From Devosia sp. Root413D1 (lineage in GTDB: Bacteria; Pseudomonadota; Alphaproteobacteria; Rhizobiales; Devosiaceae), in NCBI RefSeq assembly GCF_001425235.1, contig NZ_LMEA01000014.1:177195-232930 (forward strand): a DNA stretch of 55,736 nucleotides, given 5' to 3'. Shown here in pieces: positions 1 through 55,736 of this stretch. The position numbers and the translations under genes are program-made. Every line of letters begins with the position of its first letter. Within the stretch, counting starts at the first letter, position 1. The notes beneath the pieces are model-generated. The model was not told the origin of the DNA. It worked only from the letters and a program-made list of their open reading frames with translations, and did no database searches.

Positions 1-47
1 CCACCGCCTTCGGCGGTCCCCCTCCCCCGCCACGCGGGGGAGGATCA
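1..47. repeat. Palindromic repeat, family A (half copy)
   Basis: GC-rich palindromic element made of complementary C-rich and G-rich arms around a short loop, followed by a second small hairpin arm. The same element recurs at 5911-6040, 11243-11400 and, in opposite orientation, at 55541-55594. It lies just upstream of the first ABC permease gene, so it separates that gene from whatever precedes it, probably the missing substrate-binding protein gene. Function unknown; REP-like dispersed repeat. Confidence 0.7.
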
Positions 48-113
48 AGGAGAGGCCGGTGAACGGAACTGACCAATGACTGCTATTTGCCCTGACTCCA
101 GAGGAACGCTCGC

Positions 114-998
114 GTGATACGTCCTGCAACGGCTCGCCGCAGCCTGTTGATCTTCGTGCTGCCGGCCCTCGCCATCTACCTGGGCTTTGCGGTGCTGCCG
201 CTGCTCATCTCGATCTTCATGAGCCTGTTCGATACCGGCAAGTCGGGGACCGGTTTCATTGGCCTGGGCAACTACATTTACCTGTTCACCCAGCCGGTGG
301 TCAGCGCCCGGTTCTGGAATGCGCTGTTCAACAATTTCAAGTATTTCGCCATTCATGTTGCCGTAGAGATTCCGATCGGGCTGCTGCTTGCGGCGCTCTT
401 GACCGGCGGCACGCTGAGCCGCAGCGAGGGCATTTACCGCACGCTGCTGTTCATCCCGGCGACGCTGTCGGTGGTGATTGTCGGCTTCATCTGGCGGCTG
501 ATCATCAACCCGCTCTGGGGCCTCGTCGGCTTCCCGCTGCTCGGCAACCAGCTGACGGCGCTGCCCACCATCTCGCTGATGGGGGTCTGGCAATATGTCG
601 GCATCCCGATGGTGTTCCTCTATTCGGCGCTGATCGCGGTGCCCAATGACGTGATCGAGGCGGCGCGGATCGATGGCGCCAGCCCCTGGCGGATCTTCTG
701 GGGCATCAAGTTCCCGCTCATCCTGCCGCAGTTCGGGCTGATCGTGATCCTCACCTTCATCTGGACCTTTAACGGCTTCGACCTGGTGTTCGCGCTCAAC
801 GGCTCGGCGCCCGGCCCGAACTATTCGACCGATATCCTCGGCACGTTCTTTTACCGCACCTTTTTCGGCTCGAGCGGCCAGGTGGCCGACCTCGATCTCG
901 GCGCTACCGTCGCCACCGTGATCTTCACCCTGATGCTCTGCGTCACCACCGCCTATTTCTGGCTGGTGCAACGCCGGCTCAAAGCCCATTCGGCTTAG
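114..998 (+). CDS. Sugar ABC transporter permease (MalF/UgpA type)
   Basis: Inner-membrane permease of a CUT1-type carbohydrate ABC importer, 294 residues. The first membrane segment is at about residues 10-32, with five more downstream. The cytoplasmic EAA loop that contacts the ATPase is near residues 180-200 (EAARIDGASPWRIFWG). The GTG start at 114 is chosen because GAGGAA lies a few bases upstream and the first membrane segment follows at once. The partner permease begins 10 bases downstream. Neither a binding protein nor an ATPase gene is visible here; the former probably lies upstream of the window. Substrate cannot be read from sequence, but the downstream amine oxidase and aldehyde dehydrogenase suggest an amine or amino-sugar compound (inference). 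Confidence 0.9.
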   Translation: MIRPATARRSLLIFVLPALAIYLGFAVLPLLISIFMSLFDTGKSGTGFIGLGNYIYLFTQPVVSARFWNALFNNFKYFAIHVAVEIPIGLLLAALLTGGTLSRSEGIYRTLLFIPATLSVVIVGFIWRLIINPLWGLVGFPLLGNQLTALPTISLMGVWQYVGIPMVFLYSALIAVPNDVIEAARIDGASPWRIFWGIKFPLILPQFGLIVILTFIWTFNGFDLVFALNGSAPGPNYSTDILGTFFYRTFFGSSGQVADLDLGATVATVIFTLMLCVTTAYFWLVQRRLKAHSA

Positions 999-1007
999 GA
1001 GGCGGCG

Positions 1008-1886
1008 ATGACAACCGTGACCACCGAACTCGCCCACGAAAGCCGCCTCACCAGGGAACGCCGGCGCTGGAATGTCGAGCGCATCGCGGTGCACGCCGTG
1101 CTCGTGGCCTTCGTGGCGCTGGCGCTCGGGCCGATCCTCATCGTCATCCTCAATTCGCTGAAGACCACGCCGGCGATCTTCGGCGGGCCGTTCGCGCTGC
1201 CCACCGCCGAGACGTTCAGCCTTGCCGGCTACGAGCGGGTGCTGACCCGCGGCAATTTCCTCCTCAACTACCGCAACAGCCTGATCGTCACGCTGGTCTC
1301 GGTGGTGCTCACCGTCGGGCTTTCGACCCTCGCGGCGTTCGCGCTGGTCGAGTACCGGGTGCGCTTCGTGCCGCTGCTCGCCGGGCTGTTCATCGTCGGC
1401 GTCATGCTGCCGATCAGGCTCGGCACCATCCCGCTGATCCAGATCATGATCGGGCTGAGGCTGATGGATACGCTGTGGGCGCTGATCCTCGTCTACACGG
1501 CGATGAGCATCCCGCTCGGCGTCACGCTGATGATGACCTATTTCCGCACCGTGCCGGGCGAGCTCAAGGAAGCGGCGCGGGTCGATGGGGCCAGCGAGTT
1601 CCGCACCTTCTCGATCATCCTGCCGCTGGTGCGGCCGGGGCTCGCGGCGGTCGCCACCGTCACCATGCTGCCGATCTGGAACGACCTGTGGTTCCCGCTG
1701 ATCCTCGCGCCCGGCAAGGCCAACCAGACGGTGACGCTGGGGGTACAGCAATTCGTCGGCCAGTTCCTCAACGACTATCCGGCGCTGCTCGCGGCGCTGA
1801 CTTTGGGGGCGCTGCCGCTGGTCGTGCTCTTCACCATCTTTTCCCGCCAGTTCATCCGCGGGCTCAGCGCCGGCTACGGCAAATGA
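1008..1886 (+). CDS. Sugar ABC transporter permease (MalG/UgpE type)
   Basis: Second permease of the same CUT1-type importer, 292 residues with about six membrane segments. The EAA loop is at about residues 187-207 (EAARVDGASEFRTFSIILP) and the protein has the usual MalG-like length. A strong ribosome site (GGAGGCGGCG) immediately precedes the ATG. The N-terminal 25 residues are charged and cytoplasmic, as is common in this subunit. It forms a heterodimer with the preceding gene product and should share an ATPase encoded elsewhere. The next gene starts 36 bases downstream. Confidence 0.9.
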   Translation: MTTVTTELAHESRLTRERRRWNVERIAVHAVLVAFVALALGPILIVILNSLKTTPAIFGGPFALPTAETFSLAGYERVLTRGNFLLNYRNSLIVTLVSVVLTVGLSTLAAFALVEYRVRFVPLLAGLFIVGVMLPIRLGTIPLIQIMIGLRLMDTLWALILVYTAMSIPLGVTLMMTYFRTVPGELKEAARVDGASEFRTFSIILPLVRPGLAAVATVTMLPIWNDLWFPLILAPGKANQTVTLGVQQFVGQFLNDYPALLAALTLGALPLVVLFTIFSRQFIRGLSAGYGK

Positions 1887-1921
1887 GCCCGCATCCCTAG
1901 TTTCGAGACGAGGCGATTGTC

Positions 1922-3913
1922 ATGACGCAAGTTCACGAAGGCCACCATCACGCCCACGCGGCCCATGCCGTTTCCCACGGGGTCGCGGCGCTGCCGCCGC
2001 CGCGTTACCTGCGGGCGCTGGCGCCGCTCAGTGCCGCCGAGATCAATGCCGCGGTGGCGGTGATCAAGGCCGATGCCGAGCTCGGGCCCGGCGCGCTCTA
2101 TGGCAATCTCGACCTGCGCGAGCCGACGCCGGATGAATGGCGCGCCCACCTTGCCGGCACGCAGTTGAAGCGCGAGGCGCGGCTCAACATCTCGCATAAG
2201 GATCGCCCCGGAGTGTGGATGGTGATCGTCTCGCTCGAGACCAATACGATCGTATCGCGCCGGCATTTCCCCACCGCCAAATCCGCCTTCCAGGTCGAGC
2301 AGCTGCTCGATGTCGAGCGGGTGGTGAAGGCCGATCCGCGCTTCATCGAGGCCTGCCGCAAACGTGGCATTACCGACATGACCGGAGTCTGCGTCGACAG
2401 CTGGTCAGGCGGCAATTTCGGCGACGCGGGCGAGGAGGGCCACATGGTCTCCTATGCCCATTGCTGGCTGCGGCTTTACGCCAACGAGAATTTCTACGCC
2501 CACCCGATCGACGGGCTGAACGTCGCCGTCGACGTCAAGACCGGCGAGGTGCTGCGTATCGACGATCATGGCGGCCCGCCGATCCCGATGACCGATACTC
2601 CCTATGACCCCGAGTTCATGCCGCCGGCACGGGCGCCGCTGAAGCCGTTGAATGTTATCCAGCCCGAAGGCACCAGCTTCACCCTCGATGGCCACGCCAT
2701 CGCCTGGGACAAGTGGACGCTCGGCATTGGTTTCTCGCCGCGCGACGGCATCATCCTGCACGATATCCGCTATGCCGGTCGCCCGGTGGTGCGCCGTGCG
2801 GCGCTCGGCGAACTGGTGGTGCCCTATGGCTCGCCGGAGCGCGGTCACTATCGCAAGAACATCTTCGATATCGGCGAATACGGTTTCGGCAAGTTCAACC
2901 ACTCGTTGAAGCTCGGCTGCGATTGCCTTGGCGCCATTCACTATCTCGATAGCCACTATTGTGGGCTCGATGGCGGGCTGATCACCATCGAGAAGGGCAT
3001 CTGCATCCATGAGGAAGATACCGGAATCCTCTGGAAGCACTGGGATTTCCGCGCCGATCGCACCGAACTGCGTCGTGGCCGGCGGCTGGTGATCTCCTGC
3101 GTCAACACCGTCGGCAATTACGAGTACGCGCAATACTGGTATCTCGACCAGGCCGGCGAGATCAGCTTCGAGGTGAAGGCCACCGGCATCGTCAACACCA
3201 TGGCGTGCGAGCCGGGTCGCCCCAGCAAATATGTGAGCGAGATCGCGCCGGGGCTGACCGCGCCAATTCATCAGCACATCTTCTGCGCCCGGCTCGATAT
3301 GGCACTGGATGGGGGCGGCAACAGCCTCGTCGAGGTCAACAGCTTTGCCGAGCCGGTGGGGCCGAACAATCCGCATGGCAATGGCTTCTTTGCCACCGAG
3401 ACGGTGCTCAAAACCGAGCTCGAAGCCGGCCGCCGCGCCAGTGCCGAGACGCACCGCACCTGGAAGGTGATCAACCCCAATAAGCTGAACGCCGTGGGCA
3501 AGCCGGTCGGCTACCGGCTGCACGCCAAGGATTGCGTCACGCCGTTCCTCGCCGAGAACGGGCCATCGGGCACGCGCTCCAACTTCGTGCGCAACCATGT
3601 GTGGGTGACACCCTTCCACCCGGACGAGCGCTACCCGGCGGGCGAGTATGTCTGCAATTCCGACGGCTCGGATGGGCTGGCCGAGATCGTCAAGCAGAAC
3701 CGGCCGGTGGAGAATACCGATATCGTGGTCTGGCACTGCTTCGGGCTGCATCACGTGGTGCGGCCGGAGGATTTCCCGGTGCAGCCCACCATGTCGGCGG
3801 GCTTTGCGCTGATGCCGTCGGGGTTCTTCAACCTCAACCCCTCCAACGACCTGCCGCGTGAAACCAATACGGCGAGCGTATTGGCCGATGGCAGCATCGC
3901 CTGCCACTGCTGA
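1922..3913 (+). CDS. Copper-containing primary-amine oxidase
   Basis: Oxidises primary amines to aldehydes with release of ammonia and hydrogen peroxide, using copper and a self-made topaquinone. The protein has 663 residues, typical of bacterial copper amine oxidases. The topaquinone precursor is Tyr400 in NYEY. Copper ligands fit His450 and His452 (HQH) and a third His at 610/611 (HHVVRPEDFP). The catalytic base fits Asp316 in FDIGEYGFG. There is no signal peptide, so a cytoplasmic location is likely. Unusual: seven histidines among the first 19 residues, which could bind copper (inference). It overlaps the next gene by one base (TGATG). Product aldehydes could feed the aldehyde dehydrogenase at 4513. 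Substrate (tyramine, phenylethylamine, agmatine or other) is not resolved. Confidence 0.93.
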   Translation: MTQVHEGHHHAHAAHAVSHGVAALPPPRYLRALAPLSAAEINAAVAVIKADAELGPGALYGNLDLREPTPDEWRAHLAGTQLKREARLNISHKDRPGVWMVIVSLETNTIVSRRHFPTAKSAFQVEQLLDVERVVKADPRFIEACRKRGITDMTGVCVDSWSGGNFGDAGEEGHMVSYAHCWLRLYANENFYAHPIDGLNVAVDVKTGEVLRIDDHGGPPIPMTDTPYDPEFMPPARAPLKPLNVIQPEGTSFTLDGHAIAWDKWTLGIGFSPRDGIILHDIRYAGRPVVRRAALGELVVPYGSPERGHYRKNIFDIGEYGFGKFNHSLKLGCDCLGAIHYLDSHYCGLDGGLITIEKGICIHEEDTGILWKHWDFRADRTELRRGRRLVISCVNTVGNYEYAQYWYLDQAGEISFEVKATGIVNTMACEPGRPSKYVSEIAPGLTAPIHQHIFCARLDMALDGGGNSLVEVNSFAEPVGPNNPHGNGFFATETVLKTELEAGRRASAETHRTWKVINPNKLNAVGKPVGYRLHAKDCVTPFLAENGPSGTRSNFVRNHVWVTPFHPDERYPAGEYVCNSDGSDGLAEIVKQNRPVENTDIVVWHCFGLHHVVRPEDFPVQPTMSAGFALMPSGFFNLNPSNDLPRETNTASVLADGSIACHC

Positions 3914-4476
3914 TGTCTGGCCCGGCTCCATGGCCCGCCTTCGCCGCCATCGCGGCGGCGACGGCTTTGGGTTGGGCCGGGCTCATGGCCCTCAGCGCCG
4001 GCGGGATCGAGGCGATCTGCGGCGGCAGCGGCCTGCCGCTGCTGGTGGGGGCGGCGCTGATGTGGGGGCTGATGGCCGCGACCATGATGCTGCCCTGCGC
4101 CATCCACGACATCGCCGCGGCCGCCCGCCAGGGCTGGCGCGCCGCCGCGAGGCTGACCCTCGTCTGCATCGCGCCGCCGACGCTGCTCGCCATCGGCCTC
4201 GGCATGGCGCTGACGCCGGTGGCGCTCGGCGCCCCGATATTGCTGGCGATCGCCGGCAGCGCGCTGGTTGCCGAAGCCGCTCTGCCGGCTGGTCCCATGC
4301 GGCTGGGTGCCGGCGCCGCGATGGTGGCCTTGCAACTGATCGGAGGCATGGAGCTCGGCTGGATGGCGCTGTGCGCCGTCTGGATGCTGGCGCTGGCTTT
4401 GGCGCCGGCGCGGCGGCTCACCACCGCTGCGGCGGGCACGGCGCTGCTCGGCCTCGCCATGTTCTGGAATTTGTGA
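3913..4476 (+). CDS. Small integral membrane protein, DUF2182-like
   Basis: Hydrophobic protein of 187 residues with five or six predicted membrane segments. The segment MWGLMAATMMLPCAI resembles the conserved helix of the DUF2182 family of predicted metal-binding membrane proteins, but the protein is shorter than usual and diverged. Its ATG shares one base with the stop of the amine oxidase gene, so translation is probably coupled. A role in metal supply or membrane placement of the amine oxidase is possible but is inference only. An ordinary membrane protein of unknown function remains possible. Confidence 0.7.
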   Translation: MSGPAPWPAFAAIAAATALGWAGLMALSAGGIEAICGGSGLPLLVGAALMWGLMAATMMLPCAIHDIAAAARQGWRAAARLTLVCIAPPTLLAIGLGMALTPVALGAPILLAIAGSALVAEAALPAGPMRLGAGAAMVALQLIGGMELGWMALCAVWMLALALAPARRLTTAAAGTALLGLAMFWNL

Positions 4477-4512
4477 CGCCGCATTGGTGGGCGCCGAAAT
4501 GAGGAGGAATAT

Positions 4513-5883
4513 ATGCCGCTCAAGTCGATCAACCCGGCCACCGGCCAACTGATTGCCGAGTATCCCGCCGATACGGCTCAGCAGATCGAGCAGAAGCTCG
4601 CCGCGGCCTGGGAGGGCTGGCAGGCCTGGAGCCGCACGCCGTTGGCCACGCGCAGCGCGCTGCTGCTGCGGCTCGGCGACCTGCTCGAGCAGCGGGCCGA
4701 CGACTACGCCAGGCTGATTACTTCTGAGATGGGCAAGCCCATCGGCGAGGCGAAGGCCGAGGTGCTGAAAGCGGCATCCGGGGCCCGGCATTTCGCCGCC
4801 GAGGGCCCGGCCTATCTCGCCGACCAGCCGATCGCGGGCACGCCATCGCTGGTGCGCTACCAGCCGCTCGGCCCGATCTTCGGCATCATGCCGTGGAACC
4901 TGCCGTTCTGGCAGGTGCTGCGCTTCTTCATCCCGACGGCGCTGGCCGGCAATGTGGTGCTGGTGAAGCACGGCGAGACAGTGCAGGGGGCGGCCCGCGC
5001 CATCGAGCAACTGGTGCGCGATGCCGGCGGTCCGGCCGGGCTCTACACCAACCTTGCCATCCCCAATGAGACGATTGCCGACGAGGCCCGGAAGATCGTG
5101 CTCGACGACCGGATTCGCGCCGTGACCCTCACCGGCTCGACCGGCGCCGGTCGCGCCGTGGCGGCTGCTGCCGGCTCGGTGGGAAAGAAAGTGGTGCTCG
5201 AACTCGGCGGCTCGGACGCCTTCATCGTCTTTGCCGATGCCGACCTCGACAAGGCGGTGCAGCTGGGCGTGGTGTCGCGCTACTCAAACAATGCCCAGAG
5301 CTGCATCGCCGCGAAGCGCTTCCTGGTCGAGCGCAGCGTGTTCGACGCCTATGTCTCGCGCTACGCCACAGCCGCAAGCGCGCTGGCGATCGGCGACCCG
5401 ATGGATGCGGCCACCAAGCTCGGGCCGATGGCGCGCGCCGACCTGGTCGATACCACCGAGCGGCAGGTGCGAGACGCGGTGGCGGCCGGGGGCAGGGTGG
5501 TGGCCGGCGGCAAGCGCCTGAACGGGCCGGGCAATTATTACGAGCCGACCGTGATCGTCGGCGCCGACCCGGATGCACCGATCATCCAGGAAGAGTTTTT
5601 CGGGCCGGTGGCGCTGCTGTTTCCGTTCGACAGCGAGGACGAGGCGGTGAGCCTTGCCAATGCCACCGAATATGGGCTGGGCGGCGCGGTATGGACCAGT
5701 GATGCCGTGCGGGCGCAACGGGTTGCCGACCGGCTGGAAGCCGGCGCGGTGTTCATCAACGATTTCGTCCGCTCCGACCCACGCGCGCCGTTCGGCGGGG
5801 TGAAGGGTTCCGGGTTTGGGCGGGAGCTCGGACCGCTCGGGGCGCGGGAGCTGACCAATGCGAAGCTGGTGTGGGGGAGTTAG
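4513..5883 (+). CDS. NAD(P)-dependent aldehyde dehydrogenase (succinate-semialdehyde dehydrogenase type)
   Basis: Oxidises an aldehyde to the acid. It has 456 residues, the length of the short succinate-semialdehyde dehydrogenase subgroup. Catalytic Cys264 lies in QSCIAAKRF, the general base fits Glu230 in LELGGSDAFIV, and the oxyanion Asn129 is in MPWNLPFWQ. The C-terminal PFGGVKGSGFGRELG segment is typical of this subgroup. A strong ribosome site (GAGGAGGAAT) precedes the ATG. Last gene of the forward run, placed to consume aldehydes from the amine oxidase. The exact substrate is uncertain; family similarity favours succinate semialdehyde or a related omega-aldehyde. Confidence 0.9.
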   Translation: MPLKSINPATGQLIAEYPADTAQQIEQKLAAAWEGWQAWSRTPLATRSALLLRLGDLLEQRADDYARLITSEMGKPIGEAKAEVLKAASGARHFAAEGPAYLADQPIAGTPSLVRYQPLGPIFGIMPWNLPFWQVLRFFIPTALAGNVVLVKHGETVQGAARAIEQLVRDAGGPAGLYTNLAIPNETIADEARKIVLDDRIRAVTLTGSTGAGRAVAAAAGSVGKKVVLELGGSDAFIVFADADLDKAVQLGVVSRYSNNAQSCIAAKRFLVERSVFDAYVSRYATAASALAIGDPMDAATKLGPMARADLVDTTERQVRDAVAAGGRVVAGGKRLNGPGNYYEPTVIVGADPDAPIIQEEFFGPVALLFPFDSEDEAVSLANATEYGLGGAVWTSDAVRAQRVADRLEAGAVFINDFVRSDPRAPFGGVKGSGFGRELGPLGARELTNAKLVWGS

Positions 5884-5910
5884 GGGCTGCGCTGAGGTGG
5901 GCAGTCGGTA

Positions 5911-6040
5911 TCCTCCCCCGCGAGGCGGGGGAGGGGGACCAGCGAAGCTGGTGGAGGGGGCGGGCAAACCAACTGGCGACTCTTGCTCCCCCCTCCACCA
6001 TCCTTCGGATGGTCCCCCTCCCCCGCCCCGCGGGGGAGGA
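5911..6040. repeat. Long imperfect palindrome, family A
   Basis: About 130 bases forming a large imperfect hairpin. Each arm carries a smaller palindrome (C-rich run, short loop, G-rich run, then a GGTGG or CCACC hairpin). It fills most of the gap between the aldehyde dehydrogenase and histidine kinase genes, so it may end transcription of the upstream operon. Related copies are at 1-47, 11243-11400 and 55541-55594. It can be read through as a proline- and glycine-rich open frame, which is not a protein. Confidence 0.8.
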
Positions 6041-6147
6041 CCAGCCGCACCGCCGGCGGTCGGCTTCACCCGCAATTGACGGACTTTCACGGGCGCAGCA
6101 GAGTGGCGCGCCTGCCGGACGTGCTCCAGGGGGCAGTGGAGTTCAGG

Positions 6148-8958
6148 ATGACCGTCGCCGACGACTTGCCTCCGCGCACCAGCCCCATGCCACCCGCCGA
6201 TCGCCTCAGCGCCTTGCGGGCAGCGAGCGCCGAGCCGCTCGACCTCGACGGCCTCAGGCAACTGGCCGAGGGCAATGACGATGTCGCCGCCCTGGCGCGG
6301 AGCTTCATCCACGCCACGCAGGAGATCGACCAGCGCAGCAAGGAACTCGCCATCTTCAACAGCGTCGGCGAGGCGATGGGCAAGGCGCTGAACGTCAAGA
6401 CGGTGACCCGCATCGTCGGGGACAAGGTGCGGGAGATCTTCTCGGTCGAGGTGGTGGAGATCCTGCTCAAGGACAGCGCGGCGATGATCGTCGTGCCCTA
6501 CGCCTTTTATGGCGTCTATCATGAGCCCGAGCCCTTCGCGATGGGCGAGGGGCTGACCTCCAAGGTGATCCTTTCAGGCCAGCCGCTGCTGCTCCGCTCG
6601 AGCGAGGAACAGGTGGCGCTGGGGGCACTGATCCCCACCGAGGACGACCGCACCGAGGCCTATCTGGGCGTGCCGATCATTGCCGGCGACGAGGTGCTGG
6701 GCGTGGTGAGCGTCCAGGCCTATGAGCAGAATGCCTTCAACGAGACCCATGTGCGGCTGCTGCAGGGGCTCTCGGCCAGCATGGGCGTCGCCATCGCCAA
6801 TGCCCGCCTGTTCGACGAGACGCAGCGCCTGCTCAAGCAGGCCGAACAGCGCGCCGCCGAGCTTGGCGCCATCAGCAAGGTCAGCGAGGCGCTGATTGCC
6901 GAGGCCGACTTCGACAGCACCATCCAGCTGATCGGCAACCAGATGCGCGACATCTTCGAGGCCGATATCGTCTATGTGGCGCTGCTCGACCCCGAGACCG
7001 GGCTGATCGACTTCCCGTATCAGTTTGGCGATGAGTTCCCGACGCTGAAGTTGGGCGAAGGGCTGACCAGCAAGATCATCGAAACCGGCGAGCCGCTGCT
7101 GATCAACCAGGATCTCGACGAGCGCAGCGCCCAGATCGGCGCCACCCGCGTGGGAAAGAACGCCGCGTCCTATCTCGGCGTGCCGATCAAGACCGTGCAG
7201 GGCACCATGGGCGTCATCAGCGTGCAGAGCACGACACGCGAGGGGATGTTCGACGACAATTCGGTGCGGCTGCTCTCGACCATGGCGGCCAATGCCGGCG
7301 CGGCTTTGCACAATGCCCAGCTCTATACCGAGACGCTGCAGCTTTCGCTGTCGCAGCAGCAGGCCAAGGAAGCGGCGGAGGCGGCCAACGAGGCGAAGAG
7401 CACGTTCCTCGCCACCATGAGCCACGAAATCCGCACGCCGATGAACGGCATTATCGGCATGATGAACCTGCTGCTCGCCACCAAGCTCAATGCCGAGCAG
7501 CGCGATCTCGGCCAGACCGTCAATGACAGCGCCGAGGCGCTGCTCACTATCATCAACGACATCCTCGATTTCTCCAAGGTCGAGGCGGGCAAGCTCGATC
7601 TCGAGCAGCGCCCGTTCGTCTTGCGCGATTGCCTCGAGAGCGCCATCGACCTCGTCGCGCCGCGGGCGGCGGAAAAACGGCTCGACCTCGGCTATGTGAT
7701 CGAGCCGGGGACGCCCGAGCTGGTGGTCGCCGACAATGACCGGCTGCGCCAGGTGCTGCTCAACTTCCTCAACAATGCGGTCAAGTTCACCGAGCGAGGC
7801 GAGATCGTCCTGTCGGTGATGCCGTTGCCCGAGGCGGAGAGTGCCGGCAGCGACCAGCTGGCGCTGCGCTTTGCCATCCGCGATACCGGCATCGGCATTC
7901 CGGCCGATCGCATGGATCGACTGTTCAAGTCGTTCAGTCAGGTGGATGCCTCGACCACCCGCCGCTATGGCGGCACCGGCCTCGGCCTCGCCATCAGCAA
8001 GCGACTGATCGAACTGATGGGCGGCGAAGTGTCGGTCGAGAGCGCCGAGGGCAAGGGCACGACCTTCAGCTTCACCCTCACCACGCCGGCCGCGTCAGCC
8101 AGCCGGCCGCAACTGCCGCCGGCGCGCGAACTGAGCGGCAAGCGGCTCTTGATCGTCGACGACAACCTGACCAACCAGCGGATCGTTACGCAGCTGGCGC
8201 AATCCTGGGGCATGGCGCCGAGCGCCAGCGCTTCGGCGGCCGAGGCCCTGGCGCTGCTTTCAGCCGGTGAGACGTTCGACGTCGTGGTGCTCGACATGGA
8301 CCTCGGTGGCACTGACGGCATTACCCTGGCCCGGCAGATCCGCGCCCTTGGGCCGCGAGGCGGCATGCCGCTGGTGCTGCTCAGCGCCATGGTGCCGCTG
8401 TCGGAGCGGCAGAAGCGAGAGATGGAGACGGTTGGGTTTGCCGTGGTGCTCAACCGGCCGATCAAGGCCTCGCCACTGCTCAATGCGTTCATGGCGATCT
8501 TCGCGGGCGCTGCCCTGCGCGTCGACCGGGCGGGCCAGAGCCAGGACGTGGCGGTGGCCGAGACAGCGCGCCAGTATCCGCTCAGCATCCTGCTCGTCGA
8601 CGACAACGCCACCAACCGCAAGCTGGCCTCCAAGGTGCTGGAACGGCTGGGCTATCGGGCCGATATGGCCTCGGACGGCCATTCGGCCATCGAGGCTTAC
8701 GGCCGCGGTGCGCATGACGTGGTGCTGATGGATATCGAGATGCCTGACATGGATGGCATCGACGCAACGCGGCTGATCCGCGCCTCGATCCCCGGCGCGG
8801 CACACCAGCCCTATGTCGTGGCGCTCACCGCCAACGCCATGTCCGGCGACCGCGAGCGCTACCTCGAGGCGGGGCTCGACGACTATGTCAGCAAGCCCCT
8901 GCATATCGAGGAACTGGTGGCATCGCTGCGACGCGCCTTTGCAGCGGCGCGGGGGTAG
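6148..8958 (+). CDS. Hybrid sensor histidine kinase (GAF-GAF-HisKA-HATPase-REC-REC)
   Basis: Soluble hybrid kinase of 936 residues with no membrane segment. Two GAF sensor domains (about 65-225 and 240-400) precede a HisKA domain with the phospho-acceptor His426 in SHEIRTPM. The ATPase domain (about 530-650) carries DTGIGIP and [10 protein letters not shown]. Two receiver domains follow: REC1 with Asp716 (VVLDMDLGG) and REC2 with Asp862 ([11 protein letters not shown]). REC1 lacks the usual lysine near its end (LNRPIK instead of a KP motif), so it may be inactive. The ATG at 6148 is preferred because the upstream open frame only reads through the family A repeat. The Hpt protein and receiver-transporter fusion downstream are the likely phosphorelay partners. 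Confidence 0.92.
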
Positions 8959-9000
8959 GGCGGCGGGCCTTAGTGGGCACCGTTTGCTCCGCCCACTCGG

Positions 9001-9080
9001 TGTCATCCCTGCGAAAGCAGGGACCCAACTCTCCACTGGCGCGGGCTGAGGAATGGGTCCCAGCTTTCGCTGGGATGACA
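9001..9080. repeat. Palindromic repeat, family B (copy 1)
   Basis: An 80-base near-palindrome that begins TGTCATCC and ends GGATGACA. Each arm contains its own small hairpin around GCGAAAGC or GCTTTCGC, so it can fold as a cruciform or a long hairpin. The centre contains CTGGCGCGGGC. A second copy is at 54559-54638 inside the prophage region, with the two arms exchanged relative to the shared centre. REP-like intergenic element. Confidence 0.85.
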
Positions 9081-9233
9081 TCCGGTGCGTGGGTGAGGCC
9101 GTGAGCTCGTCTGGCGGATGGCCTGTGGTCACTGACGGCGGCTCTGGGAAGTGCATCGGCCCCAACAAATCAGCCAAGCCACAGCAAGTTGTGCGCTGGT
9201 CGCTATCTGCTGGACATCAGACCTCCGGTTCCA

Positions 9234-9262
9234 TTGACAAGCCATCGGCGTGCAATCCACAA
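9234..9262 (+). promoter_or_regulatory. Possible promoter for the Hpt/receiver-transporter pair
   Basis: A perfect TTGACA box at 9234-9239. About 17 bases later the sequence is A-rich (around 9255-9265) but has no good TATAAT match. If real, transcription would begin near 9270, which favours a start of the Hpt gene after 9270 rather than at the GTG at 9250. Tentative. Confidence 0.3.
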
Positions 9263-9318
9263 AAAGTGCGGGACGCCAGTTCAGTAATGTGATGGCGAAA
9301 TGTTGTAGTGAGGGCGTG

Positions 9319-9669
9319 GTGACGATCGACAGGCAGGCACTCGACAAGCTGCAGGAAATCGTCGGCGGCGATCCGGCTGATCTGGTCGAGTTGATCGACT
9401 CCTTCCTCGAAGAAGCCCCGCAACTCGTCGAAGCATTGGCCGCAGCGCAGGGCTCGGGTGATCTTCAGGGCGCACGCCGGGCGGCGCATTCGCTCAAATC
9501 GAACGCCCGGGACATGGGGGCAGGCGAGCTGGCCCAACTGTCAGCTGAGCTCGAGGCGCAATGCGCGGCCGGCGTCCTGCCCGGCGCGGCCGACGTCGAG
9601 GCGGTGCGCCGTGCTTTGGCCGAAGCAGCGAGCGAGCTGCGCGCTGCGTTCCCCGCGGTCGCACAATGA
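9319..9669 (+). CDS. Stand-alone Hpt (histidine phosphotransfer) protein
   Basis: About 116 residues consisting of a single Hpt domain, with phospho-acceptor His57 in AAHSLKSNARDMGA. It would relay phosphate from the hybrid kinase REC2 to the receiver of the next gene. GTG at 9319 is chosen because GAGGG precedes it at good spacing and the protein then begins directly with the domain (MTIDRQALDKL). Earlier in-frame starts at 9250 and 9292 exist without a ribosome site. The next gene's ATG overlaps this stop by four bases (ATGA), so the two products are made together. Confidence 0.85.
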   Translation: MTIDRQALDKLQEIVGGDPADLVELIDSFLEEAPQLVEALAAAQGSGDLQGARRAAHSLKSNARDMGAGELAQLSAELEAQCAAGVLPGAADVEAVRRALAEAASELRAAFPAVAQ

Positions 9670-11216
9670 GCGGCGCCGGCACGGTCCTCATTGTCGACGA
9701 CTCCGCCATGGTGCGGACCAAGCTCAGCAAGGCCGTCGAGGCGCTGGGCTATGCGGCCGAAGCCGTGGGCAGTGGCGCCGAAGCACTGAAGCGGCTGGGC
9801 GGCGCGGCCTTCGACGTGGTGCTGCTCGATATCGTGATGCCGGAGATGGATGGCTTCGAGGTGCTGAAAGCGCTGAAGGCCTCAACCCGCACCCGCGACC
9901 TGCCGGTGATCGTCATTTCGGCGCTCGATGAAGAGATGAGCAGCGTGGTCAAGGCGATCGAGCTCGGCGCCGAGGATTTTCTGCCCAAGGATTTCGAGGT
10001 GGCGCTGCTCAGGGCGCGGCTTTCGACCTCGGTCGAAAAGAAGCGGCTGCGCGACAACGAGAAGGAATACCTGCGCGAGGTGACCAAGCTCACCCGCGCT
10101 GCGTCGACGCTGGAACTGGGCAAGTTCAACCCGGAAAAACTGGGGATTAACGAGGTCGCGGCGCGGGGCGACGGGCTCGGCACGCTCGCCAAGGTGTTCT
10201 CCACCATGGCGCAGAGCGTCTACGAGCGGGAACGCAAGCTCCGCCAGAGCATCCGGACGTTTCGCGGTGCGCTGATCCTCATCGCCTGCGGGGTGCTCTG
10301 GGGACTGGTGGTGCCGCTGGCCAAGCTCGCGTCGGAAGTCGAGGCGCACCCGGTAGGTCTCGCCATCCTGATCGATACGCTGGGGGCCGTGCTCTGCATC
10401 GGCATCAGCCTCAAACGCGGCACGCTGCCGAAACTGTCGAGCCTCGGGCGCGGCGATATCAGCTTCATCGTGCTGTTCGCGCTGCTCAGCGCAGTGCTGA
10501 ACCAGGTGCTGGTCTACTGGATGGCGAGCCAGCTGCCGGCCTTCATCGTCTCGATCGTCATCGTGCTCGAAGGCTTCATCGTCTTTCTGTTCGCCGCGCT
10601 CATGCGCACGGAGGTCGCGAGCCTCAAGCGCTTCGCCGGCCTCGGCCTTGGCCTCGTCGGGATCATCGTGATCCTGTTGTTCGGCATGCCGGTGAACATC
10701 GCCGCCAACTGGCTCTGGGTCGGCCTCGCCCTGCTCATTCCGGTGACCTATGCCGCCGAGGATCTGTTCATCGCCGAGCGGCGGCCGGCCAGGATCGACA
10801 CCATCGCCCTGTTCGGCCTGGTGCAGGTCGTCTCGGTCGCAACGCTGATCCCGATCGCCTTCGTGACCAATGATTTCGTGCCGTTCGAACAGTTGAGCGG
10901 CCAGACCGGCATCATCGTGCTGCTGATGGCGGTGGCCTCGAACGCGGCGATGCTGCTGTTCATGTGGCTGATCAAGACCACCGGCGCGGTGTTCGGCAGC
11001 CAGACCGCCTATGCCGGCACCGCTGCCGGTATCGGCTGGAGCATGCTGCTGCTGGGCGAGGCCGTGCCGCTGTTGACCTGGGGCGCGCTGGCGCTGGTCT
11101 TCCTCGGCCTGCTGCTGGTCGAGCCCAAGCAGGAAGCCGAAGCCGAACCGCCGGTGCTCGACGAGCCGGAGGATGAAGGACCGGTGGCCGTGGCCGTGCA
11201 GTCAGCGGCGGAGTAG
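9666..11216 (+). CDS. Receiver domain fused to EamA (DMT) transporter via HAMP-like linker
   Basis: One continuous frame of 516 residues joins a response-regulator receiver (about 1-125, phospho-acceptor Asp55 in LLDIVMPEMDG, conserved lysine in FLPKDF) to a ten-helix EamA/DMT-superfamily permease (about residue 200 onward). Between them is a charged helical linker. Its part at about 168-190 (GLGTLAKVFSTMAQSVYER) resembles the second half of a HAMP or signalling helix. The acidic tail is cytoplasmic. The ATG at 9666 overlaps the Hpt stop, and the upstream frame extension is out-of-frame Hpt sequence. It is likely a metabolite transporter gated directly by phosphorelay (inference). The substrate is unknown. 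No frameshift or second start suggests two separate proteins. Confidence 0.9.
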   Translation: MSGAGTVLIVDDSAMVRTKLSKAVEALGYAAEAVGSGAEALKRLGGAAFDVVLLDIVMPEMDGFEVLKALKASTRTRDLPVIVISALDEEMSSVVKAIELGAEDFLPKDFEVALLRARLSTSVEKKRLRDNEKEYLREVTKLTRAASTLELGKFNPEKLGINEVAARGDGLGTLAKVFSTMAQSVYERERKLRQSIRTFRGALILIACGVLWGLVVPLAKLASEVEAHPVGLAILIDTLGAVLCIGISLKRGTLPKLSSLGRGDISFIVLFALLSAVLNQVLVYWMASQLPAFIVSIVIVLEGFIVFLFAALMRTEVASLKRFAGLGLGLVGIIVILLFGMPVNIAANWLWVGLALLIPVTYAAEDLFIAERRPARIDTIALFGLVQVVSVATLIPIAFVTNDFVPFEQLSGQTGIIVLLMAVASNAAMLLFMWLIKTTGAVFGSQTAYAGTAAGIGWSMLLLGEAVPLLTWGALALVFLGLLLVEPKQEAEAEPPVLDEPEDEGPVAVAVQSAAE

Positions 11217-11242
11217 GGGCGGCTCACCGCGACCAGCAGTTG

Positions 11243-11400
11243 GCGGCCCTCTCCCGTTTACGGGGGAGGGGGGACCAGCCGACAGGCTGGTGGGAGGGGG
11301 GTGCCACAAACTCTGGCCTCTGCCCCATCTGCTTACGATCAGTGCGTGGGGCCCCCCTCCCACCACGCTTTCGCGTGGTCCCCCCTCCCCCGCAAGCGCA
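11243..11400. repeat. Palindromic repeat, family A (large copy)
   Basis: Imperfect palindrome of about 158 bases. G-rich run, GGACCAGCC and GGCTGGTGGGAGGGGG on the left pair with CCCCCCTCCCACCACGC and GCGTGGTCCCC on the right. Same architecture as 5911-6040. Confidence 0.75.
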
Positions 11401-11596
11401 GGGCTATCGCATATGGAGCACTGACAGTAGTTGGATGGCCTTCTCCCCTTGTGGGAGAAGGTGGCCGAAGGCCGGCGTCGCTTCGCTCCGGCCGCGCTAC
11501 ACTTCGTTGCGCGGACCCCTCATCCGCCCTTCGGGCACCTTCTCCCACAAGGGGAGAAGGCTAGAGGTGCCCATCCGCCATATGCGATAGCCCTGC
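11398..11596. repeat. 19-base perfect inverted repeat flanking a family D element
   Basis: The arms at 11398-11416 and 11578-11596 are perfect reverse complements and are separated by 161 bases. This is the arrangement expected of terminal inverted repeats of a small non-coding mobile element, or of a larger hairpin. No coding sequence lies between them, and no target duplication is obvious. Confidence 0.75.
11439..11560. repeat. Palindromic repeat, family D
   Basis: Perfect 25-base inverted repeat (11439-11463 and 11536-11560) built from CCTTCTCCCCTTGTGGG and its complement. Each arm also folds on itself. A possible partial arm is visible near 55622 (CCTTCTCCCCTTG). Confidence 0.8.
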
Positions 11597-11650
11597 CCGC
11601 AAGCGGGAGAGGGTGCGCCGACTGCGAGCTTGGGTGAATGTTAAGAGCGA

Positions 11651-13042
11651 CTACAGCAACCGCTGCAACACCGCAAAACTCCCCTCATCCATCTGCGCGA
11701 CGTTGAAGCGCATGAAGTTGCCGGCGGTTTGGGCGGCGCTGAAGGCGTTGCCGGGGGCCAGCACCATGCCCTCGGCCAGGGCGGCGCGGGCGAGTTCGGC
11801 GCTGTCGCGACCGTCGGGCAGTTCGCACCAGAGGAACATGCCGGCGCGCGGCTCGAGCCAGGGGGTGATGCCGAGTTCGCCGAGCCGCTCGCCGACGCTG
11901 CGACGGGCCCGCTCCAGCCGGGTGCGCAGGGCCTCGGCATGGCGGTGGAAGCGGCCGTCGCTGAGGACGTTCAGCACCAGTTCCTCGTTGAGCCGGGCGC
12001 CGCCGAACATGGTGGCGATCTTCAGCTCGATCAGCGGCTCAAGCCAGTCGCGCTTCACGGCGATGAAGCCGCACCGCACCGAGGCGGAGAGGGTCTTGGA
12101 GAAGCTGCCGATCTGGATCACCCGGTCGAGCCCGTCGAAGCCGGCGAGGCGCGGCGCCGGGCTGTGCTCGAAATCAGCGAAGATATCGTCCTCGATGATG
12201 GTGAGCCCATGCTGGTCGGCGAGCTTCAGCACGCGATGCGCGGTCGTCGGCGAGAGTGTCGCGCCGGTGGGGTTATGGATGGCCGAATTGGTGATGTAGA
12301 GCCGCGGCTTCTCCGCCACGAGCGTCGCGGCGAAGGCCTCGATATCGGGTCCGTTGGGCGTATAGGGCACGCTGACGACGCGCACCCGATGGGCGCGCAG
12401 CAGCGCCTGGAAGTTGAAGTAGCAGGGATCGTCGACCAGCACGGTATCGCCCGGCTCGAGCAGGAAGCGGCAGATCAGGTCGATGGCCTGGGTACCGCTT
12501 TCGGTGAGGACGATCTGGTCGGGCGCCGCCTCGACGCCACGCTCGCCCAGCCTTCGGCTGATCAGCTGGCGCAGCGGCGGAAGCCCGAGCGGCGCGCCGT
12601 AGTTGGTGAGAGTATCGACGCTGGCGCGGGAGGCGGTGCGCAGGGCTTTCCGGAGGCTCTGTTCGGCCATCCAGGCGGCGGGCAGCCAGCCGCAGCCGGG
12701 TTTTGGCGCCGTATCGTCGGCCTCGAGCGATTGGCGCGAGACCCAGAGCGGGTCGATGGCGCGATCGAGCTTCGGCCCCACCGCCGAGAGCTGCATCGGC
12801 GCCAGTTGCGGGGCGACGTAAAAGCCCGAACCGGGGCGCGAGACAAGCACCCCCTCGGCCACCAGCCGGCTATAGGCCTCGACCACCGTCGAGACCGAGA
12901 CCTCGGAGGATTTCGCCAGCGCCCGCACCGAGGGCAGCCGGGCGCCGGCGACGAGGCTGCGCGCGGCAATGCGGGCGCGCATGGTCGCCATGAGGTGTTC
13001 GATCCGGCTTGGTGGAGCAGATTGTGCTGTATCCGTTAACAT
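11651..13042 (-). CDS. MocR-type transcriptional regulator (GntR HTH + aminotransferase-like domain)
   Basis: 463 residues. The N-terminal GntR winged helix-turn-helix (about 15-85, with LPSVRALAKSSEVSVSTVV and SRPGSGFYV) is followed by a fold-type I aminotransferase domain. Its PLP-binding lysine lies in IGSFSKTLSASVRCGF. Members of this class sense PLP or amino compounds and often control a divergently transcribed neighbour. Here that neighbour is the EamA exporter gene at 13190. The start at 13042 gives the normal MocR length; the frame continues upstream for about 1 kb but has no domain content there. No clear ribosome site; an alternative ATG lies 17 codons in. Confidence 0.9.
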   Translation of the reverse strand: MLTDTAQSAPPSRIEHLMATMRARIAARSLVAGARLPSVRALAKSSEVSVSTVVEAYSRLVAEGVLVSRPGSGFYVAPQLAPMQLSAVGPKLDRAIDPLWVSRQSLEADDTAPKPGCGWLPAAWMAEQSLRKALRTASRASVDTLTNYGAPLGLPPLRQLISRRLGERGVEAAPDQIVLTESGTQAIDLICRFLLEPGDTVLVDDPCYFNFQALLRAHRVRVVSVPYTPNGPDIEAFAATLVAEKPRLYITNSAIHNPTGATLSPTTAHRVLKLADQHGLTIIEDDIFADFEHSPAPRLAGFDGLDRVIQIGSFSKTLSASVRCGFIAVKRDWLEPLIELKIATMFGGARLNEELVLNVLSDGRFHRHAEALRTRLERARRSVGERLGELGITPWLEPRAGMFLWCELPDGRDSAELARAALAEGMVLAPGNAFSAAQTAGNFMRFNVAQMDEGSFAVLQRLL

Positions 13043-13130
13043 AACAGTTTGCTCGGACTGTACTGGACTGTAGCTGGCGCGGCTGGCGTCGGCAACCGAT
13101 AAGGCGGCGGGGAAGGTTGTTGGTTTTGTC

Positions 13131-13174
13131 GCGCTTTCGAACCGGAAAAGTCTGCAACTTTTCCTGAAAGCGCT
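13131..13174. repeat. Palindromic repeat, family C (copy 1)
   Basis: A 44-base interrupted palindrome with outer GCGCTTTC and GAAAGCGC arms and inner GGAAAAGT and ACTTTTCC arms. It sits in the divergent promoter region between the MocR regulator and EamA genes. An inverted copy is at 15788-15831. It resembles small palindromes seen in intergenic regions of Hyphomicrobiales genomes. Confidence 0.85.
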
Positions 13175-13189
13175 CCGCGGGAGTGCGCC

Positions 13190-14053
13190 ATGGACCGGTC
13201 GACGAGCGGTTGGATCAACGGATTGATCGGGGTGATCATCTTTTCGGGCTCGCTGCCGGCGACCCGGCTCGCCGTCGCGGCCTTCGATCCGGTATTCCTC
13301 ACCGTCGCCCGCGCCGGCATTGCCGGGCTGCTCGGGCTCGGCCTGCTGCTGGTGTTCCGACAACCGCGGCCAAAGGCGAGCGACCTGCTGTCGCTGGTGA
13401 TCGTTTCCTTCGGGGTAGTGGTCGGCTTTCCGCTGCTGACGGCGCTGGCGCTGCAGCACGTCACCTCGGCGCATTCCATCGTCTTTATCGGGCTGTTGCC
13501 GCTCTCGACCGCGATCTTCGGGGTGATCCGTGGCGGCGAGCGGCCGAAACCCGCCTTCTGGGCCTTCTCGCTCGCCGGCAGCGCGCTGGTCGCCGGCTTC
13601 GCGCTGGCGCAGGGCGGCGAGGCCTCGCCGCTCGGCGATGGGCTGATGCTGGCGGCGATCATCGTCTGCGGGCTCGGTTACGCCGAGGGGGCGAAGCTGT
13701 CGCGCACACTGGGCGGCTGGCAGGTGATCTCGTGGGCGCTGGTGCTGTCGCTGCCACTGATGGCGGTGCTGACGGTGGTTTACTGGCCCCAGTCGTTCGC
13801 CGCGGTCAGTCTGCCGGCCTGGCTCAGCCTCGGCTACGTGTCGCTGTTCAGCATGCTGATCGGGTTCGTGTTCTGGTATCGCGGCCTGGCGCAGGGCGGC
13901 ATCGCGGCCGTGGGGCAACTGCAATTGCTGCAGCCGTTCTTCGGGCTGGCGCTGGCGGCAAGCCTCTTGGGCGAGACGGTGACGCCGGCGATGCTGCTGG
14001 TGACTGTGGCGGTGATCGGCTGCGTCGCGGGGGCGCGGCGGTTTGCGAAGTAG
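13190..14053 (+). CDS. EamA/DMT family transporter
   Basis: Inner-membrane protein of 287 residues with about ten membrane segments in two EamA repeats (residues about 8-140 and 150-285). Likely exports an amino acid or related metabolite. The divergent MocR gene (start 13042) suggests regulation by amino-compound signals through the 147-base shared upstream region. That region also contains a family C palindrome, so the promoter space is tight. The ATG at 13190 is the first start and the hydrophobic region begins near residue 8. Confidence 0.88.
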   Translation: MDRSTSGWINGLIGVIIFSGSLPATRLAVAAFDPVFLTVARAGIAGLLGLGLLLVFRQPRPKASDLLSLVIVSFGVVVGFPLLTALALQHVTSAHSIVFIGLLPLSTAIFGVIRGGERPKPAFWAFSLAGSALVAGFALAQGGEASPLGDGLMLAAIIVCGLGYAEGAKLSRTLGGWQVISWALVLSLPLMAVLTVVYWPQSFAAVSLPAWLSLGYVSLFSMLIGFVFWYRGLAQGGIAAVGQLQLLQPFFGLALAASLLGETVTPAMLLVTVAVIGCVAGARRFAK

Positions 14054-14098
14054 GTTTGAGCGTGGGTGCCCCACGCGCTGAACCGCACCCAGCCGCCC

Positions 14099-15319
14099 TC
14101 ACCCCCGCATCTTGCGCTCCAGCAGCCGCCGCTCCGCCTCGAGCCGCACCAACGGCAACGCCCTGGCATAAGCCGCCTGCGCCTCCGCCCCGCGCCCCAA
14201 CCGATTGAGCAGGTCAGCGCGCGCCGCGTGCAGCGGCCAGTAGCCGTCGAGCGTGCCGGCGGCGGCCAGGGCTTCGACCAGCTGCAGCGCCCGCTCCGGG
14301 CCATCGACCATCGATAAAGCCGCGGCGGCGTTGAGCTCGACCACCGGAGAGGGCTGCAGCCGCAGCAGCACCTGGTAAAGCCCCGAGATCTGTGGCCAGT
14401 CGGTTGCGGCAAAGTTTGGGGCCTCGGCATGGAGCGCCGCAATCGCCGCCTGCACGCCATAGGGGCCGATGCGGCCGGGCTGCGCCAGGGCGCGTTCGAC
14501 CAGCGCCTTGCCTTCGCCGATGGCAGCCCGATCCCAGCGCGTCCGATCCTGCTCCTCGAGCAGCAGCAATTCGCCGGCGCCGTCGCTGCGGCCGCCAAGC
14601 CGCGCCGCGTGCAGCAGCATCAGCGCCAGGAGGCCGGCGATTTCAGGCTCGCCCGGCAGCAACTGGTCGAGCAGCCGGCAGAGCCTTATCGCCTCGGCGC
14701 AGAGTTCTGGCCGGGTGCTCGCCGTGCCGGCGCTCGGCGCATAGCCCTCGGTGAACGCCAGGTAGACCACCGCCAGCACCCCGGCGAGCCGTTCGGCGAG
14801 GTGCTCGCGATCCGGCACCTGATAGGGAATGGCGGCTTCGCGGATCTTCGATTTGGCGCGCACCAGGCGCTGCGCCATGGTTTCCTCGCTGACGAGGAAG
14901 ATGCTGGCCACCGCCGAGGTCGCGAGCCCGCAGACGGTGCGCAGGGTCAGCGCCACCCGGGTTTCGAGCGCCAGCGCCGGGTGGCAGCAGGTGAAGATCA
15001 GCCGCAGCCGGTCATCCTCGATGTCCTCGGCATCCGGTTGCGGTGCGACTGCGGTTTCGGCGGCCAGCACCTTCAGTTTGCCGCGCAGCGAAATGCGTCG
15101 CCTGAGACGGTCGATGGCCTTGTGCCGGCCGGTATTGACCAGCCAGGCACGCGGATTGTCGGGCAGGCCGGTCTGCGGCCAGCGGGTCAGCGCCGCCTCG
15201 AACGCATCCTGCGCGCCTTCTTCGGCGAGCTCGAAATCGCCGACAAGGCGGATGAGAGTGGCGAGCACTCTCCCCGCCTCGTGGCGATAGACCGTTTCGA
15301 TGGCCGCCCGGTCGAGCAT
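14099..15319 (-). CDS. ECF RNA polymerase sigma factor with C-terminal extension (ECF42-like)
   Basis: 406 residues. The sigma2 region begins near residue 15 (GDFELAEEGAQDAFEAAL), sigma4 lies at about 105-165 (LRTVCGLATSAVASIFLVSEETMAQRL is the helix-turn-helix part), and a long alpha-helical tail (about 190-400) looks like repeated helix pairs. This architecture, and the DGPF-protein gene 8 bases upstream in the same direction, match the ECF42 group, which lacks an ordinary anti-sigma factor and uses the C-terminal extension for control. Targets cannot be read here. The start at 15319 places sigma2 at the usual distance. Confidence 0.88.
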   Translation of the reverse strand: MLDRAAIETVYRHEAGRVLATLIRLVGDFELAEEGAQDAFEAALTRWPQTGLPDNPRAWLVNTGRHKAIDRLRRRISLRGKLKVLAAETAVAPQPDAEDIEDDRLRLIFTCCHPALALETRVALTLRTVCGLATSAVASIFLVSEETMAQRLVRAKSKIREAAIPYQVPDREHLAERLAGVLAVVYLAFTEGYAPSAGTASTRPELCAEAIRLCRLLDQLLPGEPEIAGLLALMLLHAARLGGRSDGAGELLLLEEQDRTRWDRAAIGEGKALVERALAQPGRIGPYGVQAAIAALHAEAPNFAATDWPQISGLYQVLLRLQPSPVVELNAAAALSMVDGPERALQLVEALAAAGTLDGYWPLHAARADLLNRLGRGAEAQAAYARALPLVRLEAERRLLERKMRG

Positions 15320-15327
15320 GCACGCAC

Positions 15328-15684
15328 TCAGTACATGCGCGACAAGCTGTCGATCGGCCGGACTTCGACCGCGCCGGCGCTGAACGGAATTTTGCCGGCA
15401 ATCGCCAGCGCTTCGTCGAGATCGCTGGCCTCGACAATGTAATAGCCGCTCAGCTGCTCGCGGGTTTCGGCGAACGGCCCGTCGGTGGTGAGCGACTTGC
15501 CGTCGCCGCGGCGGATGGTGGTCGCGGTGCTGGACGGCTTCAGCTTGTCGCCGCCCTTCAGGTGTCCACTCTTGACGATATCCTGGGTGAAGCGCGCATA
15601 GGCCTCGCCCATGGCCTTGCCCTGTTCCGCCGTCGCCGCGCCCATCGCCGCTTCGTCGCCGTAGATCATCAGCAGGTACTGCAT
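15328..15684 (-). CDS. DGPF/YCII-family protein linked to the ECF sigma factor
   Basis: 118 residues of the YCII-related (DGPF) fold, a dimeric alpha-beta barrel of uncertain chemistry. Typical features are the N-terminal MQYLLMIYGDE, the TTDGPFAETREQLSGYYIV motif and the C-terminal GAVEVRPI. ATG at 15684 is preferred because GGAG lies 8 bases upstream; an ATG at 15696 would add four residues without a ribosome site. It is the first gene of a two-gene unit with the ECF sigma factor. DGPF proteins are the standard genomic partners of ECF42 factors, although their role is unresolved. Confidence 0.88.
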   Translation of the reverse strand: MQYLLMIYGDEAAMGAATAEQGKAMGEAYARFTQDIVKSGHLKGGDKLKPSSTATTIRRGDGKSLTTDGPFAETREQLSGYYIVEASDLDEALAIAGKIPFSAGAVEVRPIDSLSRMY

Positions 15685-15787
15685 TGTCATCTCCATATGC
15701 TGGCAGTTGCTACCGGCGATCGGTCGAACGGAGGTCAGGCGAGATCGACAGGCGAGCCGGAATTATTTCGGAGGCGCCTTTCGGCTG

Positions 15788-15831
15788 GAGCGCTTTCAGG
15801 AAAAGTTGCAGACTTTTCCGGTTCGAAAGCG
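15788..15831. repeat. Palindromic repeat, family C (copy 2)
   Basis: Inverted copy of the 13131-13174 element, nearly identical over 44 bases. It lies between the DGPF gene (start 15684) and the 3' end of the amino-acid ABC operon (15847), a plausible place for a transcription-ending hairpin. Confidence 0.85.
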
Positions 15832-15846
15832 AAGCGGCGAAACGCT

Positions 15847-16590
15847 CTAGCCCGAGAGACTGGCGACGAACTGCTTGGTGCGCTCCTTTTGCGGGGCACG
15901 GAACAGGCTTTGCGCCGGGCCGGCTTCCACCACTTCGCCGCGGTCGAGGAACACCACGTCCGAGGCTATGGTCGAGGCGAGGCGCAGGTCGTGGGTGGCC
16001 ATCAGCATAGTGGTGCCCTCGCGCGCCAGCTGGGCCAGCACTTCGACCACCTCGCCGGCGAGTTCGGGATCGAGCGCCGAGGTCGGCTCGTCGCAGAGCA
16101 GCACTTCGGGCGATGGCGCCAGCGCCCGGGCGATGGCGGTGCGCTGCTGCTGGCCGCCAGAGAGGTTGGCCGGCCAGGCTTCGGCTTTCGCCGCCATCCC
16201 GACCTTGTCGAGCAGCGCCCGGGCATGGGCGCGCGCCTCGTTGCGCGGCCAGCGCAGCACCGTGACCAGCCCTTCCATGACGTTCTCCTCGACCGTCAGG
16301 TGGGGGAACAGCTGGAAGTTCTGGAACACCATGCCGGTCGAGCGTCGCATGGTGAGGATCTCGGCCCGCGAGTGGTGCGAGCCGGCGCCGAATTCGAGGC
16401 GGTTGGCGCCGACCGTGACGCTGCCCGATTGCGGCAGCTCGAGCAGGTTGACGCAGCGCAGCAGCGTGCTCTTGCCGCTGCCGGAGGGGCCGATCAGCGC
16501 GGTGACGCTGCGCTCCGGCACCCGCACGGAGACGCCGCGCAGCACCTCGACATCGGCGAACTGCTTGTGGATGGCCTCGAGCGCGATCAT
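15847..16590 (-). CDS. Polar amino-acid ABC transporter ATP-binding protein
   Basis: 247-residue ATPase of the GlnQ/HisP type. Walker A is GPSGSGKST near residue 33, the signature is NLSGGQQQR near 143, Walker B is VLLCDEPTSALDPE, and the switch His is in ATHDLR. It energises the permease encoded just upstream; its ATG overlaps that gene's stop by four bases (ATGA). Last gene of a three-gene operon: binding protein, permease, ATPase. Confidence 0.94.
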   Translation of the reverse strand: MIALEAIHKQFADVEVLRGVSVRVPERSVTALIGPSGSGKSTLLRCVNLLELPQSGSVTVGANRLEFGAGSHHSRAEILTMRRSTGMVFQNFQLFPHLTVEENVMEGLVTVLRWPRNEARAHARALLDKVGMAAKAEAWPANLSGGQQQRTAIARALAPSPEVLLCDEPTSALDPELAGEVVEVLAQLAREGTTMLMATHDLRLASTIASDVVFLDRGEVVEAGPAQSLFRAPQKERTKQFVASLSG

Positions 16591-17282
16591 GACGCGGCTC
16601 CAATGAAGCCGCCGTAACGCGCCAGGCGCTTTTCGAGCCGGCCCTGCAGCATCGACAGGAGCGAGCTGACCGCCAGGTAGATCAGCGCCACTTCGACATA
16701 GAGGATCAGCGGTTCATAGGTGGTCGCGACGATGCGCTGGCCGGCGCGGAACAGCTCGGGCACGGTGATGGCGGCGGCGAGCGAGGTATCCTTGATCAGC
16801 GAAATGAAGGTGTTGGAAAGCGGCGGCACGGCGACGCGGCCAGCCTGCGGCACGATGATGCGGCGCATCGCCTGCGTCCAGGTCATGCCGATGGAGAACG
16901 AGGCTTCCCACTGCCCCTTGGGCACCGAGATCAGCGTGGCGCGGATGATCTCGGAAGTGTAAGCGCCGACATTCAGGGTGAAGCCGATAAGCGCCGCGGG
17001 GAACGCATCGAGCGTGATGCCGACGCTGGGCAGCCCGTAAAAGATCAGGAATAGCTGCACCAGCAGCGGCGTGCCGCGGATGATCCAGACATAAAAGCGG
17101 ATCAGCGCCGCGAACGGCCAGGGCGCGAACAGCCGGACCAGTGCAGCCCCGAAGCCGACGGCAAGGCCGAAGGCGAAGCTCAGGAGCGTCAGCGGTACGG
17201 TGAACAGCAGGCAGGCCCAGAGGAGCGAGGGCAGCGACTCGAGCATCAGGTTCAGCCAGGGCGGCACTTCCCAAAAGATCAT
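16587..17282 (-). CDS. Polar amino-acid ABC transporter permease
   Basis: 231-residue HisM/GlnP-type permease with about five membrane segments and the conserved loop TWTQAMRRIIVPQAGRVAVP near residues 135-155. ATG at 17282 is chosen because GGGGGACG precedes it at good spacing. A longer frame to 17336 would run through the hairpin at 17303-17332. Only one permease gene is present, so it probably works as a homodimer. Confidence 0.93.
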   Translation of the reverse strand: MIFWEVPPWLNLMLESLPSLLWACLLFTVPLTLLSFAFGLAVGFGAALVRLFAPWPFAALIRFYVWIIRGTPLLVQLFLIFYGLPSVGITLDAFPAALIGFTLNVGAYTSEIIRATLISVPKGQWEASFSIGMTWTQAMRRIIVPQAGRVAVPPLSNTFISLIKDTSLAAAITVPELFRAGQRIVATTYEPLILYVEVALIYLAVSSLLSMLQGRLEKRLARYGGFIGAAS

Positions 17283-17302
17283 CGCACGTCCCCCAAAAGA
17301 GA

Positions 17303-17332
17303 ATGGATCGGCCTCGTTCAAGGCCGATCCAT
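17303..17332 (-). terminator. Intra-operon hairpin between binding-protein and permease genes
   Basis: A perfect 12-base stem with a 6-base loop (TGGATCGGCCT paired with AGGCCGATCCA, extended by one A-T pair). On the minus strand it is followed by TTCTCTTTT. This resembles a leaky intrinsic terminator or an mRNA-stabilising stem. It lies between a binding-protein gene, which needs high expression, and the membrane components, which need less. Confidence 0.7.
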
Positions 17333-17354
17333 ACAATAGCTGGCAGTTGCTCGA

Positions 17355-18128
17355 CTACTGCGAGACGTCCTCGCCAAAGTACTTCTGAGAGATCGTCGCA
17401 TAGGTGCCATCGGCCTTGATCGCCGCGAGCGCCTCGTTGATGGCCGCCAGCAGCTCGGGCTTGCCCTTGGCCAGCAGCACACCGGAATAGTCGGCATTGG
17501 CCTGGGTAGCGGCGATCTTCACCGGCGCGTCGGGCTGTTGCTTCTTGAAATCGAAGAACGACAGGCTGTCATTGATGGTGGCGTCGGCGCGGCCCTGGAT
17601 CACCAGCGCGATCGACTGGTCGAACCCGTCGGTGGGCACGATCTCGGCGCCGCTGGCTTCGGCGAGCTTGCCGAAATTGGAGGTGGTGGTCTGCGCCGCC
17701 TTCTTGCCCTTCAGCGTCTCGAACGAGGTGATGTCGGCATTGTCGGCCTTGACGATCAGCGCCGCTTTCGAGGCGATGTAGGGCTCGGAGAAATCGTACT
17801 TCTCCTTGCGCGCGTCGGTGATGCCGACCTGGTTGATCACCACGTCATAGCGATTGGCATCGATGCCGGCGATCAGCCCATCCCAGGGGCCTTCGACGAA
17901 CTCGGCCTTCACCCCGATGCGCTTGGCGATCTCTTCGGCAATCTCGACGTCGAAGCCGACCAGCGCGCCCGAGGCATCGTGGAAGGTGAAGGGGGCATAG
18001 GTGCCCTCAGTGCCGACCCGCAGCGCGCCCGCAGTCTTGACCTGGTCGAGCGCCGTCTGGGCCAGCGCCGGGGTCGAAAGGCCAAGGCCGACAAGGCCGA
18101 TCGCCAGCACGGACTTGAGGATGTTCAT
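17355..18128 (-). CDS. Polar amino-acid ABC transporter substrate-binding protein
   Basis: 257-residue periplasmic binding protein. A signal peptide (residues 1-23) ends at ALAQ. The mature domain begins VKTAGALRVGTEGTYAPF and continues with FEGPW-like and QVGITDARKEKYDFSEPYI segments typical of family 3 solute-binding proteins for polar amino acids. A very good ribosome site (GGAGAAG) precedes the ATG. First gene of the operon; the hairpin downstream would favour its higher expression. Ligand not resolved; the YDFSEPY region fits glutamine, histidine, cystine or similar binders. Confidence 0.93.
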   Translation of the reverse strand: MNILKSVLAIGLVGLGLSTPALAQTALDQVKTAGALRVGTEGTYAPFTFHDASGALVGFDVEIAEEIAKRIGVKAEFVEGPWDGLIAGIDANRYDVVINQVGITDARKEKYDFSEPYIASKAALIVKADNADITSFETLKGKKAAQTTTSNFGKLAEASGAEIVPTDGFDQSIALVIQGRADATINDSLSFFDFKKQQPDAPVKIAATQANADYSGVLLAKGKPELLAAINEALAAIKADGTYATISQKYFGEDVSQ

Positions 18129-18414
18129 GTTTCTTCTCCATTGGCCGGTGGGTCATCTGCCCCCGGCTTTGGGCTGAAACGTGCCCCTCGCGCCCAGACG
18201 CCGCAATGGGTTGGAAGGGCTTTTTACTCGGGCCGAGGCCGGTGGCTGCCCATGCTAGAGGGAGCTGCCCCGCCGATATTGGTTGCTAGAATAGCGCCAT
18301 GAGCGGGCAGTCCAGTTCTGCCCGGGATAAGCGCGCACCCGCCGGAGACGGGGCTGGACGATCCGCCATGCACACTGGCAGGTTGCTGGTCCCGGGTGTT
18401 ATTCAGGCTGCGAG
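18129..18414. other. Intergenic region, divergent
   Basis: 286 bases between the divergent binding-protein gene and the small gene at 18415. It must hold the promoter of the amino-acid ABC operon. TAGAAT near 18287 is a possible -10 box on the plus strand. No other structure is evident. Confidence 0.4.
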
Positions 18415-18723
18415 ATGTTTGTCGTCCAGATCTATCTACCGCTCGAGCTGCCCGACGGCGCACCGATTCCGCCTGATGTGTTCGAGCGCACCAAGGCCGA
18501 ACTGACCGAGAGTTTTGGCGGAGTGACGGCGTTCCTGCAATCGCCGGCCGAAGGCGCCTGGAAGCCGCTGAGCGGTGAGGCCATCCACGATCGGATCGCC
18601 ATCTTCGAGGTGATGGTCACCGACGTCGATACCGCCTGGTGGCGCCACTATCGCGAAACGCTGGAGGCTGAGCTGAAGCAGCAGCGTATCCTGGTCCGGT
18701 TGTTCCAGGTGACGGTGCTCTGA
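18415..18723 (+). CDS. Conserved hypothetical protein, 102 residues
   Basis: Small soluble protein with no signal peptide or membrane segment. Codon use is good and the GC pattern is that of its neighbours. Its FVVQIYLPLELPDG start and the GGVTAFLQSPAEGAW segment recall small alpha/beta proteins widespread in Hyphomicrobiales with no assigned function. It is monocistronic, followed by a 143-base gap before the HMG-CoA reductase gene, so it is probably not part of that operon. I do not recognise a function. Confidence 0.7.
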   Translation: MFVVQIYLPLELPDGAPIPPDVFERTKAELTESFGGVTAFLQSPAEGAWKPLSGEAIHDRIAIFEVMVTDVDTAWWRHYRETLEAELKQQRILVRLFQVTVL

Positions 18724-18866
18724 TTGGCCAGCATCACCGGCAATAGCGGCTGCAAATAGTCTCGCCGTTAACTGCTTGCTGCAGCTCGAAAGTTGCGTCC
18801 GCGTTGCGTTAGCGAGCCTTTCAGTATTGGCTCCGCATTGTCTGGCTGACCAAACTGGGGGCAATC

Positions 18867-20147
18867 TTGGCGTCGCTGTTGCCGGCACGAGTGCTGAACA
18901 TGCTTGAGCTGTTGCGGGCCAAGTCGGCAACTGCCGATCTCGCGGCCCGGCTGCGCCCGTCGCCTGGGGCCGGGCGGCCGAAGCGGCTGCGCATGCATCA
19001 GAGCAGCGATCGCGCATCGGCCGAGGCAGTGTGGTCGCACCTCATCGAGGCGGGGGTGCCCGCCTCATCGAAAGACCGGCTGGCCGACGCGGGAAGCCTC
19101 GCGGCGGCCGAAACTTATGGCCGCAATATCGAGAATTTTGTCGGCACGGTAAAAGTGCCGGTGGGGGTGATCGGGCCGCTCAGGGTCAACGGCGTCCATG
19201 CCAGCGGCGACTATTACGTGCCGCTGGCGACCACCGAGGCGGCGCTGGTCGCCTCCTACGGTCGCGGCGCCGATATCGTGTCGCTGGCCGGCGGGGTGAG
19301 CGCAGGCATGCTGGGCGAGGGCGTGCTGCGCACCCCGGCGTTCGTGTTCAGCGGGCTTTACGAATGCGGCGCGTTCATCAGCTGGATCGCTGAGAATGCC
19401 GAGCAGTTGCGGAGCGTGGCCGAGGCGACGACGCGGCATGGCAAGCTGCAATCGCTCGAGCCGTTCATGGACAGCGACACGGTGTTCGTGATCTGCCGCT
19501 ACTCGACCGGCGACGCGGCCGGGCAGAACATGGTGACCGTCGCGACCGAGGCGATCTGCGCCTATATCGCTGCGCATTCGCCGATCCGCCCGCGCTTCTC
19601 GTTCATCGAGGGCAATTTCTCGGGCGACAAGAAAGCTTCGTATCTGGGGATGTTTGCGGGTCGCGGGCGAAAAGTCTCGGCCAGCGTCGAGCTGCCCTAC
19701 GAGCTGATGGCGCGTACCCTCCGCGTGACGCCCGAGGCGCTGGTCGCCTATGGGCGGGTGGCGGCTTTGGGCGCGGTGCTGAGCGGCCAGCTCGGCTCGC
19801 AGGCCCATTACGCCAATGGGCTCGCCGCCTTCTACATCGCCACCGGGCAGGATGCGGCCTGCGTGTCGGAATCGGCGGTCGGCTTCACCCGCATGGAGCC
19901 GCGCGACAAGGGCATGTTCTTTTCGGTGACGCTGCCCAATGTGCTGGTCGGCTCGGTCGGCGGCGGCACCGGGCTGCCCAGCCAGTCGGCGGCGCTCGAT
20001 TTGCTGGGGCTGGCCGGACCAGGCAAGGCCGCGGCTCTGGCCGAAGTGGTGGCGGCGCTATGCCTCTGCGGCGAGATCTCGATCATCGCGGCGATTGCCG
20101 GCGGGCAGTTCACCCGGGCACATCACAAGCTGGCGCGGCTCAGATGA
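18867..20147 (+). CDS. HMG-CoA reductase homologue (class I-like)
   Basis: About 426 residues. The hydroxymethylglutaryl-CoA reductase fold is recognisable from ENFVGTVKVPVGVIGPL, CRYSTGDAAGQNMVT, GQDAACVSES and GGGTGLPSQSAALDLLG. All four catalytic residues are present in context: Glu124 (TTEAAL), Lys255 (GDKKAS), Asp329 (GQDAA) and His419/420 (RAHH). The motifs favour class I over the class II type usual in bacteria. It would make mevalonate from HMG-CoA with NADPH, or reduce a related acyl-CoA. No other mevalonate-pathway gene is nearby. The start is uncertain: TTG at 18867 has GGGGG five bases upstream; ATG at 18900 has no ribosome site. First gene of a seven-gene operon; its stop overlaps the UbiA ATG. 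Confidence 0.9.
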   Translation: MASLLPARVLNMLELLRAKSATADLAARLRPSPGAGRPKRLRMHQSSDRASAEAVWSHLIEAGVPASSKDRLADAGSLAAAETYGRNIENFVGTVKVPVGVIGPLRVNGVHASGDYYVPLATTEAALVASYGRGADIVSLAGGVSAGMLGEGVLRTPAFVFSGLYECGAFISWIAENAEQLRSVAEATTRHGKLQSLEPFMDSDTVFVICRYSTGDAAGQNMVTVATEAICAYIAAHSPIRPRFSFIEGNFSGDKKASYLGMFAGRGRKVSASVELPYELMARTLRVTPEALVAYGRVAALGAVLSGQLGSQAHYANGLAAFYIATGQDAACVSESAVGFTRMEPRDKGMFFSVTLPNVLVGSVGGGTGLPSQSAALDLLGLAGPGKAAALAEVVAALCLCGEISIIAAIAGGQFTRAHHKLARLR

Positions 20148-21070
20148 GCACCACCGCCGAGGCTCAGTTGAGCCTGATGCAGCGACTCTGGATCTACCAG
20201 GCCGAGCGCTTCCCGCTTGGCAAGACCGCCGTGCTGCTCGCCGTGTTCACCGCCGCTGGCCTCAGCCTCTCGGCGCATCTTGGCGGGCGGCCCCTGCCGT
20301 CGATCTGGGTGTTCGTCGCGGTGTGGCTGGTGGCGATCGGCATTCTGTTCCAGCTGCGGGTCGCCGACGAGTTCAAGGATTTTGACGACGATAGCCGCTA
20401 CCGTCCGGAGCGGCCGGTGCCGCGCGGGCTGGTGAGCCTCAAACTGCTGCGGCGCCTGGGGCTCGGAGCCGGCGGGCTCGCCATCGTCCTTAGCCTGAGC
20501 ATCTCGCCGCTGTTGCTGCTGCCTTTGGCGCTGGTCTGGCTGTGGCTGGGGCTGATGACGGCGGAGTTCTTCGTGCCGGCCTGGCTGAAGGCGCGGCCGC
20601 TGCTCTACCTTGTCTCGCACATGGCCATCATGGCCTTCATCGATTTTTACGTCACCGCCGCCGAGTGGCTGCCGCACGCGGCGCTGCCGCCGCCGGGGAT
20701 CTGGATCTTCGTCATCCTGAGCTGCGTCAATGGGTGCGTCCTGGAGTTCGGCCGGAAGACCTGGGCGCCCGAGAGCGAGCGGCCGGGAGTCGAGACCTAT
20801 TCGGCGCTCTATGGCCCGGGGCGCTCGGCCGCCATCTGGGCCGGCTGCTGCGCCCTCTCCTATATCCTCGTCGGTTGCATCGGCACGCTGGCGGGCGCCG
20901 GCATAATTATCTGGGTCCTGGGCCTCGCGGCGCTGCTGCCGATCCTGTGGCTGGCCGGCCGGTTCATGCGGCAGCCGGACGTGGCGGGGCAGAAGCGGAT
21001 CGATCTCGCTGCGGGGCTCTGGGTATTTGCCTGCTACGTCATGGTGGGGTTGGCGGGGCCGCTGTCGTGA
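20144..21070 (+). CDS. UbiA-family prenyltransferase
   Basis: 308-residue membrane protein with about eight or nine helices. The aspartate-rich prenyl-diphosphate site is at about residues 75-100 (ADEFKDFDDD, then RPERPVPRGLVS), a pattern typical of UbiA enzymes. A second region around 195-215 (NGCVLEFGRKTWAPESE) corresponds to the second polar motif. It would attach a prenyl chain to an acceptor in the membrane. Overlaps the HMG-CoA reductase stop (ATGA) and the next gene (GTGA). Acceptor and chain length unknown; not obviously a ubiquinone, heme or chlorophyll enzyme given its neighbours. Confidence 0.88.
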   Translation: MSTTAEAQLSLMQRLWIYQAERFPLGKTAVLLAVFTAAGLSLSAHLGGRPLPSIWVFVAVWLVAIGILFQLRVADEFKDFDDDSRYRPERPVPRGLVSLKLLRRLGLGAGGLAIVLSLSISPLLLLPLALVWLWLGLMTAEFFVPAWLKARPLLYLVSHMAIMAFIDFYVTAAEWLPHAALPPPGIWIFVILSCVNGCVLEFGRKTWAPESERPGVETYSALYGPGRSAAIWAGCCALSYILVGCIGTLAGAGIIIWVLGLAALLPILWLAGRFMRQPDVAGQKRIDLAAGLWVFACYVMVGLAGPLS

Positions 21071-23520
21071 CCAGCTTCATCCATGACATGCGGAGCGCCG
21101 CAGGGGCTGATGTTGTCGGCGGCAAGGGCGCGACGCTGATGCGGCTCGCGGGGCTGGGGTTCGACGTGCCGGCCTTTGTCGTGGTCGAGGCGGCGGCCTT
21201 CACGTCGGCCGCTGCCGAGGCGGCAACCGGCGCGGCGCTGCTGGTGCAACTTACGGGCATCGGCCCCGGGCCCTATGCGGTGCGCTCGTCAGCGCGCGAA
21301 GAGGATGGCAGCGCCGCCTCGCATGCCGGGCAGTTCCTGTCGCTGCTGAATGTCAGGGCAGAGGACGTCCCCGCGGCCGCGCGAAGTGTGTTCGAGAGCG
21401 GCGCGGCCGAAAGCGTCGCCGAATATCGCAGCTCGCGCCAGCTCGGCGCCGATGGCGGCGCCCCGGCCGTGGTGGTGCAGCAGATGGTCGATGCGCGCTG
21501 CGCCGGCGTGCTGTTCACCGCCGATCCGGTCAGCGGCCGCCGCGACCGCATCGTCGTCTCGGCCATAGCCGGGCTCGCCGATCGGCTGGTCGGCGGCGAG
21601 GAAGATGGCGAGCGCTACGTGCTGGGCAAAACCAGCGGCGAGGTGCTGGAGCGGCCGGCGGAGGCGAGCCTGACCGACAGCGATCTCGCAGCGCTCCGGG
21701 CCCTGGCGTTCAGCGCCGAGGCGGCGTTCGGCGCGCCACAGGATATGGAATGGGCCTTTGCCGGCCAGCGGCTGCACCTCTTACAGGCGCGGCCGATCAC
21801 CACCAGCCTCCGGCCGGCGCCGATCGCCGACGAGGTGCTGGTGGTGCTCGACAATTCCAATATCGTCGAGAGCTATCCCGGGCTCGTTTCGCCGCTCACC
21901 TTCAGCTTTGCCCAATATGCTTATGCGCGGGTCTATCGGGCCTTCATGCGGCTGGTGGGGATCGACGCCGCGACGATCGGCAGCCATGCGGCTTTGTTCG
22001 ACAACCTGCTGAGCCGGGTCGATGCCCGGGTCTACTACAACCTCGGCAACTGGTACCGGGCGCTGGCGCTGCTGCCGGGGTTTTCAAGCAACAGCGCCAG
22101 CATGGAACTGATGATGGGGGTGAGCGAGCCGCTGCCGGCGGAGCTGGTTGCCGCCATGGCAGCGCCGCCGCAATCGCGGTTCCGCCGCACCCTCGGCATG
22201 GCGCGCATCGGCCTGGCGCTGGCCGGCGCGAGCCTCAGGCTGGGCCGCACCAAGCGGGGATTTTACGCACGACTGGGGGCAGCCCTGGCCGAGCCGGCGA
22301 CGACGCTGGACTATAAGCCGCTGACGGCGCTCGCCGCCGAGTATCGGCGGATCGAGGCCGACCTGCTCGACCGCTGGGACGCGCCGCTGGTCAACGATTT
22401 CCTCTGCATGATCGCCTTCGGCGGCTCGCGGAAGCTGATGCAGGGCTGGGCCGGCGAGGCCGGGCTCGCCGTGCATTCGGACATCATGATCGGGCAGGGC
22501 GATATCGTCTCGGCCGAGCCGGCGCAGCGCATCCGCGCGATGGGGAAGCTGCTGGGCGATGATCCGGAACTGGTGGCCGAGCTCGAGGCCGGGCAGGGCG
22601 AAGGGCTTGCACGCAACCCGGCGCTGCAGCAGGCAGTGCGCGACTATCTCGACCGCTTCGCCGATCGCTGCCCGGAGGAGCTGAAGCTCGAGAGCGTGAC
22701 GCTCGATCGCGATCCGTCGCCGCTCTACAAGGCAATCGCCGCTGCCGCGGCGGCCGGCCCGGGGCATGCCGTCGAGCGGGTCGACCCGGTGGCGGCGCTC
22801 GACCGCCTGTTCAAGGGGCACCCGCTGCGGCGCGCCATTGCCGGGGTGGTGCTGGGGATCGCCAAGCGCCGGGTGCGGGATCGCGAGAACCTGCGGTTCG
22901 AGCGGACCCGCATCTTCGGGCGCGGGCGGCGGCTGTTCCGGGCCGTCGGCGTGCAGTTCCATGCGCTCGGCCTGCTCGATACACCCGACGACGTGTTCAT
23001 GCTCACCGTTGCCGAAGTGCTGGGGGCGATCGAGGGCTTTGCTGTGAGCCATGATCTTGCGGCGCTCGCCCGCTTGCGGCGCGCCGAGATGGCGGCGGCC
23101 GCGACGCGCCGCGATCCGCCGGAGCGGCTCAGCCTCAAGGGCGCCGTCGCCACCGTCGGCAGTGCCATCGCACCGCTGGCGCCGCGGGCCCGGGACGAGG
23201 CGCGCGAGCGGAGTGGCGTCGGCTGCAGTGCGGGCGTCGTCCGCGCAGTGGCGCGGGTGATCGCGGATCCGCGCACCGGGACGCTGAAGCGCGGCGAGAT
23301 CCTCGTGGCGCGGCACACCGATCCGGGCTGGATCGCGCTGTTCACCAATGCCGCGGCGATCGTCGTCGAGCGGGGCAGCCCGCTGTCGCACTCGGCCATC
23401 GTGGCGCGCGAACTGGGCATTCCCTGCGTCGTGGCGCTGAAGGGCGCCATGGAGTGGATCGCCGACGGGGAAATGATCGAAGTGGATGGCGCAACGGGCC
23501 AGGTCCGGAGGGTCAAATGA
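21067..23520 (+). CDS. PEP-synthase / rifampin-phosphotransferase-like enzyme
   Basis: 817 residues. An N-terminal ATP-grasp domain (about 1-255, with GGKGATL, YAVRSSAREEDG and the terminal LLQARPIT) is joined to a variable middle part (about 265-700) and a C-terminal swivelling domain. Phospho-carrier His775 lies in SPLSHSAIVARELGIP. No PEP/pyruvate TIM barrel is evident after the His domain, so it resembles rifampin phosphotransferase and other ATP-to-small-molecule phosphotransferases more than true PEP synthase. In those enzymes the middle domain binds the acceptor. DNSNIVESYPGLVSPLTFSF opens the middle part. The GTG start overlaps the UbiA stop. Likely phosphorylates a pathway intermediate (inference). 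Confidence 0.85.
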   Translation: MTSFIHDMRSAAGADVVGGKGATLMRLAGLGFDVPAFVVVEAAAFTSAAAEAATGAALLVQLTGIGPGPYAVRSSAREEDGSAASHAGQFLSLLNVRAEDVPAAARSVFESGAAESVAEYRSSRQLGADGGAPAVVVQQMVDARCAGVLFTADPVSGRRDRIVVSAIAGLADRLVGGEEDGERYVLGKTSGEVLERPAEASLTDSDLAALRALAFSAEAAFGAPQDMEWAFAGQRLHLLQARPITTSLRPAPIADEVLVVLDNSNIVESYPGLVSPLTFSFAQYAYARVYRAFMRLVGIDAATIGSHAALFDNLLSRVDARVYYNLGNWYRALALLPGFSSNSASMELMMGVSEPLPAELVAAMAAPPQSRFRRTLGMARIGLALAGASLRLGRTKRGFYARLGAALAEPATTLDYKPLTALAAEYRRIEADLLDRWDAPLVNDFLCMIAFGGSRKLMQGWAGEAGLAVHSDIMIGQGDIVSAEPAQRIRAMGKLLGDDPELVAELEAGQGEGLARNPALQQAVRDYLDRFADRCPEELKLESVTLDRDPSPLYKAIAAAAAAGPGHAVERVDPVAALDRLFKGHPLRRAIAGVVLGIAKRRVRDRENLRFERTRIFGRGRRLFRAVGVQFHALGLLDTPDDVFMLTVAEVLGAIEGFAVSHDLAALARLRRAEMAAAATRRDPPERLSLKGAVATVGSAIAPLAPRARDEARERSGVGCSAGVVRAVARVIADPRTGTLKRGEILVARHTDPGWIALFTNAAAIVVERGSPLSHSAIVARELGIPCVVALKGAMEWIADGEMIEVDGATGQVRRVK

Positions 23521-24614
23521 ACGGCGCCGAGATTTCGAGCCACGCGCGCTTCGATGACATTCGCTATGCGCAGCTGTGGGAAGATGCCGATGTGCTGAAC
23601 GCGGCGCTCGGGCAGCAGCACGGCAAGGTGCTGGTCTCGATCTGCTCGGCCGGCGACAACGCGCTCGGCATGCTGCTGCTCGACCCGGCCAAGGTCATCA
23701 CCATCGATCTCTCGCCGGCGCAGGTCGCCTGCCTGAAGCTGCGGGTCGCGGCTTATCGGGCGCTCGATCACCAGGGCTTTGTCGAACTGATGGGCTCGCG
23801 GCCCTCCGAGCGCCGTGGCGAACTGTTCGACATGGCCGCCGTGGGTCTTCCCGCGGAGCTTGCAGCCTTCTGGGGCGCGCGGCGCGAGGCCGTAGTGGCG
23901 TATGGGCTGGGCGGCGTCGGCAAGTTCGAACGTTATTTCCGCATCCTCAGGCAATGCCTGCTGCCGCTGGTGCATAGCCGGGCGACGATCGACGAGGTGT
24001 TCGTGTCGAAGCCGCTCGCGGCACGGGCCGAGTTCCTCGATCGGCGCTGGAACAACTGGCGCTGGAACCTGTTGCTGAAGCTGTTCTTTTCGAATTTCGT
24101 CATGGGGCGGCTCGGGCGCGATCCGGCGTTTTTCCAGCATGTCGAGGGCAGCCTTGCCGAGCATGTCGCGGGCCGGCTCCGGCATGCGGCGGTCGATCTC
24201 GACCCCTCGCAGAACCCGTATCTGCACTGGATCCTCAAGCCGGGACACGGCGCAGCGCTGCCGCTGGCCTGGCGGGCCGAGCATTACGACACCATCCGCA
24301 CCCGGCTCGACCGGCTCGATATCCGCGAGGGGGCGCTCGAAACGCTGGTCGAGAGCGGCGAGACGGCCGATGGTTTCAACCTCTCCGATATCTTCGAATA
24401 TATGAGCCCCGAGGTGTTCGAGACCGTCTATGGCGCGATCCTCGCCGCCGCCAATCCCGGGGCGCGGCTGGTCTACTGGAACATGATGGTGCCGCGCCGC
24501 GTACCGGCCGCGCATGCTCACCGCGTAGCCCGGCTCGAGCCGGAGATCGCTGCCGGCAAGGCGGCGGACAAGGCGTTCTTTTATTCCGATTTCGTGGTCG
24601 AGGCGGTGAAGTGA
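23517..24614 (+). CDS. DUF3419 / BtaA-like 3-amino-3-carboxypropyl transferase
   Basis: 365 residues of the DUF3419 family, whose known member BtaA moves the 3-amino-3-carboxypropyl group of S-adenosylmethionine to diacylglycerol. Family signatures: IRYAQLWEDADVLNAAL at the N-terminus, the SAM-binding SICSAGDNALGMLL near residue 41, and IDLSPAQVACLKLRVAA. NLSDIFEYMSPEVFE near residue 290 is the second conserved block. No BtaB-type N-methyltransferase is nearby, so a full betaine lipid is not indicated; the acceptor may be a prenylated or other lipid. The ATG overlaps the previous stop (ATGA). Confidence 0.85.
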   Translation: MNGAEISSHARFDDIRYAQLWEDADVLNAALGQQHGKVLVSICSAGDNALGMLLLDPAKVITIDLSPAQVACLKLRVAAYRALDHQGFVELMGSRPSERRGELFDMAAVGLPAELAAFWGARREAVVAYGLGGVGKFERYFRILRQCLLPLVHSRATIDEVFVSKPLAARAEFLDRRWNNWRWNLLLKLFFSNFVMGRLGRDPAFFQHVEGSLAEHVAGRLRHAAVDLDPSQNPYLHWILKPGHGAALPLAWRAEHYDTIRTRLDRLDIREGALETLVESGETADGFNLSDIFEYMSPEVFETVYGAILAAANPGARLVYWNMMVPRRVPAAHAHRVARLEPEIAAGKAADKAFFYSDFVVEAVK

Positions 24615-25912
24615 GCCTCACCTGGCGCGACGGCATCTTCATCGCCGCGGTGATCGTCGGCATGCTGTCGCTGATGGGCGGCGTGCGTTATTTCGCCGGG
24701 CGCTACAGCATCGGGCCGGAAACCCAGCGCAAGCTCGTGCATGTGGCGACCGGCACCGCCGCCCTGTTCTTCCCGCTGCTGTTTTCGAATGCCCTGCCGG
24801 TGTTCCTCTTGATCGGCGCGGCTGTGATCCTGATGCTGGCGCTGCGCAGCCCCATGCTCGCCTCGGTCGGCGGGGTGCTGCATGAGGTGAAGCGCGAGTC
24901 GTGGGGCGAAATCTACCTGGCGCTGGCCATCGCCTTCACCTTCTTTCGCGGGCTGGGCGAGCCGATCCTCTACGTGCTGCCACTGCTGGTGATCACCCTC
25001 TCCGATACCGCGTCGGCGCTGGTCGGCACCGAGTATGGCAAGCGCCGCTTCGCGGTCGAGGACGGCTCCAAAAGCCTCGAGGGCGTGGCGGCGTTCTTCG
25101 TCGTCACCTGGCTGGTGGCGCTGGTGACCCTGCTGCTGCTCACCGATGCGCCGCGGCTCAACGTGGTGGTGCTGTCCTTCCTCGTTGCCGCCTTCTGCGC
25201 GCTGGTCGAGGCCGATTCCTGGCGCGGGCTCGATAACCTCTTCGTCCCCGTCGGCGCGCATCTCCTGCTGCAGCAATATCTTGCCAGCAGCTCCGCCGAA
25301 CTGGTGGTGGTGGCGGTCGGGTTCCTGTTGTTCCTCGGGCTGATGCTGCTGGTGGCCGAGGCGCTGCGCCTGCCGCCGCGCGCCGCGCGGGGCTATGCGA
25401 TCCTGCTCTTCCTGATGATCTCGCTGATGGCGCCGCATAATGCGCTGCTGACCGGGCTGGTGATCGTCGGCCAGGTATGGGCGCGCGCCAGGCGGCCTGG
25501 CACCAGCCAGCGGCCCGAGCTCGACCTCCTGGCGGTCGCCGCGGTGGTGGCGCTGTTCTGGCTCATCGCCGGCGAGCTCGCCGGGCGCTCGGTGCTTGCC
25601 CTGTTCAACCTCACCTTCGCCGCCGTGGCGCTCGGCTTTGCGGCGCTGGCGACGCGCGGCTGGTGGCGCCTGGTGTTGTTGCCGCTGGGCTTCGCGATCG
25701 GTGGGCTGTTCAGCTGGGTCGCCAAACTCAACACCCCATGGCACCCGCCCTGGTTCGATGCCGACTGGCCCTGGCTGGTCGCCGCGCTGGCGGTGCCGGC
25801 GGGGCTCGCCATGCTCCGGCCCGAGTGGTTCACCACGCGTCGCAGCGCCAAGCTGTTCGCCGTGGCGATGCTGGTGCCGCTGGTCTTCTATTTCAGGGGA
25901 ATGTTCCTATGA
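24611..25912 (+). CDS. Phytol/dolichol-kinase-like membrane protein with C-terminal extension
   Basis: 433 residues, almost all membrane-embedded. The N-terminal ~210 residues match the SEC59/VTE5 polyprenol or diacylglycerol kinase family: RKLVHVATGTAALFFPL near residue 38, TLSDTASALVGTEYGKRRF near 130, and GSKSLEGVAAFFVVTW. Such enzymes use CTP to phosphorylate an isoprenoid alcohol or lipid. The C-terminal half (about 230-433) adds several helices and a tryptophan-rich segment (WHPPWFDADWPW) not seen in simple members; its role is unknown. GTG start overlaps the DUF3419 stop; its own stop overlaps the next ATG. Confidence 0.83.
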   Translation: MSLTWRDGIFIAAVIVGMLSLMGGVRYFAGRYSIGPETQRKLVHVATGTAALFFPLLFSNALPVFLLIGAAVILMLALRSPMLASVGGVLHEVKRESWGEIYLALAIAFTFFRGLGEPILYVLPLLVITLSDTASALVGTEYGKRRFAVEDGSKSLEGVAAFFVVTWLVALVTLLLLTDAPRLNVVVLSFLVAAFCALVEADSWRGLDNLFVPVGAHLLLQQYLASSSAELVVVAVGFLLFLGLMLLVAEALRLPPRAARGYAILLFLMISLMAPHNALLTGLVIVGQVWARARRPGTSQRPELDLLAVAAVVALFWLIAGELAGRSVLALFNLTFAAVALGFAALATRGWWRLVLLPLGFAIGGLFSWVAKLNTPWHPPWFDADWPWLVAALAVPAGLAMLRPEWFTTRRSAKLFAVAMLVPLVFYFRGMFL

Positions 25913-26751
25913 CCACGCCGACGCCCATCACGCATCAGGATGCTACGGCGATGCTCTATCGCGATTCGCCGAGCTGGGATGGCAAGCGCACCGCCGCCAT
26001 TGGCGCGGTGGCCTTCGGCTCGCTCGAGGCGGGCGCCGAGCTGCTTTCGCGCGCCGCGGCCGAGCTCCACGCCGAGGGCTTCGAAGCGCTCATCGGCCCG
26101 ATGGATGGCGATACCTGGCACAAGTACCGGCTGGTGTCGGAGAGCGACGGCACGCCGCCCTTCGCGCTCGAGCCGCAGAGTGGCCCGCACGATCACGCTG
26201 CCTTCATCGCCGCCGGCTACGCGCCGATCTCCAGCTATGTCTCGTCGCGGGCCCGGCTCGTCGACACTATCGGCGACACCCCGGTCAGTATGGCCGGGGT
26301 AACCGTCACCGCCTGGGACGGCCAGGGCGCCGAGCTGCTGATCGGCAAGCTGTTCGATATGTCCGGCTCGGCCTTTGCCGGCAACCGCTTCTTCAAGCCG
26401 ATCAGCCGCGAGGCCTTTCTCGAGCTCTACCGGCCGCTGCTGCCGCTGCTCGACCCGCGCCACATTCTCTTCGCTTATGGGCCGGGGGCGCAGTTAGTCG
26501 GCTTCCTGTTCGGCATGCCGGACCACGGGTCGGCCATCCCCACCGCCATCCTCAAGACCTATGCCAGCGGCCTGCGCGGCGTCGGGCACCTGTTGGCCGA
26601 CAGCTATCATCGGAGCGCCCTCGATCTCGGCTTTACCGAGGTGATCCATGCGCTGATGCACGAGGATAACGTCTCGCGCCAGCGCAGCGAGCGGCACAGC
26701 GCCAGCGTGTTCCGCCGCTATGCGCTGATGGGCCGCGACCTCGGCCCATGA
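25909..26751 (+). CDS. GNAT-like acyltransferase
   Basis: 280 residues, soluble. The C-terminal two thirds read like a GNAT fold: FALEPQSGPHDHAAFIAAGY, LLDPRHILFAYGPGAQLVGFLFG (beta 4-5), then LRGVGHLLADSYHRSALDLGF at the acyl-CoA-binding turn and MHEDNVSRQRSERHSA near the end. It could N-acylate the amino group installed by the DUF3419 enzyme (inference). It overlaps both neighbours by four bases. Similarity is by fold pattern only, so the acyltransferase call is moderate. Confidence 0.65.
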   Translation: MTTPTPITHQDATAMLYRDSPSWDGKRTAAIGAVAFGSLEAGAELLSRAAAELHAEGFEALIGPMDGDTWHKYRLVSESDGTPPFALEPQSGPHDHAAFIAAGYAPISSYVSSRARLVDTIGDTPVSMAGVTVTAWDGQGAELLIGKLFDMSGSAFAGNRFFKPISREAFLELYRPLLPLLDPRHILFAYGPGAQLVGFLFGMPDHGSAIPTAILKTYASGLRGVGHLLADSYHRSALDLGFTEVIHALMHEDNVSRQRSERHSASVFRRYALMGRDLGP

Positions 26752-28157
26752 ACCTGATCGCCGGCTTTCTCGACAAAGCCGCTGAGCTCGGCCCGCGACC
26801 GGCGATCATCACCGGCGCCGGCGAGACGATCAGCTATGAGCAACTGGCGCTGAGGAGCGGACGGCTTGCCGCTTCGCTGCGGGGGCAGGGGGTGCAACGC
26901 GGCGATCGGGTGCTGGTGGCGCTGCCGATCGGCATCGAGCTCTATCTCGCCATCGCGGCACTGTGGCGGCTGGGCGCGACGATCGTCTTTCCCGAGCCGG
27001 CAATGGGGTTTGCCGGGGTGCAGCGCGCCGTGGAGATTGCCGCGCCCGCGGCGGTGCTGGTCGGCGGGGTCTATCGGCTGCTGCCCTACTTGGTGCCGCA
27101 GCTCTGGGGCACCAGGCGGCTGCAGTTCGGCTATGCCGAGGGCGACCCGCTCGAGGAGCTGGCACCGGAACACCCGGCGCTGATCTCCTTTACTTCCGGT
27201 TCGACCGGCCGGCCGAAGGGGATCGTCCGGAGCCACGGCTTTCTCGCGGCGCAGAACGCCGCGCTCCACGATCTCATCGCGCCGCGCCGCGACGACGAAA
27301 CCGATCTCGTCGCCTTTCCGGTGTTCGTCATCGCCAACCTGTCGCTCGGCACCACCTCGGTGCTGCCGAACTGGCGGCTCAGCCGCCATGACGAGGCCGG
27401 CGGCGCCGCGCTGCTGCGCCACCTCGCAGCGCACCGCGTTACCCGCGCCATGGTGCCGCCAGTGATCGCCGAACGGGTGGCCGATAGCGGCGAAGCGGCG
27501 GCGCTCGACGTGCTGTTTACCGGTGGCGGGCCGGTATTCCCCGATCTGCTCAAGCGCCTGTCACAGGTGCTGCCGCGCACCGATATCGTCGCCGTCTACG
27601 GCTCGACCGAAGCCGAGCCGATCGCCCATCTGCACGTGCGCGACATCACTGCCGACCAATGGCAGCAGATGGAGGAGGGGGGCGGGATTCTCGCCGGCAA
27701 GCCGGTGCCTGCAGTGGCGCTCGAGATCGTCGACGACGAGATCGTGGTCAGCGGCGCGCATGTGAATAAGGGCTATATGGACGGCATCGGCGACGCCGAG
27801 AACAAGCTTTGGCGAGATGGCGAAATCTGGCACCGCACCGGCGACGCCGGCCGCCTCGACGCAGATGGCAACCTCTGGCTCCGCGGCCGCCTCTCGGCCG
27901 CTGCCGCGGGGCACTACCCGTTCGAAGTCGAGACCGTCGCCCGCCAATGGCCCGGCGTCCGCCGCGCGGCGTTGGTGCCCGGCACCGAGCCGATGGTGAT
28001 CGCGCTCGAAGGCGAGGAACTCGGCCCGCAGCAGTGGACCGAGCTGGCGCAGCGGGCGTTCGGGGCACGAGCGGTGAAGGTGGCAATGCCACTCGATCGG
28101 CGGCATCACTCGAAGGTGGATTATGTGAGGTTGGCGAAGCTGGTGGGGCGGGGGTGA
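26748..28157 (+). CDS. AMP-forming acid-CoA ligase / acyl-adenylate enzyme
   Basis: 469 residues of the ANL superfamily. The nucleotide-binding loop FTSGSTGRPKGIVRSH is at about residue 148, YGSTEAEP near 285, HRTGDAGRLDADGNLWLRGR near 364, and the C-terminal catalytic lysine is Lys456 in HHSKVDY. It is shorter than typical acyl-CoA synthetases. The FPVFVIANLSLGTTSVLP segment recalls OleC-type beta-lactone synthetases, a tentative impression. It would activate a carboxylate, possibly one made in the pathway, as acyl-AMP. Last gene of the operon; ATG overlaps the previous stop. Confidence 0.85.
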   Translation: MNLIAGFLDKAAELGPRPAIITGAGETISYEQLALRSGRLAASLRGQGVQRGDRVLVALPIGIELYLAIAALWRLGATIVFPEPAMGFAGVQRAVEIAAPAAVLVGGVYRLLPYLVPQLWGTRRLQFGYAEGDPLEELAPEHPALISFTSGSTGRPKGIVRSHGFLAAQNAALHDLIAPRRDDETDLVAFPVFVIANLSLGTTSVLPNWRLSRHDEAGGAALLRHLAAHRVTRAMVPPVIAERVADSGEAAALDVLFTGGGPVFPDLLKRLSQVLPRTDIVAVYGSTEAEPIAHLHVRDITADQWQQMEEGGGILAGKPVPAVALEIVDDEIVVSGAHVNKGYMDGIGDAENKLWRDGEIWHRTGDAGRLDADGNLWLRGRLSAAAAGHYPFEVETVARQWPGVRRAALVPGTEPMVIALEGEELGPQQWTELAQRAFGARAVKVAMPLDRRHHSKVDYVRLAKLVGRG

Positions 28158-28175
28158 GGGCCGACAGTTCTCCTG

Positions 28176-28541
28176 CTACCCCCCGAGGCGGCGAAACACC
28201 TCTGATATCGCGATCGACGTATATGGTTTTGGGATAAATGCCCCGTCCGGCAGTGCCGAAGGCGCTGGGCGGCCCTTGCCGGAGGTGACGATGATCTTGA
28301 TCGGTGGCCAGCGGTGCCGCACCGCCGCGGCGAGCGCCAGCCCATCCATGGTGCCCGGCATGTCGACATCGGTGAACAGCAGGCGGATCTCAGGGTTGGC
28401 CTCCAGTGCGCGCAGCGCCTCGGCGGCGTTGCGGGCCTCCACAACGTCAAAGCCCTGATCCCGCAGCTCGTCGGCGATGGAGTAGAGCAGCAGCGCTTCG
28501 TCCTCGACCACCAACACGGTGGTATTGTGCATCGTCGTCAT
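28176..28541 (-). CDS. Single-domain response regulator (receiver only)
   Basis: 121 residues, a lone receiver with acidic pocket VVEDEALLL, phospho-acceptor Asp58 (FTDVDMPGTMDG) and conserved lysine in IPKPY. No output domain. This is the usual partner of HWE-family kinases in Hyphomicrobiales. Its ATG overlaps the kinase stop by four bases (ATGA). The longer frame upstream only re-reads kinase sequence in another frame and is rejected as start. It converges with the isoprenoid/lipid operon, whose stop is 18 bases away. Confidence 0.9.
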   Translation of the reverse strand: MTTMHNTTVLVVEDEALLLYSIADELRDQGFDVVEARNAAEALRALEANPEIRLLFTDVDMPGTMDGLALAAAVRHRWPPIKIIVTSGKGRPAPSALPDGAFIPKPYTSIAISEVFRRLGG

Positions 28542-31216
28542 GGGGCAGCTCCCGCATCGGGTGGTTCGAGCGGTGCGCTCAACGTCACGGTCAGACCCTC
28601 GGGGGCGTAGGCCACGTCGACCTCTCCACCAAAATCCGAGGCCAGCACCCGCTTGATCAGCAGGGAGCCGAAGCCGCGCCGGGTCGGCGGGGCCACGGGC
28701 GGGCCACCCGTCTCTCGCCACGTCCAGGTGAGGGTTCGCTCGCCGCGCTCGTCTCTTTCCACTGACCAGTCGATCGATACGCGGCCGGTTTCGTTGGAAA
28801 GCGCGCCATATTTCAGCGCATTGGTACCGAGCTCGTTCACCGCCAGCGCCATCGACAGCGCCATCTTGGGCGACAGGGCAAAGCTGGGGCCGCCGATCGT
28901 GATGCGCTCCGATGGCAGGTGGGCGGTTGCCGCCGCGATGACGGCCTGCATCGGTGCATCCGTCCAGTTCCGCCCGAGCAGCGCATCATGGGCAGTGCCC
29001 AAGGCGCCGAGGCGCTGGATCAGCGCTTCCTTGCCGGCTTCGAGCGTGGTGTCGCGCAGCGTCTGGGTGGCCAGCGCCGACACCATGGCGAGCATGTTCT
29101 TGATCCGGTGCGACAGCTCGTGCGTCAGCATTTCCTGGCGCGAGCGGGCTTCCTTCTGCTCGGTGATATCCTGCACCACGCCGAACATGGTCAGTGGCTT
29201 GCCTGTCTCGTCATGGATGAACTCCATGTGGCGGCTGAGCCAGCGCAGCTCGCCGGTGTCCGGCCGGCGGATGCGGTATTCGACATTGGGCGTCGCGGTT
29301 CCCGAGCGGCGCGTCTCGTCGTTGGAGCGGACATCCTTGTCTTCGGGCACGACGATGCTTTCGAACAGGCTGACATGCGCCTTGTCGCGCGGTTCGAGGC
29401 CCCACAGCTCCCAGAACTTTTCCGAGCCCTGGATGGTGCCCGTCGCGATATCGACCTCGAGCGAGGCGATGCCGGCGGCGTGCTGGCTCAGCCGGAAGCG
29501 CTGTTCGCTGCGGCGCAGCTGTTCTTCGATGCGGCGGCGCTCGGTGACGTCGATCACCACGCCGATGGCACGCCCCGAACTCACGGTCGAACCCGGCTTC
29601 AGCTGCGAGCGGATCAGCAGCCACTTCTCGGTGCCATCGGGCCAGACATGCTTCAACTCGACCTCGAGATCGAGATCGCCGCGCGCCACGGCGGCGGCGC
29701 TGATCGCCGCCACCCGCTCGGCCTCGCCGGGGGCGTAACGCGACTGATATTCGGCCAGCGTCGGGGTGGCCTCCTCGGGGAAACCATAGAGCCGGTTGAG
29801 GGCCGGTGACGGGGTGATCTGCAGGGCGTCGATATCGAGCTCCCAGATCGCCAGCTGGCCGGCCTCGATGGCGAGCCGCAACCGCGCCTCGCTCTCGGCC
29901 AGCCGGGTGAGCGTCGCCTTCTCGTCATCGATATCGGTATTGGTGCCGATCCACTTGCTGATCTCGCCCCTGGCGTTGCGCAGCGGCACGGCCCGCGCCA
30001 AGAACCAGCGATAGCTGCCATCGGCGCCGCGCACCCGGAACTGCACCTCGTACGGGGTGCCGACCCGGAGCGCTGCGGCCCAACGCTTGCCGGCCTCGGG
30101 CAGATCGTCGGGGTGGATGATGCTGGTCCAGTTGTCGCCGTCGAGCTCGCCTTCGTTGCGGCCGCTATAGCGGTAGACGCCGGAGTTGAACCAGTCGAGC
30201 TTGCCGTCGGGCCGGGCGCTCCAGACATGGTTGGGCATGGCCTCGGCGAACACCCGGAACTGCGCTTCGGCTTCGCGCTGCCGGGCATCGGCGCGCAGCA
30301 GCCGGAAGGTGCCCCAGGCGATCAGCACCAAAGCAACGAGCGCCGGGATCACCAGCGCCAGCACGCCCCAGGTCGCCGCCCAGTAGGAGGCGAAGGCATT
30401 GTCGCTGCTGACCGAAGCCAGCGCGATGAGGTTGGTGCCGGGGACGCGGCGATAGCCGACAACGCGGTGCACGCCATCGGTGGGGGAGACCGCGTCATAG
30501 CTGCCGCTCGGCGCCTGCGGCAGATAGGTGGTGAAGAGGATGTACTGGCTGAGATCCTGCGGTCCGGGCGGCAGCGGGTAGCGCGAGACCAGCTGCCCGT
30601 CTTCGCGCAGCAGCCCCACGGTCGATTGCCCGTCGAGATGCAGCGACTGCCAGACCTCCTCGAGCAGTTCGGAGTTGAACGAGATGATGGCGGCGCCGGC
30701 AAACTGGCCGTTGCGCTCGATGCGCTTGCTGATGGTGAAGATCTGCTCGCTGTTGAGCCGGCTGACCAGCAGTGCCGAGACGTGGAACGGCTCGCCGGCG
30801 GCGACCGCGGCGAAATACTCCCGGTCGCGCACATCGATCGGCTTGAACTGCTCGTCGGTGGTGAGGCTGGTGGCGCCGGCGGCATCGACCACATAGATCC
30901 TGGGCTGGCCGGGCAGAGTGGAGATCGCCTCCTTGAGCTGCGCAGCCGCACCTGGTGGCGGTGCCGAGATGTCGGCCCCGAGCGTATCGTCGACCCTGAG
31001 CAGCGTCTGGCGCGCCGTCTCGAAGGCCCATTTGGCGTTGGCCGCCACCACCTGCGAGGACGAGCCCGCATCATCATGCACGGCCCGCCTTGTATCGAAA
31101 TAGCTCGAGGTCAGTAGGTAAGCGGTGCCCCCGATCAGCATCAGCAGCAAAGCCAGGATCGCCCCGACGGCCACAACATGTGGACGCAGCTTCATCGAAG
31201 CCGGACGGTCTGCCAT
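28538..31216 (-). CDS. HWE-family sensor histidine kinase with Cache and PAS domains
   Basis: 892 residues. A membrane helix (about 13-33), a periplasmic Cache-like sensor (about 40-285) and a second helix (about 288-310) precede three PAS/PAC domains (about 325-435, 450-560 and 570-690). The kinase core is HWE type: phospho-acceptor His699 in HELSHRIKNMLAMVSA, the asparagine box ALAVNELGTNALKYGALS, and the WRETGGPPV strand that carries the W-E signature. It passes phosphate to the receiver encoded directly downstream. Signal unknown; a periplasmic small molecule is likely from the Cache domain. Confidence 0.92.
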   Translation of the reverse strand: MADRPASMKLRPHVVAVGAILALLLMLIGGTAYLLTSSYFDTRRAVHDDAGSSSQVVAANAKWAFETARQTLLRVDDTLGADISAPPPGAAAQLKEAISTLPGQPRIYVVDAAGATSLTTDEQFKPIDVRDREYFAAVAAGEPFHVSALLVSRLNSEQIFTISKRIERNGQFAGAAIISFNSELLEEVWQSLHLDGQSTVGLLREDGQLVSRYPLPPGPQDLSQYILFTTYLPQAPSGSYDAVSPTDGVHRVVGYRRVPGTNLIALASVSSDNAFASYWAATWGVLALVIPALVALVLIAWGTFRLLRADARQREAEAQFRVFAEAMPNHVWSARPDGKLDWFNSGVYRYSGRNEGELDGDNWTSIIHPDDLPEAGKRWAAALRVGTPYEVQFRVRGADGSYRWFLARAVPLRNARGEISKWIGTNTDIDDEKATLTRLAESEARLRLAIEAGQLAIWELDIDALQITPSPALNRLYGFPEEATPTLAEYQSRYAPGEAERVAAISAAAVARGDLDLEVELKHVWPDGTEKWLLIRSQLKPGSTVSSGRAIGVVIDVTERRRIEEQLRRSEQRFRLSQHAAGIASLEVDIATGTIQGSEKFWELWGLEPRDKAHVSLFESIVVPEDKDVRSNDETRRSGTATPNVEYRIRRPDTGELRWLSRHMEFIHDETGKPLTMFGVVQDITEQKEARSRQEMLTHELSHRIKNMLAMVSALATQTLRDTTLEAGKEALIQRLGALGTAHDALLGRNWTDAPMQAVIAAATAHLPSERITIGGPSFALSPKMALSMALAVNELGTNALKYGALSNETGRVSIDWSVERDERGERTLTWTWRETGGPPVAPPTRRGFGSLLIKRVLASDFGGEVDVAYAPEGLTVTLSAPLEPPDAGAAP

Positions 31217-31393
31217 ATCCCAAATGCCCCCTCGCGCAGCGCCATAAATGCCGGAACCGGCGATTAAGTTCCATGGCGGTGATTGGGAATGGGCAGTTGG
31301 CCCGGAGCCAGGCGCAAGCCGGCTTGACCGGAACCGATGGCTCCTCGGCTTCGTTGAGGACGACGGAGCCAGTGCTCCTCCAGAAGGCGCGCC

Positions 31394-32341
31394 GTGCTAC
31401 AGACGAAGTTTCATATCGTGCTCAATGCCAATTCGGGCGGCGCGACACGGCTGGGTATCACCGCCGAGCGCCTGCACGGGCTGTTCGCCGAGCGCGGCAT
31501 TGCGGTCAGTGTCGATGCCGATGCCAGCCGGACGTTCGCCGAGCGGTTGCAAACCGCCCGCAACAGCCCGGCAGAAGTTCTGCTTTCGGCCGGAGGCGAT
31601 GGCACGGTGACCGCCCTGGCGGAGGTGGCGATTGCCACCGGACGCAGCCTCGCCGTGCTGCCGCTGGGGACCGCAAACCTCCTCGCCCGCGACCTTGCCA
31701 TCCCGACGGCGCTCGAAGCCTGGTTCGAGGCGCTCGGCGACATGGTGCCGCGCAAGATCGACGTGGGGGAAGTGAACGGGCAGATATTTCTCCACAAGGT
31801 GGTGATCGGCGCCGTGCCCGGCATCGCTGCGGCGCGGGAAAAGCTGCGCGGTCGCGATGGGTTTGCCGCCCGGATCGCCTTTCTCGGACACTTCGTGCGC
31901 CGGCTGTCGCGGCTTCGCCGCTTTGCCGCTGAGATCACGCCGCGCTCCGGCGAGCCACGGATCGAGCGGGTGCAATCGATCGCCGTTGCCAATAACGACT
32001 ATGGCGAGGGGCTGGGCCAGGTGTTTCACCGGCCGCGCCTCGATGAGGGAATGCTGAGCCTCTACCTGTTGCGGCAGCTGCGCCTGCGCGATGCGCTGCG
32101 CCTGGCAACGGAGATGGTGCTTGGCTCATGGCGGAACGACGAAGTGCTCGAGATGGAGAGCGTCCGCGCCGTGGTAGTGCGGACCCGCCGCCCGCTGGTC
32201 CGGGCGATGCTGGATGGGGAGGTGGTAACGCTGCAGGGTCCACTGCGCTTCCGTTCGCTGCCGCTGGCGCTGTCGGTGCTGGCGCCGCCGGTGGCCGAGA
32301 CCGAACCAGGGCTGGTCGAGCCCGAGCCGGAGGCCGGTTGA
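31394..32341 (+). CDS. Diacylglycerol-kinase-family lipid kinase
   Basis: 315 residues. The catalytic DAGK domain starts at residue 5 (FHIVLNANSGGA). The nucleotide motif SAGGDGTVTALAE is near residue 65, followed by LPLGTANLLARDL and, late in the protein, AMLDGE. YegS/BmrU-like size. It phosphorylates a lipid alcohol such as diacylglycerol or a sphingoid base. The GTG start at 31394 has AGAAGG six bases upstream. The metallophosphoesterase gene follows after four bases, so the two are cotranscribed. Confidence 0.9.
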   Translation: MLQTKFHIVLNANSGGATRLGITAERLHGLFAERGIAVSVDADASRTFAERLQTARNSPAEVLLSAGGDGTVTALAEVAIATGRSLAVLPLGTANLLARDLAIPTALEAWFEALGDMVPRKIDVGEVNGQIFLHKVVIGAVPGIAAAREKLRGRDGFAARIAFLGHFVRRLSRLRRFAAEITPRSGEPRIERVQSIAVANNDYGEGLGQVFHRPRLDEGMLSLYLLRQLRLRDALRLATEMVLGSWRNDEVLEMESVRAVVVRTRRPLVRAMLDGEVVTLQGPLRFRSLPLALSVLAPPVAETEPGLVEPEPEAG

Positions 32342-32344
32342 ACC

Positions 32345-33172
32345 ATGCGCATCTGCCACCTCTCTGATCTGCATTTCGGCCATCACGATGCGCGCGTGGC
32401 CGAAGGGCTGGCCGATGATCTCGCGGCGCAGCGCCCCGACATCGTCGTGGTCAGTGGGGATTTCACCCAGCTTGGCTCCGAGAGCGAGTTTCGCGCTGCC
32501 CGGGCGTTTCTCGATACGCTCGAGGCGCCGGTGTTTGCCGTGCCCGGCAATCATGACGTGCCGGCCGTCAACCTGATGCGCCGCTTCCTCGACCCCTATG
32601 GCCTCTACCGGCGCTATATCGACACCGAGCTCGAACCGTTTGTGGAACTCGGCGGTGTCGCCATTGCCGGGCTCAAAACCTCACGGCGATTGCGCGCCGG
32701 GCTGAACTGGGCGCATGGCGCGATCAACCGCGGGCAGCTTCGCCGCCTCGCGGCGCGCTTCGACAAGGCCTCGCCCGACGCCCTCAGGGTGGTGGTGGCG
32801 CACCACCCGCTGATGCAGCCCGAAACGGCGGGCGAAAAACCGATGCGGCTGGTGAAGCGAGCGGACCAGGCGCTCGAGACCTTCTCGGAGCTGGGGGTGC
32901 GGCTGGTCCTCTCGGGGCACTTTCACCTGTCCTATGTGCGCAAGCACGAGCGGCCGGGCAGCGTGGCCGAAGGGGCGCCGCAGGGCTTGCGCCAGGCCGC
33001 CAGCGCCCCGATCCTCGTGGCGCAGGCGTCGTCGACGATCTCGACCCGGCTGCGGGGCGAGCCCAATGGCTACAACCTGATCGACATCGAGAACGGTCAG
33101 ATCTCGGTGACGGTGCGCGACTGGAGCAGCGACCAGTGGGTGACCCGGGAGACGGCATCGGGGCTGACCTGA
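32345..33172 (+). CDS. Metallophosphoesterase (CpdA-like)
   Basis: 275 residues of the calcineurin-like phosphoesterase family. All metal-binding blocks are visible: SDLHFGHHD (residues 7-15), SGDFTQ, PGNHD near 67, the VAHHPL block, and GHFHLSY near 198. It is cytoplasmic with no signal peptide. Fits class III cyclic-nucleotide or other phosphodiester hydrolases; the lipid-kinase neighbour raises the chance of a lipid-related substrate (inference). It ends 19 bases before the convergent phage lysis gene, so the prophage boundary is close. Confidence 0.88.
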   Translation: MRICHLSDLHFGHHDARVAEGLADDLAAQRPDIVVVSGDFTQLGSESEFRAARAFLDTLEAPVFAVPGNHDVPAVNLMRRFLDPYGLYRRYIDTELEPFVELGGVAIAGLKTSRRLRAGLNWAHGAINRGQLRRLAARFDKASPDALRVVVAHHPLMQPETAGEKPMRLVKRADQALETFSELGVRLVLSGHFHLSYVRKHERPGSVAEGAPQGLRQAASAPILVAQASSTISTRLRGEPNGYNLIDIENGQISVTVRDWSSDQWVTRETASGLT

Positions 33173-33191
33173 GTGGCCTGACGCGCCGGAC

Positions 33192-33428
33192 TCATCGGCC
33201 CGTTTCGGCGACCCGCTCGAGCCGCGTCACCCGATCGGACACCGCCGCCAGCTGCGCGCCCTGTCGCACTTGCTCGACCAGTGTCGCGGTCGCCGTTTCC
33301 AGCGTCCGCTCCACCGCCCGCAGCCGGCCATCGAAGGTGGCCCAGCCGACGGCCATGGTAACCAGGAGGCCGCCGAAGGTGATGACGTGGCCGAGGTTAA
33401 TGGTGAGATCGAAGCGGGGGGTGGGCAT
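33192..33428 (-). CDS. Small phage membrane/coiled-coil protein, lysis region
   Basis: 78 residues: a short polar start, one membrane segment (about 12-30, HVITFGGLLVTMAVGWATF), then a coiled coil (about 32-75) of the type seen in phage spanin-like or holin-associated proteins. Its start overlaps the previous stop by one base (TGATG), so it is translationally coupled. Likely part of the lysis cassette, exact role unresolved. Confidence 0.7.
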   Translation of the reverse strand: MPTPRFDLTINLGHVITFGGLLVTMAVGWATFDGRLRAVERTLETATATLVEQVRQGAQLAAVSDRVTRLERVAETGR

Positions 33429-33823
33429 CACGGCCTCCCCAGCTTGAGCTTCAGCAGCTTCTCGACCAGGGTCTCGCCGCGCTTCTCCAGCGCAGTGGGG
33501 CTCAGCTCCTCGACGCCGGTGGCTTCGCGGTGGGGCATTTTGTTGATCGGCAGCTGCTGGCCATCGATCACCACCTGAGGCCTGACCGTAGCGCGAAACG
33601 ACTGGATCTGGCTCCAGAGCAGCGCCACGAGCCCGGGCACGGCCCCAAGGGTGATCTCCTGCCAGTTGCCGGCGACGATCTTGGTGATCACCACCTGCAG
33701 CTCGGGCGGCAGCGCGTTGTAGAAGTTGATCACGGCGAGCAAGGCGGCGCCGAGCCAGCCGCCCCAATCGAGGATGCGGCGGAGGAACCAGCCGAGGGCG
33801 GCGGAAGAGAGAAACGCGGTCAT
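33428..33823 (-). CDS. Phage lysis-region protein (holin-like candidate)
   Basis: 131 residues with one or two hydrophobic stretches near the N-terminus (ILDWGGWLGAALLAVINF and a weaker one near residue 60) and a basic C-terminal tail. It lies between the endolysin gene and the coiled-coil membrane protein gene, where holins are normally found. GAGGAC precedes the ATG. Holin function is inference from position and hydrophobicity. Confidence 0.6.
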   Translation of the reverse strand: MTAFLSSAALGWFLRRILDWGGWLGAALLAVINFYNALPPELQVVITKIVAGNWQEITLGAVPGLVALLWSQIQSFRATVRPQVVIDGQQLPINKMPHREATGVEELSPTALEKRGETLVEKLLKLKLGRP

Positions 33824-33834
33824 TTCAAGTGTCC

Positions 33835-34569
33835 TCAGAAGGGGAGAGGGAGGGTGAAGGCAGCGACCACCAGGCTCACGGCGATGGCGAGTCCGAGGAT
33901 GGACCAGCCCAGCGGGCCCCAGCCCTTGCGGGGCGGGGTTGGTTCTGGGGTGGGCGCGGGGTCGGTTGGGAGCGGGACCGGCGTGGGCTTAGCCGGCGCC
34001 GGCGCGCGGGAAAGCTCGTTCAGCACTTCGGCCAGCACGGCTTCGGCGTTGGTGGCTTTGGTCAGCGAGGCGTTGATGCCGTCGCCGGCATAATAGCTTT
34101 CGCCGCGCTCCACCGGGCGATGGGCGCCCTGCTGCCGGCTGAGCACGGGAAAGCTCGCCCATTCGCGCGCCAGGCGGTTGCCGAAATCGCGCAGCGACAA
34201 GGTGGCGGCGGCGAACTGGCTCCAGCCGCGCCGCTGCAGCAGGGCGAGGCCGAAGCGGTCCTGCAGCTCGGGCGTGAACGTCGCCGAGAGCGGCACGCCC
34301 AGCTCGGCGATGAGGCTGAGGAGGGTCGGCCGGATGATCTGGTAGCGCCCGGCCGCGCCGCTCGGCGCCTTGAGATTGCGGACCCAGCGCTTCTGCTCGA
34401 CCAACAGCTCGTCGAGCGTCATCTCGGTGATGGGCTTGGGCAGCGCGCCGGGCTTCTCGTTGCGATAGCCGATGATGGTCTCATAGCCGGCCCGGCCTGG
34501 CCGGTTGGTCTCGAGGCCGGCGATGAAGTCGAGCAGCGTCGCCGCCCCGCGGGGGACGTTGGGGTTCAT
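33835..34569 (-). CDS. Phage endolysin-like muramidase with C-terminal membrane anchor
   Basis: 244 residues. The N-terminal domain (about 1-165) has the layout of phage lysozyme-like glycoside hydrolases, with LLDFIAGLETN near the start (a catalytic Glu is plausible at 19), PSGAAGRYQIIRPTLLSL and FGLALLQRRGW. A proline-rich linker (about 190-220) leads to one C-terminal membrane segment (WGPLGWSILGLAIAVSLVVA). A C-terminal membrane anchor is unusual for a soluble endolysin; it may control release or replace a separate holin function. GGAGAA precedes the ATG. Confidence 0.8.
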   Translation of the reverse strand: MNPNVPRGAATLLDFIAGLETNRPGRAGYETIIGYRNEKPGALPKPITEMTLDELLVEQKRWVRNLKAPSGAAGRYQIIRPTLLSLIAELGVPLSATFTPELQDRFGLALLQRRGWSQFAAATLSLRDFGNRLAREWASFPVLSRQQGAHRPVERGESYYAGDGINASLTKATNAEAVLAEVLNELSRAPAPAKPTPVPLPTDPAPTPEPTPPRKGWGPLGWSILGLAIAVSLVVAAFTLPLPF

Positions 34570-34860
34570 GGGGTTCTCCGATGTTGACGAGGTAGTTCGC
34601 GCCGCACGAGCTTGCGGGGCGTTCAGGGGGGCGCGGCAGCGGTGAAGATCATCCGAGCGAGCATCGATCGGCGGTCAGCCGGCGTGATCGACGTCCGGGA
34701 GAGTTTCGCCGGCCGCCAGTTGCCGAACTGCCGCGGCCGATCGAGATCGACATCGCGATACCGGCCGGATAAGAGCGCACGCACCCTGCGATGGTCGATG
34801 AACTGATGGCGCTGTGGTGTTTGCCGAGCGGTGCCGAGCCGCAATCAACCAGAGGATAGT
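34570..34860. other. Intergenic region upstream of the Kelch-glycosyltransferase gene
   Basis: 291 bases between divergent genes. No convincing frame or hairpin. It marks the change from phage late genes to lower-GC cargo genes and should hold the cargo promoter. Confidence 0.4.
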
Positions 34861-37140
34861 ATGGCCCGGGTCTCCGCGTGGCTGAAGAAGCCTGAGCATT
34901 GGGCGCGCCGAGCTGAAGCCTGGTGGCTCAGGCGAAGGGCGCTGCGGGATGGGCTGGAATGGAAAAATGGCGCGCCGTGCCCCGAACCGCTGTTGGATGC
35001 CGGCGGTGCTCAGATCGGCAATTTGCTTTACGTTGCATGCGGCTACAAATCCCCGAACGCGGCGAACGAAGCGATCTTCGTGTTCGATATGCAGAGGGAA
35101 CGCTGGGTTGGCCGCATAGCGACGCCTTCAGGGCTGGCGCATTCTCACTGTGCGGTCGCTTCCGACGGGCATCGCTACATCTACTTCGCGTCTGGACAGC
35201 TCGGGCCCCAATGCCGGCCAGCGGTTCCGAGTGTCTTTTCGTATGATACCCGCGAAAATCGGTGGCACGAGTTGCCGCCAGTTCCGGCCTCTCGATACGC
35301 TGCTGCAATGCAGTACTGGCGCGGACGCTTGCACCTCGTCGGAGGTGCAGACGAGGACCGCTGGACAGCAAGGGCCGACCATTGGAGCCTTGCCGTGTCG
35401 GGCGGGCGAACTGATGAGGCGGGCTGGCGGGCCGAGCAGCCGATCCCTGTTGCCGGAATGCACGGATCGAGCGCTGTGCTGGGCGACAGTCTCTACGTGT
35501 TCGGCGGCCAGCAGGGCGATTTCCAGGCGATTCCAGGCGATCCGGACTGCACCTGTACGGGGCGCACGCCGGAGACCTATCTGTCCTCCGCCTTCCGCCT
35601 GTCCGATCCTTCGGGCCCGTGGACCAGAGTTGCAGACCTTCCCATCGCAGTATCCCATGCCGACTTCTCGACCATAGTCGTCGATGGCCGGATTCTGTTG
35701 ATCGGCGGGCAGGTCTATAAAGACCCGGAGCAATTTTACCTGAGGCTGACCGACGCAATACAAGCCTACGATCCGCTGGCGGATCGCTGGTCAATGTTCG
35801 GCTACCTGCCGCACAAGCTCAAGATTCCGGTCGTCGGCCGGCTCGGCGATCGGCTGTTCGTCGTCGCTGGTCAACGCGGCGCCCTGCCGGACGGCGACCG
35901 GCCGGGTGAAATCACCCGCGAAATGTTGACGACGACTCTGCCGGCCTCACCAGCGGCGCGGGTGCGTGAAGGCGCCGGTTTCGCCGGCAGGAAGATACTG
36001 CTGGTTTCGCATGATCTGTCCCGCAGCGGAGCGCCGCTCCTGCTGCTGGAAACGGCTCAGGCCCTCATGGAGAGCGGCGCCACCGTCCGCCTCGCGACCG
36101 CATCAGATGACGTGAGGGGCTGGAACCTGGCGTCCCAGTTCGGCATACCCCTGATCCCGATCGAAAGCGCCATCGCCGTCGCGGCGGCTTCCGACGCCAT
36201 TATCGCCAATACAGCGAGCGATCCAACCGCAGCCTGGGTGCGTAAGTGCCTCGCTGCAAATCCATTTCTGGCGCAGCGCCTGGTCTGGTGGGTGCATGAA
36301 ATCGACATCGAGAATTTCAAGCAGGCGGCCGATCTGCTTCAGCTGGCGGCGCTTGCGATTTTCGACAGCAACGCGGCGCGTGCCGCCTGGCAGGAAGCCG
36401 TAGCGTTGCCGCCAAAGGTTCGCGTCATGCATCCGCCGCTGAGCGATGACTTCGTGGAGACGGCAAGTCGCGCATCGCTGCCCTTTCCGATGAAGCCGCA
36501 GACCCGTACGCAACGTCCGGTGGAACTCGCGCGTGACGACATCCGCCGACGACTTGGCGTGTCGAAGGATGATTTTCTTCTGCTCTCCCTGGGTAGCTTG
36601 GAGCCCGGGAAAGGGCAACGGATGCTCATCCGGACGATTGCGAGGCTGGCAGCGGAGAGCGGGCTTCCGATCAGGCTGCTGCTTGTGGGCCTGAACCGCT
36701 CCGACCGTGCGGCACTTCTCGAGGACCTGACCTCGGACGAGAAAGCCGTCCTGTCGCCAGCCAGAACCTACCTGCGGCAGTCGGCATTTGCTTCGTTTTA
36801 CCTCGCCAGCGACGCTTTCATCATGAACTCGCAGGGAGCGACAAAAGGCAGAGGGGAAACCTTTGGCCGCGTGACGACAGAGGCCATGGCCTTCGGGCTC
36901 CCGGTGCTGGGCACCTCGGCCGGCGGCACTGCGGAAATCATTGTCGACGGGGTCACCGGTTATCAATACCCGACGGGGGAGGACGGGCAGGCCGTGCTGC
37001 AGCGGCAGGTGGAAATTCTGGTGCGAGACCGATTGCTCGCCAATCGGCTCGGGCAGGCAGGGCGCCAGAGTGCCCTCGCTCGATTCCAGCAGGGCAAGCA
37101 CCTGAGTGATCTGGCCGAGGCGCTCGAGCTGATCTGGTAA
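34861..37140 (+). CDS. Kelch-repeat beta-propeller fused to GT4 glycosyltransferase
   Basis: 759 residues. The N-terminal half (about 30-360) contains at least five Kelch-type blades, each with a paired glycine and tryptophan pattern such as RYAAAMQYWRGRLHLVGG, GSSAVLGDSLYVFGGQ and GRLGDRLFVVAGQ. The C-terminal half (about 375-759) is a GT-B glycosyltransferase of family 4, with GRKILLVSHDLSRSGAPLLL at its start and the nucleotide-sugar E-x7-E motif at Glu666 and Glu674 (ETFGRVTTEAMAFG). No signal peptide. ATG at 34861 is chosen because AGAGGA precedes it. GC content is visibly lower than the flanking host genes. It probably alters cell-surface glycan, as in lysogenic conversion (inference). 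Confidence 0.85.
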   Translation: MARVSAWLKKPEHWARRAEAWWLRRRALRDGLEWKNGAPCPEPLLDAGGAQIGNLLYVACGYKSPNAANEAIFVFDMQRERWVGRIATPSGLAHSHCAVASDGHRYIYFASGQLGPQCRPAVPSVFSYDTRENRWHELPPVPASRYAAAMQYWRGRLHLVGGADEDRWTARADHWSLAVSGGRTDEAGWRAEQPIPVAGMHGSSAVLGDSLYVFGGQQGDFQAIPGDPDCTCTGRTPETYLSSAFRLSDPSGPWTRVADLPIAVSHADFSTIVVDGRILLIGGQVYKDPEQFYLRLTDAIQAYDPLADRWSMFGYLPHKLKIPVVGRLGDRLFVVAGQRGALPDGDRPGEITREMLTTTLPASPAARVREGAGFAGRKILLVSHDLSRSGAPLLLLETAQALMESGATVRLATASDDVRGWNLASQFGIPLIPIESAIAVAAASDAIIANTASDPTAAWVRKCLAANPFLAQRLVWWVHEIDIENFKQAADLLQLAALAIFDSNAARAAWQEAVALPPKVRVMHPPLSDDFVETASRASLPFPMKPQTRTQRPVELARDDIRRRLGVSKDDFLLLSLGSLEPGKGQRMLIRTIARLAAESGLPIRLLLVGLNRSDRAALLEDLTSDEKAVLSPARTYLRQSAFASFYLASDAFIMNSQGATKGRGETFGRVTTEAMAFGLPVLGTSAGGTAEIIVDGVTGYQYPTGEDGQAVLQRQVEILVRDRLLANRLGQAGRQSALARFQQGKHLSDLAEALELIW

Positions 37141-37235
37141 TTGGCGCTGTTGCGGAACGGTTTCACGGGCCGCCTGGCCCTGGCGGCAGGTCTCGTGGCT
37201 GGCGATAGAGTCGAGTCAAACGACCGCCAGAGGTT

Positions 37236-37946
37236 CTAGGCTGAACCTTCGGGGATATCCTGGTGGGTCAGAATGCCGGGTTCAGTGCGGCTCGGCTTCT
37301 CAAGGATGTCTGCACGATAGGCGAGAAGGGTAAGCAGCGACTGGTCCCACCGATGATTGTCGCGGCTAGACCCTGGGGGCGCGATGACCGACTTTTCCAT
37401 TGCTCCAGCGAGCCACTCGTCCACGAGCGCCCGCGTCGAAGAGAATGTGTGGTTCACGCCGACAATCGCAGCGTTCAGTTGCTTCCGCTCACCGGCCCAC
37501 CCGACTGGGATGCCCAGCACTTCATACATACCGGGATGGGTGTACCTCGTCACGGTGAACCATGTCTTTGGGCAAAAGAAACCGTCCCGGCGAAGGCAGT
37601 AGCGAACCCACAGCAGCGGAAATCGTACGAGGTTCCCGGCGTCCAGCCAAAGTAGCGGCGCACCCCCCTTGTCCATCTCCAGCTTTATGATTGCCACCTT
37701 CCAAGCATACGCGCCGGCATTGACGCTGATGTCGAAATGCGGCGGGTAGTCTGAGAAGGGAAACACGATCGGTTCGAAACCTAGCTGCCTCACGGCTTCG
37801 ACGTGATGATCTTCGAGCCCGAGGTCGTAAACCGCAACGGCAGTGTTTCTCTCCCAGCGCTTTAGCGACCTCAGCAGTTGCAGAAGCGACTTGCCGTGAT
37901 TTGCACTGGCCCCCGTGACGACGCGCAAGCTTCTGGATTTTGACAC
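37236..37946 (-). CDS. DUF1647-like putative glycosyltransferase
   Basis: 236 residues. The N-terminal LRVVTGASANHGKSLLQLL and VAVYDLGLE, the SVNAGAYAWKVAII segment and LLWLDAGNLV are typical of nucleotide-sugar-dependent enzymes in which an Asp motif binds metal. RWDQSLLTLLAY near the end is also typical. Convergent with the Kelch-glycosyltransferase gene. Part of the surface-modification cargo between phage lysis and tail genes. Confidence 0.7.
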   Translation of the reverse strand: MSKSRSLRVVTGASANHGKSLLQLLRSLKRWERNTAVAVYDLGLEDHHVEAVRQLGFEPIVFPFSDYPPHFDISVNAGAYAWKVAIIKLEMDKGGAPLLWLDAGNLVRFPLLWVRYCLRRDGFFCPKTWFTVTRYTHPGMYEVLGIPVGWAGERKQLNAAIVGVNHTFSSTRALVDEWLAGAMEKSVIAPPGSSRDNHRWDQSLLTLLAYRADILEKPSRTEPGILTHQDIPEGSA

Positions 37947-38286
37947 GCGGCTCCCCCTGAACCACGGTCACTTAGCGTATTTAGTGGAGCTTGCTCAAGC
38001 CTCTAGCTCCGACACATGAGCAATTTTGACCGGCGGCTCTCAGACGTGCGGGGCTGCGGTTCTGTATGGGTGGCCGCCGCGCAGCGAGCCGGTGAGCCCC
38101 CATTTGCGGGCCAAGTACCCCTCGAGTTTCAAGAAGTACAGGGACAGCGATGAGGCCCTGTTTGGGATTACTAACTACGTGGCAGTCAGACGGTAGTTCT
38201 TAGGCGGGTTGTACGGTCTTCACGAGGACAGGGTGTTGCGCTACGAAGCGCGTGACCGCGACGATGGGGCGCCCCAAGGAACCGCG
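37947..38286. other. 340-base gap with a gene remnant
   Basis: No intact gene. The middle (38020-38196) carries a plus-strand C-terminal remnant. The rest shows no structure that I can name. Confidence 0.5.
38020..38196 (+). pseudogene. C-terminal remnant of a transferase-like protein
   Basis: An open frame after an in-frame TGA at 38017. It encodes about 58 residues ending YPSSFKKYRDSDEALFGITNYVAVRR and a proper TAG stop. The LFGITNYVAVRR ending is like the last strand of class I methyltransferase domains, but the identification is weak. No start codon or ribosome site. It indicates that the cargo region has already lost a gene. Confidence 0.45.
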
Positions 38287-39101
38287 ATGCCAAACGCACT
38301 GCCGACTATTGCGTCGTTCTGGCACGGATCGGCATTGGGCCCGAGTGCTGCAGCGTGTCTTGTCTCCTTTGTGCGACAAGGCCACCGTGTGGTCTTGTAT
38401 TCATATGCTCCGCTGAACCTTCCACCTGGGATCGAGCCAGGGGATGCCCATGACGTGCTGCCATGGGGACGGGTGGCTGAGATCCTCGAGGCTGGGGCCT
38501 ATGCTTGCGCGTCCGATCTATTCCGGTACGCAATGCTCGCTCGTGGGCTAGGCATTTGGGTCGACACGGACTGCTACTGCATTCGGCCGATCGCTGATGC
38601 TCCCAGCATCTATGGCAAGGAAAGCAGCGGCTTGAACACCGCCGTCCTGAAGCTCGCTCCCGACAGCCCCTGTTGGCGGAGTTGCTGTCAATCGACCACG
38701 GCTTTGTCCCCCCGTGGTTGCCATGGTGGAGGCGCGCCGACCGCCGTCTGCGGGGCTGGTTGGGCAGACCGAAAAAGCTGCAGAACATGAAATGGGGCAC
38801 CGCGGGGCCGCGCGCCATGCAGTACTACGCACGCAAGCACGACGTTGAGAACATGGCGAGCGCACGGGCCGTCTTCTATCCGGTCGATTGGTCGGACGTG
38901 CGGGCGCTGTGGGATCCAGCCCTGCGTCTGCAGGATCTGATCCAACCCCAGACGCTGGTTGTTCACTTGTACAACGAGATGCATCGGAAACTGCACTTGG
39001 GCAGTCCTCCCCCCTCATCGCCGATGGGACGCATTCTTCAGGAGGGTGCGGCCCTGCTAGCTCGGCCTACCCATCAGGATACTGCGAAGCCGGCGGAGTG
39101 A
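38287..39101 (+). pseudogene. Frameshifted DXD-motif glycosyltransferase
   Basis: The N-terminal part (38287 to about 38670) encodes a sugar-transferase domain with IASFWHGSALGPSAAACLVS and the DXD motif in GIWVDTDCYCIRPI. After PDSP the frame breaks. The second part continues one frame over as LLAELLSIDHGFVPPWLP to the stop at 39101. One extra C in the C-run at 38667-38670 would restore one continuous protein of about 271 residues. So this is either a recent single-base deletion or a sequencing error. ATG at 38287 has AAGGA upstream. Its 3' end overlaps the convergent phage gene by 35 bases. Confidence 0.8.
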
Positions 39102-39777
39102 AGTTCGCCGCGTAGCGACCCACACCAATCGTTAGACGAAAGTCATCGACATAACCTTGGAACTTGTAACTCGCGTTGGTCCCGCGGGCGTCCCAATAGG
39201 TACCGAGGCTCAACTTTCTCCGGGTCATGTTGGTCGTCAGACTGAAGTCGGACCCAACCTGAGCGCCATTGAGGAAGAAGCGCCAAACGCCGCCGTTGCG
39301 CGAGACCGCAAGATGGTACCAGGTGTTAAGCGCCAAGGTGGTGGTGGCGGCCCTCGCGGCGTTTCCCACAAAGAACACAAAACCGTCGTTGTTGCCGCCA
39401 TCAAAGGTATTGTCGAAGTCTATGCGTGGCTCGTAGTCGCCATTTTGAAGGCGGAAGTCCATCACGCATTGTTGCTTCGCGCCGTTCGTCGGGTAGACCC
39501 ACGCCTCGATTGTCATGTCCCCACTGCCTGGGGCGGCGAACGTGGAGTCGGCGACGAGCCAGTCGCCAGTACCATCAAGTCCGATTGAGGCACCACCAAA
39601 CTTCGAAACCGCTGTGCGGCATGCCGCGTCTCCACCAGCCACGATACTGAACGCATTGCTCGAACTATCGACGATGCCGGCGCCGTTCGCGCCGTTCCCG
39701 TGCAGCAAAAGGGCAACGTTGGCGAAGTAGGGGTCGCGAATACGTCCCCCTGTTACTGAGATCGTGCCTGGCAACAT
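39067..39777 (-). CDS. Phage LamG-domain (concanavalin-like) fibre protein
   Basis: 236 residues forming a laminin-G/concanavalin A-like jelly roll: VALLLHGNGANGAGIVDSSS at the start, MTIEAWVYPTN, LNTWYHLAVSRNGGVWRFFL and YVDDFRLTIGVGRY. Such domains occur at the tips of phage tail fibres and bind glycans. Starts directly after the stop of the 143-residue gene, with no ribosome site of its own, so translation is coupled. Likely receptor-binding. Confidence 0.8.
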   Translation of the reverse strand: MLPGTISVTGGRIRDPYFANVALLLHGNGANGAGIVDSSSNAFSIVAGGDAACRTAVSKFGGASIGLDGTGDWLVADSTFAAPGSGDMTIEAWVYPTNGAKQQCVMDFRLQNGDYEPRIDFDNTFDGGNNDGFVFFVGNAARAATTTLALNTWYHLAVSRNGGVWRFFLNGAQVGSDFSLTTNMTRRKLSLGTYWDARGTNASYKFQGYVDDFRLTIGVGRYAANFTPPASQYPDG

Positions 39778-40209
39778 CTAGTCACTACCCGCCACGGAGA
39801 ACAAGGCCCTCAGATCCTCAACGGTGAGCCCCAACGCCGCCAGCTTCTCGGCCGGTGTCGGATCGGCCGCCGGTGCGGGGATCTGCTCCAGTGTCCACTC
39901 TTCGACAACCTCGTTCTTGCGCTCGACGTATCGTGGCTCCCCGACGCGCTGCTTGCCCTCCGGCACGTCCACTGCCATGGCGGGCCGCAGCCCGTAAGCC
40001 TGCAGTTCCTCCACGCCCCACAGCCCTTCTGCCACCAACTGCTCGACCTTGCCCAGGTCGAGCGTTTCGGCGACCGGGTAGGGCTCGCACGACATCTCCG
40101 CCTGGCGGCCATCGTGATAGGTGACGGTGCAGGTCGCCACCATGCGCTCGAGGGTTTGCACGCCGTGGATCGGCGTCCAGGCGCCGTCGACCTGGTGAAC
40201 GAGGGTCAT
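39778..40209 (-). CDS. Phage tail-fibre-associated protein
   Basis: 143 residues, acidic, no membrane segment. It begins MTLVHQVDGAWTPIHGV and ends with a short helical EKLAALGLTVEDLRALF segment. Its start overlaps the fibre-gene stop (ATGA) and has AAGGAGAG upstream. The position suits a fibre assembly or accessory protein. No firm family. Confidence 0.6.
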   Translation of the reverse strand: MTLVHQVDGAWTPIHGVQTLERMVATCTVTYHDGRQAEMSCEPYPVAETLDLGKVEQLVAEGLWGVEELQAYGLRPAMAVDVPEGKQRVGEPRYVERKNEVVEEWTLEQIPAPAADPTPAEKLAALGLTVEDLRALFSVAGSD

Positions 40210-41663
40210 GCGGCTCTCCTTATGATTGCTGTGACGTAGGTGCGGCTGGCCCGGATGACGTAGGCGATGCCCAGCTCCTGCGCCGTGGTGATGGAGTAGG
40301 GGCCGGCCTCGACGCCATCGCAGAGCAGCCAGGCGGCGTTGAGCGTCAGGATGCGGGTGGAAGTGACGGCGCCGAACCAGAGGATGCCGGTCTGGCCGGT
40401 CTTGAGGTTGGTCGGAGCCGAAAGGCTCTGGTTGCCGTTGAGCCCCAGCACGGCGTTGGCGGCGCCGCCGAAGTTGAAGCCGGCGGCGAAATCCACGGCG
40501 ATGTTGGCGCCGTCCGTGAGCCCGGCGAGGCCCGCCGCCGCCCAGACCTGGTCGACGACCAGCGCGCGCACGGTATCGGTGCCGGTACGATACTCCGCGG
40601 CCGTGGCAAATTCCGAGATGCCCTTCGCGACCGTCGTCGCATCAGGGTGGTTCGCCGCTGGCAAGACGCCGGTGACCGCCGCCGCCTGGGCGAGGTTCAG
40701 CGCGCCATAGAGCGGGTCGGTCGCCCCGGCCTGCAGCACCTGGTATTGCGTGCCCTTTGCGAGCCGGGTCGGAGCGCTGGCATTGCGCACGAGAATGTCG
40801 CCCTGCGTGGTCAGCGCGCTCGACGGGATGGCGGCGGTGATGCGGGCATCATCCCCCGCCGCCACGGTGCCCGCCGCAGTGCCGACATTGCGCGATGCCG
40901 CGTTGCCGAGCAGCACGCCGCTGTCCTTGAGCAGCTTACCGGTGGTGCCGTCGAACAGCGCCACGCGGCTATCGACCGCGCTCGCCGGCCCGCTGATATC
41001 GCCGGCCGCAGCGACCACCGGGTTGGCCGGGTCGGTATTGTCGACGGTGATGTTGGTGCCGGCGACCACCGAGGTGAGGATGCCCGGCGCGCCGCGCGGC
41101 AGGCCGAAATTGAGCACCGCGGCGCCAGGCGTCCCGACATTGACGACGCTGGCCGAAGCCCCCGGCGCCAGCGTGGTAACGGTGCCCACCGCGACGGTGG
41201 CGGCCGCGCCCTGTGGGATGTCGAAATCGAAAATGGCGTCGTTGGGCGAGCCGACATTGGTCACCTCAGCCGGGTCGGCGGGGTTGACCGTGGTCACCGT
41301 ACCGACGGCAATAGTGGCGGCGTTGCCCTGGATTCCCTGAATACCCTCGGGGATGCCGAAGTTGAGCACCATATCCTTGACGGTGCCGACATTGGCGACC
41401 GTGGCGGGCGAGCCTGGTGGCAGGGTGGTGACGCTGCCGACCGTGACAGTGGTGTCGAGGTCGTCGATGGCGATCAGGTCCTGCCAGTCCTGCCCCAGAT
41501 AGCGCCACTGCACCATCATGCCGGTGTTTCTGAGCTCGATCTCCATCGGTAGCAGCGCCGGGGTGACGCGCAGCCGCACTTTTGGCGGCGGGACGGCCTT
41601 GGCGCGCACCGCGAATTCGGGCTGCGCCTTGATCCTGAGCCGTGGGGTGATGGTGTCGCTCAT
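40206..41663 (-). CDS. Phage tail fibre protein with ~40-residue repeats
   Basis: 485 residues. Three tandem repeats of about 40 residues (about 73-113, 116-153 and 156-193) follow the pattern VGTVTT..PG..A.V.NVGT, then LNFGIPEG. This trimeric shaft repeat is common in long fibres of many phages. A receptor-distal region (about 200-485) includes a Gly/Ala-rich stretch and a beta-rich C-terminus. The start overlaps the preceding stop (ATGA). Confidence 0.85.
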   Translation of the reverse strand: MSDTITPRLRIKAQPEFAVRAKAVPPPKVRLRVTPALLPMEIELRNTGMMVQWRYLGQDWQDLIAIDDLDTTVTVGSVTTLPPGSPATVANVGTVKDMVLNFGIPEGIQGIQGNAATIAVGTVTTVNPADPAEVTNVGSPNDAIFDFDIPQGAAATVAVGTVTTLAPGASASVVNVGTPGAAVLNFGLPRGAPGILTSVVAGTNITVDNTDPANPVVAAAGDISGPASAVDSRVALFDGTTGKLLKDSGVLLGNAASRNVGTAAGTVAAGDDARITAAIPSSALTTQGDILVRNASAPTRLAKGTQYQVLQAGATDPLYGALNLAQAAAVTGVLPAANHPDATTVAKGISEFATAAEYRTGTDTVRALVVDQVWAAAGLAGLTDGANIAVDFAAGFNFGGAANAVLGLNGNQSLSAPTNLKTGQTGILWFGAVTSTRILTLNAAWLLCDGVEAGPYSITTAQELGIAYVIRASRTYVTAIIRRAA

Positions 41664-41998
41664 CTGCCGAACCCGCCCCCGACGAAGGCCAGCGTGCCGG
41701 TGAAGAGCTGTGTCGTGCCGGTGCCATTGGTCATCCGGCAGCCCACCCGATACGTGTTGCGGATATCGAGCGCCGCCAGTTGCGGCACGCTGAAGCGCCA
41801 CTGGATGGTGCCCGGCTCGGGGATCTCGATGCTGTTGTCGGCGGTGGTGGCGAACAGCCGGCGGGCGCCGCTCTCGCTCACCTCGAGCTCGAACAGCACG
41901 CCCGCCGTGGCGAGTGGCAGGTTGGTGGCGTCGTCGATCAAATCCACCCGCTGCGCCCAATCGGCATCGTCGGTGGCAAAGAACTGCAACTCGTACAT
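41660..41998 (-). CDS. Small phage tail protein
   Basis: 112 residues, beta-rich, begins MYELQFFATDDADWAQRVDL and ends GTLAFVGGGFGR. It lies between the collar and fibre genes and overlaps the fibre gene by four bases. GAGG precedes the ATG. Probably a fibre connector. Confidence 0.65.
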   Translation of the reverse strand: MYELQFFATDDADWAQRVDLIDDATNLPLATAGVLFELEVSESGARRLFATTADNSIEIPEPGTIQWRFSVPQLAALDIRNTYRVGCRMTNGTGTTQLFTGTLAFVGGGFGR

Positions 41999-42006
41999 GC
42001 CGGGCC

Positions 42007-43008
42007 TCAGAGTTTGATGATGACGAGTTCGAACAGCGAGGGCTGGACGTTGGGGTGCGAGGCGCCGCCGCCCGTGCTGTCGGCAGTAGCGCCGGTGATC
42101 CCCGCGGTGCCGGAACCGCCGATCTGCTGGCCCGCCGTGTCGCCGATCGCGCCGGTGTAGGCCGGGTAGCTGGCGGTACCAAGCCCGATGAGCCCCATGC
42201 CACCGTATGTGGTCTGAACCGGTCCGCTGTCGTTTCTGGCAGATATCTTGGCGGGGTGGCCGTGGTTGGGCATCAGCAGCGTGCCGGCGTTGTGCTGATG
42301 GGCCGGGATCTGCGCTGCCGTCAGCGTCTGCGCCGCGGTGCCAACCGTGGCGCCCAGAGTGGTGTTGGTTTCCCCACCATCCACCGTCGCATCGGGGATC
42401 AGGTTGATATCGGCATTGCCCATGGCGCCAAGCCCGATGGCGATGCGGTCGCGATAGTCGGGCAGCGCGATGGTCTTGTTGGCAGCCCAGTCGCCGGCGG
42501 CGGATGCCCCACGTCCGCCGCTGACGGCGAGCGTGGCGTCGGCGGTCCACAGGTGGAGGAACAGCGCCTGGGCATCGGCATTAGCGCGCTCGGTGGCGCC
42601 CGAGCTGGCAGAGCCGAGGCTGCGGCCGTTGCAGCGTACCCAGCCGGTGGGCGCCGCGGTGCCATAATAGCCGATGCGCATGCCGGTGGTGACCAGCAGC
42701 GTCGGGTCGGTGACGCCGGGGTCGGGCGGCTCGTAATCGGCCGATTGCGGCACGTCGATGTCGTCGTCGTCGAAGATCAGGACGCCATTGGCGTCGGTGA
42801 GCTTCTGGCGATAGCTGCCCGGCGCCGGGCTCAGGTAGATCACCGGGAACATGCCGCGCGCATCGGCGAGGATCGGCTGATCATGCGCCACGCTCAGCGC
42901 GCCATCGGCATAGACCACCTGCGGCGTCGAGGTGGCGGTGTCGTAGAAAGAGAGTCGGTCGCCAATGCCGAAATTGGGCACGCGCGAGCCAGGCCAGATG
43001 GCTGCCAT
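42007..43008 (-). CDS. Phage tail-collar domain protein
   Basis: 333 residues. The N-terminal part (about 1-110) looks like a baseplate-binding module (RVPNFGIGDRLSFYDTATS, PGSYRQKLTDANG). The C-terminal part is a tail-collar domain: GWVRCNGRSLG, ALPDYRDRIAIGLGAMG, QIPAHQHN, and the terminal HPNVQPSLFELVIIKL. GGAG precedes the ATG. Likely the first fibre or collar component. Confidence 0.88.
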   Translation of the reverse strand: MAAIWPGSRVPNFGIGDRLSFYDTATSTPQVVYADGALSVAHDQPILADARGMFPVIYLSPAPGSYRQKLTDANGVLIFDDDDIDVPQSADYEPPDPGVTDPTLLVTTGMRIGYYGTAAPTGWVRCNGRSLGSASSGATERANADAQALFLHLWTADATLAVSGGRGASAAGDWAANKTIALPDYRDRIAIGLGAMGNADINLIPDATVDGGETNTTLGATVGTAAQTLTAAQIPAHQHNAGTLLMPNHGHPAKISARNDSGPVQTTYGGMGLIGLGTASYPAYTGAIGDTAGQQIGGSGTAGITGATADSTGGGASHPNVQPSLFELVIIKL

Positions 43009-43093
43009 GGGGAAGTCTCCGGGGAGGGGGATGGACGCGTCTCAGGCCCCCGTGCATTGAATGTGCGGGGAGTTAGCTCAGGGGGAGGGCACG

Positions 43094-43387
43094 ATGTCTG
43101 ATTTGAGCCACGACAGCGCGGCTTCTCGGTGGTCGCGTGGACCGGCGATTGTGCTGTTGCTCGCAATCCTCGTGGGATGTGGCTACGGCTTGTTCAAATG
43201 GGCTGTTGGGCCCGCGGACCTGAATCTCCAGGACTGGCTGCACGCCGTATTCGCATGGCTTGGCATCAGTGACCCGCTCGCCCTAAGTGTCGGCGTTGGG
43301 GTGGTCGTCGGTGCCCTCATCGCGACGGCGCTTGGCATCGCCATGCGCCTGGTCCTGTTCCTGCTGGCCGTTGTGTTTCGCCTGTAG
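43094..43387 (+). CDS. Small membrane protein, opposite-strand phage gene 1
   Basis: 97 residues with membrane segments at about 18-35 and 50-95. The core LNLQDWLHAVFAWLGISDPLALSVGVGVVVG resembles, residue for residue in places, the small protein at 51957 (LQEFFYSILGVFGITNPIAL), so the two are paralogues. ATG at 43094 follows AGGGGGAGGGCACG. First of four plus-strand genes facing the 3' end of the 696-residue ejection-type gene. Function unknown; a superinfection-exclusion role is proposed. Confidence 0.7.
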   Translation: MSDLSHDSAASRWSRGPAIVLLLAILVGCGYGLFKWAVGPADLNLQDWLHAVFAWLGISDPLALSVGVGVVVGALIATALGIAMRLVLFLLAVVFRL

Positions 43388-43476
43388 CGATAGCCGCGTC
43401 ACTCACAGCGAGCCTCGCGCGGCTGGCCGACGGCCTTTACGATTGTAACGAGCCAGGGGCTCAGGCGAGGGGGAAG

Positions 43477-43749
43477 ATGACAGATCCAGATCAGCAACCA
43501 AAGCCAGGGACGAAGCGAACAAACTCGCTGCTATGGGGAGCCGTCGCCGGCGGCGTGGTGGGCCTGCTGGTGTTTCTCGGCCCGGCGCTCAACATGCCCA
43601 GATCCGACAATACGCTGCTTCAGTCCCCGGTATCGGCTGCCTTCGTGGCCTTCTTCTGGGGCTGGGCTGCGGGGAGCGTGAAGAACTGGCTTGGCGACCG
43701 CTTGTTCGAGCGGTCGTTGGGCGGCGGCAAGGGGCGCAGGCCATGGTGA
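43477..43749 (+). CDS. Small membrane protein, opposite-strand phage gene 2
   Basis: 90 residues with two membrane segments (about 17-37 and 52-68) and a basic tail. A strong ribosome site (GAGGGGGAAG) precedes the ATG. Same strand and context as its neighbours at 43094 and 43777. No recognised family. Confidence 0.7.
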   Translation: MTDPDQQPKPGTKRTNSLLWGAVAGGVVGLLVFLGPALNMPRSDNTLLQSPVSAAFVAFFWGWAAGSVKNWLGDRLFERSLGGGKGRRPW

Positions 43750-43776
43750 TCGTCTCAAGATACGGGAAATCAGCGG

Positions 43777-43986
43777 ATGTCTGACCTCGGGCCAAAGGAC
43801 CAGGACTGGGAGACGTTCAATGCCACGCCGCCCGACGATGAACGGATCCACGTGACGGCGATGCGCATGAGTGTCCTGAACAGCCTGGGCATACTCGAGG
43901 TGAAGCCGACGCTCCGCTGGATCGTTGCCCTGTTGGTGGTTCTCATCGTTGCGGTCGCGATATTGGCCATACGTGTCTATGCTTGA
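43777..43986 (+). CDS. Small membrane protein, opposite-strand phage gene 3
   Basis: 69 residues with a polar N-terminus (about 1-44) and a single C-terminal membrane segment (WIVALLVVLIVAVAILAI). Overlaps the next gene by eight bases, which supports a short plus-strand operon. No recognised family. Confidence 0.65.
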   Translation: MSDLGPKDQDWETFNATPPDDERIHVTAMRMSVLNSLGILEVKPTLRWIVALLVVLIVAVAILAIRVYA

Positions 43987-44395
43987 TGTCGCCAAGCTCG
44001 ACCCTACTGTAGGCTGCTTTCACGGTGACCTGATGCCTGATCTCGACCTTGAACCACACCAATATCGCCGCAAGGCCACCTATCGCTTGCGTGACATGAG
44101 TTGGCTGGTGAAGCTCGCTGTTCCGCTCGGCATCCTGGCCCCGTTCCTGGCGGCAGGGGTGCTGTCATTCTTCCCACCCGTCCCGCAGTGGGTTGCCTGG
44201 GGGGTGGTGCTGGCCCCTTGCATCGTCCTGATCGTCCTGCACGAAGCCCTGGACGGAACCCGCATCAAGCGTGCAACTGAAACAGGGGGTCAGGTTCCGG
44301 CTGAGTTAGGCGCATCCAAGGTGGCAGGAACGGCTGAGGATGTGTCGCGCGATCAACTTCCGAAGACGCATGAGGATCGTACCTTACCCCGATAG
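43979..44395 (+). CDS. Small membrane protein, opposite-strand phage gene 4
   Basis: 138 residues with two membrane segments (about 42-61 and 66-85) and a polar C-terminal tail. An alternative ATG at 44033 gives 120 residues (MPDLDLEPHQYRRKA). Its last ~43 codons overlap, antisense, the last codons of the 696-residue ejection-type gene (131 bases). No recognised family. Confidence 0.6.
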   Translation: MLDVAKLDPTVGCFHGDLMPDLDLEPHQYRRKATYRLRDMSWLVKLAVPLGILAPFLAAGVLSFFPPVPQWVAWGVVLAPCIVLIVLHEALDGTRIKRATETGGQVPAELGASKVAGTAEDVSRDQLPKTHEDRTLPR

Positions 44396-46355
44396 AGCCT
44401 AGCGCTCTGGCGAGATCGTTGTCGACCTGGGGTTGCGCCACGCCCTGCACCATCTGTTGCGCGAGTCTGCGAAGATCCATGTCATTTTCGCGCTCGGCTG
44501 TAATTGCAGCGACTCTGGCTGCAAGGCTAGGGGCATGAAGCAGGGCGTCCGACATCGGCTTGGGGGGCAGTTTGTTGGCGATCGCTGCTCGCGCCTCGGC
44601 CTCGCGAGTGACCCTGCTAAAGATCGGCACCGCTGCTGCGGCCAATATACCCGGCACCTCTGGCGCAATACCTGCTATCTCACCCCCGAACTTGGCTCCC
44701 ACGAGGCCGCTGATGACGGCCGCCGTCACATCTCTGACCGTGTCGCCAAGCCCAAAAAACGAGCGAGAGGGGTTCCGCGCCTCGAGTGGTAGAACTGTTC
44801 GTTTCAAGACCGCCGAAAGTGCCTTCATCCGGTTGCGCTCTTCCTCGCTGAAGAGGGTGCTCGCCAAAGAAGAGTCCTTGTTCGCGAGGAAGTCGTCGAG
44901 GCGCTTCGTTAGCACCGCTGGGACTCTCGCTTCGCCGGTCGCAGGGTCATGAACCAGCTTGTTCCAAGCAGAGGCGCGAACGGATTTCCATTCCTCGCTG
45001 GCGGGTCCGAGCACCGCCTTCAGGCGTCTGGCCACGTCCGTGGCGGCGAGGTTCGGTGATACCATGTCGGCGCCGTAGAGCCAGTTCGCGACCTGCTCGG
45101 CTGATGCGTTGCCTTGCTGCATCTTGGCGATTGTTGCCCCGGCAGCATCACCACCCTTGGGATTGGTGATGCTGAGATACCGAACCGACTCCGCCCTGGC
45201 GGCGTTGAGCGCCTCCAGCGCCGCCTCGTCGCCACTGAACAGTTGTTGGTCGAGCGCGTCGCTCAGCCAGTCGTCAAAGGCCTGCTTCACGCCACGAGTG
45301 GCGGTGATATCATCAGGGCCGGTTCCCGAAAGCCCAGCCAGCTTCCGCCGAACCTTCTCGAGTTCTGACCACGACAGGGGGGAACGACGGCCAGAGGGGA
45401 CAAGCGTCGCGCCCTCGATCTCCCGGAGCGCAGTGGCCGCTGCGGGCGTAAGGGTATCGTCAACCACCACGCCCGAGAGGCGTTGCTTGACGAAGCCAGG
45501 TAGCGCCTTCACTGCGGCGAGTCGGACCTTAAGCTTGCCATCCTGCGCGACCTCGAAGAAGGCGTCGGCATCTTCTTTCGCCAACTTGGTCTTGTTCTGC
45601 AACCCAATGGTAACCGTGCCAGACAGATCATCGGCGGAGCCGCCAAACTCCTTGCCTATTGTGCCTGTCGCGGCGCCGATCGCCTCAGTCTGACGATCGT
45701 CGAACGTCCGCATTAGAGGCTGTGAAGCATCGGCTTGTCGTAGCAGCTGCTCGGACCGCAACTGGTGCAGGTCGCCTGATGCTTGCCCCGACGTCAAAGG
45801 AATGCCGAAGCCGTCGGCTTCCAGGGTCGCGGCTTCCTGCCGTAGACGCGGCAGCCGGCCGGGACCGAGCTTCGGCATTGGGCCTGTGACGCCCAACGTT
45901 GCGAGGTTGAAGACGCGCCCCGCCAACTCGGGCGAATAGGAGTAAGGCGTGCCGAGATCGCCATACATTCCGTCCGCTACGTCGCGGGGTAGCGTAACTG
46001 CGTCGACGATCCCCTCGATCATTCCGGGGACTATCTTGGGTATGGCCGGCCTGTACTCGCCTGTCTTCGTGTTCCGTTCGAAAGGATAGAGCGAGCGGAT
46101 CATGTCCGTGATGCCCGGCGGAATAGCCAACGGACCAACGCTGAGCAGCTCCCCCGCACCCGGGGTCTCCCACCCTGGCACGAGCGTTGCGCCTGCAGGC
46201 AACATCTCCTCTAGTGACAGCTTCGGCAGGGGCCTGCCCGCCTTCGACTGTTCGATCGCCCAATCAAGGTAGCCCTGCGTGCCAGTCTTCAATCCCGCCG
46301 GTGGCACCGCTGGCTCTGCGACATGGGGCCCGTAGTTCTCCCAAGGACCAGCCAT
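44265..46355 (-). CDS. Phage DNA-ejection-type virion protein, 696 residues
   Basis: Long alanine-rich protein with mid-region glycine-rich hydrophobic helices (about 540-590) and the motif GFGIPLTSGQASGDLHQLRSEQ near residue 180. That motif is shared in kind with the 602-residue protein at 52181 (REGIDLSAGQQTGH). Layout, length and position between a gp7-like gene and tail fibres fit podovirus internal or DNA-ejection proteins. The start overlaps the preceding stop by one base. Four plus-strand small membrane-protein genes face its 3' end; the last overlaps it by 131 bases. Confidence 0.75.
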   Translation of the reverse strand: MAGPWENYGPHVAEPAVPPAGLKTGTQGYLDWAIEQSKAGRPLPKLSLEEMLPAGATLVPGWETPGAGELLSVGPLAIPPGITDMIRSLYPFERNTKTGEYRPAIPKIVPGMIEGIVDAVTLPRDVADGMYGDLGTPYSYSPELAGRVFNLATLGVTGPMPKLGPGRLPRLRQEAATLEADGFGIPLTSGQASGDLHQLRSEQLLRQADASQPLMRTFDDRQTEAIGAATGTIGKEFGGSADDLSGTVTIGLQNKTKLAKEDADAFFEVAQDGKLKVRLAAVKALPGFVKQRLSGVVVDDTLTPAAATALREIEGATLVPSGRRSPLSWSELEKVRRKLAGLSGTGPDDITATRGVKQAFDDWLSDALDQQLFSGDEAALEALNAARAESVRYLSITNPKGGDAAGATIAKMQQGNASAEQVANWLYGADMVSPNLAATDVARRLKAVLGPASEEWKSVRASAWNKLVHDPATGEARVPAVLTKRLDDFLANKDSSLASTLFSEEERNRMKALSAVLKRTVLPLEARNPSRSFFGLGDTVRDVTAAVISGLVGAKFGGEIAGIAPEVPGILAAAAVPIFSRVTREAEARAAIANKLPPKPMSDALLHAPSLAARVAAITAERENDMDLRRLAQQMVQGVAQPQVDNDLARALGSIGVRYDPHASSEVDRATHPQPFLPPWMRLTQPEPDPLFQLHA

Positions 46356-46825
46356 CAGAGTTTCTCCCAGTTGTCAGAATTGGATGGATCGCCGCCGGTA
46401 TAGCGGTAGCCACCTTCGATCGTGCCAATGCCGGGCCGGGCCGGCGGCGTCGGCCGCGCTTCGCGCGGCAGGGGGTGGGGTGCGTAGGGAGAGGTCGATG
46501 CGGTGGGCCGCGGCGTCATGGGCGTCCCTCCGAGCTGACCCGGCGACGCATAGGCATCGGCCCGACGCTGTGTCGCCTCCTGCACCTGCTGCAACGCGAA
46601 CGGCCGCGTCTGCGGATTGGCGAACAGGGCGCGCAACTGATCAGGCGGTATGGTGAGGCCGAACTCCGACAGTGGGGCCGCGGCATTCGCGAACTGCTGC
46701 GGCGCCTCGCGCTCGTAGCGATCGGCTTTGCCCTGGGCGACGCCCTGGTCCCACAGGTCGAGCAGGTCGGTGGGCTTGGTCTGCGAGGGCTGCGGAATGA
46801 CATAGCTGGGGTAGTTCAGCGCCAT
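46355..46825 (-). CDS. Phage virion-associated protein, 156 residues
   Basis: Proline- and alanine-rich, low-complexity second half (about 90-140). No membrane segment. A strong ribosome site (GAGGAG) precedes the ATG. Its stop overlaps the ejection-protein ATG by one base. Position suggests a small structural or assembly protein; no family recognised. Confidence 0.65.
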   Translation of the reverse strand: MALNYPSYVIPQPSQTKPTDLLDLWDQGVAQGKADRYEREAPQQFANAAAPLSEFGLTIPPDQLRALFANPQTRPFALQQVQEATQRRADAYASPGQLGGTPMTPRPTASTSPYAPHPLPREARPTPPARPGIGTIEGGYRYTGGDPSNSDNWEKL

Positions 46826-46836
46826 CTTCGGGCTCC

Positions 46837-47523
46837 TCAGAAGCTTGCGGGCATTTTCGTGGTGGGGTTGACGGAGTTGCCGCCGAAGCCGCCATAGCCG
46901 CCGAACGATCCGCCGCCGAAGGCGCGGCCGGCGATGCCGGCGACGGCGCCCAGCGCATCGAGCATGGCGCCCTGGCCGGCTTCCTTGCCGGCGGCGACCT
47001 GGTTGTTGGCGCCCATGTAATTGGTGGCGAGGCCGCTCTCGAAATCGAGGCCGAGGCCGCGGGCGGTGACGTCGTTGGCGACGCCCTGGCCGTACATGTT
47101 GTTGTAGCCCGAAAGCCCGTTCATCCAGTTGCCCCAGGCCTGGTCGGCATAGCCGGTGGCGTAGCGCATCAGGTCGAGATCGGTATTGCCGCTATCGAGC
47201 CGGCCCATGGCCGAGCCCTTGCGCGCCACCGCATCGAGCCCCTGGTCGAGCGCGAACTGGTAGCCGGGCGCCGCGCGGAACGAGTCCTGCGCCCGGGTAA
47301 TGCCTTCGGCGCCGTTGAGGCCCATGGCATCGGAGTAGAGTCCAGCGCCGAGCTTGCCGAGATCGAGGTAATCGCCGGTGACCCCCTGGATCCCCTCGAT
47401 GATCGGCCGGCCGGTATTGCCCATCTGGTCGATGACGCCGCGGTTCTGCTCGGCGGCCTTCTGCGTGGCCTTGCCCTTGTTGAGGCCCAGCCAGTCGCCG
47501 ATGGTTTCGAAAATGTCAGCCAT
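46837..47523 (-). CDS. Phage virion / ejection-complex protein, 228 residues
   Basis: N-terminal FETIGDWLGLNKGKATQKAA and central PGYQFALDQGLDAVARKGSAMG followed by LMRYATGYADQAWGNWMNGL are typical of a small virion protein found next to ejection genes in many podoviruses. The C-terminus is glycine- and asparagine-rich with a short hydrophobic stretch. AGGAG precedes the ATG. A short piece of its 3' end survives in duplicate at 54068-54102. Confidence 0.7.
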   Translation of the reverse strand: MADIFETIGDWLGLNKGKATQKAAEQNRGVIDQMGNTGRPIIEGIQGVTGDYLDLGKLGAGLYSDAMGLNGAEGITRAQDSFRAAPGYQFALDQGLDAVARKGSAMGRLDSGNTDLDLMRYATGYADQAWGNWMNGLSGYNNMYGQGVANDVTARGLGLDFESGLATNYMGANNQVAAGKEAGQGAMLDALGAVAGIAGRAFGGGSFGGYGGFGGNSVNPTTKMPASF

Positions 47524-47532
47524 TTGAGGCTC

Positions 47533-47910
47533 CTATTTGTAAACGCGGGCGGTGAGCTTGCCGCTGCCATAGTCGAGCGGCACGCCGGTTTCGTTCTGGA
47601 AGCGGACGGAAACGGTGTTCGGGGCGCTCACCCAGGCGGTGATGGTGATGCCTGATGTGGCCAGCGAGAACGCTGCCGTGGCGAAATCGCCCAGCGCCGC
47701 GCCCGGCACCGTCACGTCGGTGGTGGCGCCGGCGCCATCGGCGAGCACCGGCGGATCGTAAGTTGCGCTGGCTTCGAGCGGGGTCAGCTCGGCAAGTTTT
47801 GTCGCCAGCTGGTTCAGCCAGTCATACCAGGGCTTGGCGATCGCGCCGTCGGCGTCGACCAGCCGGGCGCTCGGATGCGGGATCGGCCTGAGACTGTCCG
47901 GCGTGCTCAC
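47533..47910 (-). CDS. Phage hypothetical structural protein, 125 residues
   Basis: Begins with a polar segment (SARLVDADGAIAKPWYDWLN) and continues as beta-rich sequence. The GTG start overlaps the gp10-like stop by four bases (GTGA). No recognised family. Tightly coupled to the gp10-like gene, so likely a tail component. Confidence 0.6.
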   Translation of the reverse strand: MSTPDSLRPIPHPSARLVDADGAIAKPWYDWLNQLATKLAELTPLEASATYDPPVLADGAGATTDVTVPGAALGDFATAAFSLATSGITITAWVSAPNTVSVRFQNETGVPLDYGSGKLTARVYK

Positions 47911-49325
47911 GCGGCGCGCTCCTCGATATCCATGGCGCCGCCGAAAAACGCGATCTCGATGGGGTCGGAGATGGTCATCTCCCAGATCCGGCCCTTGCGG
48001 CCGGTCAGCCCGGCATTGTTGATGTCGATGGGCAGGTCTTCGCCTTGGGTGCCGAGCTTCCGGGTCAAGGGGTTCCCCCAGCTGCGGCCGCCATCGTCGG
48101 ACCAGCGGATCCGCACCACCGGGTCGGTTTCGATCGGCGAAATGCCGGCGTCGATGCCGATGCCGGTTTCGAAATCGAAGCTCGCTTTATGGATCACGGC
48201 GCGGCCAGGGAAGCGATGCGCCTGGTTGGAGCGCAGCGTCCAGACCAGCGGGTTCGCGCCATCGCGCCGCGCCGCCGAGTTCAGCTCGAACGCCTTGCCG
48301 CTCTCGAGGTCGAAGGTGAACCACTTGCTCCAGGCGGCGACGCCATAGCGGCAGCGCCAATCGCTAAAACCATAGCTCTGCCGCTCGTGCCAGCTGCCGG
48401 TCGAAACGTCATAGACCCAGGTCCAGCCCGGTCCGCTCAGCACCCAATAGGCGTGGCCCGCCGCCTGGTAGACCCAGGCGATCAGCTCGGCGGGGTTCGT
48501 CACCGCCTCGATCAGCCGGTTGAGGTCGGGCCCCGAAATCGGCGTGGGGTCATACCCCTGCAGCCGGCGCACCGTATTGTCGTTGGCGACGAAGATCACC
48601 GTATCGGCAAAGCCCGGCTCGAACCCGGCCACCGCATAGGGGGCCTTGAGCCCAATCGGCACCACCACAGAGCGGTTGAAGGCGAAGCCGGTGGGGTTGC
48701 CGGCATTGGCATAGAACTCAAGCGATGCCGTCCCCATCAGGATCAGGTCGCTGCCCGAGGCGATGGCGCGATAGAGCCCGTCGGGGTCGGCCTCGGCGGT
48801 GGTCCGGTCGACCGAGGCGAAACCCGTGTCGTTGAGCCCCGACTGGTAGGCGAGCCCGTTCTCGGCGGTGACGATGAAATAGCCATCGACCCAGCAGATC
48901 GAGTTGACCGAGGGCAGGTCGCCATCGCTGAACACGGCGACAGAGGCACCGGAGATGTTGATGGAGGACATACCGCCGGAGTGAGCAATCAGCACATCGG
49001 GCACCGGTGCCTTCATGTTGCGCGCCATGGTGACGGGGCCGGCGCCGCCCACTGTGCCGGTGAGCTCGGTCACCCCATAGCTCGAGGTGATCGAATAGAC
49101 CCGGTTGCCGGAAACCACATAGAGCACCGAGCCCACCAGCAGCGCGCCGCGAACGGCGGTCTGCGTGGTGGTGAAGCGGGCGATCAGCCCGGCGACGCGG
49201 CGCCAGACGATCTCGCTGCGCGAGCCCGCTGGGGCCCGCTCGGCGATGGCATTGATCAGCCGGCCGCCGGTTTCGGTGGGGTTCACGCCCGGCGCGGTGC
49301 CGGTAGGCCAGGTGATCGGGGGCAT
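47907..49325 (-). CDS. P22 gp10-like packaged-DNA stabilisation / tail hub protein
   Basis: 472 residues. Opening segment GGRLINAIAERAP and VWRRVAGLIARF, then WVDGYFIVTAENGLAYQSGL, SGSDLILMGTASLEFYANAG and GFADTVIFVANDNTVRRLQG follow the pattern of the phage stabilisation family. The protein caps the portal after packaging. No ribosome site precedes its ATG, and upstream sequence matches the last codons of the gp4-like gene at 54122, suggesting it was once translationally coupled to gp4. Confidence 0.85.
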   Translation of the reverse strand: MPPITWPTGTAPGVNPTETGGRLINAIAERAPAGSRSEIVWRRVAGLIARFTTTQTAVRGALLVGSVLYVVSGNRVYSITSSYGVTELTGTVGGAGPVTMARNMKAPVPDVLIAHSGGMSSINISGASVAVFSDGDLPSVNSICWVDGYFIVTAENGLAYQSGLNDTGFASVDRTTAEADPDGLYRAIASGSDLILMGTASLEFYANAGNPTGFAFNRSVVVPIGLKAPYAVAGFEPGFADTVIFVANDNTVRRLQGYDPTPISGPDLNRLIEAVTNPAELIAWVYQAAGHAYWVLSGPGWTWVYDVSTGSWHERQSYGFSDWRCRYGVAAWSKWFTFDLESGKAFELNSAARRDGANPLVWTLRSNQAHRFPGRAVIHKASFDFETGIGIDAGISPIETDPVVRIRWSDDGGRSWGNPLTRKLGTQGEDLPIDINNAGLTGRKGRIWEMTISDPIEIAFFGGAMDIEERAA

Positions 49326-49340
49326 CGGAAATACTCGATT
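49300..49340. repeat. Direct repeat left copy (gp4/gp10 junction)
   Basis: 41 bases nearly identical to 54098-54137 (about 37 of 41 positions match, one gap). They cover the last codons of the gp4-like gene and the first codons of the gp10-like gene. The two copies bound the 4.8-kb block that holds the extra ejection genes. Confidence 0.8.
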
Positions 49341-49526
49341 GGGGGCGGGTTGGGTGAGTCACGGGCGGCATGCTGCGCGCTTCGGCAAGGGCCAGTGGTT
49401 TCGTTCAGCGCTCAGCGTGCCGTCGGCATCGGTGGCCCACCGCGTCGAGGTGGCGGTGCCATGGAGAACGACCTGTCGCCGATGCCGACGCCACGCGCGA
49501 GCCAGGCAGGGATAGGAATCGTGCCC

Positions 49527-49784
49527 ATGGCAAGCAAGCGACCTACCGACATCAACCTTGACACGACCGACTACAGGGTCCGCGGTGAGGACGGGAAGTA
49601 CCGCATGCGACCTGATCGCGGGCTGAACCGCATCATGTCGATTGTGGCGCTTGCGGCCTTGGCGCTGTTCTATTTCGGGTTTCTGACCGACATCTTGGAG
49701 TGGCAGGTCTACTTGGTGATTGTCGCGTTCGGGTTCATGGCCGGCGGAACGTTCACTATGAGTCTGAAGCACCTCGACTGGTGA
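49527..49784 (+). CDS. Small membrane protein, opposite-strand phage gene 5
   Basis: 85 residues: a charged N-terminus (about 1-35), then two membrane segments (about 37-53 and 60-77) and a short tail. AGGGATAGGAA precedes the ATG. Its TGA stop abuts the reverse-strand stop of the ejection remnant at 49785, so the hexamer TGATCA closes both genes. Confidence 0.7.
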   Translation: MASKRPTDINLDTTDYRVRGEDGKYRMRPDRGLNRIMSIVALAALALFYFGFLTDILEWQVYLVIVAFGFMAGGTFTMSLKHLDW

Positions 49785-50003
49785 TCACTGCCCGCCGATC
49801 TCAAGCCATTGAGGCTGCGACAATGCCGCCGCAACGCCCGGCGCCAGTAGGCCCTGGCGACTGGCAAGCGCCCGCGCCGCGATCAACTGGTCGACGTAGG
49901 CCGGTGATGGCCGATTCATCAGCGCCGCGGCAATACGAGCATTGACGGCTTCTGGCCGCATGCGGGCCGCAGTGTTCGTCGCCGTATCGATGGTCGTGTT
50001 CAT
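49785..50003 (-). pseudogene. C-terminal remnant of an ejection-type protein
   Basis: Carries the segment MRPEAVNARIAAALMNRPSP and DQLIAARALASRQ, nearly the same as the remnant at 51459-51770. Upstream, other frames up to about 50230 still encode ejection-like sequence (for example DPSTTESMLWSLMKSDYG), showing frameshift decay. No proper start. Neighbour on its 3' side is the small membrane protein at 49527. Confidence 0.7.
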
Positions 50004-50284
50004 TTGGTGTGTCGTCCGCTTCTTCGCGGTGATCTGATGCCTGCAAGGCCGCTTCGCCGTAATCTGACTTCATTAGCGACCACAGCATGCTCTCCGTTGT
50101 CGACGGATCGAGACCGACTTCGGCGGACCGGCCCTTGAACGCGTCGTCAGGACCTTGAAGTCGTTGGCCGCCGTGCCGATGGTCGAAGCTGCTCGGCCTG
50201 GCAGTAGGGGGACCGCAAGCATCTTGCGGCGCTGAGGACCTGTGGCCATATTGCCGATCGCTTCGACATGGATATGTTCTCACG

Positions 50285-50497
50285 ATGTCCCGCACAGACA
50301 AGCTTATGCGCCAACAAGAGATCTTTGATCGCATGTCCGAGGGCGACAAGACGCGCTTGGTCATGAGGCAGAACAATCGGGAGGTGCTCTTTGAGTTGCG
50401 GTACATTCGATGGGTTCTGATCGTCATCGCCTGGGCCGCATTTTTCGCCCTTGGCAAGGCGTGGCCTGATTGGTGGCACTTGCCATGGTGGCCCTAG
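50285..50497 (+). CDS. Small membrane protein, opposite-strand phage gene 6
   Basis: 70 residues: an N-terminal polar helix (about 1-38), one membrane segment (about 40-58) and a tryptophan-rich end (WPDWWHLPWWP). No strong ribosome site before the ATG. Lies convergent with the 261-residue ejection fragment at 50622. No recognised family. Confidence 0.6.
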   Translation: MSRTDKLMRQQEIFDRMSEGDKTRLVMRQNNREVLFELRYIRWVLIVIAWAAFFALGKAWPDWWHLPWWP

Positions 50498-50621
50498 TAA
50501 CTCGATCAAGTCCAAAGACACGACCCCTCCGGCTGGAGCATGCTGTTCCGCCGGACGGGGTGGCGTGGGTAAATCGGTCCAGGGCCCCGGGACGCGAGCC
50601 TCTGACGGATCGCATCGAGGC

Positions 50622-51407
50622 CTACGGCGCTGGTGCCTCCAATGGCGATTGCCCTGCTTCGAGACTTGCTCCGCGCCGCAGCCATGCGATCAGAGCCAAC
50701 TCCTCTGCAGTGAGTTGCTTGCGCGGTACGGCCACGCCGCCGTTCCTTGCGATCAACGCTGCCGATTCAGCGGCGTTCTTGGTCAAGGTATTTGCGGTGA
50801 CGCGACTGCCGATCCCCGCCGCGCCCAGCGCGATGGCAGTCGACCCGGCAAGCGTGGGTTCGTCTGCAACCATGCCAAGGGCCATGGCAGGGACTGCACC
50901 GGGAGGAGCAATCCGCCCAATGCCGCGCAGTACATTTGCGATGGGCGTGCCGTCGGCAACCTTATTGATGGCATCGATCTCGGCCTCGGTTAGCCCCCTA
51001 AGCTCGCCTCTTTTGATCTGGTGCTGCAGGGCCCTGAATTGGATGCGCAAGGCGTCCGCGAAGGCGGTGCCACCAGGCTCGTTGGCCTTTTCGGCCGCAG
51101 TTTCAATCGCGGTTTCGATGCGCTCGCCCTTCGCGGCACTGTGACTATGTGCGTTGCCCGTCTTCAGAGTCTCGGCCAGCGCGTCCGTGAACGTGTCGAA
51201 CTCTTCGAGCATCTGGGTGGCGATGTGGCGTTCGGCGGGGTCGCTGCTTTTCGCAATGTCGGTGAGCCTGGTCCGCAGTGCCTTTATCTGCATGACGCTC
51301 ATCTTTCGGCCCGCGAGGTCGTCGAAGGACTTGATGATCTGCACGATGGGCGTACGCGAGGCGTCCAGCCGGCCTTTACGTGAGATCAGCCCATTGGATT
51401 GCGCCAC
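50622..51407 (-). pseudogene. 5'-truncated ejection-type protein, 261 residues
   Basis: Reads like the C-terminal third of an ejection-type protein: VAQSNGLISRKGRLDASRTP, a helical middle, then a hydrophobic glycine-rich part near residue 165 (PPGAVPAMALGMVADEPTLAG) and a variable tail. In-frame sequence continues upstream of 51407 as coding-like sequence until a TGA near 51460, with no start, so the N-terminal two thirds are missing. It might still be expressed from the GTG at 51407. Confidence 0.65.
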
Positions 51408-51442
51408 GTCGCGGATCGTGGCCGCGAGGCTTGCGGTTTGCG

Positions 51443-51562
51443 ATGACCCTCTACCTGTTCAGAGATGGGTTCTCGGCTGAGGGTCGGGTGATTGCGGGTG
51501 CGCTGTTTGGCGGCGGCTTGGGCGTGTCCCTCGCAATGTGGCTTCGTAACGTGAGGGGGTAG
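51443..51562 (+). CDS. Possible small membrane protein, opposite-strand phage gene 7
   Basis: 39 residues with one membrane segment (about 15-33: VIAGALFGGGLGVSLAMW). GAGG lies about 13 bases upstream. It overlaps the remnant at 51459 antisense. Same position pattern as the other small plus-strand genes, but the short length makes it uncertain. Confidence 0.4.
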   Translation: MTLYLFRDGFSAEGRVIAGALFGGGLGVSLAMWLRNVRG

Positions 51563-51770
51563 CTGTCCGCGCTGCCGCGACGCCGCCCGGCGGGAGAAGG
51601 CTCTTGCGGTTGGCGAGAGCCCGCGCCGCGATCAACTGGTCGATATAGGCCGGTGTTGGCCGGTTCATCTGCGTCGCAGCGATACGAGTACTCACAGCTT
51701 CGGGCCGCATGCTGGCTGCAGTTTTCGCCGCTGTTCGCGGGATCGCGGTGAACAGGCTCGATAGAGGTCG
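51459..51770 (-). pseudogene. C-terminal remnant of an ejection-type protein (second)
   Basis: Open from just after an in-frame TAG (51771-51773) to its stop at 51459. Contains FTAIPRTAAKTAASMRPEAV and DQLIAARALANRK, closely matching the remnant at 49785-50003 at DNA level. The tail is different. No start and no ribosome site. Confidence 0.65.
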
Positions 51771-51956
51771 CTAGATTGCGCGGGGAAACGTCGGGTTGAC
51801 CGGGAAGATGGGAAGCGGTTTCGCTGTTCCCCAGCGCGTTGTTGAAGGACTTACCGAACCAGAGCGCTCCACCATCCAGTGGGACGACGAGCGCGAGGCA
51901 TTGCTGCCCCGAAGACGCACCCGTATCGTTGGCGATGCAACGACGGGAGCGATACA

Positions 51957-52133
51957 GTGCAACTTCAGGAGTTTTTCTATTCCATACTCGGCGTGTTTGG
52001 AATCACCAACCCGATCGCGCTGAACGTGGCGGTCGGGGTGTTCTTCGGCATAGTTGCCAGCGGACTCTTTTACCACTTCGTCGTCCGTCCATTGCAGTCG
52101 CTGGTGAAACTCATCTTTGAGCGATCGATGTAG
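51957..52133 (+). CDS. Small membrane protein, opposite-strand phage gene 8
   Basis: 58 residues with membrane segments at about 17-45 and near 45-55. Paralogue of the small protein at 43094 (shared LQ, LGI/FGI, NP/DP and AL.V.VGV pattern). The GTG start at 51957 has GGGAG about eight bases upstream. It ends 47 bases before the convergent stop of the 602-residue ejection-type gene. Confidence 0.65.
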   Translation: MQLQEFFYSILGVFGITNPIALNVAVGVFFGIVASGLFYHFVVRPLQSLVKLIFERSM

Positions 52134-52180
52134 CGGCGACCGGTCATGGAACGCCCGTATTCTCACCGCGGACGGCAACC

Positions 52181-53929
52181 TCAATTGACCCCGGCTTGAT
52201 GCATTAACACACTCAACTCGCCCAGTGGGTCGCGCGACGGACTGATCTGGCTGGTCTGCGCGGCTAGCATGGCACCGAGCGGTCCGAAACCGTTGGACCC
52301 GGAAGGTGATCCATTGAGCACTTGGTTAGCGAGGTACCGTCGTCCCGGTTTCGACAGGATTGCCCGACCGGCGGCATAGGGCGCGGCAACTCCGCCCAAC
52401 GCTCCGATCGCCGCTCCGTTCACCGCTCCATTCGCATCGCCCATGTAGTAGCCAAGAGTGCCGCCAGCGACAGCCGGCACCGTTGCGAGCAGATTTCGCA
52501 CGTTAGGTGCTGAGCCGGACGGCAGGGGTGTCATCAAGGCCTTGCCGCTGTCGGCGAGCTTTGCGAGATCTCCCTGTCCGGCCACGGCGGCTTTCTGCAA
52601 CGCCTCTGGTGAGATCAGCCCGCCGGACGGGTCCTGCAATGCCGCCTTCTCAATAATGCTGAAGTCGCGATCCGCAGCGCGAGCCCACCGAAACGCGTCG
52701 ATATCTCCCTTGGAAAGGTTGCTCTCCATAGCGTCGTCCAGGGCCCGCTGGATGTCCAGGAGCGCGGATTTCTGTGCGCGGTCGGCCGTCTCATGCGCCA
52801 GCAGGCCAACCCGGGTCCTGAGGCTAGCGTAGGCACTTCCATCAATCACGTGACCTCCACCTTTCGATTTCATCGCCGTGACGGCTTCGATGATGAAGTC
52901 ATCGATCGCCGGCAGACGATCGGCCTCAGCGGTACTCTTGGCATACGTCTGGTATGCTTCGCCCAGCTTCTTGCCAAGTTTTCCGTCTGCCAGCAGGATG
53001 TCATTGCGCGAGCCGATGTCGCCAAATGCGGTGCCCAGGCGCTCATAACCAGCCTTCAGCACCTCTTTGGTTGCGCGACTGGCGTTAATGCCGGCCCGCT
53101 TGAGCACGGCCTGGGTGAACTGCTCTGCCTGCTGCTCGCTGAGCTGCGCCACCTGGGCACCGGCCAATTCACTTTCAATGTTCTGCAGGCCCTTGTGTCC
53201 GGTTTGCTGACCCGCGGAAAGGTCGATGCCCTCACGTCGCAACATCTCCATCGCGCCGAGCTGAGTGGGGTCCCGAACTGGAAATGGGGTGACGAGTTTC
53301 TTGCCGAGCCTGGTGGCGCCCGCTGCCGAAACAGTCCCCAATATCTGTCCTACAAGCTCGGCCCAAGGGTTGTTCGGGGCCAGCTGATCCGCAGTAGCGG
53401 CGCCGATGCCCGCGCCGGCTGCGAGGGTGAGTTCCTTGGCCGCAGCGGCAAGGGGGCGTGCCGCACGGCTCATCGTGGCCATCGTCGGGACGATCGAAGC
53501 GCCAATTTCCTCGCCAGCGCGGCGCACAAACTGCTTGCTGGGGTCATCGGTTTCCGGCGTGATCGCGCCGACATCGGCCATGAAGCGGTTGAACATCTGC
53601 GAGCCGCCTACCGGGTCCACGATCGGTTTGAGGGGCGGCTCCCGTCGTATGCCGGCGATCTGGTCCGCCAGGGTCTGCTCGGGCGTAAGCATCAGGTTCA
53701 GCCCACCGATGCCTAGGTTGATCAGGCCTGCACCGAGATCGACCGGCCCTCCGAGGAGCTTTCCGATGCCCCCGTTCACCCCGGACATGCCCTGCGCAAG
53801 GTAGCTTTCGCCGTAAGTCTCGGGACGGTTGGCGTTGGCGTCCTGCGCCCTGGCCAGATAGATCGCGAGCAGCGGATCTTCCGAATACGTTGGGGGCTGC
53901 TTTGGATCGAACGGTACCCAAGCCATCAT
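52181..53929 (-). CDS. Phage DNA-ejection-type virion protein, 582 residues
   Basis: Paralogue of the 696-residue protein at 44265: same alanine-rich long-helix layout, the motif REGIDLSAGQQTGHKGLQNI, and glycine-rich membrane-like segments near the C-terminus. The start at 53929 is chosen because GAGGTG lies eight bases upstream (a second ATG follows at once); the open frame to 53989 has no ribosome site. The C-terminus differs from the other copies. Likely part of the channel that passes DNA through the cell envelope. Confidence 0.75.
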   Translation of the reverse strand: MMAWVPFDPKQPPTYSEDPLLAIYLARAQDANANRPETYGESYLAQGMSGVNGGIGKLLGGPVDLGAGLINLGIGGLNLMLTPEQTLADQIAGIRREPPLKPIVDPVGGSQMFNRFMADVGAITPETDDPSKQFVRRAGEEIGASIVPTMATMSRAARPLAAAAKELTLAAGAGIGAATADQLAPNNPWAELVGQILGTVSAAGATRLGKKLVTPFPVRDPTQLGAMEMLRREGIDLSAGQQTGHKGLQNIESELAGAQVAQLSEQQAEQFTQAVLKRAGINASRATKEVLKAGYERLGTAFGDIGSRNDILLADGKLGKKLGEAYQTYAKSTAEADRLPAIDDFIIEAVTAMKSKGGGHVIDGSAYASLRTRVGLLAHETADRAQKSALLDIQRALDDAMESNLSKGDIDAFRWARAADRDFSIIEKAALQDPSGGLISPEALQKAAVAGQGDLAKLADSGKALMTPLPSGSAPNVRNLLATVPAVAGGTLGYYMGDANGAVNGAAIGALGGVAAPYAAGRAILSKPGRRYLANQVLNGSPSGSNGFGPLGAMLAAQTSQISPSRDPLGELSVLMHQAGVN

Positions 53930-54061
53930 TGCACCTCGTAGCTGTTGGTTATGGAGGAGAAACCGGCGGTAGCGCCGGCCTTGGCCCACGCGACGATGGA
54001 GTGGTGGCGCTGCTAGGGGGACTCCGCGGGCCGGATGCGTTCACTAACGGAGACGCGCGCC

Positions 54062-54121
54062 GCCAAAGGCGCCTAGCGCATCGGGCATGGCCCCTGGCCG
54101 GCAGGCCAGGGGATCGGGGCA
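54062..54121 (-). pseudogene. Fused junction remnant (gp10 start joined to 228-residue gene end)
   Basis: Directly after the gp4-like stop, about nine codons of the gp10-like start (with one base lost) run into a copy of the 3' end of the 228-residue virion gene (54068-54102 compared with 46945-46980; about 33 of 36 positions match). The join lies at a shared GGCCGGC. This is a deletion scar that removed gp10, the 125-residue gene and most of the 228-residue gene from this copy. Confidence 0.7.
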
Positions 54122-54137
54122 TCAGAAATACTCGATT
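54098..54137. repeat. Direct repeat right copy (gp4/gp10 junction)
   Basis: Right partner of 49300-49340. Here the gp4 end is intact and the gp10 start is a stub. Confidence 0.8.
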
Positions 54138-54460
54138 TCCTGGGTGCGGCCGGAGAGGATCGTGGGCTTCAGGCCACGCAGCCGCTGTTCGGCGAGGAAG
54201 CGCTTCTGCTCGTCGGGCGCCACGCCGAAGGCGCGGGCCCGGGCATTGGCGAGCAGCACCGCGAGGTGGTCGAAGGCATCGTCGTCATAGGCATCGGGGT
54301 CGCCCCACACCCAGATATCCCGGGTAGCGAGGTCGCTCATGACAGGGGCAACCGCGTTGTCAATCTCATCGAAATCCTCGGCGGCAGCGGTCTGTCCGGC
54401 GCCGACGACGCCGAGTTCGGCCAGCGCACGGTTGACGAGGTCGTGACGGGTTTTGGGCAT
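54122..54460 (-). CDS. P22 gp4-like tail accessory factor
   Basis: 112 residues, helical. RHDLVNRALAELGVVGAGQT at the start and APVMSDLATRDIWVWGDPDA in the middle match the usual pattern of the gp4-type connector that begins tail assembly on the portal; it is shorter than P22 gp4. AGGAG precedes the ATG. The stop and a following ATG form TGATG, the coupling once used for gp10. Confidence 0.7.
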   Translation of the reverse strand: MPKTRHDLVNRALAELGVVGAGQTAAAEDFDEIDNAVAPVMSDLATRDIWVWGDPDAYDDDAFDHLAVLLANARARAFGVAPDEQKRFLAEQRLRGLKPTILSGRTQEIEYF

Positions 54461-54558
54461 GGGGGCTCCTGGGTGGGAGGGGATAAGTGCGAGTCAGCCG
54501 GCGAGATGGGGGATTGCGCTGCAGTCGAACTGACGCACTGCAATCACCCCACACTCGG

Positions 54559-54638
54559 TGTCATCCCAGCGAAAGCTGGGACCCAAGCATCAGCTGGCGC
54601 GGGCGGCGAGTTGGGTCCCTGCTTTCGCAGGGATGACA
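54559..54638. repeat. Palindromic repeat, family B (copy 2)
   Basis: 80-base palindrome homologous to 9001-9080, located between phage genes at 54460 and 54692. Its left arm equals the reverse complement of the right arm of copy 1, while the centre (CTGGCGCGGGC) keeps the same orientation. Confidence 0.85.
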
Positions 54639-54691
54639 GCCGGTGGGTGGGGCAGGGGCGAGGCCAACCAGTTTTCGCCGCCGGCCGCGCC

Positions 54692-55036
54692 CTAACCCAC
54701 AAACGCCCGCTTCTCGGCCTCCGACAGCGCGTTGAAGGCGTGGGCTTCGGCCTTGTTGAGGCCGTCCTTGACCTTCTGGTCCTTGTCGCCACGGACGATG
54801 ATGAACCGCCCGCCGCCATTGTGGATGGCCCTGAGCCCGATTGCCGGCGGGTCGGTTTCGTCGAGCACGGTGAGCGTGCCCTCGACCCCGAAATGTGGGT
54901 TGTGGATGAGCTTTCCGAGCAGGGCGACGTGCTCGGCATCGTCGAGCTCGCGCGGCTCGCCATCGAAGAAGCGCAGCCCCGCAAGGCTCACCACTTCGCT
55001 GTCGCCCTCGGGCGCGTGGTAGGTGACCTTCGCCAT
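54692..55036 (-). CDS. Phage hypothetical protein, 114 residues
   Basis: Small, acidic, soluble. Begins MAKVTYHAPEGDSEVVSLAG and ends with a helical lysine-rich segment. Nine bases separate it from the upstream virion gene. Probably a head or head-tail component; no family recognised. Confidence 0.6.
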   Translation of the reverse strand: MAKVTYHAPEGDSEVVSLAGLRFFDGEPRELDDAEHVALLGKLIHNPHFGVEGTLTVLDETDPPAIGLRAIHNGGGRFIIVRGDKDQKVKDGLNKAEAHAFNALSEAEKRAFVG

Positions 55037-55044
55037 ATCAGGGC

Positions 55045-55467
55045 CTACTTCATGTAGCCGAAAAAGCGCGGCTGGATGGTGCCGGCGACCGCCGTGGCCG
55101 CCGCGGCGACGGTCTTCCAGACGATCTCGGTATCGGCGGTGAACTCGTAGTTCAGGCCCGTCGCCGCCAGCGTAGTGTTGGTGCCGCCGGCCTGGCCGGT
55201 GGTGGCGCCGGTGGCGATGAACCGGTCATCGTCGCCGCCATCGCCAATGGCGAAGGTGAGGAGCGGTGAGCCGTTGCTGTCGAGGTCGGGCACCACCACC
55301 GAAATGCCGGTGAGCACGAAGCCGCGCGGCACCACGAACAGGCCGACGGTCTTGTTGAGGGCAAGGTCGCCGGCGACGAGCGCCACATCGGCGCCAAGGC
55401 ACTTCATGGTCCGGGCAAAGCCCTGGTTGCCAACCTGCGGCTGGCTATAGGCGTTACGATCAGCCAT
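55045..55467 (-). CDS. Phage virion protein, head decoration-like, 140 residues
   Basis: Beta-rich protein with a repeated Gly/Thr pattern (ATGATTGQAGGTNTTLAATG), no membrane segment, and a length typical of phage decoration or minor capsid proteins. A strong ribosome site (AAGGAG) precedes the ATG. First late gene seen in the window; the coat gene should lie upstream, past the right edge (inference). Confidence 0.65.
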   Translation of the reverse strand: MADRNAYSQPQVGNQGFARTMKCLGADVALVAGDLALNKTVGLFVVPRGFVLTGISVVVPDLDSNGSPLLTFAIGDGGDDDRFIATGATTGQAGGTNTTLAATGLNYEFTADTEIVWKTVAAAATAVAGTIQPRFFGYMK

Positions 55468-55540
55468 GGCCGATCTCCTTTTGTGAGGGGGAATGGGAAT
55501 GTGGGCAGGGTGCCTTCGCGCGCGGGCACCGGCCTCTCAG

Positions 55541-55594
55541 TGATCCTCCCCCGCGTGGCGGGGGAGGGGGACCGCCGTAGGCGGTGGAGGGGGC
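55541..55594. repeat. Palindromic repeat, family A (inverted half copy)
   Basis: Reverse complement of the element at 1-47, nearly identical over 47 bases. It lies in the 269-base stretch after the last phage gene seen here; that stretch otherwise shows only a partial family D arm near 55622. Confidence 0.8.
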
Positions 55595-55736
55595 AGTAAG
55601 AGCCTGCAGTTGCGCACCGACCTACCTTCTCCCCTTGAGGGACTGTTGCGCAGTTGGCGAGGGCTGGTGGTTTGGGCCGCAGGCGTAGCCCTGAGGGGGC
55701 GGTTCTGGCGGCTTTTGCTGAGTAGGATTGGTAAGT

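Follow-up and report, generated by a model that had tools for sequence, protein, structure and literature searches.

A recent review flags the lone HMG-CoA reductase (HMGR) genes that occur in Streptomyces alongside a complete MEP pathway as needing study (PMC13001223). In HMG-CoA reductase Lys735 bridges the terminal carboxylate of HMG (PMC9500038), and this class I enzyme (EC 1.1.1.34) is one of several described systems with which the locus analysed here can be compared. The others are the Sec59/VTE5 polyprenol, phytol and dolichol kinases, for which the CTP motif DxxAxxxGxxxGx8KKTxEG has been published (PMC5853391), OlsB-type aminolipid N-acyltransferases, to which the domain PF13444 has been assigned (PMC11631085), BtaA of betaine lipid synthesis, the ligases of the OleC and PRK09274 type, and the group of PEP synthase, rifampicin phosphotransferase and PigC/RedH.

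Proteins comparable with these meet in a seven-gene operon of Devosia sp. Root413D1 (contig NZ_LMEA01000014.1), within the 55,736 nt stretch of DNA that was analysed as a whole (the window) and to which all coordinates refer. A description of this gene set was not found in the open-licence PMC literature, among the matches listed, and within that scope the statement of a preliminary description that no described pathway holds the set stands. We read the operon as dedicated to the biosynthesis of one membrane-associated amphiphile, a reading to which we give even credence.

Organisation and inheritance of the operon

The operon spans positions 18867-28157 on the forward strand and all six gene junctions, read directly from the sequence, are overlaps of exactly four bases (Table 1), just as the preliminary description had reported. 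Its labels for genes 1, 2, 3, 4 and 7 are likewise borne out at the level of families by Pfam matches, that of gene 6 by a fold match and that of gene 5 by the CTP motif. Four relatives (L016, L036, L037 and L039) have N-termini that, once aligned, support the TTG start of gene 1.

Table 1 Genes and junctions of the operon in window coordinates
Feature	Position	Strand	Basis
Gene 1, HMG-CoA-reductase-like protein, 426 aa, TTG start	18867..20147	+	Pfam PF00368 (HMG-CoA_red) 355 bits; column counts; tree
Junction gene 1/2, ATGA	20144-20147	+	4-base overlap
Gene 2, UbiA-type membrane prenyltransferase, 308 aa	20144..21070	+	Pfam PF01040 52 bits; motifs
Junction gene 2/3, GTGA	21067-21070	+	4-base overlap
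Gene 3, PEP-synthase/rifampicin-phosphotransferase-like protein, 817 aa	21067..23520	+	Pfam PPDK_N 139, PEP-utilizers 89 bits; catalytic-His motif
Junction gene 3/4, ATGA	23517-23520	+	4-base overlap
Gene 4, DUF3419 (BtaA-like) putative SAM:3-amino-3-carboxypropyl transferase, 365 aa	23517..24614	+	Pfam PF11899 186 bits
Junction gene 4/5, GTGA	24611-24614	+	4-base overlap
Gene 5, CTP-dependent polyprenol/phytol-kinase-like membrane protein, 433 aa	24611..25912	+	Motif; model pLDDT 91
Junction gene 5/6, ATGA	25909-25912	+	4-base overlap
Gene 6, GNAT-fold acyltransferase-like protein, 280 aa	25909..26751	+	Model pLDDT 92.9; Foldseek
Junction gene 6/7, ATGA	26748-26751	+	4-base overlap
Gene 7, AMP-forming acyl ligase, 469 aa	26748..28157	+	Pfam PF00501 158 bits; NF006754; motifs

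A scan of named bacterial genomes returned at least 508 stretches with a gene 4 relative, not necessarily all of them operons, and the best 80 loci were kept. Conservation of gene order had been set beforehand as a check, and 73 of these best 80 loci hold all seven genes in identical order on a single strand, so that a set peculiar to this genome is not what was found; the remaining seven are uninterrupted runs truncated by contig ends. The order was also found in one genome each from five further families of the host's taxonomic order, three of the contigs from these families being counted among the 80 loci as well. Four-base overlaps recur at 74 of 78 loci into gene 5 and at 64 of 75 into gene 2, counts that are biased upward as the script chose the start giving a four-base overlap wherever one existed. 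Because so many loci keep all seven genes in order and short overlaps recur, neither order nor overlap is a product of chance. Pairwise correlations between the distance matrices of the seven genes lie at r 0.83-0.95 (61 of the 80 loci, those with all seven genes full-length). The seven genes co-evolve and are inherited jointly as one conserved operon.

Some copies are imperfect in their assemblies: those of G080 and G492 are spread over several frames, and those of G021, G026 and G406 are truncated at contig ends, the proteins of G026 and G406 (gene 1 of the latter cut) having been translated unaltered. A gene 3 frameshift in G007/L016 proved only apparent, caused by a run of N in the assembly. 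Several carriers are marine and many of the best 80 loci lie in roseobacters. Within the host's own family gene 5 was matched in 8 of 136 genomes and not in the other 128, which suggests that the product is dispensable for most. Halomonas copies are by gene distance nearest to those of Chelativorans, one copy is located on a plasmid and nothing was matched in the viral contigs searched for the operon. An anti-phage defence system was also considered and rejected (no PADLOC families for any of the seven proteins at 1e-5).

Flanking genes were clustered for 81 loci (the 80 and the window). At 16 of the 80 loci the operon has both a sulfotransferase and a P450 as neighbours; clustering found the sulfotransferase at 14 loci and tblastn at 16. 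P450s lie in the flanks of 23 loci in total, 16 of one type, six of a second (a fragment at L106 included) and one more at L101, and ABC ATPases of mixed kinds and varied positions lie in the flanks of 25. Further clusters, of 13, 10 and fewer loci, are presumably antisense frames of those genes or chance. A conserved adjoining regulator or transporter was thus rejected as a candidate, the flank clusters consisting of mixed ABC ATPases, P450s and the sulfotransferase.

Such a patchy distribution, the affinity of the Halomonas copies, the plasmid copy and the P450 and sulfotransferase beside some loci, together with an AMP ligase and a GNAT in the operon itself, would fit a soluble or secreted specialised metabolite (a signal, siderophore or antibiotic) instead of a membrane lipid, a reading that overlaps with our own. 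We nevertheless think it unlikely, as genes 2 and 5 encode multi-pass membrane enzymes from lipid families, Pfam found no carrier-protein domain in the seven proteins and flank clustering gave no specific transporter in any of the 81 loci.

An altered HMG-CoA-reductase-like protein

Gene 1 shares with class I HMG-CoA reductase its family, the cis-loop DKK and the catalytic residues E124, K255, D329 and H419 (human E559, K691, D767 and H866), which are kept in 72 of 72 operon copies. It differs in the pocket, where the equivalent of the carboxylate-binding lysine K735 is Ala299 and that of Ser S684 is Glu248, both in all 72 copies examined. Among 32 other homologues the lysine is kept in nine, every one of which has the serine, and absent in 23, five of which have it. 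The operon copies form a separate clade in the gene 1 tree, with a sister group of Vibrio homologues that likewise lack the carboxylate lysine, and the window protein falls below the TIGR00533 equivalog cut-off (310 against 441.8 bits).

Its own genome gave no PF01154 match for HMG-CoA synthase (controls were matched in 7 of 14, six above the cut-off), and none of the seven operon proteins was matched by the mevalonate-pathway kinase models in Pfam. IspG of the MEP pathway is present. DXR type I was not found in this genome, a gap likely explained by the type II enzyme described elsewhere (PMC3847144).

Given the lost lysine, the missing HMG-CoA synthase match and the presence of IspG, mevalonate is an unlikely product, and judged from its sequence the gene 1 protein probably has a different job. 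The homologue named in the preliminary description is therefore upheld as to family and catalytic residues, while the manufacture of mevalonate that the name suggests is not; a mevalonate pathway remnant was set aside as the main reading on the lost lysine and the absent synthase match. Leucine catabolism is a possible source of HMG-CoA, and gene 1 might draw on it to yield mevalonate that serves, itself or as a derivative, as a building block of the operon's compound. Family membership and the intact catalytic residues speak for such a role and the altered pocket could bind HMG by another mode, but the lysine and serine replacements, the score below the equivalog cut-off and the lack of synthase and kinase matches make it a rather doubtful proposition.

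At 15 loci with other HMGR homologues, operon genes besides gene 1 gave only weak partial matches (gene 7 at L167, gene 3 at L169), and a DUF3419 match was obtained in the operon's own genome only, among 18 tried. Kinship with an Alteromonas plasmid set (thermostable-hemolysin annotation, AMP-binding, HMGR) was rejected, gene 1 alone being matched at 1e-4.

The companion enzymes

The UbiA domain of gene 2 scores above the Pfam cut-off (52.1 against 34.2 bits). Its first motif, R..DE..D...D, is found in 74 of 74 copies, and the second motif position reads E..RK in all of them, which we take to be a deviation from the usual Asp-rich UbiA form. Gene 3 combines the ATP-binding and phospho-His mobile domains common to PEP synthase, rifampicin phosphotransferase and PigC/RedH, with the catalytic-His motif in 74 of 75 copies. 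It differs from that group in a middle region of its own, in the absence of a Pfam match to the PEP-binding C-terminal domain and in its scores, which lie under the curated cut-offs of all 25 NCBIfam models listed (615 bits for NF004881, cut-off 883). Judged by the missing C-terminal match and these scores it is not a PEP synthase, so that of the PEP-synthase-like label the two domains stand and the enzyme itself does not. PigC/RedH models also match, and the domains could serve condensation instead of phosphotransfer.

Gene 4 shares the DUF3419 family with BtaA. In an alignment it has Y.Q.WED.D and the SAM-site region in common with the DUF3419 member of a BtaA-BtaB-like pair (DUF3419 and methyltransferase) at L151. 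The operon might therefore be a variant for betaine or homoserine lipids, an idea overlapping with our preferred one, in which gene 4, like BtaA, would transfer the 3-amino-3-carboxypropyl group to diacylglycerol or to some comparable alcohol and the other genes would build or trim the backbone. Identity to the pair protein is, however, about 24%, and Pfam found no BtaB-like methyltransferase among the seven proteins, whereas the L151 pair has one; a betaine-lipid operon proper was rejected on this absence. The operon moreover holds six further enzymes, and we know of no betaine-lipid route that requires them, so that even the variant seems improbable.

Genes 5 and 6 did not attain a Pfam gathering score, gene 5 having no Pfam match at all, and genes 4, 5 and 6 have no meaningful solved relatives by sequence. 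With the Sec59/VTE5 kinases gene 5 shares a near DxxAxxxGxxxG...K(S/T)xEG, an RK..H clamp and a multi-helix membrane architecture (PMC5853391, PMC10849223). A relaxed form of the CTP motif occurs in 70 of 78 copies and a near variant in the other eight, which include the window protein; none of 20000 shuffles of that protein matches the relaxed form. Relative to the published motif the spacing before K, the first K and a Thr (here Ser) are altered, and the model has an extra C-terminal helical region. Foldseek returned nothing for gene 5 at E<=0.001; its fold matches are weak and the VIA top rows include unrelated pyrophosphatases.

For gene 6 Foldseek gave 235 PDB matches at E<=0.001 with known GNATs on top, the best being the glucosamine N-acetyltransferase 5kf2 (E 1.3e-10), and the model is closest to two-domain GNATs. 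N-acyl transfer is expected, as in OlsB-type enzymes, from which gene 6 differs in having no PF13444 match and a fold that fits other GNATs.

Gene 7 shares an adenylation core with the OleC and PRK09274 ligases, its closest models, and differs from them in falling below curated cut-offs (263 bits for NF006754, cut-off 478; 135.6 bits for the OleC beta-lactone synthetase, cut-off 900) and in the absence of any other olefin-pathway gene from the seven. Its P.D.RH..K tail, which presumably resembles that of OleC-type ligases, is present in 72 of 72 copies and the P-loop pattern in 68 of 72. In the alignment a valine stands where amino-acid-activating domains carry an Asp, which we take to be Asp235, so that the substrate is likelier an acyl acid than an alpha-amino acid.

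A possible pathway and its meaning

The sequence comparisons show the operon, its enzyme families with their conserved motifs, the altered gene 1 pocket and the joint inheritance; substrates, step order and product we infer from the chemistry of the families. Gene 7 would convert a carboxylic, perhaps 3-hydroxy, acid into a thioester, which the gene 1 enzyme, its pocket no longer fitting HMG, may reduce to an alcohol. Genes 5 (with CTP) and 3 (with ATP) could phosphorylate an alcohol, possibly up to the diphosphate, and gene 2 would couple a prenyl-type group to an acceptor within the membrane. Gene 4 is a candidate for transferring the 3-amino-3-carboxypropyl group from SAM and gene 6 for an acylation, plausibly of the amine so introduced, with possible further modification of the product by the P450 and sulfotransferase at some loci. 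The earlier proposal of an undescribed lipid or isoprenoid pathway thus gains a conserved, co-evolving operon of such enzymes, in which gene 1 is an unlikely maker of mevalonate.

Taken together these steps may amount to an undescribed relay from carboxylate to prenyl-type diphosphate (ligase, altered HMGR, CTP kinase, ATP phosphotransferase, UbiA) whose output enters 3-amino-3-carboxypropyl lipids of a new class, made by roseobacters and other Alphaproteobacteria. The gene 1 proteins would then be misnamed by annotation as HMG-CoA reductase: they would form a separate family of four-electron reductases acting on acyl thioesters, to which the Vibrio homologues are sister. This joint version is speculative and in its entirety unlikely. 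If our reading is true, the operon would make a bacterial lipid or natural product of an undescribed class, and surveys of isoprenoid pathways would be misled by the name HMG-CoA reductase given to its gene 1 copies.

Operon layout and joint inheritance

The preliminary description had claimed that each gene overlaps the next by four bases, and this can be read directly in the sequence at all six junctions, as ATGA or GTGA, in a head-to-tail arrangement of seven genes. The Pfam families of genes 1, 2, 3, 4 and 7 agree with the labels it had given them (HMG-CoA reductase homologue, UbiA, PEP-synthase-like, BtaA-like and AMP ligase), and genes 5 and 6 have no Pfam match above gathering score. 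The N-termini of four relatives align at the gene 1 start. The two flanking genes show no sign of operon membership.

Features of the window, with Pfam scores
Feature	Position	Strand	Family or content	Score (bits)
Operon, genes 1-7	18867-28157	+		
Gene 1	start (TTG) 18867	+	HMG-CoA_red	355
Gene 2		+	UbiA	52
Gene 3		+	PPDK_N; PEP-utilizers	139; 89
Gene 4		+	DUF3419	186
Gene 5		+		
Gene 6		+		
Gene 7		+	AMP-binding	158
Upstream flank	17355-18128	-	ABC transporter binding protein	
Downstream flank	28538-31216	-	PAS/HWE histidine kinase	
Separate ORF	34831-37140	+	Kelch repeats joined to family 4 glycosyltransferase domain in one ORF	

Overlaps were also counted over 80 operon loci from named bacterial genomes using a script that chose a four-base start wherever one existed. 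By this count genes 2, 3, 5 and 6 each begin four bases inside the gene before them in 64 of 75, 55 of 80 (five of these 80 being without a measurable upstream gene), 74 of 78 and 66 of 78 loci, respectively. Gene 4 overlaps its predecessor by 14, 4 or 8 bases in 65 of 80, and for gene 7 the commonest overlap is 8 bases. Pairwise, the distance matrices of the genes correlate at r 0.83-0.95 across the window and the 61 of 80 loci with seven full-length genes, which shows only that the seven genes travel together, because shared ancestry alone yields high correlation.

Distribution and neighbouring genes

Gene 1 has matches in 2 of 19 genomes of the genus and gene 5 in 8 of 136 of the family, own genome included in both. 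Within the family, where the contig suffices, the same seven-gene order is found in genomes G007, G107, G049, G092 and G080, the last with broken frames, and G026 and G021 hold cut copies. At the level of the order, gene 1 has matches in 13 of 397 genomes: its own, five with 58-67% identity and seven whose matches are weak or partial. The gene-order comparison that had been proposed shows that all five genomes at 58-67% have the operon arrangement; frames are broken in one of them, and in another the contig ends within gene 1. Even draws from the class and phylum gave no further operon carrier, the best gene 1 match being 39% identical in the class (384 other genomes) and 56% in the phylum (397 others, limit 1e-20). 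Eight genomes of a single genus in the phylum draw, at 50-56% identity, group with named Vibrio records, and gene 4 is absent from all five of these that were searched. On these counts the distribution of the operon is patchy.

The scan of named genomes with a gene 4 alignment found at least 508 relatives; the analysis retained the 80 best (eight lie on contigs of genomes already counted). Genes 1-7 stand in order on one strand in 73 of these best 80, and the other seven are unbroken runs terminating at a contig edge, so the arrangement is neither confined to this genome nor unconserved. Carriers include Ruegeria, Roseovarius, Yoonia, Sulfitobacter, Shimia, Paracoccus, Bosea, Rhizobium, Chelativorans, Dongia, Devosia and two Halomonas, whose copies have Chelativorans as their nearest kin among the loci compared, which points to acquisition by transfer. 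In Roseinatronobacter sp. S2 the genes are on a plasmid, with gene 1 at the record start and genes 2-7 annotated as UbiA family, PEP/pyruvate-binding, DUF3419, hypothetical, hypothetical and AMP-binding protein. What looks like a frameshift in gene 3 of the nearest relative (L016) comes from a run of N in its assembly.

A gene pair, identified by Pfam scans of one member each as a sulfotransferase and a P450, occurs beside the same 16 of 80 loci (L085, L088, L091, L092, L100, L103, L105, L107, L110, L117, L118, L124, L125, L129, L141 and L145), suggesting a sulfated variant of the operon product. Placed by the P450, the pair is upstream and divergent in 15 loci and downstream in L091; in 69 of the 80 loci the sequence extends over 3 kb upstream. 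A second P450 type lies beside five of the 80: in L076-L079 it directly precedes the operon on the same strand, and in L140 it is downstream.

An altered HMG-CoA reductase homologue

Human HMG-CoA reductase numbering was mapped onto gene 1 through alignments and the human sequence, using 72 operon sequences (71 loci and the window, after removal of copies that contain stops or are no longer than 400 aa). All 72 retain Glu559, Arg590, Asp690, Lys691, Lys692, Asn755, Asp767 and His866, but Lys735 is replaced by Ala and Ser684 by Glu in every one, and gene 1, judged by these residues, is not an ordinary HMG-CoA reductase. Among 32 non-operon homologues, some of them near-duplicates, the nine with lysine at Lys735 all have the serine, as do five of the 23 that lack the lysine.

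A tree of 49 rows, with 17 of the 72 operon sequences, places these in a single clade (support 95/96) whose sister group is ten Vibrio-group proteins (100/98), and puts the nine lysine-bearing homologues on the far side (100/100). Long-branch warnings from the program concern L047 and L048, and also L042 and L043, which lie near the operon-Vibrio group. The Vibrio-group homologues (L003, L004, L049-L056) have lost the substrate-carboxylate lysine too. No operon gene was found near L003 or L004, and around four further Vibrio-group copies (L155, L156, L168, L169) operon genes were absent save a weak gene 3 match.

The own genome contains IspG and has no match to HMG-CoA synthase (the controls gave a match in 7 of 14, in 6 of these above the cut-off). 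Despite IspG it has no match to type I DXR (PF02670), for which a type II DXR is the likely candidate substitute. Taken with the two residue changes and the tree, the presence of IspG and the unmatched synthase indicate that gene 1 probably reduces a thioester other than HMG-CoA, and the new Glu in its pocket suggests, no more, that the substrate tail is not an acid.

A putative pathway

The seven genes constitute one operon, inherited as a unit, whose proteins carry the conserved motifs of their own families. Gene 7 would convert an acid to a thioester, gene 1 would reduce this to an alcohol and genes 5 and 3 would convert the alcohol to a phosphate or diphosphate; gene 2 may then carry out a prenyl-type transfer within the membrane, gene 4 may add a 3-amino-3-carboxypropyl group from SAM and gene 6 may carry out an acylation, with optional oxidation and sulfation by neighbouring genes at some loci. 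The sequence in which the steps occur is guesswork based on chemistry, and this specific relay (7, 1, 5 and 3, 2, 4, 6) is rather unlikely to hold as written. We give even chances to the broader explanation, a membrane-associated amphiphile made with a non-HMG reductase; since the rival explanations share ground with it, the odds are not expected to total one. As the preliminary description had supposed, no account of the seven-gene set was found in the open-licence PMC papers searched, and one may already have been published elsewhere. The enzymes belong to known families and the pathway appears to be new.
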